Source of the DNA: an uncultured Myxococcales bacterium
GTDB lineage: Bacteria > Myxococcota_A > UBA9042 > DTJE01
DNA: 64,000 bases
Reading direction: 5' to 3'
Assembly (NCBI GenBank): GCA_903857665.1
Contig: CAIOFV010000105.1
Location: 248,001-312,000, forward strand
This document shows positions 1 to 64,000 of the stretch, piece by piece. Every line of letters starts with the position of its first letter. The first letter of the stretch is position 1. Below the pieces are notes generated by a model, which made no database searches, had not been told where the DNA came from, and saw only the letters and a program-made list of their open reading frames with translations. A program made the translations under genes and the position numbers.

Positions 1-1071
1 CTGGCCCGCGTCGATCACCTCGGGGGGATTGGTCTCGTCGTCGCACTTCACGTAGAAGGCCTCTTCCGGGGTCTTCCCGAAGAGCGCGCCCTGCCGCCAC
101 AGGCGCGTCAGGAACGCCGACAGGTCGCGCGTGACCCGCTTCCACAGGCGCGGATCGTTCGGCTCGAACACGACCCACTGGGTCCCGATCTCGATCGACT
201 GCTCGACCATGTTGAACAGGCGGCGGACGTTGACGTAGCGCCACGACGCGTCGCTGGAGATCGTGCGGGCGCCCCACACGCGGATGCCGCGGTTGGAGAA
301 CGCGCGGATGCAGTTGATGCCCTTCGGGTTCAGCAGGTCCTGCTCGCCCTTGGTGATGGCGTAGCGCAGGCCCAGCGCGCCGCGGACGACCTCGTTGGCG
401 GGCGCCTTGTGGACGCCGCGCTCGCCGTCGCTGCGGGCGTACACGCCGGCCATGTACCCGGACGGGGGCTGGAACACGTTGCCCTTGATCGGGTCGTACA
501 CGGACAGCCAGGGGAAGTAGTAGGAGCCGTACTTCGAATCGCGGGGCTTCGGGATCTTGTCCACGCCGCCCTTTTCGATCACCTCGGGGCAGTCCAGGAT
601 GGCGAAGCGGTAGCGCATGTTTTCGCAGTGCGACAGGACCGCGTCCTGGATGACCGGGTCGGTCTGGCCGGGGGCCGCGACGATGTTGATGTCCTCGATG
701 TCCTCGAGGGCCTTCAGACCGGTGCGGGTGCCGGGGCCGTTGTCGGTGCCGATGTACAGCGCGGCCTTGCCGTTGATGTCCTCGCCGCGCTCCTTGGCCT
801 GCTCGACGGTGCCGACGTTGACGATGAACGCCCGGCCGCCGCCGTTGTTGAAGAAGCCGTACACGGCATGGGCGAGGTACTCGCTGTTCTGGAAATCACC
901 GAACTGCTTGGTGTACTGGCTCCAGTTCGTGACCAGCACCGGCTGGTTCACGGGTCCGGCCTTGCACTCGCCGATGAAGGCGGCCGTGCTGGTCCCGACC
1001 ATTTCCAGGGGCTTGGTACCGCGGTCGACTTCCTCGACGTAGACACCGGGGGACAGATACGACGTGGCCAT
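1..1071 (-). CDS. Contractile tail sheath protein (phage/eCIS type), C-terminus truncated at window edge
   Basis: Minus-strand translation from ATG at 1071: MATSYLSPGVYVEEVDRGTKPLEMVGTSTAAFIGECKAGPVNEPVLVTNWSQYTKQFG... ending ...FSNRGIRVWGARTISSDASWRYVNVRRLFNMVEQSIEIGTQWVVFEPNDPRLW; typical sheath signature. Missing from the ORF track because it runs off the window. Confidence 0.92.
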   Translation of the reverse strand, partial: MATSYLSPGVYVEEVDRGTKPLEMVGTSTAAFIGECKAGPVNQPVLVTNWSQYTKQFGDFQNSEYLAHAVYGFFNNGGGRAFIVNVGTVEQAKERGEDINGKAALYIGTDNGPGTRTGLKALEDIEDINIVAAPGQTDPVIQDAVLSHCENMRYRFAILDCPEVIEKGGVDKIPKPRDSKYGSYYFPWLSVYDPIKGNVFQPPSGYMAGVYARSDGERGVHKAPANEVVRGALGLRYAITKGEQDLLNPKGINCIRAFSNRGIRVWGARTISSDASWRYVNVRRLFNMVEQSIEIGTQWVVFEPNDPRLWKRVTRDLSAFLTRLWRQGALFGKTPEEAFYVKCDDETNPPEVIDAGQ

Positions 1072-1143
1072 TCGAGCCTCCTTAGTGGTTCCCTACCGAC
1101 CTCCGGGGGTCGTCTGGCCGTTCCGGGTTGCGTGCGTTGCCCA

Positions 1144-1734
1144 TCATGGCTGGTGCACTGCAAGATCCCGGCCAAGGACCCTCGGCAAATCACCGGACCG
1201 CCGCTCCGATTCCACGCGGAACCGCACGTGGTAGAAGAGCGACGGTCGTACTTCCTCGTTCAGGCTCCTCCAGAAGGACACGGATTCATTGAAGTCCGCC
1301 TGGAGGTTGGGGAACAGGTTCACCTGGTCGTCGGGGAAGAAGGACTCCCCCTTCAATTGTTCGCCGAACAGGATCGGGTTTTCCAGCGCGGTCTTGACGA
1401 GCAGGCCCAACAGCAGGTTCTCCTCGGTCGGCGTATTGCCGAACACCGACAGGATGAAGTGGGCCTGCATGTAGACCGGGGCGTCCTGGTAGTACTCCAC
1501 CAGGTGGCCGTCCTTGGAATAGGTGGTGACCAGGGAATCGGTGCGCTCCTTGTACCCGGGCGCGAAGGACAGGTGGTACAGGTACGACGAAACCGTCGGA
1601 AGGGACTTCATGTTGTCCTTCTTGGGACGGTCGTTGGACACGGTCACGGTCGTGAAGCCGGCGGCCTTGAGCGACGTGGAGAGGAGTTCCTTCAGGGACT
1701 CGCCGACGTCGCGAACGACCTCGAACTGGCTCAT
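1144..1734 (-). CDS. DUF4255 / Pvc16-like protein of a contractile injection system
   Basis: MSQFEVVRDVGESLKELLSTSLKAAGF...SYLYHLSFAPGYKERTD...; DUF4255-like N-terminus, directly upstream of the sheath gene. Confidence 0.72.
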   Translation of the reverse strand: MSQFEVVRDVGESLKELLSTSLKAAGFTTVTVSNDRPKKDNMKSLPTVSSYLYHLSFAPGYKERTDSLVTTYSKDGHLVEYYQDAPVYMQAHFILSVFGNTPTEENLLLGLLVKTALENPILFGEQLKGESFFPDDQVNLFPNLQADFNESVSFWRSLNEEVRPSLFYHVRFRVESERRSGDLPRVLGRDLAVHQP

Positions 1735-1978
1735 GCAGGCACACCGAATCGGGGACGAGGGAACTGGATATCAGGGAGCGGTGGGGTTGTCAAATCCCGG
1801 GGGTCTGGAACGCCCTGTTCTCACACGTTTTTGGGGGGCTGGTGTCCCCGGAGGCTCGGGGGGGTGGGGGACGCTTCAGGGTGGGGTCTGTAGACACCAG
1901 GGGAGACCGGAGGCCCCACGGGTCTGCGGTCTCGGAAGTCCCCGGAAGTCGATGCGGGATCCGGGGGAGGATCCAGGG

Positions 1979-2422
1979 TTACTCTGGGCGGGGGACGCCG
2001 GCCGAGGAGGGGCCGCCGAGGGTCAGGTCGAGGGTGTACACGGAGGCGCCCTTGGTGGCGACGATCTCGATGAAATAGGTGCCTTCGCCCAGTCGGACCT
2101 CGGGGAGGGCATCGGACTGCGCGCCCGGGGCGTGGCGGACCTCGGCGAGGGGGGCGCCGAACATGTCCCGGAGGGTGACGCGGGCGCCGACCGAGGGGTC
2201 GTCCCAGTAGAGGGTGACCTGGGCGGTGGTCGGGGAGTCGACGTGGAAGCGCTTCCAGTCCACCTCGTCGTCCGACGCGGACACCTTGTCGTCGGCGGTG
2301 ACGCCGAGGGTCAAGGGCTGGGCGCCGGAGCGCGTTTCGTCGCCGGTCCGCTGGGCGCCGCCGCAGGCTGCAAGGACCAGGGCCAGCGCCGCGATCGGGG
2401 CGAGGAGGTGGAGGCGGTTCAT
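1979..2422 (-). CDS. Predicted lipoprotein
   Basis: MNRLHLLAPIAALALVLAACGG lipobox; annotated ORF start (2638) is probably too far upstream. Confidence 0.7.
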   Translation of the reverse strand: MNRLHLLAPIAALALVLAACGGAQRTGDETRSGAQPLTLGVTADDKVSASDDEVDWKRFHVDSPTTAQVTLYWDDPSVGARVTLRDMFGAPLAEVRHAPGAQSDALPEVRLGEGTYFIEIVATKGASVYTLDLTLGGPSSAGVPRPE

Positions 2423-2499
2423 CGGATTCCTCGGGTCCGGGACGGGACGAGGATTCAGCGGGTGGGCGCCAATGTCAACTCCCCGGTGGATCGCGGGAG

Positions 2500-2722
2500 G
2501 TTGGGGGGCCGGCGGGCTCGTGGCGTGGTGGGCCGGGGGGCGGGGTGCCTGGCTCCGCGGGCCGGCGCGCATGGGTGACCCAAGTGGATGTGCGAAGGGC
2601 GGGCGGGGATCGCTACCCGAGGTTGGGTGCGGCATCACGTTCGGTCGCGCCTGAACCGCTGCGCAGGCACACCCGCTCCCCCGGCCGCGCCGTCCGGTCC
2701 CTCGCGGTGCCCGGCCGGCCTC
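2500..2722 (-). repeat. Dispersed intergenic repeat family A, copy 1
   Basis: Reverse complement aligns by eye with 8278-8496: shared GAGGGACCGGACGG, CCTGCGxAGCGGT, ATCyACTTGGGTyAC, CCGCGGAGC, CCCCCGGCCCACC, ACGAGCCCGCCGGCCC in the same order. Confidence 0.8.
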
Positions 2723-2762
2723 GGGCGGGGGTGGTGGGGGAGAGTGGGTTTGAAGGGGTTGT

Positions 2763-3473
2763 TCAGAACGTCACTTGCATGCGTAGCGACAGGGAGAGGT
2801 CGTTGAAGGCGGTCCGGCCGGCGCCCTGCGGCGCGCCGAGGTCGGATGCGTCCAGGAACATGGGGCGCCAGGACAGTTTCGCGCCGACGGCGAAGTGGCG
2901 GCCGATCGGGATGTCCGCCCCGACGCCCAGGTCCAGCGCGGGGCCGAGGGGGCGGGGGCCGTTGCGCTCGAGGGGCGACAGCACCGCCAGGCCCACGCCC
3001 AGGGCCGCGTAGGGGCGCACCGGCCAGCCCCGCGGCAGCATGAACACCTTCGCGCCGGCGGTCACCTCGTTCAGGGAGGACCGCGTGTACGCGTCGTCCC
3101 GCAGCGACAGGTAGCGCCAGTCCAGCTCGAGGGCGAGCCACTGGCCCAGCTCGACGCCGCCGAACAGGTCGAAGCCGCCCGCGACGCTGCCGCCAAACGA
3201 CCGGACGCCCGTGTCGCCGCCGACCCATCCCATGGCGCCGCCGACGCCCAGGTACCCGTGGACCCCCGAATCGACGCTCGCGGGCGCGGCGTAGGTGATG
3301 TCGGAGGAGTACCCGCGGTCGTAGGGCTGGGCCCGGGGTGGGGGCGGCGGCGGCACATACCGCGGCGGGGGATAGGAGGGATAGGGATACCGCGGGTAGG
3401 CGTCGGCCGATGCCGGGGCCGCCGTGGCGAGGACCAATCCCAGGAGGACTGCAAGGTGAAGAGTCGTCTTCAT
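2763..3473 (-). CDS. Outer-membrane beta-barrel-like protein
   Basis: Signal peptide MKTTLHLAVLLGLVLATAAPASA, Pro/Tyr-rich segment, alternating strands, C-terminal ...LSLRMQVTF. Confidence 0.65.
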   Translation of the reverse strand: MKTTLHLAVLLGLVLATAAPASADAYPRYPYPSYPPPRYVPPPPPPRAQPYDRGYSSDITYAAPASVDSGVHGYLGVGGAMGWVGGDTGVRSFGGSVAGGFDLFGGVELGQWLALELDWRYLSLRDDAYTRSSLNEVTAGAKVFMLPRGWPVRPYAALGVGLAVLSPLERNGPRPLGPALDLGVGADIPIGRHFAVGAKLSWRPMFLDASDLGAPQGAGRTAFNDLSLSLRMQVTF

Positions 3474-3547
3474 GGCGTCCGCATCCGGAACGAGACGCGG
3501 TCTTCGACGGTGAGCGGGGCGGCGTTATTCGATTGCCGTTGCGAGGG

Positions 3548-3584
3548 GCCGGGGCCGGCGGGCTCGTGGCGGGGTGGGTCGGGG
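3548..3584 (-). repeat. Family A repeat, core-only copy 3
   Basis: Reverse complement CCCCCGACCCACCCCGCCACGAGCCCGCCGGCCCC matches the 3' end of copies 1 and 2. Confidence 0.65.
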
Positions 3585-3653
3585 GTTGGGGGTGAGGGCC
3601 GAGTCCCCCGGGCTCTGGGACCCGGGAGACCCGGGAGCGAGGGGAGGTGGGCG

Positions 3654-4346
3654 TCACGCGGGCTGGGGTGCGGATTGTGCCGGGACCGGCGTCATCCCGC
3701 CCCCTCCTTCCGGCACGGGCGGCGGCGCGGCATGCGGCGCCATCGGCAGGAAGAACGTCGGCGCGGCCCGGGCGCTGCCGATCCGGGTGGCCACCGCCAT
3801 GAAGGACAGCCGGTAGGCCTCGTGCCAGCACCGGCGCGCCTCGTGGACGGCGTGGGTGGCGTCCTTCGCCTTCCGGCGCGCCTCCACGTACGCAGCCTGG
3901 GCCACCTCGAAGGCCGCCAGCGCGTCGGTCAGCGTCTTCGACGCCCCTTCCTCGGTCGCGGCCAGCCGTTCCACCAGCGAGTGGATCTTCGGCACCCGCT
4001 TCGCCAGGCCGCCGCGGAGCATCGACGACAGCGCTTCCGGGAAGGCGGCCTGGAACGCTTCCGGCTTTCCCGCGACGTCCGCCGCCGCGCGGGACTGGTA
4101 CCAGGCCACGTGGACCTGGACGACCAGCGCCTTCGCCGCATCGGTCCGCATCAGTCCCACCGCCTTCCACGCCCGGACCGCGTCGGCCCGGGCCATCCCC
4201 GCGCACTCCAGCCGATCCGTGGTCGCCTTCATCGCCGGCGCCAGGTCGGCCGTGCGCGCATCCCCCTCCAGGCGCAGCGCATGAACGCGCCCCAGGGTGA
4301 CGCAGAACGGAACCGGTTTCGTCGTGCTGGGTGTGATGGAGTTCAT
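3654..4346 (-). CDS. Hypothetical protein
   Basis: 230-aa ORF, MNSITPSTTKPVPFCVTLGRVHALRLEG..., helix-rich with Pro-rich tail. Confidence 0.55.
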   Translation of the reverse strand: MNSITPSTTKPVPFCVTLGRVHALRLEGDARTADLAPAMKATTDRLECAGMARADAVRAWKAVGLMRTDAAKALVVQVHVAWYQSRAAADVAGKPEAFQAAFPEALSSMLRGGLAKRVPKIHSLVERLAATEEGASKTLTDALAAFEVAQAAYVEARRKAKDATHAVHEARRCWHEAYRLSFMAVATRIGSARAAPTFFLPMAPHAAPPPVPEGGGGMTPVPAQSAPQPA

Positions 4347-4448
4347 AGGTCACCTCGTCGCAATCGCCTCCGCCTGGCCGCACCCGCGACCTTCATGGGG
4401 GGTACAGACGGAGGCCGCGCGATTTCGGTTTCGGGGGATGCAAAAAAA

Positions 4449-4784
4449 GTTGTCGACGCCTTGGGCGCGGTCGGTGAGGGTTCGAACACGCGTGTCGGAG
4501 GACTGGGCGGAAGCGCCGGGTACCTGGGAGAACGTTCCCGGGAACTCGGCGCGAGCGTCCACCCGGTGAACACGCGTGTCGCGATGCGCGTCGGCATCGC
4601 CCGATGCGCGAGCCAAGTGTTCCGGGGACCGGGCGGCGTCACCCGAGACGTGATCGCGCGTGTCCACCGATCCGGTGCGATCGCCCAGTCCCGGATCCAG
4701 CGTGTCGAAGTGCCGGGCGCCGTCGCCCGGTACGCGAGCACGTGTGACGGCATACCCGGCGATCCCTGCGCAGTTTGTCGCTGC
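4449..4784. repeat. Degenerate 42-bp tandem repeat, about 7-8 units, in a divergent intergenic region
   Basis: cGTGTC-like block recurs at 4491, 4533, 4575, 4617, 4659, 4701, ~4741; second conserved block ~GGGCGNNGTCGCCC. Confidence 0.8.
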
Positions 4785-4835
4785 CGATCCTCACGCCTGG
4801 CGTGGCATGATGGGCGACGACGAGGTGGGAAGATC

Positions 4836-5624
4836 ATGTCGGGCGATGACATGGTGCTGGTCGGGCGTTACATCCGGTTGTACGAGGCCGAGATCGCCCA
4901 CGGGGTCCTGGAAGACGCCGGGATCTTTTCCCACATCCCGGACCGTTCCGTCGGCGGCGTCGCACCCCACTATTCTTACGGTACGGGGGGCGTGCGCCTG
5001 CTGGTGCGCCAGGACGACCTGGAAAAGGCCCGTGCAGCGCTGGCGTCCCTGGCCGACGACACTGTCGATGAGCCGGCCCCGGACGTGCTGCCGGGTGCCG
5101 AACCGGTTGCCAGGGAGGGAACGGTCGGCAAGCCGGCTTCGTCCCGCAGGGAACTGGCCGCTGTATCCGTGTTGGGCGGGCTGGTCGTTGTGATGGCGAT
5201 TGCCGCTCTGGTATGGAACCACTCGCCGCCGCAGCGCCTTCCCGCCGAGTACGAACCGTGCAAATCGGCCCGCCTGGAAAGGCGCTGGGACGAGGTCATC
5301 GATCGCTGCACGGCCCTGACCGAGGTGGCCCCCAGGCTCGGCCCCGGCTGGGCCTACCTGTCGGAAGCCCTCGACGAGAAGGGTCACTACGACCAGGCCG
5401 TCGCTGCCGCCCGCCGCGCCGCCAGCATCGGCCCGACCGGCTGGTGCTACCTTGCCCGCGCCCTCCACCGCGCCGGACGTCCCGACGAGTCGCTGGACGC
5501 GATGAAGCAGTTCCACAACTTCGACTTGAAGGCGGAATGCAACGTCCAGGCGCCGTCCGGCGTGCTGCCGATTGTCGCGGCAGCGAGTGCGGGAGCAGTT
5601 GCGGCAGGCGGTTGCGAGCAGTAG
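4836..5624 (+). CDS. DUF2007-like domain + TM + TPR protein
   Basis: MSGDDMVLVGRYIRLYEAEIAHGVLEDAGIFSHIPD...RLLVRQDDLEKARAALA, TM helix, TPR-like C-terminal half. Confidence 0.7.
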   Translation: MSGDDMVLVGRYIRLYEAEIAHGVLEDAGIFSHIPDRSVGGVAPHYSYGTGGVRLLVRQDDLEKARAALASLADDTVDEPAPDVLPGAEPVAREGTVGKPASSRRELAAVSVLGGLVVVMAIAALVWNHSPPQRLPAEYEPCKSARLERRWDEVIDRCTALTEVAPRLGPGWAYLSEALDEKGHYDQAVAAARRAASIGPTGWCYLARALHRAGRPDESLDAMKQFHNFDLKAECNVQAPSGVLPIVAAASAGAVAAGGCEQ

Positions 5625-5640
5625 TCGCCATCCGCCTGCC
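5603..5640 (+). terminator. Candidate hairpin terminator at the end of the DUF2007/TPR gene
   Basis: Perfect 9-bp inverted repeat GGCAGGCGG (5603-5611) / CCGCCTGCC (5632-5640) spanning the stop codon; only a weak T tract. Confidence 0.35.
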
Positions 5641-5707
5641 TTAGAGCGACTGCCGTTGATCGCGTGTCAACCGTGAGCGTATTGAAGCGTCCGAATTAAC
5701 GTCTCTG

Positions 5708-6505
5708 TCAGTCGACGGACCACCGCGATGCCGACTGCCAAGCCAGAGACCCGAACGCCCATGCCGCAGCGATTAGGAAGTACGCGACTGCGGCGAAGGC
5801 CAGGAAGGGACCGAGCGCCGGGAGTTGCCACAAGGTGCAGCTCGACGCGAAGGCGACCGAGCCGACGACGGCGCATGCGGCCCAGGTTCCGACATAGTGC
5901 CAGCCAGTCGTCCAGATCGCGCGCGCCACTCGAATCGGATTCAAGGCGCGGAACGACTCTCCGCAAACCGCGACCAGCAGGATCGACATCGGGACCGACA
6001 CGGCCCAGAGTGCGGTGGCAATGACTAAGAGGAATTCCCAGGCGGTTGAAACACGGTCCCAGTCCGGAGCATTGCCCCAGCCGAACACCCAGGAAGAAGC
6101 CAGGAAGGCTACGAATGGTGGCAGCACGAGGGCTGTGGCAATCACGACATAACTGTCGAAACAGAGGGTATGGGTCAAAGCGCTCACGTTGTCGTTTCCG
6201 GAGGTCCCGACCTGACGCAGACAGGAAACGATCAGATAGACGATCACCATCAATCCTAGCGCGCCGACGTCCCAGTTCGCGTCCGTCGAAATCAACGTGG
6301 AGCCCAACGAGAAGGTAAGGGCCTCACGCACGAATTCAACGAACAGCACGATGAGGAATGTCGAACGGGCACCGCGGAGCGGAGCGAATGCCACATCGAC
6401 AATCGGGAAAGGGAAACCTCGATCGGGGAGGTCGCTGGCCGATGCCAGGGCCGGGTCCTCGTCGGCACGTCGGACGGCCACGATTCGTTCCTCCGTGTCA
6501 CGCAC
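5708..6505 (-). CDS. Multi-pass membrane protein, hypothetical
   Basis: 265-aa ORF with several hydrophobic helices; locally lower GC. Confidence 0.6.
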   Translation of the reverse strand: MRDTEERIVAVRRADEDPALASASDLPDRGFPFPIVDVAFAPLRGARSTFLIVLFVEFVREALTFSLGSTLISTDANWDVGALGLMVIVYLIVSCLRQVGTSGNDNVSALTHTLCFDSYVVIATALVLPPFVAFLASSWVFGWGNAPDWDRVSTAWEFLLVIATALWAVSVPMSILLVAVCGESFRALNPIRVARAIWTTGWHYVGTWAACAVVGSVAFASSCTLWQLPALGPFLAFAAVAYFLIAAAWAFGSLAWQSASRWSVD

Positions 6506-6634
6506 GGGTCGTCCAGTTGAGCACGTGCCTCGCGTTCCGAGCTTTCAGCGTGGTTTGCGCTCCCCGCCATTGTACGCTGAACAGCGCGCCGGGCTGGCAG
6601 TCTTGACTCAAGCGGCTTGCGAGTTCATACGTGT

Positions 6635-7054
6635 TCAGGGAAGCGGACTCTCTGTGGCGGTATCCAAGCCACCGACACAAGTATTGCCATCGACAAACAA
6701 GTAGACCTTCACTCCACTGCGTAGCAGGGCCAGGGCGGGCCCGAAGTTTGTAATAGGCGAATGCAGGAAATACCACATTTCCCTATTGCCCACCTCAAGA
6801 TATGCGTTTCTTGGAAGTTCCACCCCGGCCTGATAGAACAACATCTGCGCGCATCTGGCGTGCAATCCACAGTAAAGGTCGATTCGTCCGTCGGCCCGCG
6901 GCCAGGACCGCGCCTCCAGTGGCAGAATCTCCTGCATCATGACGGAATCACTCCACACAGCGTTGGTGATCGCGCCGCTGATGCCTGCGCCTCCAGAACT
7001 GGTCAACCAAGATGAGTATCCCGTGAGCTTGATTTCAGGCGATTTCAACTTCAA
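6635..7054 (-). CDS. Hypothetical protein
   Basis: 139-aa ORF MKLKSPEIKLTGYSSWLTSSGGAGISG...; local GC lower than flanks. Confidence 0.45.
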   Translation of the reverse strand: MKLKSPEIKLTGYSSWLTSSGGAGISGAITNAVWSDSVMMQEILPLEARSWPRADGRIDLYCGLHARCAQMLFYQAGVELPRNAYLEVGNREMWYFLHSPITNFGPALALLRSGVKVYLFVDGNTCVGGLDTATESPLP

Positions 7055-7354
7055 CTCCTCCCTTGTCTAACATGAGTCCGTCTGCTCCTGTCGCGAATCC
7101 ATCCGGTCACATGCTCAGGCATCCTAACGTCTCTTGGCACATCGCTCAACAGGTCAGGCTCGAACGGGGCAAACCCCTTTCAAGGGCGTTCAAAGCGGGA
7201 AACCAAGACGCAGGCAAGAACCGATAGAGGGAGCCCCAAGGGGGATGGGCCAGCGCCATCGAGGGCTTGGTCCTTGCAGAACGGCTTGCGGGTCAGTGGC
7301 GTCCACTGCATGCGCTGGTTGGGCAGCCCGGCGCGGGAGAGGCACGAACGGTTT

Positions 7355-8152
7355 CTAGCGCTGCTTGACCCCACGGGCAGCCAGGAATCCGCCAACGGTT
7401 CCATCGACAAGGTCACAATACCAGGAGACCGTCTCGACAATGAATTCATGGAGACGCTGGGCATCACTTCGCTGAACGATGATACCTGACATCACCTCCG
7501 CCCCGAGAGGGGAACGAAAGGAATGCCGACCGGTGCCATTGAACACAAGAACCGGCAAATCCGCCGTCCTTTCGGGAAGCGCCTGAAACGCCGCCTTGAT
7601 ATCGCTGTCATCAAAATGGAACGAGGTTTTGTTGCGAACCAAGGCCAGTTGTCTGTAGACGTCTGACGCCACCGCCGTTCTGAGGTCATCCAGCGCCTTT
7701 CTGACAGCAGGCTCGTGTTTCTTCGTAGATCCAAGGTTCGGCTCGAACCAGCCCTTCTTGTCCAACCAGGCAAACGCCTTCAGCGCCTCATGCAGGTAGC
7801 CTGCGACCTGCGTGAAAAGGTGCATCCTTTCGACAGACCACCAAAACTTCGTGGGTGCCGCAAAGCGGTCCTCTTGAATGAAGGCGCGAATGTATGCCTG
7901 GCTCGCAAACATCAAGGCGTCACGGGCGATCAACAGCCTGATGACGCCCCGGTCAACCTCATTGTCGACATCAAAGACCGTTCGAAGATCCTCCGCACCA
8001 ACGCCGGTCACAAAGGGAACGGAGCAAGAGGCGCCGCACTTTGGGCAGTTGGGTTTCGTCGCCAAGAACCCGTTCATGTCAAGATTCACCGGCGCATCAA
8101 ATCCGGCGCCCTCGCAGTTGGGGCAACGCAGGTATGTTCGCCACGTCTTCAT
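7355..8152 (-). CDS. Zinc-ribbon protein with HEPN-like RNxxxxH segment
   Basis: MKTWRTYLRCPNC...CPKCGASC zinc ribbon; LALVRNKTSFHFDD resembles a HEPN Rx4-6H motif. Confidence 0.55.
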   Translation of the reverse strand: MKTWRTYLRCPNCEGAGFDAPVNLDMNGFLATKPNCPKCGASCSVPFVTGVGAEDLRTVFDVDNEVDRGVIRLLIARDALMFASQAYIRAFIQEDRFAAPTKFWWSVERMHLFTQVAGYLHEALKAFAWLDKKGWFEPNLGSTKKHEPAVRKALDDLRTAVASDVYRQLALVRNKTSFHFDDSDIKAAFQALPERTADLPVLVFNGTGRHSFRSPLGAEVMSGIIVQRSDAQRLHEFIVETVSWYCDLVDGTVGGFLAARGVKQR

Positions 8153-8277
8153 CGACGGAATGATGCGACGAATCGAAGAGCCAAGCAACCACCGGCGTTG
8201 CAGTGCTCTCGGTCTGCCCAACTGCCACTATGTGGCTCCGCTGCATTGCCACGAAACTTGTGACGTGAAGCATTCCT

Positions 8278-8496
8278 TGGCCGGCGGGCAACGAGAGGGA
8301 CCGGACGGTGCTGGGCGGGGGACGGTTGGCCTGCGGAGCGGTGAAAGGCGCGGGCGGACGTGGTGAGAGGGATCATACTTGGGTGGCGGGCAAGGGTCGT
8401 GTTGCGGGGGATCTACTTGGGTTACATGGGAGCGACGGACCGCGGAGCAGGCTCACCGTCCCCCGGCCCACCTCATGACGAGCCCGCCGGCCCGCG
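8278..8496 (+). repeat. Dispersed intergenic repeat family A, copy 2
   Basis: Inverted relative to copy 1 at 2500-2722; colinear by-eye alignment. Confidence 0.8.
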
Positions 8497-8511
8497 CTTG
8501 CCAATGATGAC

Positions 8512-11415
8512 CTACTTCTTCTTGCGGGTGCGGGATGGGGCAGCGGGTGCTTCGGCGGACGGGGTGTGCCAGCCAGGAAGGACCGACCGAAGCGCGACGC
8601 CGGTGGCTGAGTCGTCCCTGGCCGCGACCGCTTCCGGTGTGCCCGACGCCACGATCAACCCACCGGCCTCGCCGCCTTCCGGACCCAAATCGATGACGTG
8701 ATCCGCGACCTTCAGGATCTCCAGGTTGTGCTCGATCATCAGCACCGTGTTGCCCGCGTCGACCAGGCTGTTCACCACGGTCAACAACTTCCTGACATCG
8801 TCGAAGTGCAGCCCAGTGGAAGGCTCGTCCATCACATACAGCGTCCGCCCCGTCGCAACCTTCGCCAGCTCGCGCGCCAATTTAATGCGCTGGGCCTCGC
8901 CGCCGGACAGCGTGGGCGAGGGCTGGCCGAGGTGCACGTAGCCCAAGCCGACCTGCTGCAGCGTCCCGAAGATGCGCTTCAGGCTCCGGTGGTTCGCGAA
9001 CACCGTGACCGCCTCGTCCACTGTCAGGTCCAGCACGTCGGCGATCGTCAGGTCCTTGTACTTGACCCGCAGCGTCGCCTCGTTGAAGCGGCGGCCGTGG
9101 CACTCGTCGCACGTGACGAACACGTCCGGCAGGAAGTGCATCTCCACCCGCAGCACGCCCGCGCCCTGGCACCGCTCGCACCGGCCGCCGTGCACGTTGA
9201 AGCTGAACCGGCCCGGCGCGTACCCGTAGACGCGCGCCTCCCGGGTTTCCGCGAACACCGTCCGCACCATGTCGAACGCCTTCGTGTACGTCGTCGGGTT
9301 GCTGCGCGGCGTGCGGCCGATCGGCTCCTGGTCGATGACGATGACCTTGTCCAGGTGCTCCAGGCCCTTCAATTCCCGGTACTTCAGCGGACTGGTGCGC
9401 GCCTCCATCAGCAGACGCTGCAGCGCCGGGCACAGCGTTTCCGTGACCAGCGACGACTTCCCCGCGCCGGACACCCCCGACACCACCGTGAAGCAGCCCA
9501 GCGGGATGTCCACGTCCACGTTCTTCAGGTTGTGGCCCGTCGCGCCCCGCAGCGTCAACGAACTCTTCCCCTTCCGGCGGGTCGCCGGCACCGGGATGCT
9601 GATCCGCCCCGACAGGTACTTGCCCGTCAGCGAGTCCTCCGACCGCAGCATTTCGTCGGGCGTGCCCTCGAAGACCACGTGCCCGCCCAGGCGGCCGGCG
9701 CCTGGCCCGAACTCGATGACGTGGTCCGCGGACAGGATCGCGTCGCGGTCGTGCTCGACCACCAGCACCGTGTTGCCCAGGTCGCGCAGCCGCGTCAGCG
9801 TGCTGATCAGGCGGCCATTGTCGCGCGGGTGCAGGCCGATCGACGGCTCGTCCAGGATGTACGTCACGCCGGTCAATTCGCTGCCCAGCTGCGACGCCAG
9901 CCGGATGCGCTGCGCCTCGCCGCCCGACAGCGACGCGCCGGAGCGGGCCAGGTTCAGGTAGCCGATGCCCAGGTCCTCCAGCACCGTCAGCCGGGACAGG
10001 ATCTCCTTGCGCAGTTCCACCGCCACCAGCGCCTTCGAGCCCTCGAACGCCAGGCCCGCCACCTCGCGGCGCAGGCCGCCGATCGCCATCTCGCTGAGGT
10101 CCGCGATGCCGAACGGGCCGACCCGGACCGCCAGCGCTTCCGGGCGCAGGCGCTTGCCCTCGCAGGTCTCGCACGGCTGGTCGGTCAGGAACTTCTGGTA
10201 GTACGTGCGCATCTCGTCGGACTTCGTTTCGCGCAGCCTCCGCAGCAGCATCGTGGCGACGCCCTCGAAGCGGATCGCGACGGAGCCGTTGAAGTTCTTC
10301 GAGCGCCACTCGACCGGCACGCGCCGGGTGTCCCCGAAGAAGATCAGGTGCTTGTGCTCGTCCGACAGGTCCTTGAACGGGCGATCCATGTCGATGCCGT
10401 GGCGCTTCGCCAGACCCTCGAGGATCTCGCCGGTCCAGCCGCCCTCCTCCGCGAAGGCGTTCGCCCAGGGTTCCACCGCGCCCTGGTGCAGCGACAACGT
10501 GCCGTCGGGGACCACCTTTTCCGGGTCGATGGTCAGCGACGAACCGAGTCCGTTGCACGACGGGCAGGCGCCAGCCGGGTTGTTGAAGGAAAACAGTTGC
10601 GGCGACAGTTCCGGGAACGACAGGCCGCAGGGCTCGCAGGCCAGGTGCTCCGAATACACGCGTTCCGGCTGGCCGTCGGGCGCCACCACCACGCGGCCCT
10701 TGCCGACCTTCAGCGCGGTTTCGACCGAGTCCGTCAGGCGCGGGGCGATCCCATCCTTCAGCACCAGCCGGTCCACCACCACGTCCAGGTCGTGCTTCTT
10801 GTTCTTGTCCAGGCCGGTCACGTCGGACAGGTCGCTGATGACGCCGTTGATGCGGACGCGGACGTAGCCGTCGGCCCGCAGCGACTCGAACAGGTCCTTG
10901 AACTCGCCCTTGCGGTTGCGGGCCAGCGGGGCCATCAGGACGACCTTGGCGCCCTTGCCGTCGGCGCCGGGGTGGGCCTGGGCCAGTTCCAGGATCTCGC
11001 GGACGATCTGGCCGGGTTCCTGGCGGGCGACGGGCAGGCCGCAGGAGTGGCAGCGCTGCTCGCCCACGCGGGCGAACAGCACGCGCAGGTAGTCGTTGAC
11101 CTCGGTGATCGTGCCGACGGTGGACCGGGGGTTGGAGGACGCCGACTTCTGCTCGATGGCGATGGTCGGCGTCAGGCCCCGGATGCTGTCGTAGCGCGGC
11201 TTTTCCAGCTGCCCCAGGAACTGGCGCGCATAGGCCGACAGCGATTCGACGTACCGGCGCTGGCCTTCCGCGAACACGGTGTCGAAGGCCAGCGACGACT
11301 TGCCCGAACCGGACACGCCCGAAAAGACCACCAGGCGGAACTTGGGGATCGACACGGTGACGTTCGCGAGGTTGTGCTCGCGGGCCCCGGTGACGACGAT
11401 GGCATCCGACAGCAT
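8512..11415 (-). CDS. uvrA: Excinuclease ABC subunit A
   Basis: MLSDAIVVTGAREHNLANVTVSIPKFRLVVFSGVSGSGKSSLAFDTVFAEGQRRYVESLSAYARQFL; two ABC domains, CxxC zinc motifs. Confidence 0.97.
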   Translation of the reverse strand: MLSDAIVVTGAREHNLANVTVSIPKFRLVVFSGVSGSGKSSLAFDTVFAEGQRRYVESLSAYARQFLGQLEKPRYDSIRGLTPTIAIEQKSASSNPRSTVGTITEVNDYLRVLFARVGEQRCHSCGLPVARQEPGQIVREILELAQAHPGADGKGAKVVLMAPLARNRKGEFKDLFESLRADGYVRVRINGVISDLSDVTGLDKNKKHDLDVVVDRLVLKDGIAPRLTDSVETALKVGKGRVVVAPDGQPERVYSEHLACEPCGLSFPELSPQLFSFNNPAGACPSCNGLGSSLTIDPEKVVPDGTLSLHQGAVEPWANAFAEEGGWTGEILEGLAKRHGIDMDRPFKDLSDEHKHLIFFGDTRRVPVEWRSKNFNGSVAIRFEGVATMLLRRLRETKSDEMRTYYQKFLTDQPCETCEGKRLRPEALAVRVGPFGIADLSEMAIGGLRREVAGLAFEGSKALVAVELRKEILSRLTVLEDLGIGYLNLARSGASLSGGEAQRIRLASQLGSELTGVTYILDEPSIGLHPRDNGRLISTLTRLRDLGNTVLVVEHDRDAILSADHVIEFGPGAGRLGGHVVFEGTPDEMLRSEDSLTGKYLSGRISIPVPATRRKGKSSLTLRGATGHNLKNVDVDIPLGCFTVVSGVSGAGKSSLVTETLCPALQRLLMEARTSPLKYRELKGLEHLDKVIVIDQEPIGRTPRSNPTTYTKAFDMVRTVFAETREARVYGYAPGRFSFNVHGGRCERCQGAGVLRVEMHFLPDVFVTCDECHGRRFNEATLRVKYKDLTIADVLDLTVDEAVTVFANHRSLKRIFGTLQQVGLGYVHLGQPSPTLSGGEAQRIKLARELAKVATGRTLYVMDEPSTGLHFDDVRKLLTVVNSLVDAGNTVLMIEHNLEILKVADHVIDLGPEGGEAGGLIVASGTPEAVAARDDSATGVALRSVLPGWHTPSAEAPAAPSRTRKKK

Positions 11416-11619
11416 GGGACCCTCCAGGAAGCCGTTCGGGCCGCACGCGACCCGGACGATTCGAACGGGGGGATTGTAGGCGGCGGGTGCGACGCCGTCG
11501 ACCCGGGGCGGGCGGAGCCTTACGGGACCGTCGCCCCGAACTGCGCCGCGCGGACCACGCGGGTTTGCTTGACCGCGGACAGGGGTGGTATCCTCTTGAA
11601 GTCGAACGGGACCGGGAGG

Positions 11620-12399
11620 ATGGGCATGAAGTTGCGGTACGCAGGCGCGACGGATGTCGGCCGCAAGCGCAGCCACAACGAGGACCGCTTCCTGGTGCAG
11701 CCTGACGACAGCCTGTTCGTCGTCTGTGACGGCATGGGCGGGCATGCAAGTGGGGAGATTGCCTCGCAACTTGCCGTGGACGAGATCGGCCAGTTCTTCC
11801 GCCAGAGCGCCGACGCCGACGTCACCTGGCCCTACAAGCCGGACCGTCGCCTGTCCGACCCCGAGGGACGGCTGGCGGTGGGCATCAAGTGGGCCAACTT
11901 CCAGGTGTTCGACAAGGCCTCGACGGCGATCCAGTTCAAGGGCATGGGGACGACCTGCGTGTCGGTGCACGTCTTCGATTCGAAGATCGCGATCGCCCAC
12001 GTCGGGGATTCGCGGTGCTACCGGATCCGGGACGGGCGCATCGAGCCGATGACCGTCGATCACAGCCTCCTCGAGGAATACAAGAAGCTGGCGCAGATCA
12101 CCGAGGAGGAGATCAAGAACTTCCCCCACAAGAACATCATCGTGCGGGCGCTGGGCATGAAGGACACGGTCGCGGTGGACACGCGGGTCGAGGAGTTGCG
12201 GGCCGGCGACACCTACCTGCTGTGCTGCGACGGCCTGTCGGGCGAAATGGAAGACAGCGAGATGCTGGCCGTGGTCCGCGAGCAGGGCCACGACCTGGAC
12301 CGCTGCTGCAAGGAACTGATCGAGCGGGCCAACCGCCACGGCGGCCGCGACAACGTCACCGTCGTACTGGTCAAGGCCGAGGACGAGCGGAAGCACTGA
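11620..12399 (+). CDS. PP2C-family Ser/Thr protein phosphatase
   Basis: AGATDVGRKRSHNEDRFLV...VVCDGMGGHASGE...VGDSRCYRI...CCDGLSGEM...GGRDNVTVVLV. Confidence 0.95.
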   Translation: MGMKLRYAGATDVGRKRSHNEDRFLVQPDDSLFVVCDGMGGHASGEIASQLAVDEIGQFFRQSADADVTWPYKPDRRLSDPEGRLAVGIKWANFQVFDKASTAIQFKGMGTTCVSVHVFDSKIAIAHVGDSRCYRIRDGRIEPMTVDHSLLEEYKKLAQITEEEIKNFPHKNIIVRALGMKDTVAVDTRVEELRAGDTYLLCCDGLSGEMEDSEMLAVVREQGHDLDRCCKELIERANRHGGRDNVTVVLVKAEDERKH

Positions 12400-12444
12400 C
12401 GCGTCCCGGATACCCCCGGCTCCACCCGAGCGATAGCGCGAAAC

Positions 12445-12534
12445 ATTCCAGGCAAGGATTGACCCGCATGGGCAGGCCGCGCGGGGTCGGCGAAGCGGCA
12501 TCCCGAACCTGCCCACGAATAAATTGCCTGGAAT
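12445..12534. other. Nested inverted repeat / long hairpin between convergent genes
   Basis: ATTCCAGGCAA (12445-12455) / TTGCCTGGAAT (12524-12534); inner TGGGCAGG (12469-12476) / CCTGCCCA (12508-12515). Confidence 0.75.
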
Positions 12535-12612
12535 TTGACCGAGCTGATCCCATTTTTCGCGATGAAAGTGGATTTGATTCCGGGCTCCCCCTGGGAACGC
12601 GCCGCGACGGGG

Positions 12613-13845
12613 TCAGTCCGACGGACGCGCGGCGGCCAGCGCGCGGACCACCGACACGCCGTTCTCGGGCCAGCCCGCGGGCGGGGACTGGAGGCGGCCC
12701 GGCGCACAGACGCGGCAGGGGCGGAAGGCCTGGAAGCGGTCGAGGGCCGCGGCGAGGCGGCGTCGATCGCCGGCGACCGCGAGGCCCTGGAGGCGACTCG
12801 CCAGCGTCGGAAGGAGCGAGGCGAGGTCCGGATCGCCGCGAAACGGCACGACCTGGAGCACGCGGCAGCCGGGGGCGCGACGGGCCGGGAGGTCGGGGAG
12901 GAAGGCCACCACCGGGGGCACGGGGCCCGAGGCCGGCAGCACCAGGCCACCCGAGGCGCGGGCCAGCAGGCGGGACTCCTCCAGGAACATCCGGACGGCC
13001 GCGGCGTCGAGGATCGGGATCGGGCCGGGCGGCAACGTGCGCGCCGTTTCGACGAAGGCCTCGTGGAGGAGGTGGGCGAAGGCGCGCGCGGGCACGGGGG
13101 CGCCGTCCTCGACCAGTGCGACCTGCGGCGACAGGCATCCGGACTGGTCGTAGATCGACGCGTCGCGGGCGATGGCCCGGGCCAGGCGCTTTGCGCTGGC
13201 GGTCGAACCCAGCGCGTCGCCGAAGAGGATCGCGATGGATTCGCGGTGGCCGCCGACCAGGGTGAGGCGGCCGGGGCGGGCGGCCTGGACCGCGGCCACG
13301 GTGGCGTCGGATCCGTACGCGAGGACGGCCGGCGCGGCGGCCACGGCATCGACCAGGCGCGGATCGCCCGGGGGCGCGTCCAGCAGGGTGACCGCCGGCG
13401 CGAGGAACGGGGCGGTGCGGGCGACGAGGTCGCACAGCAGCCGCGCGAAGGCCGGCTCGGCGGACGAGGGCTTGAGGACCACCGTGTGGCGGGCGGCGAG
13501 GCCCTGGAACAGGGCACCCGAGGCGACGGCCGGGACGCGGCCCGCGAGGATGGCCAGCAGCCCCCAGTTGCCGGGGAGCGGTGCGTCGAGATTCCCGGGG
13601 GATGCGCGCGCGGCCGAGGCGGTTCGCCGGGCCAGGGACACGAGGCGCCGGCAGGCGGCGAGCGTGTACGGGGCGAAGGCGCGACGCACGGCCTCGTCCA
13701 GGTGCCGGCCGGACCATCCGGTGGACCCGGCGAGTGCGGCCCGATCGGACGGCGTCGGCCAGTCCGGGGCCAAGCCCGCTGCGGCCAGCGCGGCCATCGT
13801 CGCGGCCAGCGCGTCGTCGTCCAGGGTCGGGAAGCCAGGATTCAT
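12613..13845 (-). CDS. LuxC-like acyl-CoA/acyl-protein reductase
   Basis: Aldehyde-dehydrogenase-like fold; active-site context ASIYDQSGCLSPQ typical of LuxC-family reductases; start MNPGFPTLDDD. Confidence 0.82.
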   Translation of the reverse strand: MNPGFPTLDDDALAATMAALAAAGLAPDWPTPSDRAALAGSTGWSGRHLDEAVRRAFAPYTLAACRRLVSLARRTASAARASPGNLDAPLPGNWGLLAILAGRVPAVASGALFQGLAARHTVVLKPSSAEPAFARLLCDLVARTAPFLAPAVTLLDAPPGDPRLVDAVAAAPAVLAYGSDATVAAVQAARPGRLTLVGGHRESIAILFGDALGSTASAKRLARAIARDASIYDQSGCLSPQVALVEDGAPVPARAFAHLLHEAFVETARTLPPGPIPILDAAAVRMFLEESRLLARASGGLVLPASGPVPPVVAFLPDLPARRAPGCRVLQVVPFRGDPDLASLLPTLASRLQGLAVAGDRRRLAAALDRFQAFRPCRVCAPGRLQSPPAGWPENGVSVVRALAAARPSD

Positions 13846-13884
13846 GGACGTCGGGTTTCTCCGTGCACGGCCGGGTCGTTCAGT

Positions 13885-13915
13885 GCGCCCGAGGCGACTC
13901 CGCCTTCGCCTGGAG
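13885..13915 (-). repeat. Dispersed hairpin repeat family B, copy 1
   Basis: Minus strand AGGCGAAGGCGGAGTCGCCTCGGGC; stem AGGCGA/TCGCCT. Confidence 0.6.
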
Positions 13916-13960
13916 TTTCCTGCCGGAAACCCGTCGGCTTCGTCCATGTGCTCGGGCGGG

Positions 13961-15007
13961 CTACAGGGTCCGGGTCGATGCTTCCGTCGAGCACCCCCGG
14001 GCGACCGCCCCCGGGGCCCGGACGATGTCCGTGAAGCCGTCCTGGACGCGCAGCGCCGTGTCGCCGGTCAGCACCGCCACCGCCGTGTACACGTTGGCCA
14101 GGTCGTAGTGGCACAGGATGCCCCGGTCCCCGTCCGGCACCTCGTCCATCGTGGCCGGGTCCAGCACCCGGGTCCGCATCCAGGGCACCGGCACCAGCCG
14201 TCGCGGGCCTGGCGTGACGCGCGGGGCGTCATAGGCCTGCGACAGCAGTTCGGTCATCCCGTACTCCTCGATCACGAGGTCCGGCGGGACGCCCAGCAGG
14301 GCCTGGAATTCTTCCCGAAGGGCCTCCCGGGTGATCGAGCGGCCGGTGGCCTTGTCCCCGCCGGTGTGCATCACCCGGCTCCCGGCCGGCAGCGCCAGCG
14401 AGGCGCCCCGGGCGCGCATGCCGTCGAACAGCGTCAGGCAGTCCAGCGAGGTGCCCAGCACGCACAGGGGCTCGCCGGTCCCGGCCGCCGCCTCGAAGGC
14501 CTGCATCGCCACGCCCAGGTCCACCGCGTCGCCGGTCCGGGCGCACACCGCCGGCCCCCGCCCGAGGGCCTCCACGACGTCGTCCACCATCCGGGACAGC
14601 GAGGACTGGGGCCGATCGGACCCCGGCGGGATCAGGTGGACGAATCGCATCGGCGCCCCGTCGGGCAGCACGAAGCGCCGGCAGCCGGCTACGCCCGACA
14701 GGCGGTACAGGCCCAGGTCCCGGACCAGGTGACGGCCCGGCATGCCCGTGGTGGTGCCCGAGGTCAAGAACGTCGCCTGGGCCTCCGAGGGCGGGAAGTG
14801 GGCCAGCGTCATCAGCTTGAAGCCGGTTTCGGGGACCGGCCGGATCGCCGCGAGGCCCCGGGCCGGGTCGTCGTCCAGCGCGTCCTGGGCCGCCGCGATT
14901 TCGAGGCACAGGGAATCGAAGTCGCCGGGGTCGTCGCCCTGGACGCAGGACTGGATGAAGTCCCGGACGGCGGCGACGAGGGCGGGGTCGATGGGATTCG
15001 TGTTCAT
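13961..15007 (-). CDS. LuxE-like acyl-protein synthetase
   Basis: FLTSGTTTGMPGRHLVRDLGLYR...VIEEYGMTELLSQAYD; LuxE-family motifs; ATGA overlap with the aminotransferase. Confidence 0.83.
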   Translation of the reverse strand: MNTNPIDPALVAAVRDFIQSCVQGDDPGDFDSLCLEIAAAQDALDDDPARGLAAIRPVPETGFKLMTLAHFPPSEAQATFLTSGTTTGMPGRHLVRDLGLYRLSGVAGCRRFVLPDGAPMRFVHLIPPGSDRPQSSLSRMVDDVVEALGRGPAVCARTGDAVDLGVAMQAFEAAAGTGEPLCVLGTSLDCLTLFDGMRARGASLALPAGSRVMHTGGDKATGRSITREALREEFQALLGVPPDLVIEEYGMTELLSQAYDAPRVTPGPRRLVPVPWMRTRVLDPATMDEVPDGDRGILCHYDLANVYTAVAVLTGDTALRVQDGFTDIVRAPGAVARGCSTEASTRTL

Positions 15008-16326
15008 GGGGTTGCCGCTTCCTCGGTCAGGGCGCGTTCGACCAGGCCCAGCGCCTGTTCCAGGTCCCGGGGCGGGATCGACAGGGGCGGCGTGAACGCC
15101 AGCACGTCGCCGGCCAGGCCTTCCGTCAGCAGGATCACTCCGTCCTTCAGCGCGCGCGCCACCACGCGGCCTGCCAGGGGACCGCCGGGACCGCCGCCCG
15201 GGGCCTGCAGTTCCACGCCGATCATCGCGCCGACGCCGCGGACGTCGCGGACGCAGCCGGTGGCTTCGCGCCAGGCCTCGGCCCGCGCCCGCACCACGGC
15301 CTCGATCCGGCCCGCCTTCTGGAGCATGCGCCCGCGGTCCAGGGCCTTCAGCACGCCCAGGCCCGCGGCGCACCCCAGCGGATGGCCCAGGAACGTGGAC
15401 GTGTGGACCGCCTCGACGCCGGCCCGGGACACCGCGTCGGCCAACCGGGGGCGCATCCAGCAGCCCGACAGCGGCACGCCGCCGCCGAGGGACTTGCCCA
15501 GGCACACGGCGTCCGGGACCACGGATTCGGCCTCGCACCGCAGGAAGGTGCCGGTGCGGCCGACGCCGGTATAGACCTCGTCGAACACCAGCACCAGGCC
15601 CTCGGCGGCGCACAGGGCCGCCAGGTTCGCGAGGAAGCCGGGCGGCGGCATCCGGACCCCGCCCCGGCCCTGGATCGGCTCGATGATGACCGTGCCCACG
15701 GGGAAAGGACCGTCGGCGCGTGCGGCAATACGCACCGCGTCCAGCACGGCCGGGGCGTCGGACCCGTCGGCCGCCGGCCAGGGCACGAAGCGTCCGCGAC
15801 CGGACAGCATCGCCGCGAACGGCCGGCGGAAGGCAGGCAGGTGCGTGACCTCCAGCGCGCCCGCCGACAGGCCGTGGTAGGACCCCTCGAAGGCCACGAC
15901 GCCGGCGCGACCCGTGGCCGCCGCCGCGAACTTGAGCGCCGTTTCGACCGCGTCGGCCCCGTTCAGGGACAGCACGGCGCGGTAGTCTTCGGCCGGCAGG
16001 CGCCGGGCGATCTCGCGCAGGAAGCGGGCCTTCACGTCGGCCGGGTGGACGTCCCCCATCGCGTGGAGGAGTCGGCCGGACTGGGTGCGCAGCGCGTCGA
16101 AGACCGCCGGGTGCCTGTGGCCCACGGTGGCGACGCCGAAGAAGGACGTCAGGTCGATGTACCGGTTCCCGTCGGCGTCCCGGGCCCGGGCGCCGTCGGC
16201 CTTGCACAGGGCCACCGGGAAGTCCGACCCGTGATCCAGCACCTCGGGGGCCTCGCGGATTGCGAGGGATCGGAGCAGGGACCGGGAGTGCCGGCGGCCG
16301 GCCTGCTGGCCGAGGGCTCGGGACAT
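15004..16326 (-). CDS. Class III PLP-dependent aminotransferase
   Basis: ...ALSLNGADAVETALKFA...VVAFEGSYHGLSAGALEVTH...LVLVFDEVYTGVGRTGTFLRCE...AVCLGKSLGGGVPLSG. Confidence 0.93.
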   Translation of the reverse strand: MSRALGQQAGRRHSRSLLRSLAIREAPEVLDHGSDFPVALCKADGARARDADGNRYIDLTSFFGVATVGHRHPAVFDALRTQSGRLLHAMGDVHPADVKARFLREIARRLPAEDYRAVLSLNGADAVETALKFAAAATGRAGVVAFEGSYHGLSAGALEVTHLPAFRRPFAAMLSGRGRFVPWPAADGSDAPAVLDAVRIAARADGPFPVGTVIIEPIQGRGGVRMPPPGFLANLAALCAAEGLVLVFDEVYTGVGRTGTFLRCEAESVVPDAVCLGKSLGGGVPLSGCWMRPRLADAVSRAGVEAVHTSTFLGHPLGCAAGLGVLKALDRGRMLQKAGRIEAVVRARAEAWREATGCVRDVRGVGAMIGVELQAPGGGPGGPLAGRVVARALKDGVILLTEGLAGDVLAFTPPLSIPPRDLEQALGLVERALTEEAATP

Positions 16327-16367
16327 GGGGGACCTCGCTTGGACCGTAGCGCCCGGACGGAAGGATA

Positions 16368-17939
16368 TCACTTCGCCGGGTGGACGGGCCGCGCCTCGAA
16401 GACGTGGAACGTGTCGCCGTTGTCGCGCAGCAGCGCGATTCGCTTGACGCTGTAGCCCGCCCGGGTCAGCAGGTCCCGGTGGCCCGTCGAGAACGCGTAG
16501 ACGACCGGATCGGTGCGCGGGTCGGGGCGGAAGGCCCGCTGGGCCCATGTCCACTCGGCGGGAGGCTCGTCCGTCCACTCGATGTGGACGCCGCGCTCGG
16601 TCGCGCCCGGGGCGGTGAACCGCGTGTAGTTGGCGATTTCGCGGTGGCCGTAGTCGTACCAGGGCACCAGCAACGCCGCGGAGGGCTCGGCCAGATCGGC
16701 CAGGCGCTGGATGTCCCACACCTCGCCCGACGCCTCGTCGCGGAGCAGGTCGTCGGGCAGGGCCTGGCGGAGCGCCTCGTAGCCCTTCGCGCCATGCATC
16801 GCCGTCAGCACCAGGACGGGCGCGATGACCAGCGGCGCCAGGAGGGCCCACCGCAGGCGCGGCACTCGGACCGCGTCCCAGATCGCCCCGAGGCCGACGC
16901 CGGCCGCCACCGACAGCACCACGATCGAGGGCAGGTAGAAGCCCAGGCGATCCGGGATGTCGTACGACGCGATGAACCAGATGGGGACCGCCGCGCCCAG
17001 CGCCAGGAACGCGGCGAGGCCGGCCTGCCGACGTGCCGCGAGGACGACCAGGCCGATGCCGGCCAGCGCGAGCCCCCAGATCGCCATCTGGTCGATGAAG
17101 ACGACCCGCTCCTGCCACGGATGGAGCGCCAGCACCTCGAGGGCCGTGCCCTTCCACATGTGGTTCTGGAAGCCACGGGACAGGATGTAGCCCACGTAGG
17201 CGTCCAGGTCCAGCACGGCCGGGGCTTCCGAGTAGGGTGCCGTGTCGTGTCGCAAGCCGAAGTAGGACAGCGGGAGCGCCGCGACCAGGCCCAGGATCGC
17301 GATGATCAGCAGGGATCGCGGGCGGACGGCCAGTCGCCAGTCGCCCCGGGCCAGCCCCCAGAACAGCGCGGGCGCCAGCATCACCATCAGGTAGTGGACG
17401 CCGAAGGCCGCGAAGAAGCCGCCCAGCAGGATGAAGAGATCGCGGGGGCGGCGGTCCTGCCACCAGATCACCATCCGGTGCAGGAAGAAGGCTACGCACA
17501 GGCACAGCGGGCCGTACAGCTCGGCTTCCGTGGCGAACTCCCAGAAGACCGGCGTCAGGGCCAGCAGCACCACCGCGGTCAGGGCCGGCAGCATCGCCAC
17601 GCCCAGCCGGCGGATGGTTCTGAAGACCAGCGCCAGGGCCAGGGACGCGCATACGGACGAAAAGAGGTTCATGGCCACCGCAGGTTCGACGCCAAGCGGC
17701 AGCCACGACCAGAGGTGGGTCACCAGCAGGTACAGCGGGGCGCCCGGCGGGTGGGACAGGCCCAGGATCCGCCCCAGGAACTGGAACTTGGCCGAGTCGC
17801 CGTAGTTCAGGATGCCGCCGACGCCCGGGTAGACCGTCGAGGCGTACAGAGCCAGCGCGCCCAGCGCGACCAGGAACTCAACGTGGGATGAAATCCAGGC
17901 GAGGGTGCGGCGGAATCGTCCATCGTCGGGTCGCGGCAC
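16368..17939 (-). CDS. DUF2723-family multi-pass membrane protein (glycosyltransferase-like)
   Basis: YASTVYPGVGGILNYGDSAKFQFLGRILGLSHPPGAPLYLLVTHLWSWLP. Confidence 0.8.
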   Translation of the reverse strand: MPRPDDGRFRRTLAWISSHVEFLVALGALALYASTVYPGVGGILNYGDSAKFQFLGRILGLSHPPGAPLYLLVTHLWSWLPLGVEPAVAMNLFSSVCASLALALVFRTIRRLGVAMLPALTAVVLLALTPVFWEFATEAELYGPLCLCVAFFLHRMVIWWQDRRPRDLFILLGGFFAAFGVHYLMVMLAPALFWGLARGDWRLAVRPRSLLIIAILGLVAALPLSYFGLRHDTAPYSEAPAVLDLDAYVGYILSRGFQNHMWKGTALEVLALHPWQERVVFIDQMAIWGLALAGIGLVVLAARRQAGLAAFLALGAAVPIWFIASYDIPDRLGFYLPSIVVLSVAAGVGLGAIWDAVRVPRLRWALLAPLVIAPVLVLTAMHGAKGYEALRQALPDDLLRDEASGEVWDIQRLADLAEPSAALLVPWYDYGHREIANYTRFTAPGATERGVHIEWTDEPPAEWTWAQRAFRPDPRTDPVVYAFSTGHRDLLTRAGYSVKRIALLRDNGDTFHVFEARPVHPAK

Positions 17940-18009
17940 GTCTCCCCCCGGGGCGTGTTTCTGGCGGAGGATACGCCATGGGCGGCTCCGGTTCCAGTCG
18001 GGGGGGGCC

Positions 18010-19347
18010 TCACCGCCCCGGGTCGGGGAAGGTCCGTTCCCAGGCGGGGGTGAAGTAGTCGCCGTCGTCCTGGAACACGGCGCGGGCGTGGGAGCCGTCG
18101 CGATCCATCACCCAGAGGCCCTTGCGTCCCCTGCGCGGCGCGGAGGTGTAGGCGATGCGCCGGCCGTCGGGGGACCAGGAGGGTTCCTCGTCGTTGGTGC
18201 GGCCCGAGGTCAACGGCCGGGCGTCGCCGGTCCGGACGTCCACGGCCCAGATCGCGAACCGGTCGCCTTCGCCGCGGCTCTGGTAGGCGATCAGGGCGCC
18301 GTCCGGGGACCAGTCCGGGCTGGTGTTGTACTCGCCCGGCAGCGGCAGGGGACGGGGCTCGGACCCGTCGGCGTTCATCACCCACACCTGGGGCTGGCCG
18401 CTGCGGTCAGACACGAAGGCGATGTGCCGGCCGTCCGGGGACCACGCCGGGCTGGTGTCGATGTTGCGGCCGGAGGTGAGGCGGGAGAGTTCGGCGCCGG
18501 TCCGGGAGTCCAGCAGGTAGACGTCCGGGTTGCCTTCCGGGGCCAGCGTCACGGCCGCCATCCGGCCGTCAGGGGAGAACGCGATGCCGGTGTTCATCCC
18601 GGGTCGCGCTGAAAAGGACGCACCCTCCACGTACACGTCGGGGTTGCCAGCCTTGTACCCGGTCCAGGCGATCCGTCCGCCCGGCGCCCAGGCGGGCAGC
18701 ATCGCGCCTTCGCGGTCGTCGCTGACCACGGACTGCAGCGAGGACCCGAACTCCGCGACCCAGATCTGCTTGGGCTGGCCGGTCGCCAGCCGCCGGGCGT
18801 ACGTGATGCGGCTTCCATAGGCGCCGGGGACCGTGGTCACGCAGCGCAGGAGGTGGTTGACCCAGGCGTGGATGACGGCGGGAGCGCGGGCGGCGGGCAC
18901 CTCGGCCTCCGCCCTTGGCAGCAGCAGGCGATCCCCCTCCTCGACCATCCAGGCGGCGAGGCGGAGGCGAACCCCGGCCGGCGACGGGCCGACCTCGGCG
19001 GTCACGACCATCCAGGCCCCGGCCTCGCCCCACCCGATGTAGTCGAAGGCCTCGTCGGAAAGCCAGAAGAGGGCGCCCGTGGACGGCGCGGCGGTCGGGG
19101 GCAGCCGCCGGAAGGCTCCCGACAGGTCCAGGTCGTTCGCGAGGGTCGTCCGCACCATGTCGGCCAGCGGGCGCAGCGATCCGTCGTCGGACAGGTCGTA
19201 CACGATCGGGCCTGCGACGGGCGGAGGGGGCGGGGGCTTCAGGGGGTCCCAGCCGAAGGCGAGGCAGCGCGGGTCCGCAGCGAAGGTGATGGCCGGCGGG
19301 GCACCTCCGGCCGGGGCCGCGGCCGTCGTCTGGGCGACGACGGGCAA
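18010..19347 (-). CDS. tolB: TolB-like beta-propeller protein
   Basis: Repeated SPDGRxIAF/WSPDG blades; adjacent to tolA/R/Q. An in-frame hydrophobic stretch (LLCLLASLP) lies upstream, so the true start is probably upstream of 19347. Confidence 0.85.
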   Translation of the reverse strand: MPVVAQTTAAAPAGGAPPAITFAADPRCLAFGWDPLKPPPPPPVAGPIVYDLSDDGSLRPLADMVRTTLANDLDLSGAFRRLPPTAAPSTGALFWLSDEAFDYIGWGEAGAWMVVTAEVGPSPAGVRLRLAAWMVEEGDRLLLPRAEAEVPAARAPAVIHAWVNHLLRCVTTVPGAYGSRITYARRLATGQPKQIWVAEFGSSLQSVVSDDREGAMLPAWAPGGRIAWTGYKAGNPDVYVEGASFSARPGMNTGIAFSPDGRMAAVTLAPEGNPDVYLLDSRTGAELSRLTSGRNIDTSPAWSPDGRHIAFVSDRSGQPQVWVMNADGSEPRPLPLPGEYNTSPDWSPDGALIAYQSRGEGDRFAIWAVDVRTGDARPLTSGRTNDEEPSWSPDGRRIAYTSAPRRGRKGLWVMDRDGSHARAVFQDDGDYFTPAWERTFPDPGR

Positions 19348-19414
19348 CGACGCCAGCAGGCACAGCAGAGCCGGGAGGGTGCAGGGGGCCGGTGGCAGTC
19401 GAGTCCTCAGGGCG

Positions 19415-20308
19415 TCACCGCTTGAAGAGTGCGCCGTCGAGGTCGATGACCATGCCGCGGCGATTGATGTAATCCAGCGTCGGGCCGTCCGGGGCGGGCA
19501 GGTAGACCATGCCGCCGTCCTCGGGGGCGAAGCGCTTCACGGCCGCCAGGGCCGCGCTGGTGAACCGCGAATCGGTCGCGGATTCCACCACCTCGAACGC
19601 CAGGATCTGCCCGGCCGCGCTCAGCTTCGTGACCTTCACGCGCACCCGCAGCCGCATCAGCGCATCCTCGGACAGGAACGGCGGGATCGTGAACTGCTCG
19701 CGGATCGCCAGGGCGACCTTGCCGGCATAGAGGTTGCCGGCCTGGGTCGCAGTCCCGCTGCCCCAGACGCTGCCGTCCGCCGACCCGACGATCTTGTCCA
19801 GCGACGTGGCCCGCTTGCGGGGGTCGTCGTCGTCGGGCGCGCCCAGGATGGCCGCCAGCGACCCGGGCTTGCGCTTGTCGCGTTCCGCGGCCTTCTTCTT
19901 CACGTCCATCCGAGCGGTTTCGCGGTCCTGGACGGGGTCCTTCGACAGGTTCACCGCCTCCTCGATCCGCTCGGCCTGCTCGTACTTGGTCAGCTTCGGC
20001 AGGCCTTTCTGGTCGGCCGCGAGGCCCAACTGGGGGATGACGGACGCCTCGATGATGCCCAGGTCCGCGGCGGACGGCGAGTCCGGGCCCCGGCGGTCGG
20101 AACGCACCACCTGGGAGGGGCAGCGGAACCCGTCGCACAGGCGCTTCTGCAGCAGGCGCTCGGCGACGTCGTCCTCGGACGACCCGCCGGCCGTCGCGAG
20201 CATCACCGCCAGGCCCACGTGGACCAGCAGCGCGATCGCGGCCCCGAAAGCCACCTCCCGCCTGCCGAGCCCGGTTGGGCCCCCGGTCGCTGGTGCTGCG
20301 CCTTCCAC
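19415..20308 (-). CDS. TolA/TonB-like energy-transducing protein
   Basis: N-terminal TM AFGAAIALLVHVGLAVMLA, TonB-like C-terminus (VKVTKLSAAGQILAFEVVESATDSRFTSAALAAVKRFA). Confidence 0.8.
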   Translation of the reverse strand: MEGAAPATGGPTGLGRREVAFGAAIALLVHVGLAVMLATAGGSSEDDVAERLLQKRLCDGFRCPSQVVRSDRRGPDSPSAADLGIIEASVIPQLGLAADQKGLPKLTKYEQAERIEEAVNLSKDPVQDRETARMDVKKKAAERDKRKPGSLAAILGAPDDDDPRKRATSLDKIVGSADGSVWGSGTATQAGNLYAGKVALAIREQFTIPPFLSEDALMRLRVRVKVTKLSAAGQILAFEVVESATDSRFTSAALAAVKRFAPEDGGMVYLPAPDGPTLDYINRRGMVIDLDGALFKR

Positions 20309-20311
20309 CGA

Positions 20312-20875
20312 TCAGCCCTCCGGATCGGCCACCAGCCCGAACTTGCCCACGCCGGACGCCCGCACCTTCGCCATCACCTTCAGGGCCAGGCCGTAGGGGA
20401 TGCTCTCGTCCGCGCGCAGGTACATCTCGCCGTCCCGCTTCAGCTTTTCGTTCGCCGCCAGCCTGGTCACCAGCGCGTCCAGGCACGGCTTGAACAGCCG
20501 GTCCTCGTCGCGGCTCCAGGGCCGGCGACGGGCACCCACGATGCCCTTCAGGTCCGGCGCGATCGGCAGGCAGTCGACCACCAGCGTGTCGCCGACGAAG
20601 AACTGCAGATCGGCGGTGATGCTCAGCACCAGCTTCTTCTCCTGGGCCAGGTTCACGGGCTCGGCGTCGGTGCGCGGCAGGTTCACCGGCACCTTCTGAT
20701 CGATGCGCTCGACCTTCTCGGCCTGCTTCTGCTGCGCCTTTTCCTGCTGCATCTGGGCCGTTTCGATCGACGACGAGATCATGAAGATGATCAGCAGCAC
20801 GAGCATCACGTCCACGAGGGGCGTGACGTTGATCTCGGCCAGCATGCCCTTGTGGCCCGGGTCGCCCATTCCCAT
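20312..20875 (-). CDS. tolR: ExbD/TolR-family biopolymer transport protein
   Basis: MLAEINVTPLVDVMLVLLIIFMIS... with a periplasmic insertion. Confidence 0.92.
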   Translation of the reverse strand: MGMGDPGHKGMLAEINVTPLVDVMLVLLIIFMISSSIETAQMQQEKAQQKQAEKVERIDQKVPVNLPRTDAEPVNLAQEKKLVLSITADLQFFVGDTLVVDCLPIAPDLKGIVGARRRPWSRDEDRLFKPCLDALVTRLAANEKLKRDGEMYLRADESIPYGLALKVMAKVRASGVGKFGLVADPEG

Positions 20876-20902
20876 GGCGGTCCCTCCTGGTCCCCGGCGA
20901 TT

Positions 20903-21613
20903 TCAGTCGCGGAGGAAGTGGCGGCGCAGGATGTTCAGGAAGTCGATGGAAAAGTTTTCCATTTCGACCACGAACACCCGGATCTTGCTGGTGAAGTAGT
21001 TGTACGCCATCACGGCCGGGATGGCCGCCAGCAGGCCCATCGCCGTGGCCACGAGGGCCTGGGCGATGTGTGGCGTCACCGTTTCCAGGATCGGCTTGTC
21101 GGGGGTGATGAAGGCGAAGGCGTTCATGATGCCCCAGACGGTCCCGAACAGCCCGATGAACGGCGCGGCCGACCCGGTCGTGGCCAGGAACGGGACCAGC
21201 TGCTCCAGGCGTGTCTGCTCGTCCTGCTGGGTCCGGCGCAGCGTGCGCTCGATGTTCGCGAAGCCGTGGCCGCCTGCGCCCTGGCCCATGCCCAGCGAGG
21301 CGGCGGCGGCCTGGGGATCGCCCTGCACGCGGTTCAGTTCCGCGAACGCGGCCCGGTAGACCTTCGCGACGGGCGCGTCGGGCAGGCGGTCGGCCGCGGA
21401 GGCCGCCTCTTCCAACGTGCCGCACTTCCAGAAGGTTTCCAGGAACTCGGTCGTCTGGCGCCGCACCCGCCGGAACGCCAGCCCCTTCAGGCCGATGATG
21501 AACCAGCAGCCGATCGACATGCCGATGAGGACCAGCAGCACCATCAGGACCATGCCCCTGGAGGCGATGACCTGCTCGAACACGTTGATTCCGAAAGAAT
21601 CGGTCGGGGGCAT
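20903..21613 (-). CDS. tolQ: ExbB/TolQ-family proton channel
   Basis: TTGSAAPFIGLFGTVWGIMNAF...ALVATAMGLLAAIPAVMAYNYF. Confidence 0.93.
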   Translation of the reverse strand: MPPTDSFGINVFEQVIASRGMVLMVLLVLIGMSIGCWFIIGLKGLAFRRVRRQTTEFLETFWKCGTLEEAASAADRLPDAPVAKVYRAAFAELNRVQGDPQAAAASLGMGQGAGGHGFANIERTLRRTQQDEQTRLEQLVPFLATTGSAAPFIGLFGTVWGIMNAFAFITPDKPILETVTPHIAQALVATAMGLLAAIPAVMAYNYFTSKIRVFVVEMENFSIDFLNILRRHFLRD

Positions 21614-21726
21614 CGTTGCTTCCTCCGGGCGTCTGACCGGCGCGTAGGATACCACCGGCGGGTGCGCTTGGCCTCGTTCCCGACCGCCGCGGAGTACAAT
21701 GCTGCGGTCCGCGGGTAGAGGGGACG

Positions 21727-22689
21727 GTGCACGACACGTTCATGGTCTTCGGCATTCCCTTCCCGGCGTACTTCACGCTGCTGATGGGCGGCTACACGTT
21801 CCTGGTGTGGGTGGCCCACCGCGACACGCCCCGGCTGGGCATCGATGGCAACGACCTGCTGGACCTGGCGATGATCCTGATCACCGCCGGCATCATCGGG
21901 GCGCGGTTGCTGCACGTGGCGGCGGACGGGTACGCGATGGACTACGTCCACCTGTGCACGGACCCCTTCGCGGTGAAGGGCGAAACGCTGCCGAAGGGGA
22001 AGAAGTGCGCGGCGGACGCCGAGTGCGCGCCGCTGGCCGAGCTGGGATACGACACGTGCGACCCGTCCACAGGGATCTGCCACCAGGCCCGGGACTGCCT
22101 GCGGCCCATCAAGTTCTGGTACGGCGGGCTGACGTACTACGGAGGCCTCGCGCTGGCCACCGCGGTGGGCCTCTGGTTCATCCGACGACGGAAGATGCCG
22201 CTGTGGAAGGTCGGCGACCTGGCGGGGTACGGCATCCCGCTGGGCCTGGTGTTCGGCCGCATGGGATGCTTCCTGGCGGGGTGCTGCTTCGGGACCCTGG
22301 CGGACCCGCCGTTCGGGCTGTCCTTTCCGGCCCACACGCCGCCGTGGGACCGCCACCTGGAACTGGGCTTGATCACGAAGGCTGCAACCGAATCGCTGCC
22401 GGTGTACCCGACCCAGTTGTGGGAGGCGATCGCCTGCGCCGGGATCTTCGGGTACCTGTACTTCTGGCGACGCTGGCACCAGCGGTTCGACGGACAGTTG
22501 TTCTTCACCTACTGCATGCTATACGCGGTGGCCCGGTTCGCGATCGAGTTCTGGCGCGACGACGCCCGGGGCGGCGTGCTGGGCCTGTCGACGTCGCAGT
22601 GGCTGGGGATCCCGCTGTTCGCCTTCGGGGCGTTCATGTGGGTGCGCCACTGGCTGCGGACCCGGGACGCGGCCGGACCCGCCGCCTGA
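21727..22689 (+). CDS. lgt: Prolipoprotein diacylglyceryl transferase with Cys-rich insertion
   Basis: GLVFGRMGCFLAGCCFG, HP/YPTQLWEA; insertion CTDPF...KKCAADAECAPLAELGYDTCDPSTGICHQARDC. Confidence 0.9.
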   Translation: MHDTFMVFGIPFPAYFTLLMGGYTFLVWVAHRDTPRLGIDGNDLLDLAMILITAGIIGARLLHVAADGYAMDYVHLCTDPFAVKGETLPKGKKCAADAECAPLAELGYDTCDPSTGICHQARDCLRPIKFWYGGLTYYGGLALATAVGLWFIRRRKMPLWKVGDLAGYGIPLGLVFGRMGCFLAGCCFGTLADPPFGLSFPAHTPPWDRHLELGLITKAATESLPVYPTQLWEAIACAGIFGYLYFWRRWHQRFDGQLFFTYCMLYAVARFAIEFWRDDARGGVLGLSTSQWLGIPLFAFGAFMWVRHWLRTRDAAGPAA

Positions 22690-22718
22690 TCGGCCGCGGA
22701 TCCACCGGGCAACGCGCC

Positions 22719-23663
22719 TCACCCCTTCGTGGACAGCAGGAACTCGGCGGTCCTCCCGGCCAGCGAGGCCAGGAAATCGAGGTGCGCCTTCCGGAAGGGC
22801 CCGGGCGCGGCCGCGAACGAATCCGCGTACAGCACGCCGTACCAGTTGCCGGCGGTCCCCAGCGGGGCCGCCATGGCCGTCGTCGGCGCGCCGTGCCCGG
22901 TTCCCTGGGCCCCAACGGCCGCGTTTTCGACCACGGCCCGCCGGACCACCTCCGCGAAGACCGGCGAGGAGCGGGGTTCCGGAGCCAGGTCGGGCCGGGC
23001 CCACGTGAGGACCGGGGACAGGCGCGCCGCGCCCGTCGCATCGACCCGTCGCAGCAGCACCGACACGCGGCAGGCTCCCAGCAGGCGACCGGCGCCGGTC
23101 GTCGCCTCGCCGAGGTACGTCGCCAGCGTCGGTACTTCGCGCGGTGCCCGGAGGTGGTCCAGGAAGGCCTGGGCGGCGAGTTCCGAGAAGGTGCCGGTGA
23201 TCGGGGACGGGGAGGCGGGCACGGGTACGGGTGTTGCGTCGAGGCTCAACTGCTGTCGGAGGGCCCCCAGCATGCCGGACAGCTCCTTCTGGTCCAGCGT
23301 GGCGGTCGAGGCCCCGGTGAGTTCCGCCCGGACCTCCTTCCAGCGCTGGGCGTGGTCGATGGCCCCCGGCATCTGGTCCCCGGAGCGGAACTGCAGGACG
23401 GTCTTGCCGATCGACACCTGGTCGCCGTCGGCCAGCGTCTTTTCGGTGACGCGCTCGCCGTTCACCAGCACGCCGTTCTCGCTGTTCAGGTCCTGGACGA
23501 CGTGCTTGAACCCGTCCCACCGGAACTGGCAGTGGCGGCGCGACACGTCCTTCCCCAGCAGCTGCACGAGGTTCCCCGGGGACCGGCCCAGCGTGAAGGT
23601 GCGCTCGCCGATGTTGAAGGTCGATCCTTCCCCACGACCGGAAAGGACGCGAAGCCACGCCAT
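22719..23663 (-). CDS. FHA domain + GAF-like domain protein
   Basis: FTLGRSPGNLVQLLGKDVSRRHCQFRW...VQDLNSENGVLVNGERV; C-terminal GAF-like segment. Confidence 0.85.
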   Translation of the reverse strand: MAWLRVLSGRGEGSTFNIGERTFTLGRSPGNLVQLLGKDVSRRHCQFRWDGFKHVVQDLNSENGVLVNGERVTEKTLADGDQVSIGKTVLQFRSGDQMPGAIDHAQRWKEVRAELTGASTATLDQKELSGMLGALRQQLSLDATPVPVPASPSPITGTFSELAAQAFLDHLRAPREVPTLATYLGEATTGAGRLLGACRVSVLLRRVDATGAARLSPVLTWARPDLAPEPRSSPVFAEVVRRAVVENAAVGAQGTGHGAPTTAMAAPLGTAGNWYGVLYADSFAAAPGPFRKAHLDFLASLAGRTAEFLLSTKG

Positions 23664-23757
23664 GGAGCCTCCGTGCCGCGTTGCGAGTGCGGCCGATTGT
23701 AGCGCCGGAGCCTCGCGCCTTGAAGCCCCCGTGCGCGTCTGGTACCGTGCAGCCGCC

Positions 23758-25806
23758 ATGGCGGGTTCCGAAGCAGGAAAGGTCGCTTTCGCACGCATCC
23801 GGCAAGGGGTCGCGGCAGGGGTCATCGTCGAACGGACGTCCCCCCGGGTCGCGGTGCTGACCGAGGCCGGTGTCCGCGAGACGTGGACCGAAGACAAGGT
23901 CTTCTGGGTGGCCGAAGCCCGTGTATCGCTGCATTCGGCCCGGGCCGCCGCCGAATCGCTGATCGCCTTCCGCGAGCGCGTCGAGGAGGCACTGCCTTCC
24001 GTCGATCTGGCCGCCCTGTGGGACGTGGTTGCGGGCGATGGCGGGCGCCAGACGGTCGGCGACCTTGCGGACCTGGCCTTCCCGGCGCCCGGTCCCGAAC
24101 ACCGCGCCGCTGTGGCCTGGGCGTTGGCCCTGGACGACACCCACTTCAAGGCGATCGGCGCCGGGGCCTACGCGGCCCATTCCCGCGAGGCGGTCGAGGC
24201 CGCCTCCCGGCGCAAGGCCCACGCCGACCAGGAAAAGGACCGGCTGAACCGGGCGGCCGAGCGGCTGACGGGGGCCCTGGACGGCATCGAGCCGTTCGAC
24301 GGGGCCGACGTCGCGACCCGCCAGGGCGTGGCCTGGCTGAAGGCCCTGGCCGTCTTCGGGCCCGACGAGGACAAGGACGCGAAGCGGGGCCTGGACCTGC
24401 TGGAGGCGCTGACCGGCGGGACCGGCGGCGACGCGCCTCTGCGGGCCTTCGAGCTGCTGACGCGCCTGAAGGTGTTCCACGAGGACGAGGTCCTGGGCGT
24501 CCACCGCTTCCGGCTGCGGCGCGAGTTCCCGGAGGACGTGCTGGCCGATGCCGAGCGCATCGCGTCGGCGGCGCTGCCCGCGATCGAGCGGGAGGACCGG
24601 GAACCCCTGGCGGTCCGGCCCGGGACGTGCGGCCCCATCGCCATCGACGACCCGTGGACCACCGACGTGGACGACGCGCTGTGGGTGGACGACTCGCCGG
24701 GGCACGACGTGCGGGTCCACATCCTGATCGCGGACCCCAGCGCGGCGGTGGCCCTGGACGGGGTGGTGGGTCGTGAGGGTGCGGCCCGGGCGGCCAGCCT
24801 GTACCTGCCCACGGGCAAGGTGCCGATGCTGCCGCCGGGGCTGTCCGAGGGGGTGCTGTCGCTGGACGGCGGCGCGGACCGGCCGGTGATGGACTTCGCG
24901 TGCACGCTGTCGGCGGACGGCCTGGTGACGGGGTTCCGGGTTGCGCCGGTGACCGCGACGCTGGACCGGCGGATGACGTATGACGCGGTGGACGCGATCC
25001 TGGCGGACCCGGCCTCGACGGATCCCGCGGCATCGGCCCTGCGCACGCTGTGGACGCTGGCGTCGGCGCTGCGGAAGCGTCGCGTGGACGCCGGCGCGGT
25101 GATCGTGGACCGGGACGACGTGTCGGTGCGGGTCATCGACGGCGTGCCCATGCTGAAACGACAGGCGGCGGACTCGCCGGCGCGACGGCTGGTGATGGAG
25201 TTCATGGTGCTGGCGTGCTCGCAGGCGGGACGCTTCGCGCGGGACAACGGCATCCCGCTGGTCTACCGCAAGCAGTCCCCGCCGGACGAAAAGGACCCTG
25301 CGGCGGGCCTGCCGCCCGGGTCGAAGGCCTGGGCCTACAAGATGCTGCGGTCGCTGAAGCGCGCCGAGCTGTCCACGACGCCGGAGCCCCACTGGGGGCT
25401 GGGGGTGGTGGGGTATTCCCAGGTGACGTCGCCGCTGCGGCGGTTCCAGGACTTCCTGGCCCACGTGCAGATCAAGGGCTTCCTGCGCGAGCGCCGGGCC
25501 CCCCTGGACACCGACCGGATCCTGAGGGCCTTCGGGGACCTGGAAACCCAGGCGGACGCGCTGCTGACCACCGAGCGCGAGGCGAAGCGCTACTGGATCC
25601 TGAAGTGGCTGGCCCGGTCCATCGGCCGGGAAGTCGAGGGCGAGGTGGTCGCGATCCAGGGGTCCCGGGCCTTGGTGGAGCTGGACGAAACGGCTCTGGT
25701 GCTGCCGGTGCCGGGCCTGGGGCACCTGTCCCCGGGCAGCCGCGTTCGGGCCCGGGTGCGGGAAGTGGACCCCCGGCGCGACCGCGTGACGCTGGGTCAG
25801 GTGTAG
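23758..25806 (+). CDS. RNB-domain exoribonuclease (RNase II/R-like)
   Basis: AIDDPWTTDVDDALWVD RNB active-site motif; C-terminal S1-like segment. Confidence 0.85.
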   Translation: MAGSEAGKVAFARIRQGVAAGVIVERTSPRVAVLTEAGVRETWTEDKVFWVAEARVSLHSARAAAESLIAFRERVEEALPSVDLAALWDVVAGDGGRQTVGDLADLAFPAPGPEHRAAVAWALALDDTHFKAIGAGAYAAHSREAVEAASRRKAHADQEKDRLNRAAERLTGALDGIEPFDGADVATRQGVAWLKALAVFGPDEDKDAKRGLDLLEALTGGTGGDAPLRAFELLTRLKVFHEDEVLGVHRFRLRREFPEDVLADAERIASAALPAIEREDREPLAVRPGTCGPIAIDDPWTTDVDDALWVDDSPGHDVRVHILIADPSAAVALDGVVGREGAARAASLYLPTGKVPMLPPGLSEGVLSLDGGADRPVMDFACTLSADGLVTGFRVAPVTATLDRRMTYDAVDAILADPASTDPAASALRTLWTLASALRKRRVDAGAVIVDRDDVSVRVIDGVPMLKRQAADSPARRLVMEFMVLACSQAGRFARDNGIPLVYRKQSPPDEKDPAAGLPPGSKAWAYKMLRSLKRAELSTTPEPHWGLGVVGYSQVTSPLRRFQDFLAHVQIKGFLRERRAPLDTDRILRAFGDLETQADALLTTEREAKRYWILKWLARSIGREVEGEVVAIQGSRALVELDETALVLPVPGLGHLSPGSRVRARVREVDPRRDRVTLGQV

Positions 25807-25822
25807 GCAGCCCGAAGGGCTC

Positions 25823-25896
25823 CGTACCCGTACCCGAGCCCGTACCCGTGTACGGTCCTGTTCGGCCCATCGGGTACGGGTACGGGTTCGGGTACG
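25823..25896. repeat. Inverted repeat made of CGTACC/GGTACG hexamers
   Basis: CGTACCCGTACCCGAGCCCGTACCCG (25823-25848) versus CGGGTACGGGTACGGGTTCGGGTACG (25871-25896); 23 of 26 positions pair. Confidence 0.85.
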
Positions 25897-25920
25897 AATG
25901 GCCCCAAAGGTGGGAGACGC

Positions 25921-28836
25921 ATGATCGACCTGTCGAACCATCCCTGGCTCCCGTTCCTTCACGAGGTGCGGTCGCCGTCGCGGTACGTCGGCGGGGAGTT
26001 CGGGTCCGTGACCCGGGCGCCGGGCGGCGAGGCAGCGAGCCTCTGCCTGGCCTTCCCGGACGTCTACGAGGTGGGCATGTCCCACCTGGGCACCCAGATC
26101 CTGTACGACCTGCTGTCTCGGGAAGACGACCTGCGCGTCGAGCGGTGCTTTTCGCCGTGGGGGGACCTCGAGGACGAACTGCGCCGCCGCGAGCTGCCGC
26201 TGGTGTCGCTGGAGACCTTCACCCCGCTGAAGGACTTCGACGTTGTCGGGATCTCGCTGCAGCACGAACTGTGCTTCACGAACATCCTGACGATCCTGGA
26301 CCTGGGCGGCATCCCGCTGCACGCCGCCGAGCGCGACGACCGGGCGCCCATCGTGCTGGGAGGCGGCCCGGGGGCGCTGCACCCGGAACCGGTGGCGCCG
26401 TTCTTCGACGCCTTCTTCTGCGGCGAGGCCGAGGCGGACCTGGGGCCCCTGCTGCGCGAGATCGGGCGGCTGCGGCGGGGTGGCGCAACGCGACGCGAGG
26501 TATGGCGGGCGCTGGCGGGCCGTCCGGGCGTGTACGTGCCGGCCCTGTACGAGGCCGTGCGGGACGAGTCGTCGGGCCTGAAGGTGCCGCGGCCCATCGA
26601 CGCCGCGGCCCCGGCCGTGGTGCGTCGCGTGGTGGTGCCGGACCTGGACGCGTTCCCGCTGCCCGCTGTCACGGTGGTGCCCTGGAACCGTGCGGTGTTC
26701 GACCGGGCCTCGCTGGAGGTGGCCCGCGGCTGTTCGGAAGGCTGCCGCTTCTGCGAGGCGGGGTACACGTACCGGCCGCTGCGGGACCGTTCGCCGGCGG
26801 CGATGCTGGACGTGGCCCAGCGGGCCGTGACGACCTGCGGCCACGACGAGGTGTCGCTGGGCGCCCTGTCGCCGGCGGACTACCCGGCCCTGTCGCCCCT
26901 GGTCGGCGCCCTGTCGCGGGCGTTGACCCCGAAGGGCGTCACGCTGTCGGTGTCGTCGCTGCGGGCCTACGGGCTGTCCGAGCAGATCCTGAAGGACCTG
27001 CGGGCGGTGCGGGCGGCGGGCCTGACGCTGGCCCCGGAGGCCGGCACCCAGCGGCTGCGGGACGTCATCAACAAGAACGTGACCGACGAGGACCTCCGGG
27101 AGGCGGCGCGGCGGGCGTTCGCGAACCAGTGGCCGCGCCTCAAGCTGTACTTCATGATCGGCCTGCCCACCGAGACCGACGACGACGTCCGGGCGATCGC
27201 GGAACTGGCGCGGTCCGTGCTGCGGCTGGGTCGCGGGATGGGGCGTGCCGAGGTGACCGCGGCGGTCGGGGTGTTCGTGCCGCGGCCCCATACGCCGTTC
27301 CAGTGGGAAGGCATGGCGTCGCCGGAGGTGCTGGAAGCCCGGCAGGCGATCCTGCGGGACGCGGCCCGCAAGTCGGGCGTGTCCATGAAGCTGCCGGAGG
27401 TGGCGACATCGCGCCTGGAGTGCGTTTTCGCCCGCGGGGACCGGGACCTGGCGCGGGTCGTCGAGCGCGCATGGCGCCTGGGGTGCCGGTTCGACCAGTG
27501 GGGCGAGGCGGCGCGGCCGGACCTGTGGGACGAGGCGTTCGCCGCCGAGGGGATCGACCCCGAAGCCTACCGCCGGCCGATCCCGATGGGCGCGGCGCTG
27601 CCCTGGGAGATCATCGACCCGGGTGTGTCCCGGTCATTCCTGCGCCGCGAGCACGAGAAGGCCATGGAGGGGCGGCTGACGCCCCCGTGCGAACGGCCGC
27701 CGGTCCCCGCGGGAGCGCGGTCGGGGGCCGAGGACTGGAAGTCCGCGACCACCGTGGTGTGCCACGCATGCGGCGCCGGGTGTGATCCCGCGGCGATCGC
27801 CAGGGCGCGATGCGCGGTGGTGGACGCGGGCGAGATGCTGGCCGCGGAACTGGCGGCGGCGGTGGCGCTGGAAGGTGCGGCTGCGGGCCCGGGCGACCCC
27901 GCGGTGGCGCCGCAGGTGGATGCGACGATCGATACGCAGACCGGCGACGTCGAAGGCGCGCCCGATGCCGCGCCCGCCGAACCGGCGCCGCTCGACGTGC
28001 CGCTCGCCGCCGAGGGCCCGCCCGCCCCGCCCCCGAAGAAGAAGCGCAAGCTTCCCCCGATGCCGCCGACGGAACCCTTCACCACGTGGCACGTGCGCTT
28101 CACGCGGGTGGGGCGCGCGTCGTACCTGTCGCAGATCGATCTCGTGAAGCACCTTCCGCGGATCCTGCGCCGGGCTGGCCTCGTGATCCGGATGTCCGGC
28201 GGGTACCACCCGTTGCCGAAGCTGACCTACCGGGACCCGATGCCCGTCGGCTACCAGTCGGCCGGCGAGTGGCTGGACGCAGACCTGGTCCGGAGCCGCT
28301 TCGTGCTGCCCGGCACCGGGTTCGTGGGGGCGCGGCCCGCGGACCGGCCCATCGGATCGATGGAACCTGCGGCCGTCGCCGACCTCGGTGCCGAACTGGT
28401 CGCGGCCCTCAACGCCGCGTCAGTGGACGGGATCCGGTTCCTGGGCGCAATCCCGGTCGCCGGCAAGCGGGGAGCATCGGGGCAGCCCCGGTACGCGTTT
28501 GCCAGCCCCTTCGACGCCGCCACGACCGCCGAGCGCCTGTCGCCCCTGGCCCTGGTTCCCCTGGCGGACGTCGAGCGCGCCGACGTAGAGGCGTCCGGTT
28601 GCCAACCCCGTCCGTTCCGCGAAGGCGGCACGCCCTGCGTGCTCACCTGGCCCCGCGAGCGCCCCGAGGGGCGTCCCCACGAGGTGCTGGCCCGCACGCT
28701 GGGCCGCGAGTATGCCCCCTTCGACCTGGTGCGCCTGTACGACGATCCGAGGGCAGGGGTGGACGCGACAACTGGGGATCCGGCGCCGGACGTCGTGACG
28801 GAAGCCGCTTTCCAGGACGGATTACCGCTCGTGTGA
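25921..28836 (+). CDS. B12-binding-type radical SAM protein fused to a DUF2344 (TIGR03936-like) domain
   Basis: ARGCSEGCRFCEAGYTYRPLRDRSP CxxxCxxC; C-terminal WHVRFTRVGRASYLSQIDLVKHLPRILRRAGL...GGYHPLPKL. Confidence 0.88.
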   Translation: MIDLSNHPWLPFLHEVRSPSRYVGGEFGSVTRAPGGEAASLCLAFPDVYEVGMSHLGTQILYDLLSREDDLRVERCFSPWGDLEDELRRRELPLVSLETFTPLKDFDVVGISLQHELCFTNILTILDLGGIPLHAAERDDRAPIVLGGGPGALHPEPVAPFFDAFFCGEAEADLGPLLREIGRLRRGGATRREVWRALAGRPGVYVPALYEAVRDESSGLKVPRPIDAAAPAVVRRVVVPDLDAFPLPAVTVVPWNRAVFDRASLEVARGCSEGCRFCEAGYTYRPLRDRSPAAMLDVAQRAVTTCGHDEVSLGALSPADYPALSPLVGALSRALTPKGVTLSVSSLRAYGLSEQILKDLRAVRAAGLTLAPEAGTQRLRDVINKNVTDEDLREAARRAFANQWPRLKLYFMIGLPTETDDDVRAIAELARSVLRLGRGMGRAEVTAAVGVFVPRPHTPFQWEGMASPEVLEARQAILRDAARKSGVSMKLPEVATSRLECVFARGDRDLARVVERAWRLGCRFDQWGEAARPDLWDEAFAAEGIDPEAYRRPIPMGAALPWEIIDPGVSRSFLRREHEKAMEGRLTPPCERPPVPAGARSGAEDWKSATTVVCHACGAGCDPAAIARARCAVVDAGEMLAAELAAAVALEGAAAGPGDPAVAPQVDATIDTQTGDVEGAPDAAPAEPAPLDVPLAAEGPPAPPPKKKRKLPPMPPTEPFTTWHVRFTRVGRASYLSQIDLVKHLPRILRRAGLVIRMSGGYHPLPKLTYRDPMPVGYQSAGEWLDADLVRSRFVLPGTGFVGARPADRPIGSMEPAAVADLGAELVAALNAASVDGIRFLGAIPVAGKRGASGQPRYAFASPFDAATTAERLSPLALVPLADVERADVEASGCQPRPFREGGTPCVLTWPRERPEGRPHEVLARTLGREYAPFDLVRLYDDPRAGVDATTGDPAPDVVTEAAFQDGLPLV

Positions 28837-28846
28837 TCCCGCCCGA

Positions 28847-29377
28847 CTACATGGGATCCGGCATGCAGCAGGCGGCCTGGTCGCCGCATTTGACGCACGT
28901 GGGTCGCTGTCCCGCCGGCATGCAGAGGCATTTTTCGAGCGATCCGAGAACGTCTCCGGGTCGGATGGCCACGCCATCATCCCCCCAGGCCTGGGCCCCC
29001 GACGTCAGTTTCATGTGGGCCACGCCCGCGCCAACGGTTCCCGCGAGGTAGTAGGCTCCGCCCTGGGCCGAGAAGTTCCCCCAGGTGTCCCAGAGGCCCC
29101 ACAGGTCGATGGGCGCCCCTTCACGCGGGTAGACGACCGCGTGGGCCCGGAAGCGGTCGGCGGATGCCGTGACCTTGGCACGTCCCATCAACACCGCCAT
29201 GTCCGGGTGTTCCAGAATGACCGAGACTCGATCCGGTGTGGCCGTGCGCTCGGGCGCCTTCGAGATCGTCCAGTCGAACGCCCGGTCACCCGTGGCTTCC
29301 GCCAGGTCACCGCAGCCGAACGACACCGCGATCGGAAGGACCAGCACGGCCAGCCCCACAACGATGTGCGACCGCAT
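28847..29377 (-). CDS. Predicted lipoprotein/secreted protein with Cys-rich C-terminus
   Basis: Hydrophobic N-terminus ending SFGCGD; C-terminus CLCMPAGQRPTCVKCGDQAACCMPDPM. Confidence 0.6.
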   Translation of the reverse strand: MRSHIVVGLAVLVLPIAVSFGCGDLAEATGDRAFDWTISKAPERTATPDRVSVILEHPDMAVLMGRAKVTASADRFRAHAVVYPREGAPIDLWGLWDTWGNFSAQGGAYYLAGTVGAGVAHMKLTSGAQAWGDDGVAIRPGDVLGSLEKCLCMPAGQRPTCVKCGDQAACCMPDPM

Positions 29378-29542
29378 GATAGCCTCCCCGCTCCAGTCCT
29401 TTCATTCAATCCATCCTTTGAGGTCTCCTCACTTCGATGGTAGGCCCGGGGGAACCGCCGTCAATAGGGCTGAACCCTACGAGATGATAGGTGATATGCT
29501 CGCCATGTCGTCCAGCCAGGCCCCGTGCCCGGAGGAAGGTGC

Positions 29543-30445
29543 ATGCTGCGATCCCTGCCGCCGCCCGTGAAGGGTGTCGTCGCCTTCCTGACGTGCGCCC
29601 TGAGCACCGGGTTCTGGGCGGTGCCGCTGCTCGCGGTGGCGATCCCGAAGATGTTGATCCCCGTCCCCGGGCTCCAGGCGGTGTTCGAACGGGTGCTGTC
29701 GCGCATCGCCGAGAACTGGGTCGCGTTCAACGGCACCTGGATGCGATGGACGCAGGCGACCCGATGGGACGTGGAAGGCGTGGACGGGCTGGCGTACCGC
29801 GGCTGGTACCTGGTGGTGTCGAACCACCAGTCCTGGGTGGACATCTTCGTGCTGCAGCGCGTGCTGAACCGGCGGATCCCGCTGCTCAAGTTCTTCCTGA
29901 AGCGCGAACTGATCCGGGTGCCGGTGTTCGGGCTGGCGTGGTGGGCGCTGGACTTCCCGTTCGTGCGGCGCCACGACGCGGCGACGCTGGCCCGCCGTCC
30001 CGAACTGCGGGACATCGACATCCAGACCACCCGCCAGGCATGCGCGAAGTTCTCGCGCATTCCCACCAGCGTGATGAACTTCCTGGAAGGCACGCGGTTC
30101 TCGCCGGACAAGCACGCGTCGCAGGGCTCAACCTACCGGCACCTGCTGAAGCCGAAGTCCGGCGGGATCGCGCAGGCGATCGGGGCGCTGGGGGACCGGT
30201 TCCAGTCGCTGCTGGACGTGACGATCGTCTACCCTGGCGGTCGCCCGACCTTCTGGGACTTCCTGTCGGGCCGGGTACCGGAGGTCGTCGTGCGGATTCG
30301 CCAGGAGCCGATCCCTCCGGACCTTCTCCACGGGGACCACGACCTGGATCCGGAGGTGCGCGCCCGGTTCCAACAGTGGGTGCAGGGCCTGTGGGAACGC
30401 AAGGACCGGCAGATCGACGAACTGCTGGCGCGCGCGCCGGACTGA
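29543..30445 (+). CDS. 1-acyl-sn-glycerol-3-phosphate acyltransferase-like (PlsC family, YihG-like)
   Basis: VVSNHQSWVDIFVLQ...FLEGTRFSPDKH. Confidence 0.9.
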   Translation: MLRSLPPPVKGVVAFLTCALSTGFWAVPLLAVAIPKMLIPVPGLQAVFERVLSRIAENWVAFNGTWMRWTQATRWDVEGVDGLAYRGWYLVVSNHQSWVDIFVLQRVLNRRIPLLKFFLKRELIRVPVFGLAWWALDFPFVRRHDAATLARRPELRDIDIQTTRQACAKFSRIPTSVMNFLEGTRFSPDKHASQGSTYRHLLKPKSGGIAQAIGALGDRFQSLLDVTIVYPGGRPTFWDFLSGRVPEVVVRIRQEPIPPDLLHGDHDLDPEVRARFQQWVQGLWERKDRQIDELLARAPD

Positions 30446-30448
30446 CGG

Positions 30449-31294
30449 TCAGAACGACTCCCGGCCGTCTTCCATCAGGCGGTCGTACAGGAACGGCGGC
30501 AGGAACGCCGACCGGTGGATGTCGCCGCAGTAGTACCGGGTCGGCGTGACGGGCGCGCGTGCCGGGACGCGCAGCGACGCCCCGTTGGTGCCCACCGCGA
30601 AGCACCACCAGTTGCCGGCGTAGGTGGCGATCGGGGCCGTGTACAGGTCCGCGCATGGGAACGACGCCCGCAGCGTCTGTTGCACTTCGCGGACGATCGG
30701 GAAGTGGAAGTGCAGCGATTCGGACAGCGTCACGAAGGCGCCGCCCGGCCCGAGGATCGACCGCGCCCGCCCGAAGAATTCCGGCGTGAACAGCGACTTC
30801 GCGAAGCCGACGATGTCCGTGCTGTCCACCAGGATCACGTCGGCCTTCCCCTCGAACTCGGCCAGGAACCGGGCGCCGTCCATCGGGCAGTGCTCGACCC
30901 GGGGGTCGTCCAGCCCGGACGCCACGGTCGGGAAGTACGCCTGCGACACCCGGGTGACCTCGGGGTCGATGTCCACCAGGTACGCCTTCTTCACCGACGG
31001 GTGCTTGACCACCTCGCGGATGACGCCGCCGTCGCCGCCCCCGATGACGACGACCGTTTCCGGCGCCGCCATGGCGTGCAGCGGCACGTGGGCCAGCATC
31101 TCGTGGTAGTAGAACTCGTCGCGCTCGGTGAACTGGACCACGCCGTCCAGGATCAGCATGCGTCCGAAGAACGGGTTCACGACCACCGCGAATTCCTGGT
31201 ACTCGCTGGTCCCGCGGTACAGGACTTCGGTCACCTCGTAGCCGTACTGGATGGGCGCGTAGGGGTCCTTTTCGAAGAGCCTCACGTCGGCCAT
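30449..31294 (-). CDS. speE: Polyamine aminopropyltransferase (spermidine synthase)
   Basis: ILDGVVQFTERDEFYYHEMLAHVPL...VVIGGGDGGVIREVVKHPSVKKAYLVDIDPEV. Confidence 0.95.
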   Translation of the reverse strand: MADVRLFEKDPYAPIQYGYEVTEVLYRGTSEYQEFAVVVNPFFGRMLILDGVVQFTERDEFYYHEMLAHVPLHAMAAPETVVVIGGGDGGVIREVVKHPSVKKAYLVDIDPEVTRVSQAYFPTVASGLDDPRVEHCPMDGARFLAEFEGKADVILVDSTDIVGFAKSLFTPEFFGRARSILGPGGAFVTLSESLHFHFPIVREVQQTLRASFPCADLYTAPIATYAGNWWCFAVGTNGASLRVPARAPVTPTRYYCGDIHRSAFLPPFLYDRLMEDGRESF

Positions 31295-31310
31295 GCATGC
31301 ACCTCCGTCG

Positions 31311-32252
31311 TCAGCGTGCCCTCGTCGCGGCCGCCTCGGCGGGGCTGGCGGCGCATCGGAATCCGAAGTGGTGGAACTCGGGTTGGTTGGCGGGGACGTG
31401 GGGGCGGCGGTAGACGGTCGTGTTGTATTCCGCCGGCCAGAACCAGGAACCCCCCCGGACCGTGCGCTGCAAGTGCCCCGGACAGGGTTCCGCGCCGCCG
31501 CAGGGACCCCGGGGATCCACACCGGCGCACGCGGCGCCGCATACCGCCCACGAGTCGCTGAACCAGTCGGCGGTCCATTCGAAGGCGTTCCCGATCATGT
31601 CATACAGACCGTAGATGCCCGCGGGGCGGGAGCCGACCTCGAGGGGGCGGCCCGTTTCGGGGTGGCCGCCCAGAGTCTTGGGTGTGCCGCAGGAGCGGCC
31701 CGAGTCGTCCATGTACACGGCCCGGGCGCAGGTGATGGGGTCGTTGCCCCAGGAATACAGGCGGCCGTCGGTTCCCCGCGCCGCCTTCTCCCACTCGGCC
31801 TCGGTGGGGAGGTGCTTGCCGTGGGTCCTGCAGTAGGCGGCCGCGTCGTACCACGACACTCCGGTGATCGGCTGGCGCGGGCGATTGTAATCCGCGTACT
31901 TCGGGCCCGCGTCGGGGCAGTCCCCGGTCTGGATGCAGGCGCGGAAGTCGGCCACCGTCACCTCGAAGCGGTCCATGTGGAACGTCTGGACGAAGACCAC
32001 CGAGGCCGGGCGTGCCGGGGCCGGGCCCTCGTCGGTTCCCCGGCGGAACGGGCCGCCCGGGATGCAGTTCATCCGCGGGGGAGACGAATCGCAGGGGATC
32101 ACGTCGGGTGCGCCGGGGAAGGGTTGCATGGTCGCGGGACCGGCGGGACGGGGTCGGGCGCGGGCGACGGCCGGGTCGGGTCGGGCGAGCAGCAATCCGA
32201 GGACGGCGGACGCGAGCATCCGGATCGCGCGATCGACCTGCCGGTCACGCAT
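31311..32252 (-). CDS. FGE-sulfatase/SUMF1-domain protein
   Basis: VTVADFRAC...ITGVSWYDAAAYCRTHGKHLPTEAEWEKAARGTDGR...GNAFEWTADWF...VRGGSWFW. Confidence 0.9.
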   Translation of the reverse strand: MRDRQVDRAIRMLASAVLGLLLARPDPAVARARPRPAGPATMQPFPGAPDVIPCDSSPPRMNCIPGGPFRRGTDEGPAPARPASVVFVQTFHMDRFEVTVADFRACIQTGDCPDAGPKYADYNRPRQPITGVSWYDAAAYCRTHGKHLPTEAEWEKAARGTDGRLYSWGNDPITCARAVYMDDSGRSCGTPKTLGGHPETGRPLEVGSRPAGIYGLYDMIGNAFEWTADWFSDSWAVCGAACAGVDPRGPCGGAEPCPGHLQRTVRGGSWFWPAEYNTTVYRRPHVPANQPEFHHFGFRCAASPAEAAATRAR

Positions 32253-33726
32253 CGCCCAAATCCTCGGGCGGGGGAGGCCGGGACCCGGGCCCTCGACCGT
32301 TCCCGCTGGATCCGTTCGCCCCGTTCGCGGGCCGGAAGCGCGCCGCGAACCGCTGGGCCTGGACCAGCGCCACCAGCGCGGCCAGCCCCACCAGGGACCA
32401 GGGGCCACCGGACAGCATGCCCGTCCCCAGTACCAGGCCGCCCACCACCAGGAAGATGGCGGGGGTCAGGGGATAGCCGGGCGTGCGCACCGGGGGCACC
32501 AGTCCCATCTTCCGACGGAACACGAAGATCGTCGCCACCGTGACGCAGGATAGCAGGATCATCACCGCGCCGGTGACCGTCACCAGGAACGAGAACGAAC
32601 CCGTCAGGACCAGGATGGCCGACAGGGCGGCCTGGGCCAGCAGGGCCACGACCGGCGTATCGCGACGGGGGTGCAGCTCGGCCAGGCGGGGCCACAGGTA
32701 GCCGTCCGCGCCGACCGCCATGGCGATCCGCGAACCGGCCATCACGGTGGCGTTGAGGCCGGCCAGGATCACCATGGCCATCACCACCGCGAACACGTCG
32801 GCGCCCGCGCTGCCCAGCAGGTGGCGGGCCGTGGCCACGCCGGCGTTCGGGACGTTCCCGAGGCCGGGCAGCGTCAGCACCGCCAGGAAGGCGGCGTTGA
32901 GCAGCAGGTACAGCACCACCGTCAGGCACACGCCGGTCAGGATGGCAGCGGGGATGGTGCGGCCCGGGGCCTTCACCTCGCCGCCAACGTACGTCAGCAC
33001 GTTCCAGCCCGAGAAGGTGAAGAAGATGGCGCACGACGCAGAGGCCAGCGAGGCCAGCGAGAAGCCGGCGGCAGCAGGCGCGCCCGGGGGCGGCGCGGCG
33101 AGGGGCGCCGGCAGATCGGGCGGGGCGGTGAACCCCTCGAACACCGCCCACAGAGCCATCAGCAGGAACAGGACGATCGGTATCCAGGCCAGGAACTCCT
33201 GGGCGCGGCCGGTCCCGCGGACACCGCGGGCGTTCACCAGCGTGACGAAGGCCACGGCGAGCAGGGCCACCACCTCGCGGCCGGCCAGCGTCCAGGTGCC
33301 GATCGTCACCAGCGGCGTCCCGAGGCCCGCCCCGAAGGAGGTCGCTTCCAGCGTGGCGGCGGCTCCCACGGCGAGCGCCGCGATCGACCCCGGGAAGGAC
33401 CCCAACACCGACAGCAGGCCCCAGGCCACGGCGACGGGCCGGCCGAAGGCGCGGTCCAGGAACACGTAGTCGCCGCCCGCCCGGGGGAACAGGGCGCCCA
33501 GCTCGGCGAAGACCTGCGCGCCAGCCGCCGCCATCAGGCCGCCGAGCACCCAGAGGGCCAGGTAGGTGATGACGTCCGGGGACGACCGGGCGACCTCGCC
33601 CGGCGTCAGGAAGATGCCGACGCCGACCACGTTGCCGAGGATGAGGGCCAGCGAGGTGCCGAACCCGAGCCTCCGGCGCGGCGAGATCGGGCAGTCCGGA
33701 GCCGCTTCGGGTGCCGTGATGCTCAC
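32245..33726 (-). CDS. APC-family amino acid/polyamine permease
   Basis: LGFGTSLALILGNVVGVGIFLTPGEVA...GALFPRAGGDYVFLDRAFG; GTG start overlaps the upstream stop. Confidence 0.88.
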   Translation of the reverse strand: MSITAPEAAPDCPISPRRRLGFGTSLALILGNVVGVGIFLTPGEVARSSPDVITYLALWVLGGLMAAAGAQVFAELGALFPRAGGDYVFLDRAFGRPVAVAWGLLSVLGSFPGSIAALAVGAAATLEATSFGAGLGTPLVTIGTWTLAGREVVALLAVAFVTLVNARGVRGTGRAQEFLAWIPIVLFLLMALWAVFEGFTAPPDLPAPLAAPPPGAPAAAGFSLASLASASCAIFFTFSGWNVLTYVGGEVKAPGRTIPAAILTGVCLTVVLYLLLNAAFLAVLTLPGLGNVPNAGVATARHLLGSAGADVFAVVMAMVILAGLNATVMAGSRIAMAVGADGYLWPRLAELHPRRDTPVVALLAQAALSAILVLTGSFSFLVTVTGAVMILLSCVTVATIFVFRRKMGLVPPVRTPGYPLTPAIFLVVGGLVLGTGMLSGGPWSLVGLAALVALVQAQRFAARFRPANGANGSSGNGRGPGSRPPPPEDLGDA

Positions 33727-34775
33727 TTGGACCCCTTGGGCGGGGCGGCGCGGTGCGTGCCGGGGGGCGGGGCGTCCAGCGTCGCGAAGCCCGGGACGTC
33801 CTTGCTGTTCTTGCGGCGGAGCATCAGCGCCGTGAACGACGACGGGACGTTGTCCTGCATCCAGGCGTGGAAGTTCGCGCCGGGCTGCACCACGTACGTG
33901 TAGAACCCGTCCGGGGAGGGCGGCCCGCCGTGCCAGCCGCCGCCGGTGTGCAGCACGATCGAGCGGTCGTCGAACGGCATCGCCCGCATGTTCGCCTTGT
34001 AGTCCGGCGTGAACGGGAAGTACTTTTCGGCGTTGGACAGGTACAGCACCCGCATCGGCACCCCGGCGTCCGACAGGGCCTTGCCGACGCCGCGCACCGC
34101 CTTGGTGCCCGTCAGGTCGCCGCGGATCGCGAACACGCGTCCCGCCTTGATCAGGTCCACCAGGTAGCGGTACTGCTCGGGGTCGTCCAGGAAGGTCTTC
34201 ACGCCCGCGGCACGGTACGACTTGATCAGCGCGGTGAGGCGCCAGTCGATGAGGTTGCGCGACAGCCGGAACGCCTTCAGGATGCGGGTCCGATCCGGAT
34301 CGTTCGGGTGGGCGGCCTCGATCCAGCCCTCGACCACGGGCGCCTGCTCCTTCGTCCAGGCCGCCCGGAAGGACCGGGCGTCGGGGGAATGCAGGAAGAT
34401 CTCGCGGTACACCGCGTGCACGTCCACCACGACCTGGTCGAAGTCCAGCAGGATCAGGATTTCGGTCCGCGCCCACGCCGCCATCAGGTAGTTCTGGTCC
34501 GTGCCGACGCCCAGCAGCGCGCCGCCGCGGTTCAGGGTCGCGTCGTGGAACAGCCAGTGGGACTTTTCGTCCGACACGACGAAGTGCGAGTTCGCGGACA
34601 GTTCCTTGGGCAGCGGGTCGTAGGGAACGGCCTTGAGGGCATCCGACAGCGCCTGCGGGCACGGGGTGAGGGCGGCGGGTGCCGGCTGCCCGCGGGCGGC
34701 GCCCGGGATCGCGGCGGCCAGCAGGGCGGCCAGCGCCAGGACCATCGACGACGGGAAGAACGACCGAAGGCGCAT
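33723..34775 (-). CDS. Secreted conserved hypothetical protein (LIC_10091-like)
   Basis: Signal peptide MRLRSFFPSSMVLALAALLAAAIPGAARG; conserved-looking TEILILLDFDQVVVDVHAVYREIFLHSPD; family assignment is from memory. Confidence 0.55.
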   Translation of the reverse strand: MRLRSFFPSSMVLALAALLAAAIPGAARGQPAPAALTPCPQALSDALKAVPYDPLPKELSANSHFVVSDEKSHWLFHDATLNRGGALLGVGTDQNYLMAAWARTEILILLDFDQVVVDVHAVYREIFLHSPDARSFRAAWTKEQAPVVEGWIEAAHPNDPDRTRILKAFRLSRNLIDWRLTALIKSYRAAGVKTFLDDPEQYRYLVDLIKAGRVFAIRGDLTGTKAVRGVGKALSDAGVPMRVLYLSNAEKYFPFTPDYKANMRAMPFDDRSIVLHTGGGWHGGPPSPDGFYTYVVQPGANFHAWMQDNVPSSFTALMLRRKNSKDVPGFATLDAPPPGTHRAAPPKGSK

Positions 34776-34853
34776 GGAAACTCCTCGTTCCGGCCGCCGG
34801 ATTCTAGTCCCCGCGCGGGCGCGGGGGCAACTTGGCTGCGCTCCACCCGGGCA

Positions 34854-34913
34854 CCGAGGCGCTGGCGTGGTCCCAACCGCGCCGGAGACGGAGTGGCCTC
34901 GGGCCCGATCGAT
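34854..34913 (+). repeat. Dispersed hairpin repeat family B, copy 2
   Basis: GAGGCGCTGGCGTGGTCCCAACCGCGCCGGAGACGGAGTGGCCTCGGGCCCGATC; inner stem GGCGTGGT/ACCGCGCC. Confidence 0.7.
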
Positions 34914-34955
34914 GCGTCCCGGGCACGGGGGCAAGGCGTGACGGACCCGGGCCGG

Positions 34956-35924
34956 TCAACGCGCGCCCAGGGCCCCGTCCGCGAGCAGCCGTCCGACCCG
35001 CAGGGTCGCGTCGTCCAGGCAGTCGCGCCCGGGCCGCCCCGCCATCCCCACGATCCACGACGGGCCAGGCGCGGGCCGGTCCACGAACGCAACGTCGCTG
35101 AACCAGTCGCAGGCGAAGCCGGGCTTGTGCAGGATCCGGGCGTCGCGCCCGAAGGCCGCCCGCAGCCCGTCCGCCAGGCCCAGGCCCCGCGGGCGTGGCG
35201 CCGCCAGCGCGTCCCGAAGCAGGTCGATGTCCGCCTGCCTCAGTCCCAGGCGCTGCCCGGGGGGCAGGGCCTCGTGGCGGGCGATCCGCAGCAGGCACGA
35301 GGCCAGGTCCAGCAGCGTCGTCCGGTTCCCGTGGTCCGGCACGTCGCACGGGGCCCGATCCAGCCGGGGCCGCAGGGACAGCGAACGGTCGCCCTGCCGC
35401 AGCGTCAGGCCGGGAGCCGCCGCCAGGGTCCCGCGGCCGGTCCCGGGATCCCGGTACATCCCCGAGTAGCCCCGCCAGAGGGACGTGTCGAGGAACCCGT
35501 ACCGGGCCAGCCACCGGCGCAGCGCGGCGTGCCCGGCCACGAAGGCCAGGCGGTCGAACGCCTCGTTGTCGCTGGGGATCAGCGCGGCGCGGACCAGGCC
35601 CGCCAGCGTGTCCTCGAAGGGCTCCCCGGGGCCGTCGAAGGCGATCCGCGCAGGCGACCCGAACCCCCGGCGCCTCGCGGCCTCCAGCGCCGCGGCCGCC
35701 ACGAACACCTTCACGGTGGACGCCGGCCACCAGTCGGTCCCACGCGAGGTGCCTCGCCAGTCCCATCCCCGGAGCGCCCGTCCGCCCGGTTCCCTGCCGA
35801 CCTCCAGCACCAGGGCCAGGAAGCCCCCGGGAGGCGGCCGGAAGCCCTCGGCCTCCAGCCTGCCGGGGAGCGCGACGGCGTCGATGACGGGCAGGGCGAT
35901 CTTCGCGTGGGTGACGGCGGCCAT
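34956..35924 (-). CDS. Class A beta-lactamase-like serine hydrolase
   Basis: SxxK (ASTVK), SDN (PSDNEAF), HKPG in KTG position. Confidence 0.78.
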   Translation of the reverse strand: MAAVTHAKIALPVIDAVALPGRLEAEGFRPPPGGFLALVLEVGREPGGRALRGWDWRGTSRGTDWWPASTVKVFVAAAALEAARRRGFGSPARIAFDGPGEPFEDTLAGLVRAALIPSDNEAFDRLAFVAGHAALRRWLARYGFLDTSLWRGYSGMYRDPGTGRGTLAAAPGLTLRQGDRSLSLRPRLDRAPCDVPDHGNRTTLLDLASCLLRIARHEALPPGQRLGLRQADIDLLRDALAAPRPRGLGLADGLRAAFGRDARILHKPGFACDWFSDVAFVDRPAPGPSWIVGMAGRPGRDCLDDATLRVGRLLADGALGAR

Positions 35925-36043
35925 GCGTCATTCTAGCCTGCCGGGCGGCGATTTGGAGCGGCCCTGGACGACTTCGGGCACGGGGATTCGCGAGCCCGTG
36001 CCTTCCCTCCCGGACAGGCGCCGTAATCCGGGCAACTCGCCTC

Positions 36044-36071
36044 TTGGTTCTGACGGGGGTTCGGATACAAT
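36044..36071 (+). promoter_or_regulatory. Candidate sigma-70-like promoter upstream of the multiheme cytochrome
   Basis: TTGGTT (36044-36049), 16-bp spacer, TACAAT (36066-36071). Confidence 0.45.
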
Positions 36072-36136
36072 CCACCCGGGTGTGCCTCGCGCAGGCGCGC
36101 GAGGACCGGCAGACAGGCCATTGTCCGGAGGGCGGC

Positions 36137-37957
36137 GTGGACGGAAAGGTGAAGCGGGGCAAGGGGCTGTACCGGAACTGGATCAGCTACCTCGGGGCCC
36201 TGGGGGTCCTCGGCAGCGTCCTGTTGATCACCGGCTCGCTCATCGCCGTGTTCAGCTTCCACAGCCCGAGCCCGTACATCGGCATCTTCACCTACATGGT
36301 GTTCCCCGGCTTCCTGATGGCCGGCATCGTGCTCTTCCTGTACGGGATGCGCCACGAAAGCCTCCGGCGGCGACGCGCGAAGACCACCGAGGCCCAGCCG
36401 TTCCCGAAGGTCGATCTGAACGATCCCCGGACCCGCCGCCGGTTCGTCTACTGGCTGGTCGGCGGCGGCTTCCTGATGGTCCTGATGGCGTTCGTCGGCT
36501 ACAACGCGTTCCTGTACACCGAGTCCGTCGAGTTCTGCGGCACGGTCTGCCACACGGTGATGGAACCCGAGCACGTCGCGCGCATGGAGGGTCCCCACGC
36601 CCGCGTCCGCTGCGTGGACTGCCACGTGGGCGCCGGCGTGTCCTGGTACGTGAAGTCCAAGATGTCCGGCCTGTACCAGGTCTACGCGGTCGCCACCGGC
36701 GACTACGAGCGGCCCATCCCGGTGCCGGTCAAGAACCTGCGTCCCGCCCGCGAGACGTGCGAGGAATGCCACTGGCCGAACAAGTTCTTCGGCGCCCAGC
36801 TGCAGCAGAACCCGCACTTCCGGTACGACGAGGCGAACACGCCCGAGCAGGTCAGCCTGCTGGTCAAGACCGGCGGCGGCACCCCGAACCTGGGCCAGAA
36901 GGCCGGCATCCACTGGCACATGGTCGTCAACAACGTCGTGGAGTACGTGGCCAACGACGAGAACCTGCAGGACATCCCGTGGGTGCGGGTCACGCACGGC
37001 GACGGCACGGTGAAGGAGTACGTCGATACGAAATCGAAGCTGGCCGCCGCCGACATCGAGGCGAAGGCGAAGCACCGGGTGGACTGCATGGATTGCCACA
37101 ACCGCCCGTCGCACGTGTTCGTGCCGCCGGAAACGGCGGTGGACAAGGCCGGCGAGTCGGGCCGCATCCCGATGACGCTGCCCTGGGTCAAGAAGCTGGC
37201 CGTGGACGCCCTGGTGGCGGAGTACCCGGACAAGCAGGGCGCCCACGAGGGCATCCGGCTGGCGTTCACCACCTACTACGGCGACCGCTACCCGGAGGTG
37301 CTGAAGGCACGCGCCGACGACATCGCCCAGGCGGTCGATACGGTGACGGCGATCTACGACCGCAACGTGTTCCCGGCGATGAACGTCAACTGGAAGACCT
37401 ACGCGTCCAACATCGGCCACCGGAACTGGAAGGGATGCTTCCGGTGCCACGACAAGGACCACGTGACGAAGGACGGCGAGGTCCTCAGCGCCGACTGCAC
37501 GCTGTGCCACACGCTGCCCCAGCGCGGCCCGCTGATGCCCCTGGGTTCCCTGGCCCCGGCGAGCGACCAGAACTGGCACCCGTGGGAGCTGAAGGGGAAG
37601 CATGCCGAGATCCTGTGCACCCGATGCCACGAGGCCGGCTACCGGCCTCCGACGGAATGTGTGGACTGCCACAAGATGGACAGGAAGGCGCCGATGATGG
37701 CCGACGGCTGCGACAGTTGCCACGCGACGCCCGGCGTCCGCAAGCCCGTCGCGGACTGCAAGGACTGCCACGACAGCCTGGGCGAGTTGCACAAGAAGGA
37801 GACGCACGGGGCGACCGAGTGCACGGTCTGCCACAAGCCCCACGTATGGAAGGTGCCTGCCCGGGAGACCTGCCAGGGATGCCACGAGGATCGGAAGGCC
37901 CACTACCCCGACGAGCCCTGCGCGAAGTGCCACGCCTTCAAGGCAAAGGGGTCGTGA
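36137..37957 (+). CDS. NapC/NirT-type membrane-anchored multiheme cytochrome c
   Basis: Two N-terminal TM segments; 12 CxxCH motifs plus CGTVCH (CX3CH); GTG start preceded by GGAGGG. Confidence 0.88.
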   Translation: MDGKVKRGKGLYRNWISYLGALGVLGSVLLITGSLIAVFSFHSPSPYIGIFTYMVFPGFLMAGIVLFLYGMRHESLRRRRAKTTEAQPFPKVDLNDPRTRRRFVYWLVGGGFLMVLMAFVGYNAFLYTESVEFCGTVCHTVMEPEHVARMEGPHARVRCVDCHVGAGVSWYVKSKMSGLYQVYAVATGDYERPIPVPVKNLRPARETCEECHWPNKFFGAQLQQNPHFRYDEANTPEQVSLLVKTGGGTPNLGQKAGIHWHMVVNNVVEYVANDENLQDIPWVRVTHGDGTVKEYVDTKSKLAAADIEAKAKHRVDCMDCHNRPSHVFVPPETAVDKAGESGRIPMTLPWVKKLAVDALVAEYPDKQGAHEGIRLAFTTYYGDRYPEVLKARADDIAQAVDTVTAIYDRNVFPAMNVNWKTYASNIGHRNWKGCFRCHDKDHVTKDGEVLSADCTLCHTLPQRGPLMPLGSLAPASDQNWHPWELKGKHAEILCTRCHEAGYRPPTECVDCHKMDRKAPMMADGCDSCHATPGVRKPVADCKDCHDSLGELHKKETHGATECTVCHKPHVWKVPARETCQGCHEDRKAHYPDEPCAKCHAFKAKGS

Positions 37958-39698
37958 CGGCCGGCCGCGGGGCCCCGCGGCGACGGACGATCCGGGTGGC
38001 CCCGATCAGCGCCCCGCCGAAGAACGCCAGCGTCAGGAACAGCGTCAGCGGCCGTCCCTGGGGGATGTCCTCGACCAGCACCTTCACCGCGGTGAGGCCG
38101 AGGATGAGGAACGTCGCCCACCGGAACTCGGCCCGCTCGCGACGGCGGCCGAGGGACGCGAACCCGAGGGCCAGCGCGCTCAGAACGCCCGTCCTCAGCA
38201 CGGCCAGGGCGCCGCGGTCCAGCGATTCGCCCGTCCCCGCCAGGGGCCCGGCCAGGAGGCCCACCGCGGTTCCCGCGAACCCCAGCCCGATTACCAGCGC
38301 CAGGTCGAAGCACGGCACCGTCCAGATCCAGGAGCGCCCGTGGAGCGCCCGGTGACGCCGGAGCACCCACAGGGCCCCGGTCGTGGCGGCCAGGCAGGCC
38401 AGGGCCTCCCAGCCCGGCGGGCCGTCGGGCACACCCTTTCCCGCGAGGACCCGGATCGATTCCGGAACCAGGCCCGTCGCCACCGATCCGGCGAGGACGA
38501 GGGCGGCGACCTGCAGCCGCAGGGCCACCCGGTCGGGACGAACCGCGGCGAATGCGAGGCCCAGCGCCAGGATCGTCCACAGCACGCCGGCCACCGGGAG
38601 GTCCAGGGCCAGTCGCAGCGCCTCGACGGCCAGCAGCGACCCGAGGGCGGTGCCGCAGGTCACGTTCCACAGGCGGTCCTCGCGGCGCTCGAAGCGCAGG
38701 AAGGACACCGCCCAGGCCACCGCGGCGACCGCACCCGCCAGGATCGCCAGGATCCAGCGCCCGGGAGGCCCGCCGCCGGCCACCGCCACCGCTCCCTCGA
38801 AGCCCGCCCCCACCACGGCGAGGGACTGGGCCACCTCGAACGCCCCGACCGATCGTTGTGCCACCAGCGTCCGTCCGGCGAAGGCCCCGAGGTAGAGGAC
38901 CGCCAGGGCCGCCTGCAGGGACAGCAGGTCGCCGGCCTGGACCCAGTCGAACGCCGGCGCCCCGAAGCGCGCGGCCAGCAGGGCCAGCACCCCGTCCGCG
39001 GCCAGGGCCGCCGGCCAGGCCGACTCGGGCCATCCGCGGTGCCACGCGACGCCCAGCGACGCGGCGCCCAGGGGCAGCAGCACCAGCGCCAGCGGGTCCA
39101 GCGAGTGGCCGGCGATCAGCAGGCCTACGGAGGTGAGGGAGGCGGCCAGCACCGCGAGGAAGGCCAGCAGGCGCAGGCCGTGACGCCACGCGACGCCCAG
39201 GATCCCCAGCGCGAACGCCGCCAGCAGCGCCGCTCCGAGGGTGGGCCCCAGGGCGGCGAACCGGGTGGACCCCTCCCAGACGATCGGGAACGCCACGAGG
39301 ATCGCGGCGATGCCGTGGGAGGTGGCGTCCGCGGACCGGCCGCCGCGCCCCGCCCGCCGGGCCATCACGCCCCACACCGCCGCCCAGGCCAGCCCAAGGC
39401 CGATCCCGAGGTCGCCCGACAGCGTGTCGGCCTCGGTCAGGGCGCGCAGCAGGAAGGCGCCCGCCAGAACCAGGAAGGTCCGGCCCGCGAGGATCGGGAT
39501 CCCCTGCCACTCGGACGGCTCGGGCTCGGCGTCCTCGTTCGCGTCGTCCCGCACGAGCCTCGCCGCCACCGGCGGGGTTTCCGCGACGGTCTCCGGTTCG
39601 CGCGATCCCTCGAGGGTGTGCAGCCGCAGGTTGAGCGTGTCGAGTCGTTGTTCCAGCGCGTCGATCCGGGTCTCGAGGTCGTTCACGCGGTCGGACAC
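37938..39698 (-). CDS. DUF2339-like multi-pass membrane protein
   Basis: N-terminal coiled coil (LETRIDALEQRLDTLNLRLHTLE) followed by many TM helices. Confidence 0.65.
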   Translation of the reverse strand: MSDRVNDLETRIDALEQRLDTLNLRLHTLEGSREPETVAETPPVAARLVRDDANEDAEPEPSEWQGIPILAGRTFLVLAGAFLLRALTEADTLSGDLGIGLGLAWAAVWGVMARRAGRGGRSADATSHGIAAILVAFPIVWEGSTRFAALGPTLGAALLAAFALGILGVAWRHGLRLLAFLAVLAASLTSVGLLIAGHSLDPLALVLLPLGAASLGVAWHRGWPESAWPAALAADGVLALLAARFGAPAFDWVQAGDLLSLQAALAVLYLGAFAGRTLVAQRSVGAFEVAQSLAVVGAGFEGAVAVAGGGPPGRWILAILAGAVAAVAWAVSFLRFERREDRLWNVTCGTALGSLLAVEALRLALDLPVAGVLWTILALGLAFAAVRPDRVALRLQVAALVLAGSVATGLVPESIRVLAGKGVPDGPPGWEALACLAATTGALWVLRRHRALHGRSWIWTVPCFDLALVIGLGFAGTAVGLLAGPLAGTGESLDRGALAVLRTGVLSALALGFASLGRRRERAEFRWATFLILGLTAVKVLVEDIPQGRPLTLFLTLAFFGGALIGATRIVRRRGAPRPAVTTPLP

Positions 39699-39733
39699 CG
39701 CTCACCTCCCCGGGCGCCGGCCCGTCCGGGCGG

Positions 39734-40924
39734 TCACGACGGGCGGCCCTTGCCAATCGCCGAATCCGACGGGAAGAGCGGGACCATGAAGTCGAAGAAC
39801 CGGAGCAGCAGGAACGGCACCGTGAAGACCACAACGGCCACGATCAGCCCTTCGTGGTCCCAGAGGCCGGGCATGTACGAGGTGTAGCCGCGGAAGGACT
39901 TGGACATCAACTGGCCGCCGATGACCACGTTCCAGCGCATGGCCAGCACCTGGATCAGCAGCAGCACCGACGACGAGAAGATCAGCACGTTGCGCGTCCG
40001 CTGGCGCAGCTTCACCAGCGAATTCAATCCCAGGAGCAGGAACGGGACCAGCGACCCGATCAGCAACTGGATGACGACGTGGCTCCAGAACAACTTGTCC
40101 TCGATGAGGATTTGTAGCGCCTCCCATTCGGCCATCTGCTGGTAGGCGATGGACAGGATCTGCATCAGCTCCAGCGCCACGTCGATGATCATGAAGCCCC
40201 AGAGGAAGTTGGCCATCGTCTGCACGCAGGGCGCATCCACCTCCACGCGCCGCACCCAGGAGATCACGTAGAACAGCAGGATCAGCACGGCGATGCCGGA
40301 CACGATCGCCGACAGCAGGAAGATGATGAACATCATGGGGGTGGACCACCACGGGTTCGCCTTGATGGACCCGAACAGGAAACCCACGTACCCGTGCAGG
40401 AAGCAGGCGACCGGGATGCCCAGGCCGGCCAGGAACCGCACCACGCGATGGTCCAGGGCGCGGGTCCGCTCGTCCACCCGCAGGTCGAACAGCGCCAGGG
40501 CCTTGAACAGGAAGCCCAGGACACCCGTGGTCGCCAGCGCGCGCCCGACGATCTCCTCGCGCATCGAGAACCAGACCTCGACCACCACGATCGCCATGTA
40601 GGTCAGGTAGACGATGCCGAAGCCGGCCATCGCCGACGACGACGACGGCGTGATCATGATGTTGAAGGCGCGTGTCGGGAGGCCCAGGTGCAGCAGCAGG
40701 GGCATCGTCGCGAACAGCAGGAACGCGAACGACGACACCAGCGCGAAGCGGGCCACGGGCTTCAGGCTTTCCTGGCCGAACAGGTGATACAGCGAGGACA
40801 CGATGAACGCGCCGGCCACGAGGCCCGTGATGTACGGGTAGAGCACGATCATGACCGTCCAGGTCACGTGCTGCTCGTTGGGGAACACGAATCCCATCAG
40901 TTCGGAGATGGCTTCGCCGTGCAT
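39734..40924 (-). CDS. NrfD/PsrC-family polysulfide reductase-like membrane subunit
   Basis: MHGEAISELMGFVFPNEQHVTWTVMIVLYPYITGLVAGAFIVSSLYHLFG..., ~10 TM helices. Confidence 0.87.
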   Translation of the reverse strand: MHGEAISELMGFVFPNEQHVTWTVMIVLYPYITGLVAGAFIVSSLYHLFGQESLKPVARFALVSSFAFLLFATMPLLLHLGLPTRAFNIMITPSSSSAMAGFGIVYLTYMAIVVVEVWFSMREEIVGRALATTGVLGFLFKALALFDLRVDERTRALDHRVVRFLAGLGIPVACFLHGYVGFLFGSIKANPWWSTPMMFIIFLLSAIVSGIAVLILLFYVISWVRRVEVDAPCVQTMANFLWGFMIIDVALELMQILSIAYQQMAEWEALQILIEDKLFWSHVVIQLLIGSLVPFLLLGLNSLVKLRQRTRNVLIFSSSVLLLIQVLAMRWNVVIGGQLMSKSFRGYTSYMPGLWDHEGLIVAVVVFTVPFLLLRFFDFMVPLFPSDSAIGKGRPS

Positions 40925-41691
40925 CACACCACCTCCTTGTCGAGTCCGATGTAGTAGCACTTGGGGTTGGTCCCCAGCGCCGGCTTCAGCACGCCGTAGC
41001 GGCTGGAATTCAGCAACTGGCGGATCCGGCTGGTGGTGTCCTTCAGGTTGCCAGCCGAGCGCGCGCCGACCGGGCAGGCCTGGGCGCAGGCGGTCTGCAG
41101 GCCCTTGGTGATGCGGTGGTAGCACAGCGTGCACTTGTCCGCGTACCCGTTTTGGGGGTGGATGTAGCGGACGCCGTACGGGCACGCCTGCACGCAGTAG
41201 CCGCAGCCGATGCACCGCTTCCGGTCCACCAGCGTGACGCCGTCGGGAGCCGCGTACGAGGCACCCACCGGGCACACCTGCACGCAGGGCGCCGTGGAGC
41301 ACTGGTTGCACAGCTTCGGCACGAAGAAGGACTTGCCCACCTCAATGGGCGGGTGGGGCACGTCCTCCGGGAAGCCGTTCAGGGCGCCCAGGGGCGAATC
41401 GACCTCGACCTTCCCGTCCCGCCGCACCGTGTAGCGCTCGACCCACGTGCGATTGAAGCCGTCGGGCACGGTGTTTTCGGCCTTGCAGGCCCGCACGCAG
41501 GCGCCGCAGCCCATGCATTTCTGCAGGTCGACGATGAATCCCCAGGTGTAGTCCTCGCGCCGGTAGGGGGCGCGCTCGGCGGCCCGGACCGCGAAGGGCA
41601 CCAGGATCGCGAACGCCCCCACGAAGCCCAACTTGATGAAATCGCGTCGTCCCAGCCCCTCCGGGCGGGGATCCCGGCCGTCGTCGCTCAT
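40924..41691 (-). CDS. 4x[4Fe-4S] ferredoxin-like subunit with Tat signal
   Basis: RRDFIKLGFVGAFAILVPF; CMGCGACVRACK, CNQCSTAPCVQVCP, CIGCGYCVQACP, CTLCYHR...CAQACP. Confidence 0.93.
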   Translation of the reverse strand: MSDDGRDPRPEGLGRRDFIKLGFVGAFAILVPFAVRAAERAPYRREDYTWGFIVDLQKCMGCGACVRACKAENTVPDGFNRTWVERYTVRRDGKVEVDSPLGALNGFPEDVPHPPIEVGKSFFVPKLCNQCSTAPCVQVCPVGASYAAPDGVTLVDRKRCIGCGYCVQACPYGVRYIHPQNGYADKCTLCYHRITKGLQTACAQACPVGARSAGNLKDTTSRIRQLLNSSRYGVLKPALGTNPKCYYIGLDKEVV

Positions 41692-42686
41692 CGGGTACCT
41701 CCTTCGGCCGCCTGGGAAGACACCACCGGGCCGTGCATGGTGTGGATCTTCTCCTCGCCGTGGCAGTCGACGCAGCGGTTCTGCTTCTCGGACTCGTCCG
41801 CGGCCATCTCGTTCCGGTGGGCCTCGAAGGACTCCAGTTGCGGGATCCGCCCCTTCCCGCGGAAGGGCTGCTTCTGGTGGCACATCAGGCAGAACTTCGG
41901 GTTGCCGTTCTTCAGGATGCGCCCCGAGAACTCGCTGTCCTGGCGGAACACGTGGCACATCTGGCAGTCGAGGTCCTTGTGCGGCTTCGTCTTGAAGTCC
42001 GCCAGCACGCCGGCGTGGCAGTCCTTGCACTGGAAGGTCACCACGTGGCCTTCGGGCAGGGGCTTCGTCCGGATCGCCGAGTCCGCGTGGCAGTCGGTGC
42101 ACGCGTGGATCAGGGGATGCAGGCGCGCCTGCTCGACCTTGCGGTCCAGGAACAGAGGCTCGTGCGGGTTGTGGCAGCTCTGGCACTTCGTCGCCGGGTC
42201 GGTGACGCCCACGGTCGCGAAGTGCTCGCCGATGTCGATCGTGGGGAACAGCTTCGGCCGGGCCTGCAGGCGCCGGTGGCACGCCAGGCAGTTGGCCTGG
42301 GCCAGCTCGCGGAACATCTTGCCCTGCTCCGGCGGGAGGCCTTCCTTCCGGGCCTTCACGTGCTGGTCGCCCGAACCGTGGCAGTCCTCGCACTGGACGG
42401 TCACGTGGACGTCCTTCTCGTGGGCCGCGAACTCGACCGCGTGGCACTCGGAGCAGACGCCCTTGCCCTGCAGGGTCGGTTCTCGGGCCGCTTCCTCGGC
42501 GAGGGCGCCCGTGCGGAAGAACCCGATCTCGCCGAAGCCTTCCGGCCTCAGCGCCGCCCGCACGGCCAGGCCACCGAGGATGGCCACGAGGAACAGCGCG
42601 AAGAACCGTCGCGAGTAGGGGAAGGACAGGATCCCCGTCTTGCGGTGCTCGTCGCCCCCGTCAGGACCGTGCGCGTCGCCTGCCAT
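41688..42686 (-). CDS. Nine-heme cytochrome c
   Basis: CSECH, CEDCH, CLACH, CQSCH, CTDCH, CKDCH, CQMCH, CLMCH, CVDCH. Confidence 0.92.
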   Translation of the reverse strand: MAGDAHGPDGGDEHRKTGILSFPYSRRFFALFLVAILGGLAVRAALRPEGFGEIGFFRTGALAEEAAREPTLQGKGVCSECHAVEFAAHEKDVHVTVQCEDCHGSGDQHVKARKEGLPPEQGKMFRELAQANCLACHRRLQARPKLFPTIDIGEHFATVGVTDPATKCQSCHNPHEPLFLDRKVEQARLHPLIHACTDCHADSAIRTKPLPEGHVVTFQCKDCHAGVLADFKTKPHKDLDCQMCHVFRQDSEFSGRILKNGNPKFCLMCHQKQPFRGKGRIPQLESFEAHRNEMAADESEKQNRCVDCHGEEKIHTMHGPVVSSQAAEGGTR

Positions 42687-42813
42687 GGTGTGCCCCCGAA
42701 TCGAATGTGGCCTGCCTGGCGCGCGCCCCCTCCGATCGAATCCACGCCCCGGGTGAGGGAACCGGACCCATTGTCGCGTTCAGGCTGTCGCCTAGTTTCC
42801 TTAAATCTGATGG

Positions 42814-42849
42814 ACTTTGTCAAAGTATGTCTTCCCGGAAAATCGGGAA
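42814..42849. promoter_or_regulatory. Two adjacent palindromes upstream of the nine-heme cytochrome operon
   Basis: ACTTTGTCAAAGT (42814-42826) and TTCCCGGAAAATCGGGAA (42832-42849). Confidence 0.5.
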
Positions 42850-42939
42850 CTTCTTGAATTCGGTGCCGGATTGACCACTTTGGTACGTGTCGGACGGTCA
42901 GGGGTGTGGAAGGGGGGGGGCGGGCGAGGGAAACGGGGG

Positions 42940-44001
42940 TCAGGGCTTCGGGGACCGGGCGCCCTTGGCCGGCCGGGCTTCCTTCGCCGGCTGGGACTTT
43001 TCGTGGGGCGCGAAAGCGGTGACCAGCAGCAGCAGGACCACGCCCACCGAGATGCCGATGTCCGCGACGTTGTAGCGCGGCCAGTGCCAATCCCTGTAGT
43101 AGTTGTGGATGAAATCGACCACGTAGGTGAGGAAGATTCGATCCACGAGGTTGCCGATGGCGCCGCCCATGATGCCGCCCAGGGCCAGGATCGGCAGCCA
43201 GCCGCGGCCCGGCGGCTTGACCAGCAGCCAGCCCACCGCGACCAGCGCCACCAGGGACAGCGTGAAGAAGATGGCCCGCCGCACGCCCTCGTCCAGGTCG
43301 GACAGCATGCTGAAGGCGCCCGCCGGGTTCTCGGCGTAGGAAAAGTCGAAGAACCCGGGGATGAACACGATCTCGCGATCGCCGACCAGGTAGGTCTGGC
43401 CCGGTGTGGCCAGCGCCGTCGGGTCCACGCCCCCGCCGTCGGGGGGGATCGGGTGCAGGCTGGTGCGGGCGATTTCGGCGGCCTCGTCATCGGAAACGTG
43501 GGGAAGGCGGGACTTCAGGTACTCGGCGACGCTGACCCGGGACAGGGCCTCGCGGACCTGGCGTCGGGCCTCCTGCAGGCCCAGGCCGGGCTGGTCCCGC
43601 TGGAGGGCCTTCTCCATCGTCCAGGCGTCGTTGCGCTCGATGCGGCGGGCGAACCGCTTGCTGCCGCCCGGATCGAACACGAAGAACCCCACGGCCTCGA
43701 GGTTGCGCGACGACTCCAGCTCGAAGACCGGGTCGCCCGGGTCCAGGGCCACCTGGGGAAGCAGGCGCCACAGCGACCCGCGCAGGGCCCCGTCGTCAAG
43801 GTCCGGGAAGCGCGTGCGAACGACGTCGCCGACGGTCATGCCGGTCGCGGCCGCGGTGGCCGTCACCGGCAGCAGGTGGCGCGGCGTGGCGAGGTTCGCC
43901 TCGATCCAGCGCTTGGACCACAGGTCGAGGCCCGCGACTCCGGCCACGACGGCGATCGTGACGCCCCACCGAACCAGGGTCCTGCGGCGTTCGACCGTCA
44001 T
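42940..44001 (-). CDS. lspA: Lipoprotein signal peptidase with a large internal insertion
   Basis: GLDLWSKRW near the N-terminus; GFFDFSYAENPAGAF, GGAIGNLVDRIFLTYVVDFI, RYNVADIGI; ~175-residue insertion between them. Confidence 0.9.
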   Translation of the reverse strand: MTVERRRTLVRWGVTIAVVAGVAGLDLWSKRWIEANLATPRHLLPVTATAAATGMTVGDVVRTRFPDLDDGALRGSLWRLLPQVALDPGDPVFELESSRNLEAVGFFVFDPGGSKRFARRIERNDAWTMEKALQRDQPGLGLQEARRQVREALSRVSVAEYLKSRLPHVSDDEAAEIARTSLHPIPPDGGGVDPTALATPGQTYLVGDREIVFIPGFFDFSYAENPAGAFSMLSDLDEGVRRAIFFTLSLVALVAVGWLLVKPPGRGWLPILALGGIMGGAIGNLVDRIFLTYVVDFIHNYYRDWHWPRYNVADIGISVGVVLLLLVTAFAPHEKSQPAKEARPAKGARSPKP

Positions 44002-46850
44002 GGCGACACCGCCTTCAGCACGTCCGCGCACCGGCCGCACAGGTCCGGGGCGCCCTCGCGCCCGCCCACGTCCTCGGTGTAGTTCCAGCAGCGGCCGCAG
44101 CGCGTGCCCTCGATCCGCTCGACGCGCACGTCGGCGGGCCCGTCCACGCCGGGCAGGGCATCGGCGCGCTCGACCGCGACGCGGGACACGACGAACAGCT
44201 CGGGCAGGGCCCCTTCGAACCGCCGCAGCACGGCGTCGTGGGGGCCGCCCGCCTTGACCTTCACGGTCACGCGGGCCTCCAGCGGGTGCCCCAGCAGCTT
44301 CGCGGCACGGGCCTCCTCCAGCTTCTTCAGGACCACGGTCCGTACTTCCAGGAACGTGTCCATGTCCTTGCGAAGGTCGGGGTCGTCCGGGAAGCCCGAG
44401 GCGTCGGGCATGGGCACCAGGAAGATCGAATCCGGGACGCCCGGGGCCTTCGGCAGGTGCCCCCAGGCCTCCTCGGCGGTGAACGACAGGATCGGCGCCA
44501 TCAGCGACAAGGTGCCTTCCAGGATCCGCCGGACCGCGGCCTGGGCCGACAGCCGCTCGCGACTGCCCGGCGCCGCGCAGTACAGCCGGTCCTTGGCGAC
44601 GTCCAGGTAGAACGACGACATGTCGATGATGAACAGGTCCATCAGCGCGCGGACGACCGCGTGGAACTCGTAGTCCTCGTAGGACTGCCGCACCTTCGCC
44701 ACGACCTCGTGGAAGCGGGCCAGCGCCCAGCGGTCCACGTCCAGCATCTGTTCCACGGGCAGCGGACCGGCGGCCGGGTCCAGGTCCGACACCACGCCCA
44801 GCATGAAGCGCCAGGTGTTGCGGACCTTGCGGTACGCCTCGACGCAGCGGTTCAGGATCTCGTCGGACAGGCGGATGTCGTCCCGGTAGTCCTCGGCCGC
44901 CGTCCACAGGCGCAGCAGCTCGGCGCCGTTCGCGTTCATGATCTTCGCGGGGTCGTAGTTGCCTTCCGACTTGGACAGCTTCTTGCCGCTCCCGTCCACC
45001 ACGAAGCCGTGCGTCAGCACCGCCTTGTAGGGCGCCTGCCCGCGGGTGCCGACGGAGGCCAGCAGCGACGACTGGAACCAGCCGCGGTGCTGGTCGCTGC
45101 CTTCCAGGTACAGGTCGACCCGTGGGTGCGGGTCGTCGGCCGTGGCCAGGCGCGCCTCCATGACGGCCGCGTAGGACACGCCCGAATCGAACCACACGTC
45201 CAGGATGTCCTTCACCTTGTGCAGGTCCGTGGACCCGCACTGGCCGCACTTCCACCCTTCGGGCAGCAGTTCGTTGAGCGGCCGGTCGAACCAGGCGTCG
45301 GCGCCCTCCGTCTCGAAGATGTCCGCGACGTGGTCGATCAGGGCCTGCGACGTTTGCACGTTGCCGCACGCGTCGCAGGAGGTGCCGACGATCGGCACGC
45401 CCCAGTGGCGCTGCCGCGAAACGCACCAGTCGGGGCGCGACTTCAGCATGCCTGTGATGCGGTCCCGGCCCCAGGACGGGATGAAGCGCACGTCCTCGAT
45501 GGCCTTGAAGGCCCGCGCCCGCAACGTCGCGTCGCCGCCTTCCGCCGACAACTGCGGCGTCATGGCCCCGTCCACCTTGATGAACCACTGCGGCGTCGCC
45601 CGGAAGATGACCGGGTTCTTGGACCGCCAGCAGTGCGGGTAGGAGTGGCTGATCTTGCCGGCGCCCAGCAGCGCGCCCTTGTCCTTCAGCAGCGCGATCA
45701 CGTCGTCGTCGCAGTCGAAGACCATGCGGCCCGCGAAGTCCGGCACTTCCGACGTGAACCGGCCCTGGTGGTTCACCGGGGCGTAGGCGGGCAGGCCGTA
45801 GCGTGCGCCCACCACGAAATCGTCCTCGCCGAAACCGGGGGCCGTGTGCACGCAGCCGGTGCCGGTGTCCATCGTCACGTGCTCGCCCACGATCAGCATC
45901 GACTCGCGGTCGATGAAGGGGTGGCGGCAGGCGGCCCGGTCCAGCACCGCGCCGGGGAACGTCGCGATGACGGTGCCCTCGGGGCGGCCGATCGCCTTGT
46001 GGAACGCCTCGAGCAGGGCTTCGGCGACGATCCACACGTCGCCATCGACCTCCTCGGCCACGTAGGTCGCCTCGGCGTCGAAGGCGATGGCGAGGTTCGA
46101 CGACAGCGTCCAGGGGGTCGTGGTCCAGATGATCACGCCGCCCTCGCGGCCCGCCAGCTCCGGGATCCGCTCGCCCACGCTGGGCGTGAACGGGAAGCGC
46201 ACGTAGATGGACGGCGAGATGGCGTCCTTGTACTCGACTTCGGCGTCGGCCAGCGCGGTTTCGCAGACGTGGCACCACAGGACCGGCTTGCGTCCCTGGT
46301 ACACGGCGCCCGCGCCCACGAAGCGCCCGAACTCGCGCAGCGTCAGCGCCTCGTAGTCGTGCGACATGGTCAGGTAGGGATCGTCCCACGACGCGAACAC
46401 GCCCAGGCGCTCGAACTCGGCGGCCTGGATTCCCACCCACTTCCCGGCGAAGTCCCGGCACTTGTGCCGCAGGCCCGACGGGTCCTTGCGCGCCGCCTCC
46501 CGGCCGATCTCCTTTTCGACGGCGTGCTCGATGGGCAGGCCGTGGCAGTCCCAGCCGGGCCGGAACTCGGTCGGCTGCCCGGTCAGGTTGCGCATCTTCA
46601 CCACGATGTCCTTCAGCACCTTGTTCAGGATGTGGCCGTGGTGGATGTGGCCGTTGGCGTAGGGCGGGCCGTCGTGGTAGCGGAACGGATCACCGCCGCG
46701 GGCCGCCGCCGCTTCCTGCATCCGCTCGTAGGTCTTCCCGTGCCGCCAGAAGTCCAGGATTTCCGGCTCGCGCTCGCGCAGGTTGGCCTTCATAGGGAAC
46801 GACGTCACGGGCAGCCGCAACGTCGCCTTGTAGTCCTTTCCGTCCGCCAC
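43998..46850 (-). CDS. ileS: Isoleucyl-tRNA synthetase
   Basis: HDGPPYANGHIHHGHILNKVLKD, KLSKSEGN, C-terminal CGRCWNY zinc motif. Confidence 0.98.
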   Translation of the reverse strand: MADGKDYKATLRLPVTSFPMKANLREREPEILDFWRHGKTYERMQEAAAARGGDPFRYHDGPPYANGHIHHGHILNKVLKDIVVKMRNLTGQPTEFRPGWDCHGLPIEHAVEKEIGREAARKDPSGLRHKCRDFAGKWVGIQAAEFERLGVFASWDDPYLTMSHDYEALTLREFGRFVGAGAVYQGRKPVLWCHVCETALADAEVEYKDAISPSIYVRFPFTPSVGERIPELAGREGGVIIWTTTPWTLSSNLAIAFDAEATYVAEEVDGDVWIVAEALLEAFHKAIGRPEGTVIATFPGAVLDRAACRHPFIDRESMLIVGEHVTMDTGTGCVHTAPGFGEDDFVVGARYGLPAYAPVNHQGRFTSEVPDFAGRMVFDCDDDVIALLKDKGALLGAGKISHSYPHCWRSKNPVIFRATPQWFIKVDGAMTPQLSAEGGDATLRARAFKAIEDVRFIPSWGRDRITGMLKSRPDWCVSRQRHWGVPIVGTSCDACGNVQTSQALIDHVADIFETEGADAWFDRPLNELLPEGWKCGQCGSTDLHKVKDILDVWFDSGVSYAAVMEARLATADDPHPRVDLYLEGSDQHRGWFQSSLLASVGTRGQAPYKAVLTHGFVVDGSGKKLSKSEGNYDPAKIMNANGAELLRLWTAAEDYRDDIRLSDEILNRCVEAYRKVRNTWRFMLGVVSDLDPAAGPLPVEQMLDVDRWALARFHEVVAKVRQSYEDYEFHAVVRALMDLFIIDMSSFYLDVAKDRLYCAAPGSRERLSAQAAVRRILEGTLSLMAPILSFTAEEAWGHLPKAPGVPDSIFLVPMPDASGFPDDPDLRKDMDTFLEVRTVVLKKLEEARAAKLLGHPLEARVTVKVKAGGPHDAVLRRFEGALPELFVVSRVAVERADALPGVDGPADVRVERIEGTRCGRCWNYTEDVGGREGAPDLCGRCADVLKAVSP

Positions 46851-46954
46851 TGGGGGCCTCCGATCGATGAAAAAAACCCGCAGGATCGTGCCCCATCGAG
46901 GGCCGAAACGTCAAGTCGGACGCGGGGGTAGGGGACTGGCCCGAGCACGGAGAC

Positions 46955-47004
46955 AGAGGCGCGATCTCAATCGCGCCGGAGACGGAGTCGCCTCGGGCCC
47001 GATC
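46955..47004 (+). repeat. Dispersed hairpin repeat family B, copy 3
   Basis: GAGGCGCGATCTCAATCGCGCCGGAGACGGAGTCGCCTCGGGCCCGATC; inner stem GCGCGAT/ATCGCGC. Confidence 0.75.
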
Positions 47005-47025
47005 AACACCCCCCGGGCGCGAAGG

Positions 47026-48276
<1,251 letters not shown>

Positions 48277-48291
48277 CGAAGGCCTCCGCTG

Positions 48292-49605
48292 CTACTTGAT
48301 TCCCGCCTCCGGGCGGACCACCGGCGCCGCGTTCCGCATGGCGCAGAACTTCGGTCCGCACATCGAGCAGAACGGGCTGTCCCGGTGCTCGGGGCCCGGC
48401 AGGGTCAGATCGTGGTACTCGCGGGCCCGGTCCGGGTCCAGCGCCAGAGCGAATTGCCCTTCCCAATCGAAGTTGTAGCGCGCATGGGCCATCGCGTCGT
48501 CGCGGGCCCGGGCGTTCGGGTGCCCCCGGGCCACGTCGGCCGCGTGGGCCGCGATCTTGAAGGCGATCACGCCGGCGCGCACGTCCTCGGCGTCGGGCAG
48601 GCCCAGGTGTTCCTTGGGCGTCACGTAGCACAGGAAGTCCGCACCGGCGACCGCGGCCATCGTGGCGCCGATCGCGCCGGCGATGTGGTCGTAGCCGGCG
48701 GCCACGTCGGTGACCAGAGGCCCCAGCACGTAGAACGGCGCGCCGTCGCACAGCTCCTTCTGGCGCCGCATGTTGTCGGCGATCTGGTCGAACGGCACGT
48801 GGCCGGGACCCTCGATCATCACCTGCACGTCCCGCGCCCAGCACCGCCGGGCCAGGTCGCCCAGCGTGGACAGCTCGGCGAACTGCGCCGCATCGGAAGC
48901 GTCGGCCAGGCAGCCCGGCCGCAGCCCGTCGCCCAGGCTCAGCGTCACGTCGTGCCGGGCAGCGATGTCCAGCACCCGGTCGAAATGCTCGAAGTACGGA
49001 TTCTCGCGGTCGTTGTGATCCATCCAGCGGGCGATCAGGGCGCCCCCGCGGCTGACGATGCCGATGGCCCGCTTCCGGGCCAGGGGCAGGTGCGCCCTCA
49101 GGATGCCGGCGTGGATCGTCATGAAGTCCACGCCCTGTCGCGCCTGGGCCTCGACCACCTCGAAGAACGCGTCCAGCGGGAGGTCCGCGAAGTCATCGAC
49201 CTCCTCGGCGGCCTGGTAGATCGGGACGGTCCCGACCGGGGCCGAGCAGGCGGCGAGCACCGCGCCGCGCACGTCGTCCACGTCGGGGCCGGTCGATAGG
49301 TCCATCACCGCGTCGGCGCCGTACTTCAGGGCGATCCGGACCTTTTCGACCTCGTCGGCGAGGCAGGATTCCGAGGTCGAGCGCCCCAGGTTCACGTTCA
49401 CCTTGACGGTGAGGCCGGCGCCGATGCCCACGGGATGCAGCGAACGATGGCCGGGGTTCGCCGGGATGACGACCCGGCCCGCCGCGATCGCGTCGCGCAG
49501 CGCGCCGGGGCCCATGTTCTCGTCGCGGGCAACGACCTCCATCTGGGGCGTGACGATCCCCGCGCGGGCGGAGGCCAATTGCGTCAGTATCGGCAACCCT
49601 TCCAA
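48292..49605 (-). CDS. thiC: Phosphomethylpyrimidine synthase
   Basis: [13 protein letters not shown]...GDGLRPG...[14 protein letters not shown]...[11 protein letters not shown]. Confidence 0.97.
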
Positions 49606-49711
49606 CCGGTCCTCCCGCCTTGCTTCGGGCGCTCGCTGGGAGCGCGAGTCGGCAATCTATCGCCGCTCTGCCTCGATGGCAAGGAAGCGGCCATCTGGTA
49701 CAATCCACGCC

Positions 49712-50740
49712 ATGAACGTGCTGGGCATCGAGTCCTCGTGCGATGAGACCGCGGCGTCCGTGGTGACCGACGGGCGGAAGATCCGCAGTTCGGTCATCTG
49801 GTCCCAGGTGGCAGTCCATGCGCCCTTCGGCGGCGTGGTGCCCGAGATCGCCTCCCGGAACCACCTGCAGTCGATCGTGCCCGTGGTCCAGGAAGCCCTG
49901 TCGCAGGCGGGCGTCACGCTGGCGGACATCGACGGCCTGTCGGTCACCATCGGCCCGGGCCTGATCGGCTCCCTGCTGGTCGGCGTCCAGTTCGCGAAGG
50001 CCCTGGCGCTGGCGACGGGGCGTCCCCTGGTGGGCGTGAACCACCTGGAAGGCCACGTGATGGCCGCGTTCCTGGTCGAGGACCGGGAGCCGCCGGTATA
50101 CCCGTTCGTGGCCCTCGCGGTGTCCGGCGGGCATACCAGCCTGTACCTCCTGACCGCACCCGGGCGGATCCGGCTGCTGGGACGGACGCGGGACGACGCG
50201 GCCGGGGAGGCCTTCGACAAGGCGGCCGCCGTGCTGGGCCTCCCGTATCCGGGCGGCGTGTCCATCGACAGGGTGTCGGCGGGGCGCGACCCCGGGACGG
50301 TGCGGTTCCCGCGCTCGATGATCTCCGACGGTTCCGACATGTCCTTTTCGGGGCTCAAGACGGCCTTGCGCCGCCACCTGGAACTGCTGGGCCACGTCCC
50401 GGGCCCGGACGAGGTGGCCGACATCGCGGCGGCGTTCCAGGAGGCGGTCGTCGATGTGCTGGTGTCGAAGACGGCTGCCGCGGCCCGTGACCATGGCGTT
50501 CGCGACGTCGTGATCGCCGGGGGTGTCGCGGCCAACCGCCGGCTGAGGTCCCGGATGGCGGACGCGATGGCCCGGGACCGGCGCATCCTGCACGCGGTGC
50601 CGATCTCGTTGTGCACCGACAACGCCGCGATGATCGCGGGCCTGGGGCACCTGTACCTGTTCGGCGAGCTGCGGGAAGCGGACGTGCCCCGCGGCCTGGA
50701 CATGGATCCCTTCGTCCGACGCGTGGACGACGGATGGTGA
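49712..50740 (+). CDS. tsaD: tRNA threonylcarbamoyladenosine transferase subunit TsaD
   Basis: MNVLGIESSCDETAASVV...GVNHLEGHVMAAFL...SGGHTSLYLL. Confidence 0.98.
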   Translation: MNVLGIESSCDETAASVVTDGRKIRSSVIWSQVAVHAPFGGVVPEIASRNHLQSIVPVVQEALSQAGVTLADIDGLSVTIGPGLIGSLLVGVQFAKALALATGRPLVGVNHLEGHVMAAFLVEDREPPVYPFVALAVSGGHTSLYLLTAPGRIRLLGRTRDDAAGEAFDKAAAVLGLPYPGGVSIDRVSAGRDPGTVRFPRSMISDGSDMSFSGLKTALRRHLELLGHVPGPDEVADIAAAFQEAVVDVLVSKTAAAARDHGVRDVVIAGGVAANRRLRSRMADAMARDRRILHAVPISLCTDNAAMIAGLGHLYLFGELREADVPRGLDMDPFVRRVDDGW

Positions 50741-52173
50741 CGACGGGAATCACTGGCGATAGGCCCGCTCCGGCGGGTCGGGAGGAGGCCGTGGCGCGGT
50801 TCCCCAGGAGTCGGTTCCCGGGGGTTGCCCGGGTTGCCGCGTTGCTGGCTCTGTCGTGGATGGCGGCCTGCGCCGCCTGTTCGGGCGCGTCCCGGGACCT
50901 GGACTCCGATCTCGGCGGCCTCGACGTCGCGGACGGGCAGGACCTTCCGGAGGCGTCCGACGTCAAGCACGACGGCCTGGGCGACGACGGGTCCCCTGCA
51001 GACGTGCCGAAGACCTGCGAAAACCAGTTGCTGTCCTGGCTGTGCCTCGATGCCGCCCACTGCCAGGCGTGGGAGGAATGCACCGGACCGCAGGCGTGCG
51101 ACCAACCTCCGTGCTGGGGCGACTACTGCCAGGACTTTCCGGGCACCTGCATCCCCAAGGTCTTCGATGTCCCGTGCACCTTGCCGTCGGATTGCGCCTC
51201 GGGCCAGAGTTGCCCGGTGGCCGAGGCCGGTGGCGCGAATCCGCATCCCGCCGCGTGTCGCGCGCTGCCCGTCGCCGCGGGGACCTGCTGGAGCGACCTG
51301 GACTGCGTGGCCGGTCAGCGCTGCGCCGGCGAGACCCTGTGCGCCCCGGACAACCTGGGTGCGTGTTCCGAGTTCCCGGGACGGTGCGCCCCGGCCCCGG
51401 TCGGGTCCAACTGCCTGGAAGACGACGACTGCGGCGTCGCGGGGTCTTGCAGCGGCGCGGTGCTGTGCTCGGCCGCCCAGTCGGACTGCGCCGACGTGGC
51501 AGGCACCTGCGCGTCGGGCGGTCGCAAGGGCTGCCTCGTGAAGGCGGACTGCAAGGATGACCCCGCAGGGCCGTTCTGCGTGGGCGCGCGACTCGAGGCC
51601 GCGGGGTTCTGCTCGCCGGCACCCGGGCTCCACGGCGGGGAGTGCTGGGAGGATGCCGATTGCGGCCAGACCGGCGCATGCATCGGCGCCGCGCCCTGCC
51701 CGCCCGGGGATCGTTGCCAGGCGGGCGCCCTGCACGCGGGCTTCTGCGGCCCGTTCCCCACCGCCTCGACGACCGGGGTCGTGGTCACCTTCGTGGCAGG
51801 GGCGACCCGGGCCGACGACCGGGCCGTGATCCACAACCTGTTGCCGATCGCCATCGCCTACCCGGCGTGCCAGTCCCTCGGTCTGCAGATCCAGAAGAAC
51901 GGGGCATGGCTTGTGGACGCGGATGGGCATCCGTCCACGTTCAACGGGAAGATGGACGACACCCTGTGCGTCGCCTCCAACCCTTCGGAACTGCTGCGCA
52001 TCCCCTCCGGCGGTGCGCGCGTGCTGGTCAACCTGCAGGCGGACTTCGAGGTGCCGAACCACGCCCATCGCCTCGTGCTGGTCTACCACATCGGGTGCGA
52101 TTCGGCCGACGCGGCCTCCGAAGGGTGCCGGGTCCAGGACTACCGGTTCGTCACGTCCGCGGACTTCCAGTGA
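50734..52173 (+). CDS. Cys-rich predicted lipoprotein
   Basis: Hydrophobic stretch VARVAALLALSWMAACAACSG; repeated C...DCxxGxxC motifs. Confidence 0.7.
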   Translation: MVTTGITGDRPAPAGREEAVARFPRSRFPGVARVAALLALSWMAACAACSGASRDLDSDLGGLDVADGQDLPEASDVKHDGLGDDGSPADVPKTCENQLLSWLCLDAAHCQAWEECTGPQACDQPPCWGDYCQDFPGTCIPKVFDVPCTLPSDCASGQSCPVAEAGGANPHPAACRALPVAAGTCWSDLDCVAGQRCAGETLCAPDNLGACSEFPGRCAPAPVGSNCLEDDDCGVAGSCSGAVLCSAAQSDCADVAGTCASGGRKGCLVKADCKDDPAGPFCVGARLEAAGFCSPAPGLHGGECWEDADCGQTGACIGAAPCPPGDRCQAGALHAGFCGPFPTASTTGVVVTFVAGATRADDRAVIHNLLPIAIAYPACQSLGLQIQKNGAWLVDADGHPSTFNGKMDDTLCVASNPSELLRIPSGGARVLVNLQADFEVPNHAHRLVLVYHIGCDSADAASEGCRVQDYRFVTSADFQ

Positions 52174-53012
52174 ATCCGCACTCCGACCCCCCGGATCCCT
52201 CGCGGGACGACCGTCGCCCGAGGAAGTCACTGGGCCAGCATTTCCTGAACAGCGGCCGGGTCGTGCACCACATGATCGACTCGCTGGCCCCGGGCCCGAC
52301 CGACACCGTGGTCGAAATCGGACCCGGGCGAGGCGCGCTGACGCACGAACTGGCGGCCGCCTGCGGGCGCCTCGTGCTGATCGAAAAGGACGAGCGGTTC
52401 GCGGCCGAGCATGCCCGCCGCTTTTCGGAGGACCCCCGGGTCGAGGTCCACGAGGACGACGCGACGACCTTCGACCTTAGGCGGGTCGCACCCGCGGGGG
52501 CGGGCCTGCGGATCATCGGAAACCTGCCCTACAACGCCGGCGGGCCGATCCTGTTCAACCTGCTGCGGCGGCGGGATCGCATCGCGCGGATGGTGCTGAT
52601 GTTCCAGCGCGAGGTGGCCCAGCGCCTGTGCGCCGTGCCCGGCGATCGCCAGCACGGCGCCGTGTCGATCCTGGTGCGGTCCCTGGCGGGTGTCCGCCTG
52701 TTGTTCGACGTGTCGCCGGACAAGTTCGTGCCCCCCCCGAAGGTGTGGTCGTCGGTGGTCCTCCTGGACCCGGCCGGGGCCGACCCGTCGGCGGCCTCCA
52801 CGGTCGATGATCCGGCGTTCGGGGCCTTTGCGCATGCGGTGTTCGCCCAGCCCCGCAAGACGGTGCTGAACTCGCTGGCGAACGGGCTGGGCCGCCCGAA
52901 GGATGCCCTGGGCCCCGCCCTGATCGAGGCGGGGATCGACCCTGCGTCCCGTCCGGCCGTCGTGACCGTGGACCAGGTGGTGCGCCTGTACCAGGCCCTG
53001 CGCGGGCCCTAG
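52170..53012 (+). CDS. rsmA: 16S rRNA dimethyladenosine transferase
   Basis: RKSLGQHFLN...VEIGPGRGALTHEL...IIGNLPYNAGGPILF; GTG start. Confidence 0.95.
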   Translation: MNPHSDPPDPSRDDRRPRKSLGQHFLNSGRVVHHMIDSLAPGPTDTVVEIGPGRGALTHELAAACGRLVLIEKDERFAAEHARRFSEDPRVEVHEDDATTFDLRRVAPAGAGLRIIGNLPYNAGGPILFNLLRRRDRIARMVLMFQREVAQRLCAVPGDRQHGAVSILVRSLAGVRLLFDVSPDKFVPPPKVWSSVVLLDPAGADPSAASTVDDPAFGAFAHAVFAQPRKTVLNSLANGLGRPKDALGPALIEAGIDPASRPAVVTVDQVVRLYQALRGP

Positions 53013-53018
53013 CCGGGA

Positions 53019-53942
53019 GTGGCCGTGCGAGCCGCCTTCAAGCCGCCCATCAACCGCGCTGTGCCGTGGCTCATCTTCGGGGCGGTGCTGATGCCCGCCC
53101 TGGCGACCGCGGTGGTCGGGATCGTGATCCTGGCCCTGTGGACCGTCCCCCGCGACATCGTCCTCGGGGTGCTGACCCTGGTGTTCAGCGCCTTCGCCCT
53201 GGCCGGCTCGATCCTCGCGGTGACCCTGCTGTGGCGACAGCACCGACTGGTGCGGCTGCAGGCGGAGTTCGTCGCCCACGTGTCCCACGAGTTGCGCACG
53301 CCGCTGGCATCGATCCGGATGTACGTGGACACGCTCCGCCTGGGGCGCGTGACCTCGCCCCAGGAGACCGACGAATTCCTGGAGGCCCTGGCCCGGGAAA
53401 CGTCGCGACTGTCCGCGCTGGTCGAGCAGTTGCTGGGCTTCCGCACGGCCTCGATGGGTGCCGCCGTGACCCGGGAGGCCGTCGTCCCGGCGGAACTGGT
53501 CCGCGAAACCCTGGAGCCGTTCCGGCACGACCCGTCCGTGGGGTCGCGGCTGACGATCGACGTCGAACCCGGCCTCCCCGAGGTCATCATCGACCGCGAG
53601 GCGTTCCGGGGTGCGATGGCGAACTTGGTGCGCAACGCCGTGGCCTACGGAGGCGACGGCGAGATCGACGTGAAGGCCCGCCTGGTCGATGGGCGGGTGT
53701 CCTTCGAGGTCCGCGACCGGGGCCCGGGCATCCCGCAGGACGAGCAGCGCCGGGTGTTCAAGCGGTTCGAGCGGGGCAGGGCGACGGCCGACGCGGGCAT
53801 CCCGGGACTGGGCCTCGGGCTGGCCATCGTGAAGCAGTTCGCCGACGCCCACGGCGGGCAGGTGGTGCTGGACAGCACGCCCGGCCAGGGCAGCACGTTC
53901 GCGATCCGCCTTCCGCAGGCGGGGGAGGGTGAAGGCGGATGA
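53019..53942 (+). CDS. Sensor histidine kinase
   Basis: FVAHVSHELRTPLASIRMY H-box; N-, G-boxes (LVRNAVAY, RDRGPGIP, GLGLGLAIVKQF). Confidence 0.95.
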   Translation: MAVRAAFKPPINRAVPWLIFGAVLMPALATAVVGIVILALWTVPRDIVLGVLTLVFSAFALAGSILAVTLLWRQHRLVRLQAEFVAHVSHELRTPLASIRMYVDTLRLGRVTSPQETDEFLEALARETSRLSALVEQLLGFRTASMGAAVTREAVVPAELVRETLEPFRHDPSVGSRLTIDVEPGLPEVIIDREAFRGAMANLVRNAVAYGGDGEIDVKARLVDGRVSFEVRDRGPGIPQDEQRRVFKRFERGRATADAGIPGLGLGLAIVKQFADAHGGQVVLDSTPGQGSTFAIRLPQAGEGEGG

Positions 53943-54670
53943 AGAACGGGTATCCGCAGGACGGGCAGAAGGAAACGATCCTGGTCGTCGAGGACGACGA
54001 GTCGCTGGCCCGTGGCATCGCGCACAACCTGCGTTTCGAGGGATACCGCGTGCTGCAGGCCGCCGACGGGGAAGAGGGCCTGCGGCTGGCCTGCGATGCC
54101 CGGCCGGACCTGGTGATCCTGGACCTGATGCTGCCCCGGATGAAGGGCCTGGACGTCCTGGCCGCCCTGCGGGAGGCCGGCGTCGGTGCGCAGGTGATCA
54201 TCCTGTCGGCACGCTCCCAGGAAGCGGACAAGGTCGCGGGCCTGCGGGTCGGGGCGGACGACTACGTCACCAAGCCCTTCGGCGTCAACGAGCTGGTGGC
54301 TCGCGTCGAGGCGGCCCTTCGTCGGCCCCGCGAGGCCCGGCGCCGCGAGGCCGAGGAGTCGCTGGCCTTCGGGGACGTGACGATCCTGCCGGGACGCCGA
54401 CAGGCGACGCGGGGCGACGCGGAACTTCGCCTGACCGCGCGAGAATTCGACCTGCTCTACTTCCTGGCCACGCATCCGGACCGGCCCTTCGACCGCGACA
54501 CGCTGCTGCGACAGGTCTGGGGCTGGGAATACGAAGGCACGCCCCGCACCATCGACAACTTCATCCGCGGCCTGCGCCTGAAGATCGAAGTCGATCCCTC
54601 GTCGCCCAGGTACCTGCTGACCGTGCTGGGCGTCGGGTACCGGTTTTCGAGGGGTTCGAACGGGTCGTGA
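53939..54670 (+). CDS. OmpR/PhoB-family response regulator
   Basis: ILVVEDDESLARGI...PDLVILDLMLPRMKGLDVL...KPFGVNELVAR; winged-helix C-terminus. Confidence 0.96.
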   Translation: MKNGYPQDGQKETILVVEDDESLARGIAHNLRFEGYRVLQAADGEEGLRLACDARPDLVILDLMLPRMKGLDVLAALREAGVGAQVIILSARSQEADKVAGLRVGADDYVTKPFGVNELVARVEAALRRPREARRREAEESLAFGDVTILPGRRQATRGDAELRLTAREFDLLYFLATHPDRPFDRDTLLRQVWGWEYEGTPRTIDNFIRGLRLKIEVDPSSPRYLLTVLGVGYRFSRGSNGS

Positions 54671-54694
54671 TTCCCGGGGGAGGGCGTCGGGCGG

Positions 54695-55633
54695 TCAGTG
54701 GACGGCCCGGAACCAGCGACCCGGCGGCCACCAGAGGACCACCGCACTTCCCTTGGCGTTTTCCACCGGAAGGAAGCCCCAGTAGCGTCCGTCGCTGCTG
54801 TTGTCCCGGTTGTCGCCCATCGCAAGGACGTGACCCTCCGGAACGGTGGCCTCGGGGAGCGCAGCGGATTCGTCCCCGGGCAGCGGCCAGTCGGGATTGT
54901 TGACGCACCCGACCGTCGTGTTGACCGGCGGGGGGGCCAGGTGCTGGGTGACGTATTCGGCCTCGCCCAGGCGCTCGGTCTGGCGCACGCATCGACACCG
55001 CGCGAAGGTCGCGTCGTCGCAGGGCGAATCCCTGGAAACGACCTCCGTCGGGATTTCGACCCCATTGATGACGAGGCGATTGCCGGTCAGGCGGACCCGG
55101 TCGCCTGCGACCGCCACGATTCGCTTGATGAAATCCTTGCCGTGGTCCTCGCCGGGGCCCGGGTACTCGAAGACGGTGATGTCGCCCCGCTTGGGATCGC
55201 CCCCGTCCACCAGGCGCCAGTGGGTGAACGGCACCCGCAGGCCGTAGACGTACTTGTTGACGAAGATGTGGTCCTCGATCAGCAGCGTCGGGATCATCGA
55301 ACCCGTCGGGATCTTGAAGGCCTCGAAGACGAACGCGCGGATCAGCAGGGCCACCAGCACGGCCGCCCCCAGGGACTCCACGTACTCCATCACGGTGGCG
55401 CGCTTGAGCGCTTCGTGGTGCTTCGCCAGCCCGGCGCGCACGGCCTCGACGGCGACCGCCAGTTGCGGATCATCGACGTTCTTCGCCAGCGCCTGGTCCA
55501 AATCCTTCAGCCGCGCCTGGAAGACCTGGAGGTCCGCCGGGGCGAGCCGGCTTCCGCGGTACTTCAGCATGCGCGACGTTTCGCGGGCCAGACGGTTCGC
55601 ATCCTTGCGGAGCGGGCGGGCGGGACGGGGCAC
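54695..55633 (-). CDS. lepB: Signal peptidase I with Cys-containing insertion
   Basis: IPTGSMIPTLLIEDHIFVNKYVYGLR...RIVAVAGDRVRL...GDNRDNSSDGRYWGF; probable GTG start at 55633. Confidence 0.93.
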   Translation of the reverse strand: MPRPARPLRKDANRLARETSRMLKYRGSRLAPADLQVFQARLKDLDQALAKNVDDPQLAVAVEAVRAGLAKHHEALKRATVMEYVESLGAAVLVALLIRAFVFEAFKIPTGSMIPTLLIEDHIFVNKYVYGLRVPFTHWRLVDGGDPKRGDITVFEYPGPGEDHGKDFIKRIVAVAGDRVRLTGNRLVINGVEIPTEVVSRDSPCDDATFARCRCVRQTERLGEAEYVTQHLAPPPVNTTVGCVNNPDWPLPGDESAALPEATVPEGHVLAMGDNRDNSSDGRYWGFLPVENAKGSAVVLWWPPGRWFRAVH

Positions 55634-55744
55634 GGTCGCCTCCGGGCGGTCCGGGGACGGAGGATACGGCGCTGGGGGTGGGGTGTCAAACCTGGCGGGC
55701 AATCCCTGCCGCCGGTACACTCATCCTGGCCTCGGGAGGTCTGC

Positions 55745-56635
55745 GTGCGTTGGCTGCTTGCCCTTTCGATCGGGTTCCTGCTGGCGTTTGCGCCGGGGAT
55801 CCCGCCGGCCTTCGGGCTGCATTCGGCCCATCCTCTCGGCCGGCCGGCTTCGCCGAAGGGTCGGGCGTCGGTCCGGCCCCGCGTCCGGGACACCGTCGCG
55901 GTTCCCATCCGGGTCTGCCTCGACCCGGGCCACGGCGGGCTGTCCACCGGCGCGATGGGCGCAGCCGGCATCTATGAAAAGCATGTCACGCTGGCCCTGG
56001 CTCGCAAGGTGCAGGCCCTGCTCCAGGCGGAACCCGGGGTCAGCGTCGTGATGACGCGCGAGGCCGACGCGGACCTCGATCTGCCATCGCGGCCGCAGAA
56101 GGCCGGGGCCGTCGGGGCGGACATCTTCGTCAGCCTGCACGGCAATGCGTCCCCGGCGACCGACGCCCGCGGCATCGAGACCTACTACCTGGGCCCCGCG
56201 TCGGACCCTGGCGCCGACGAGGTGTCCCGGCGCGAGAATTCCGAGGCCGTGACCCCGGAGCCGCTGGCGGAGGATCCTGCCGTGGCCGCGATCCTGTCGG
56301 ACCTGCGGCGCAACGGGAACCTGTCCGAGTCCGCCCAGTTGGCGGAGGCCATCCACAACCGCCTTGCCGCGGCGTGCGCCGACACCCCGAGCCGGAGGGT
56401 GCGACAGGGCAACTTCGCCGTGCTGCGCCGGGCGTCGATGCCTGCGGTGGTCGTCGAGGTCGGGTTCCTGACCCATCCCGTCGAGGGCCTGCGCCTGGTC
56501 CAGCCCGCGTACCAGGAGCGCCTGGCCGGTGCGATTCGCGACGGGATCCTGGCGTTCGCCCGCCGGACGGCCTCGGAGCGAGCGGCGCTGGGGAATGGCG
56601 GGAAGGAAGGGCCTACTGCCCCAGCATTGCCGTAA
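55745..56635 (+). CDS. N-acetylmuramoyl-L-alanine amidase (Amidase_3)
   Basis: VCLDPGHGGLSTGAMG...EKHVTLALARKVQ...DIFVSLHGNA...VVVEVGFLTHP. Confidence 0.93.
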   Translation: MRWLLALSIGFLLAFAPGIPPAFGLHSAHPLGRPASPKGRASVRPRVRDTVAVPIRVCLDPGHGGLSTGAMGAAGIYEKHVTLALARKVQALLQAEPGVSVVMTREADADLDLPSRPQKAGAVGADIFVSLHGNASPATDARGIETYYLGPASDPGADEVSRRENSEAVTPEPLAEDPAVAAILSDLRRNGNLSESAQLAEAIHNRLAAACADTPSRRVRQGNFAVLRRASMPAVVVEVGFLTHPVEGLRLVQPAYQERLAGAIRDGILAFARRTASERAALGNGGKEGPTAPALP

Positions 56636-58249
56636 GCTTCCGGACCACGGGGCGCACCGTCGCGGGGTCTTTCGCGCACGTGGGGATGCCGTCCAGCTCC
56701 AGCGCCCGGGCCTCGAGCAGCGCCTGGTCGGACACGCAATCCGCCTTGTTCAGGACGGTGAGCACCGGGCGGTCCCCGAAGTCCAGTTCGCCCAGGATGC
56801 GCCGGACGGCGGCGATCTGTTCTTCCAGGTGCGGATCCGCCGCGTCGGCGACCAGCACCAGCACCTTCGCCGCGTCGATCTCCTCGAGGGTGGCCCGGAA
56901 CGCGCCCACCAGCTCGTCCGGCAGGTCCCGGATGAAGCCCACGGTGTCCACCAGAAGCGCCACGCGATCGTCTTCCAGCCGTACCCGTCGCACCGTCGGG
57001 TCCAGCGTGGCGAACAGCCGGTCCTGGGCGATCACCGACGCGCCGGTCATCGTGTTGAACAGCGTGGACTTCCCGGCGTTCGTGTACCCCACCACAGCCG
57101 CCATCGGGGTTGCCGTCTCGACGCGTCGCCGCCGCCGCTCGGAACGTTCGGCCACCACGGATTCGATCCGCTTTTCGAGGACGTTGATCCGCTGCCGCGC
57201 GCGACGGCGCTCCATTTCCAGCGTGGTTTCGCCGGGCCCCTGGGCCCCGATGCCGCCGGTCAGGCGCGACAGGGCGTCGTCCTTGTCCGACAGCCGGGGC
57301 AGGTTGTAGCGCAGTTGCGCCAGCTCGACCTGAAGCCTGCCTTCCGGCGTGTGTGCGTGCTTGGCGAAGATGTCCAGGATCAACTGGTTGCGGTCGATGA
57401 CCCGGACCTCGGTGGCCTCGGCGATCGACCGCTGCTGCGACGGCGTCAGGGCGCTGCCGAACACCAGCAGGTCCGCGCCCTTGGCCAGCCCCAGCATCGC
57501 GATTTCCCGCACCTTGCCGCGCCCGATCAGGAACGTCGGATCCGGCCGCGACCGGCGCTGGACCACCACCGCCGCCACCGCGACGCCGGCCGTGTGGCAC
57601 AGGGCGGTCAGTTCGGCCTTCTCCCACTCCTCGTCCACGGTCCGGTCCAGCACGGGCACCACGATGATCGCCGCGTCCCGCGCCTTCCGGCCCTCGCCCA
57701 GGCCCCGGTTCCGCAGGTTCGCGGCGTCCCGGCGGAGCTGCGTTTCGAGGTCCCGCAAGGTGAGGTCCAGGCGGGCTTCCATCATCGTCGCGTGCCGTCG
57801 CGGCAGCACCTCCCAGAGGCGCCCCGCTGCGTTGTCCGGCAGCAGGTGCGCCGCCTCGATCATCGGGACGGTCCCCGCGATCCCGCAGATCACCGCCACC
57901 GAGGCGTCCAGGGACAGCATCCGCAGCGTTTCGAGGTCCTCGCCGGCCAGCCCCTGCCCGGACAGGGTGGCGTGGATCAGGCGCAGGCCGCCCAGGCGCC
58001 CGGCTCCCAGGCGCTTGCGGGCCCACTTCGGCACCGGGAGGTGCACGGCGTCGCCCACCAGCACCGACTGGACGCTGCCCCGGCGATCGACGAGGCAGCC
58101 GATCCGCCGTCCCGTTTCCAGGGCCGCGTCCTGCAAGGCGACGGCGAACCAGGGATCCACGAAGGATTCCGCGCTGGCGCGTCGTTCGGCGAGTCGATCG
58201 ATCTGCTTGAGGATGGCCGGGCGCAGGCCGAGCAGGTTGCCGGTGGCCC

Positions 58250-58253
<4 letters not shown>
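56613..58253 (-). CDS. hflX: GTPase HflX
   Basis: GIGAQGPGETTLEMERRRARQRI...VVGYTNAGKSTLFNTMTGA...DTVGFIRDLPDELVGAF; start is an inferred TTG. Confidence 0.93.
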
Positions 58254-59632
<1,379 letters not shown>

Positions 59633-59659
59633 GGCGCATTCCCTCGGGGGAGTAGTGTA

Positions 59660-61144
59660 TCACGACGGATCGGGCGGCTCGGCGCGCCACAACCGGACCG
59701 TGAAGGTGGCCCCGCGGCTCGGGCTCCCGTCCACGGTGATTTCGCCGCCGTAGACGCCGACGATCTGGGCGCAGATGGCGAGCCCCAGTCCCGTTCCCTC
59801 GCCCGGGGGCTTCGTGCTGAAGAACGGATCGAAGATCTTCGGCAGCACGTCCTCCGGGATGCCGGGCCCTTCGTCCTCGACATCGACGAGGATCCATCGG
59901 TCGGCGACGTGGGCCCGCACCCGGATCCCGCCCTTGCCGCTCATGGCGTCCGCGGCGTTCATCAGCAGGTTCAGGAGGACCTGCTGCAGCTGGGAAGGCC
60001 GGATCTCGGCCACCAGCGGAGCCTCGTCGCACTCCACCTCGACGGACACGCCCCCGAACGTCTTGTACGGGCGCAGCAGTTTCAGCGTGGAGTCGATGGC
60101 GGTCTTGACGTCCGCCTGCGCGCCTTCCTCCATGGCCGGCCGTGCGAAGTTCAGCAGGTCGCGGAGGATGCCGTGGACCCGCAGGATGGCCCCGTGGATC
60201 TCGCCCGCGAACCGTCGCTCATCCTCGGGCGAGGACAGGCCGTCCTTGAGGATTTCGGACATGCCGAGGGCGATGCCCATCGGGTTGCCGATCTCGTGGG
60301 CGATGCCCGCCGCCAACTGCCCCACGGACGCCAGCTTTTCGGCCCGTATCAGCCGCGCCTGGGCGCCCTTGAGGTCGGATCGGATGCGGTCCAGTTCGCC
60401 CTGGAGGCGTTCGGCCCGCCGCCGGTCCTCCTGGGCCGCGCGGGCGATCGCATCGACCTGCGCGGGCAGCAGGGCGAGGTCGCTACCGGTGGTCGCCATC
60501 ACCGCCGGCAAGCCGCGTCGTGCCGCCGCCGAGGCCCGCGCCACGGGCCGCACCAGCAGGAAGTTCCCGGCCAGAAGGCCGCCCAGGATCGCCAGGATCG
60601 ACACCATCGCGCCATACAGGAGCACCAGCCGCCACACGGGAGTGGGAGGCCGGTTGGTCGGGAGTTCCAGCACGGCCAGCAGGGCCTTCTGGCCCGTGGG
60701 GCTGTCGATCCGGACCAGGGCCTGCCAGAGGGGCGGTTGCGTCTTGTCGGGATGGTCGTTCCCTTCGAAGGCCGGCACGTTCCTCCGCGCCAGTTCCTCG
60801 CCCTGCAGGAAGGCTCCGACGGCCAGGTCCAGCGGGATGCCGGCCGCCAGGCAGGCCCGTCCGAACTCCTCGCGCCCCGGCTCCGAGCCGATGAGGATCG
60901 CACGCGCGCCCGGCACGGCCCGTTCGAGGTCCCGGGCCCAGGCCTCCCACCTGCCCGATTCGGACGGGGCGCGCGCAGCCGCCACGCGGGCGTATGCCAG
61001 CATGCGCTCCCCTTCGTCCCGGTCCATGCGAGGGACCAGGAGATCCCGCAGCACGGGGACCAGAACGATGGCGGATACCGCGACGCTGGCCACGAGGACG
61101 GCGAGCAGGCGACCGCGGATACCGAGGTAAGGCAGGAATCTCAC
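59660..61144 (-). CDS. NtrB-like sensor histidine kinase
   Basis: Two TM segments with periplasmic domain; GIAHEIGNPMGIALGMSEIL; DEGPGIPEDVLPKIFDPFFSTKPPGEGTGLGLAI. Confidence 0.94.
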   Translation of the reverse strand: MRFLPYLGIRGRLLAVLVASVAVSAIVLVPVLRDLLVPRMDRDEGERMLAYARVAAARAPSESGRWEAWARDLERAVPGARAILIGSEPGREEFGRACLAAGIPLDLAVGAFLQGEELARRNVPAFEGNDHPDKTQPPLWQALVRIDSPTGQKALLAVLELPTNRPPTPVWRLVLLYGAMVSILAILGGLLAGNFLLVRPVARASAAARRGLPAVMATTGSDLALLPAQVDAIARAAQEDRRRAERLQGELDRIRSDLKGAQARLIRAEKLASVGQLAAGIAHEIGNPMGIALGMSEILKDGLSSPEDERRFAGEIHGAILRVHGILRDLLNFARPAMEEGAQADVKTAIDSTLKLLRPYKTFGGVSVEVECDEAPLVAEIRPSQLQQVLLNLLMNAADAMSGKGGIRVRAHVADRWILVDVEDEGPGIPEDVLPKIFDPFFSTKPPGEGTGLGLAICAQIVGVYGGEITVDGSPSRGATFTVRLWRAEPPDPS

Positions 61145-61192
61145 GAGACAAGGATAGGACGTGGGGCCGAACGGGACAAGCGCGGGATGACG

Positions 61193-61759
61193 CTAGTCCT
61201 TCGGGGCGGGCGGCGGGGGCGGGGTCCCGGCCTTGTCGCGGGCGCCCTTCTGGTGCGGGCAGGTGCCGTCCTTGTGGCCGCCCGAGCACGCAGGCGCAGG
61301 CGAATGGATTGAGGCGCAATCTTTCGCCGAAGCCGGAGTCGCCTCGGGCTGATCCATGCGGTGCGGGCAGTCCTTGCAGTCGCAGCCCTCGTGGCCCTTC
61401 GCGTCGCCGCCGCACGCCTTTGCGTCCTTGCCGCCGCAGCCGCAGCCCTTGCCGTCCTTCATGTGGGGACAGGCGCCGGCTCCGTCCTTGTGCATCGGGC
61501 AGTTTTCGCAGGCGCCCTCCGAGTCGTCCTTGAGCCCCTCAACCTTGGCGCCCTCGGCCTTCGCCGCGGCCGCTTTCGCGCACGGGCACTCGCCCGCCTC
61601 CACGGCCTTCTGGGCGTGGGGGCAGCCCCCCTGCTCGGCCCCGAACACCGGGGCGCCCTCGGCCGACTTGTCCTTGCCGCACCCGGGGCACGCCGAGGTG
61701 GTCGCGGGGATCGTCAGCGCCAGCATCATCACGGGAACCAGGATCCAGAAGGCCCTCAT
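61193..61759 (-). CDS. Secreted Cys/His-rich (metal-binding-like) protein
   Basis: Signal peptide MRAFWILVPVMMLALTIPATTSA; CPGC, CPHAQ, CPCA, CENCPMH, CPHM, CGCGG, CDCKDCPH, CPHQ. Confidence 0.75.
   Translation of the reverse strand: MRAFWILVPVMMLALTIPATTSACPGCGKDKSAEGAPVFGAEQGGCPHAQKAVEAGECPCAKAAAAKAEGAKVEGLKDDSEGACENCPMHKDGAGACPHMKDGKGCGCGGKDAKACGGDAKGHEGCDCKDCPHRMDQPEATPASAKDCASIHSPAPACSGGHKDGTCPHQKGARDKAGTPPPPPAPKD
61310..61355 (+). repeat. Dispersed hairpin repeat family B, copy 4, inside the Cys/His-rich CDS
   Basis: GAGGCGCAATCTTTCGCCGAAGCCGGAGTCGCCTCGGGCTGATCC; encodes QPEATPASAKDCAS on the minus strand. Confidence 0.6.
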
Positions 61760-62006
61760 CCTCTTCCTCCATGTGGAATGCCGCCCTCGAAGCGGCGATC
61801 GTTCGCAGACTACGAACCGCTCCCGACCCTGTCAATTCCGGCGCCGGGGTTCGCAGGCCGAGCGCGGGGGGCGCCCTGCGATTCCCTCCTGGAACGTCCC
61901 GCAGATCCCTCCCCGCGAACGGCGTTCCTCCGCGCCTGGACAGGCCCACACCCAAGTCCGGCCGAGGTCGTCCGGAGAAGGTTCCCGGCGTTCTCGATTA
62001 TTCAGC

Positions 62007-62034
62007 TTGACACGGGAACCGTCCTGACTACAAT
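62007..62034 (+). promoter_or_regulatory. Sigma-70-like promoter of the rplU-rpmA operon
   Basis: TTGACA (62007-62012), 16-bp spacer, TACAAT (62029-62034). Confidence 0.7.
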
Positions 62035-62068
62035 CGGCAGTCCGTTCCTTGGGATGGCGGAGAACGTC

Positions 62069-62383
62069 ATGTACGCAGTTATCGCGACCGGCGGCAAGCA
62101 GTACCGAGTCAGCCAGGGCGACTTCATCGAGGTCGAGAAGCTCGGCGTCGAAGTGGGCGCCGAGGTGAAGTTCGACCAGGTCCTGCTGATTGGCACCGAC
62201 ACTGAAACGACGATCGGCAAACCCACGGTTCCCGGCGCCCTCGTGGTCGGGAAGGTCGTTGAAAACGGCCGGGCAGCGAAGATCATCGTCTTCAAGATCC
62301 GGCGACGGAAGAACTATCGTCGCAAGCAGGGCCATCGTCAGGCGTTCACACGCCTGGTGATCCAGGGCATCCAGGTGGGGTGA
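62069..62383 (+). CDS. rplU: 50S ribosomal protein L21
   Basis: [25 protein letters not shown]...[21 protein letters not shown]. Confidence 0.98.
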
Positions 62384-62387
62384 GGCG

Positions 62388-62669
62388 ATGGGGCGCAAGA
62401 AGGCACAGGGCGCGGGGCGCAACGGGCGTGACAGCCAGGGGCAGCGTCGCGGCATCAAGGTGTTCGGCAGCCAGCAGGTGATCGCGGGGAACATCATCGT
62501 CCGCCAGTTGGGGACGAAGTTCTTCCCGGGCGACAACGTCGGGATGGGCCGGGACTACACCCTGTTCGCGACTGCCGACGGTGTCGTGCGGTTCCGCGTG
62601 GGTCGCGGCCGCCAGATCGTCGATGTGATCGCGCCCGTGGTCGCGCCTGTGGTCGAGGCGACGGCCTGA
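62388..62669 (+). CDS. rpmA: 50S ribosomal protein L27
   Basis: [52 protein letters not shown]. Confidence 0.98.
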
Positions 62670-62761
62670 CGGCGTCGAACTGACGCTGGTCGGATCCCGG
62701 CCGGACCGTCCTCACCGCGCGATCCTCCCCGCCGATCCCCTGAGTCCCATCCGAGGCGACC

Positions 62762-63763
62762 ATGCGGTTCATCGACGAAGCCGTCATCGTGGTGACCTCG
62801 GGCAAGGGCGGCAATGGCTGCGTCTCGTTCCGCCGCGAGAAGTTCGTCCCGAAGGGCGGACCGGACGGCGGTGACGGGGGACGCGGCGCCGACGTCGTGT
62901 TCGAGGCCGACCCGACGATCAACACCCTGCTCGACTACCACTTCAAGCGAAAGTACAAGGCCCCGGATGGCGTGCCCGGCGAAGGCCGCCGCATGTCCGG
63001 CCGCGGCGGCGTCGATCTCGTGCTGAAGGTCCCGGTCGGCACCCTCGTCTTCGACGAGGACGGCGTGGTACTGGGTGACCTCGTTGCGGCTGGCCAGCAG
63101 TTCGTCATCTGCGAAGGCGGCCACCCGGGCAAGGGCAACCAGCACTTCGCCCTTCCCTGGCGCCAGGCTCCCGATTTCGCCACCCCGCCGGGGCCGGCGA
63201 TCGAGCGCACCGTGCGCCTGGAACTGAAGTTGCTGGCCGACCTCGGGCTGGTGGGCCTGCCCAACGCAGGCAAGTCCACGATGATCAACCGGATCTCGGC
63301 GGCAAAGGCCAAGGTGGCCGACTACCCGTTCACGACCCTCATCCCGAACCTCGGCATGGTGCAGGTGGGCGACCGGTCGTTCGTGGTCGCCGACATGCCC
63401 GGTCTGATCGAGGGCGCCGCCCTGGGCGTGGGCCTCGGCGTCCAGTTCCTGAGGCACTGCGAGCGGACGCGGGCGCTGGCCCACCTGGTCGATGTTTCGG
63501 CCGACCAGGACCCCGTCGCGGCGTTCCAGGTCGTCGAAAAGGAACTGGCCAGCCACGGCACGGGCCTGGAATCCAAGCCCGTGATCGTGGTCGCGACCAA
63601 GATCGACATGCCCGACACCACCGCCGCCCGCGACGCCCTCAAGGCGCACGCCGAATCCCGAGGGTTGAAGTTCCATGCCGTGTCCGCTCGCACCGGCGAA
63701 GGCATCGAGGCCCTGGTCTGGACGCTCGCCAGCCTGGCCCTGGGTCCCGTCGGACCGGCCTGA
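62762..63763 (+). CDS. obgE: GTPase Obg
   Basis: [28 protein letters not shown]...[31 protein letters not shown]. Confidence 0.98.
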
Positions 63764-63848
63764 CACACGGTGCCAACAACGCGTGCATCACGGGTTTGAT
63801 GAGTGTAATATGCGGCGGTTGCAGGCAGTCCATCGGGAGGTCACGCGC

Positions 63849-64000
63849 ATGAAGCTCCAGTGGGATCTGGCTTTCGCGACCATCGCCCTCCTCGCTGCCA
63901 TCGTGTCGATGCCCGGCGTCGTGCGCGCGGCCGACTGTTCCCTGGGCGGGACCGCCTCCGGCACGTGCGGGCCCGTCCAGGAGGGCGCCGAGGGCTGCTG
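63849..64000 (+). CDS. Secreted Cys-containing protein, truncated at window edge
   Basis: MKLQWDLAFATIALLAAIVSMPGVVRAADCSLGGTASGTCGPVQEGAEGC... Confidence 0.55.
   Translation, partial: MKLQWDLAFATIALLAAIVSMPGVVRAADCSLGGTASGTCGPVQEGAEGC

What the first reader, a model, noticed from the sequence alone, without database searches (positions are those of the whole stretch)
12613..16326. Aminotransferase-LuxE-LuxC cluster without luciferase: possible acid-to-aldehyde-to-amine pathway
Seen directly: a class III aminotransferase, LuxE-like synthetase (4-bp stop/start overlap) and LuxC-like reductase in order on one strand. There are no luxA/luxB genes nearby, and luxD is not apparent. Established: LuxE activates a carboxylate and passes the acyl group to LuxC, which reduces it to an aldehyde; class III transaminases convert aldehydes to amines. 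Inference: reductive amination of an acyl substrate to a fatty or specialised amine, or installation of an amino end on a membrane or surface molecule. The adjacent DUF2723 gene is compatible with envelope decoration.
Basis: partly seen in the sequence, partly recalled or inferred. Interest (0 to 1): 0.72.

Follow-up and report, generated by a model that had tools for sequence, protein, structure and literature searches.

The report
Ancient carboxylic-acid-to-amine enzyme cassette
Three enzymes that together should turn a carboxylic acid (probably a fatty acid) into an amine form a previously unreported set that is shared by most Myxococcota and recurs as a co-inherited trio in a subset of Gemmatimonadota, where nobody seems to have described such a pathway.

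Summary
On the minus strand lie a class III aminotransferase (AT, 16326-15004), a LuxE-like acyl-protein synthetase (15007-13961, 4-bp ATGA overlap) and a LuxC-like reductase (13845-12613). No luciferase-family gene exists in the held assembly. The cassette is no local accident. In the window's phylum (Myxococcota by relatives' titles) LuxE and this AT type co-occur in 277 of 377 genomes and are both absent from 72 (20 LuxE only, 8 AT only). In 37 of 40 fetched loci they are adjacent, while other neighbours change. In Gemmatimonadota 34 of 35 LuxE-bearing genomes carry the AT and 0 of 86 others do, although AT is there unlinked to luxE-luxC. The ATs form one supported clade outside GabT, PuuE, ArgD, PatA, BioA and HemL, with an unusual active-site signature: GabT Glu211 becomes Arg, Arg398 is lost. 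LuxE keeps the C-terminal acyl-cysteine, LuxC its catalytic cysteine. Best explanation: acid to acyl-LuxE to aldehyde to primary amine. A fatty substrate is inferred (AT beside fabI or near fabH in some lineages). The DUF2723 neighbour is not conserved. Substrate, product fate and activity are untested.

The parts
15004..16326 (-). class III aminotransferase (AT), 440 aa; distinct clade of PF00202
15493..15495 (-). AT catalytic Lys278 codon (PLP Schiff-base lysine, GabT K268 equivalent)
15664..15666 (-). AT Arg221 codon in EPIQGRGG, at the place of GabT Glu211
15097..15099 (-). AT Ala410 codon at the place of GabT Arg398 (amino-donor carboxylate-binding Arg lost)
13961..15007 (-). LuxE-like acyl-protein synthetase, 348 aa (PF04443)
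15004..15007 (-). ATGA stop/start overlap of AT and luxE
13991..13993 (-). LuxE Cys339 codon (RGCS), likely acyl-carrying cysteine; aligns with KGCS of Photobacterium LuxE through a Pantoea homologue
12613..13845 (-). LuxC-like acyl reductase, 410 aa (PF05893); upstream alternative ATG at 13947
13135..13137 (-). LuxC Cys237 codon (YDQSGCLSPQ), likely catalytic cysteine

Best explanation
The three genes encode a reductive-amination cassette. (1) LuxE adenylates a free carboxylic acid with ATP and takes the acyl group onto its C-terminal cysteine (Cys339). (2) LuxC takes the acyl group onto Cys237 and reduces it with NAD(P)H to an aldehyde. (3) The PLP aminotransferase turns the aldehyde into a primary amine, with an amino acid as donor. 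The most likely acid is a medium or long fatty acid, so the product would be a fatty (alkyl) amine or an aminated lipid precursor. Shown here: gene identity, conserved catalytic residues, conserved order, co-occurrence of the parts in two phyla even when unlinked, and a distinct AT clade. Inferred: each enzymatic step (from LuxE, LuxC and class III AT biochemistry), the direction, the fatty substrate and the amine product.
For: Families and residues. Order conserved: AT next to luxE in 37 of 40 fetched phylum loci, luxC beside luxE in 33; of the 7 without it 3 lie near contig ends. Co-occurrence in 377 phylum genomes: both 277, neither 72, LuxE only 20, AT only 8; Fisher odds ratio 125. LuxC in 217 of the 277 and in 4 of 72 double negatives. 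Second phylum: 34 of 35 LuxE genomes have the strong AT, 0 of 86 others, though AT lies elsewhere in the genome, e.g. 240 kb away in G449; luxE-luxC stay together in 7 of 8. AT clade of 48 rows, SH-aLRT 100. Fatty link: fabI (NCBIfam equivalog, above cut-off) directly upstream of AT in three Gemmatimonadota genomes and fabH close to AT in family f19. Precedent: TamA plus TamH turn fatty acids into amines in vitro (PMC9594044).
Against: No experiment. Fisher values ignore shared ancestry, so they overstate independence. LuxE (26.8 of 550 bits) and LuxC (no NCBIfam hit) are far from the long-chain equivalogs, so the acid may not be a fatty acid. The fab links are few lineages each. LuxC was not seen at E 1e-8 in 60 of 277 genomes, including most of family f3; either the profile is too narrow or another reductase serves there. 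Loss of the usual donor-binding Arg398 leaves the amino donor open.
Confidence: 0.7

Rival explanations
1. Same acid-to-amine chemistry, but on a small polar acid (for example an amino acid or amino-acid side-chain carboxylate, as in the aminoadipate route to lysine), giving a diamine, polyamine or amino acid.
For: AT scores against GABA-T, LysJ and acetylornithine models; LuxE and LuxC are distant from long-chain equivalogs.
Against: GabT Arg141, which binds a substrate carboxylate (family knowledge), is Leu, Met or Val in all cassette ATs; fabI and fabH neighbours in other lineages.
Confidence: 0.18
2. Catabolic direction: the AT deaminates an amine to an aldehyde and LuxC oxidises it to an acyl-thioester.
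For: Class III ATs and LuxC-type dehydrogenase folds are reversible in principle (family knowledge).
Against: A retained LuxE with its acyl cysteine makes sense in the ATP-spending, reductive direction; no transporter or catabolic genes are conserved beside the cassette.
Confidence: 0.06
3. The AT does not act on the LuxC aldehyde; the genes belong to one lipid programme but act on different molecules (LuxE-LuxC make an aldehyde for an alcohol, ether or other lipid).
For: LuxE-LuxC pairs occur without this AT elsewhere: with an SDR gene in Pantoea, in flagellin glycan islands (PMC7874193, PMC4875605); 20 phylum genomes have LuxE without the AT.
Against: Near-perfect AT and LuxE co-occurrence, adjacency, and start/stop overlap in the window.
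Confidence: 0.14
4. Envelope or surface-polymer decoration with the DUF2723 (TMEM260-like) gene as partner.
For: Adjacent in the window and in L042.
Against: Absent beside the cassette in L041 of the same genus and in the other fetched loci.
Confidence: 0.03

Closest known systems
PtTamA + PtTamH (tambjamine YP1 pathway, Pseudoalteromonas tunicata; PMC9594044)
   Same: Fatty acid activated by ATP to a thioester, reduced to an aldehyde, aminated by a class III transaminase; shown in vitro.
   Different: Uses an adenylation-ACP fusion and a transaminase-thioester reductase fusion (AAR-like reductase), in a natural-product cluster. Here three separate proteins, LuxE with its own acyl cysteine and LuxC, not in a natural-product cluster, phylum-wide.
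PigE (prodigiosin MAP biosynthesis)
   Same: Class III aminotransferase coupled to thioester reduction; window AT scores 209 bits on the PigE model.
   Different: Far below the PigE cut-off (850); PigE is a fusion; different reductase.
LuxC-LuxE of bacterial bioluminescence (PDB 7xc6)
   Same: LuxE acylates itself on a C-terminal cysteine and passes the acyl group to LuxC, which makes an aldehyde; homology by profile.
   Different: No luciferase family gene in the genome; aldehyde presumably goes to an aminotransferase; LuxE and LuxC far below the equivalog cut-offs.
LuxE-LuxC in flagellin glycosylation islands of Aeromonas and Enterobacteriaceae (PMC7874193, PMC4875605)
   Same: Non-luminous use of luxE and luxC.
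   Different: Accompanied by ACP, fab and sugar genes; no conserved trio with a class III aminotransferase is described there.
GabT / PuuE 4-aminobutyrate aminotransferases
   Same: Same fold class, PLP lysine, nearest solved structures by sequence.
   Different: Glu211 to Arg, Arg398 to Ala, Ser, Thr, Gln, Glu, Val or Gly, Arg141 to Leu, Met or Val in cassette ATs; separate clade.

Membership tests
LuxE acyl-protein synthetase family (PF04443) | Pfam gathering score | tested here: met
   50.1 against 24.9 bits
LuxE acyl-protein synthetase family (PF04443) | acyl-accepting cysteine near the C-terminus | tested here: met
   Cys339 in RGCS; a GC motif in all 44 aligned homologues (RGCS, RGCA, RGCG, KGCS or KGCG); Pantoea member aligns KGCS with KGCS of Photobacterium LuxE 7xc6_E
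LuxE long-chain-fatty-acid--protein ligase (NF052244 equivalog) | equivalog cut-off | tested here: not met
   26.8 against 550 bits
LuxC family (PF05893) | Pfam gathering score and catalytic cysteine | tested here: met
   85.7 against 21 bits; Cys237 in YDQSGCLSPQ conserved
LuxC long-chain acyl reductase (NF052251 equivalog) | equivalog cut-off | tested here: not met
   no hit for the window protein; homologue in L071 18.1 against 750 bits
lux bioluminescence system | luciferase genes luxA/luxB | tested here: not met
   no PF00296 match in the held genome
class III aminotransferases (PF00202) | family score and PLP lysine | tested here: met
   274.8 against 30.5 bits; Lys278
GabT, ArgD, HemL, BioA, PatA aminotransferases | clade membership and, for GabT, ArgD and PatA, the Glu211/Arg398 pair | tested here: not met
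   separate clade with SH-aLRT 100; Arg at 211, no Arg at 398; below all NCBIfam cut-offs shown
TamA/TamH-type fatty acid to amine cascades | fused transaminase-thioester reductase and adenylation-ACP proteins | tested here: not met
   three separate genes with other reductase and ligase families
TamA/TamH-type fatty acid to amine cascades | conversion of fatty acid to amine | not testable with these tools
   needs biochemistry

The most novel reading that the evidence does not exclude
Most Myxococcota and a subset of Gemmatimonadota share an undescribed core pathway that makes fatty amines (or an amine-bearing membrane lipid) through a discrete LuxE-LuxC-aminotransferase relay, with an aminotransferase subfamily whose donor-binding salt bridge is broken or charge-swapped (Glu211 to Arg everywhere, Arg398 to Glu in many Gemmatimonadota).
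Probability: 0.45. Interest if true: 0.8.

Novelty: new variant of a known kind. Interest (0 to 1): 0.64.

Why it matters
LuxE and LuxC are read almost everywhere as light-making genes. Here they sit in a conserved, probably core, non-luminous pathway of a whole phylum, tied to an aminotransferase whose active site departs from all references examined. If the product is a fatty amine, these bacteria would hold an unknown class of cationic lipid, and the three enzymes would be a compact, separable biocatalyst for turning acids into primary amines. The prediction is directly testable in vitro and by lipid mass spectrometry of cultured carriers.

Tried and rejected
DUF2723/envelope link: not conserved. 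Homospermidine-lipid and plasmalogen clusters of Myxococcus as known homes of the cassette: papers read give no LuxE-LuxC-AT link. Conserved extra partners: none found phylum-wide; neighbours such as SUF, FolK, CysH or MoxR genes are lineage-specific. The phylum of G378 (titled Zixibacteriota) as a third carrier: 1 of 99 genomes has LuxE and the ATs checked there have the ordinary Glu211/Arg398 pair, so the first hit is probably transfer or mis-binning. Phage and plasmid homologues of the AT: plasmid hits under 38% identity; two of three checked have the ordinary Glu211/Arg398 pair. AlphaFold model of the AT from 7 sequences: mean pLDDT 62, too poor for active-site claims or a fold search, not used. 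Literature searches found no description of the trio. An N-acyl fatty amine reported from Corallococcus (PMC10609524) is not tied to any gene and was not used.

Full report
What is there. The minus strand carries AT (16326-15004), luxE-like (15007-13961, ATGA overlap) and luxC-like (13845-12613) genes. Pfam places them in PF00202, PF04443 and PF05893, each above its cut-off. NCBIfam gives the AT no named function: its best score is 269.5 bits against a cut-off of 574, and LuxE reaches 26.8 of 550. The held genome is 5.04 Mb in 173 contigs, with one LuxC-like gene, one LuxE match, six class III aminotransferases and no luciferase-family gene.

Is it a unit? Six genome contigs relatives carry all three genes in the same order at 53-87% (AT), 53-84% (LuxE) and 39-78% (LuxC) identity; in L003 a small toxin-antitoxin-like pair lies between luxE and luxC. 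Across 377 genomes of the phylum a LuxE-profile match occurs in 297 and the AT profile (E below 1e-80) in 285; 277 have both, 72 neither, 20 LuxE only, 8 AT only. LuxC (E below 1e-8, a narrow profile) is in 217 of the 277 and in 4 of the 72. Of 40 loci fetched, 37 have AT next to luxE and 33 have luxC beside luxE. The other neighbours vary by family. These counts are not corrected for shared ancestry, and the fetched loci were chosen from LuxE hits, best scores first for the first batch.

Independent support comes from a second phylum. In 121 genomes of the phylum of G380 (Gemmatimonadota by record title) LuxE occurs in 35 and the strong AT (E below 1e-99) in 34, all of them among the 35. There the AT is not next to luxE: in G449 they are about 240 kb apart, in G438 over 600 kb whichever way round, while luxC stays beside luxE in 7 of 8 loci. 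Co-occurrence without linkage argues for a shared pathway and not for mere hitch-hiking. The 35th LuxE genome, G432, and 24 genomes without LuxE have only weaker AT hits; the four of these that could be aligned (G432 included) have the ordinary GabT-like Glu/Arg pair.

The aminotransferase is a separate subfamily. A tree of 60 rows puts all 48 cassette ATs from both phyla in one clade (SH-aLRT 100), away from E. coli GabT, PuuE, ArgD, PatA, BioA and HemL and from five paralogues of the own genome (quick method, some long branches among the references). Against GabT numbering the PLP lysine 268 is kept, Arg141 is Leu, Met or Val, Glu211 is Arg in every cassette AT with that region, and Arg398 is never Arg: mostly Ala, Ser, Thr, Gln or Gly in the window's phylum and often Glu in Gemmatimonadota. 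In GabT-type enzymes Arg398 binds the donor's carboxylate and pairs with Glu211 (established knowledge of the family), so here the pair is broken or charge-swapped. Aminotransferases without a LuxE partner that were checked keep Glu211 and Arg398.

LuxE and LuxC look active. LuxE keeps a cysteine near its end in RGCS; a GC motif stands there in all 44 homologues aligned, and through a Pantoea homologue it aligns with KGCS of Photobacterium LuxE in the LuxC-LuxE structure 7xc6. LuxC keeps the cysteine of the motif YDQxGCLSP, with small variants, wherever it aligned over that region.

Mechanism. From the biochemistry of these families the chain is acid to acyl-LuxE to aldehyde to amine. The same net chemistry is shown for TamA and TamH, which make amines from fatty acids with L-Glu as donor (PMC9594044). 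A fatty substrate is favoured here by fabI directly upstream of AT in three Gemmatimonadota genomes and a fabH close to AT in family f19, and by loss of the carboxylate-binding Arg141. It is not proven, and the distance from the long-chain LuxE and LuxC equivalogs leaves room for another acid.

What was not supported. The DUF2723 gene is beside the cassette only in the window and L042, so envelope decoration has no comparative support. The use of the amine is unknown; no conserved further partner gene was found.

Known or new. No paper in the searched library describes the trio; that library lacks most subscription journals. The chemistry is known; the enzyme combination, the AT subfamily and the phylum-wide spread appear not to be, hence 'new variant of a known kind'.

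Noticed in passing
window 18010-21655 (-): TolB-like protein followed upstream by TolA-like, ExbD-like and TolQ/ExbB-like genes: a Tol-Pal type cluster upstream of the cassette; TolA and TolB also lie near the cassette in L005 with other genes between.
   Followed up: partly
L005:4906-6648: A NodU/CmcH-like carbamoyltransferase gene (156 bits on NF041651, below cut-off) sits directly upstream of AT in one relative of the same family.
   Followed up: partly
L003:10137-10786: Two small ORFs that look like a Phd/ParE-type antitoxin-toxin pair lie between luxE and luxC in one same-genus relative.
   Followed up: no
L091:7986-11378 (Pantoea plasmid pSOD02): A luxE-luxC pair followed by an SDR oxidoreductase gene, no aminotransferase: a possible acid-to-alcohol version of the module.
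   Followed up: no
L152, L153, L155 around luxE: In several Gemmatimonadota luxE is preceded by an Amidohydro_3 gene and followed after luxC by an ABC transporter pair; meaning unknown.
   Followed up: partly
L073, L059, L069 and most of family f3: AT and luxE (or luxE alone) without a recognisable luxC beside them; whether another reductase serves there is open.
   Followed up: partly
L002:4274-5398: The LuxE of the nearest relative carries a 27-residue insert near its N-terminus, absent from the other members aligned.
   Followed up: no
L182:3001-4254 (Haladaptatus plasmid): An archaeal class III aminotransferase with Asp at GabT 211 and Glu at 398, another departure from the usual Glu/Arg pair.
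   Followed up: no
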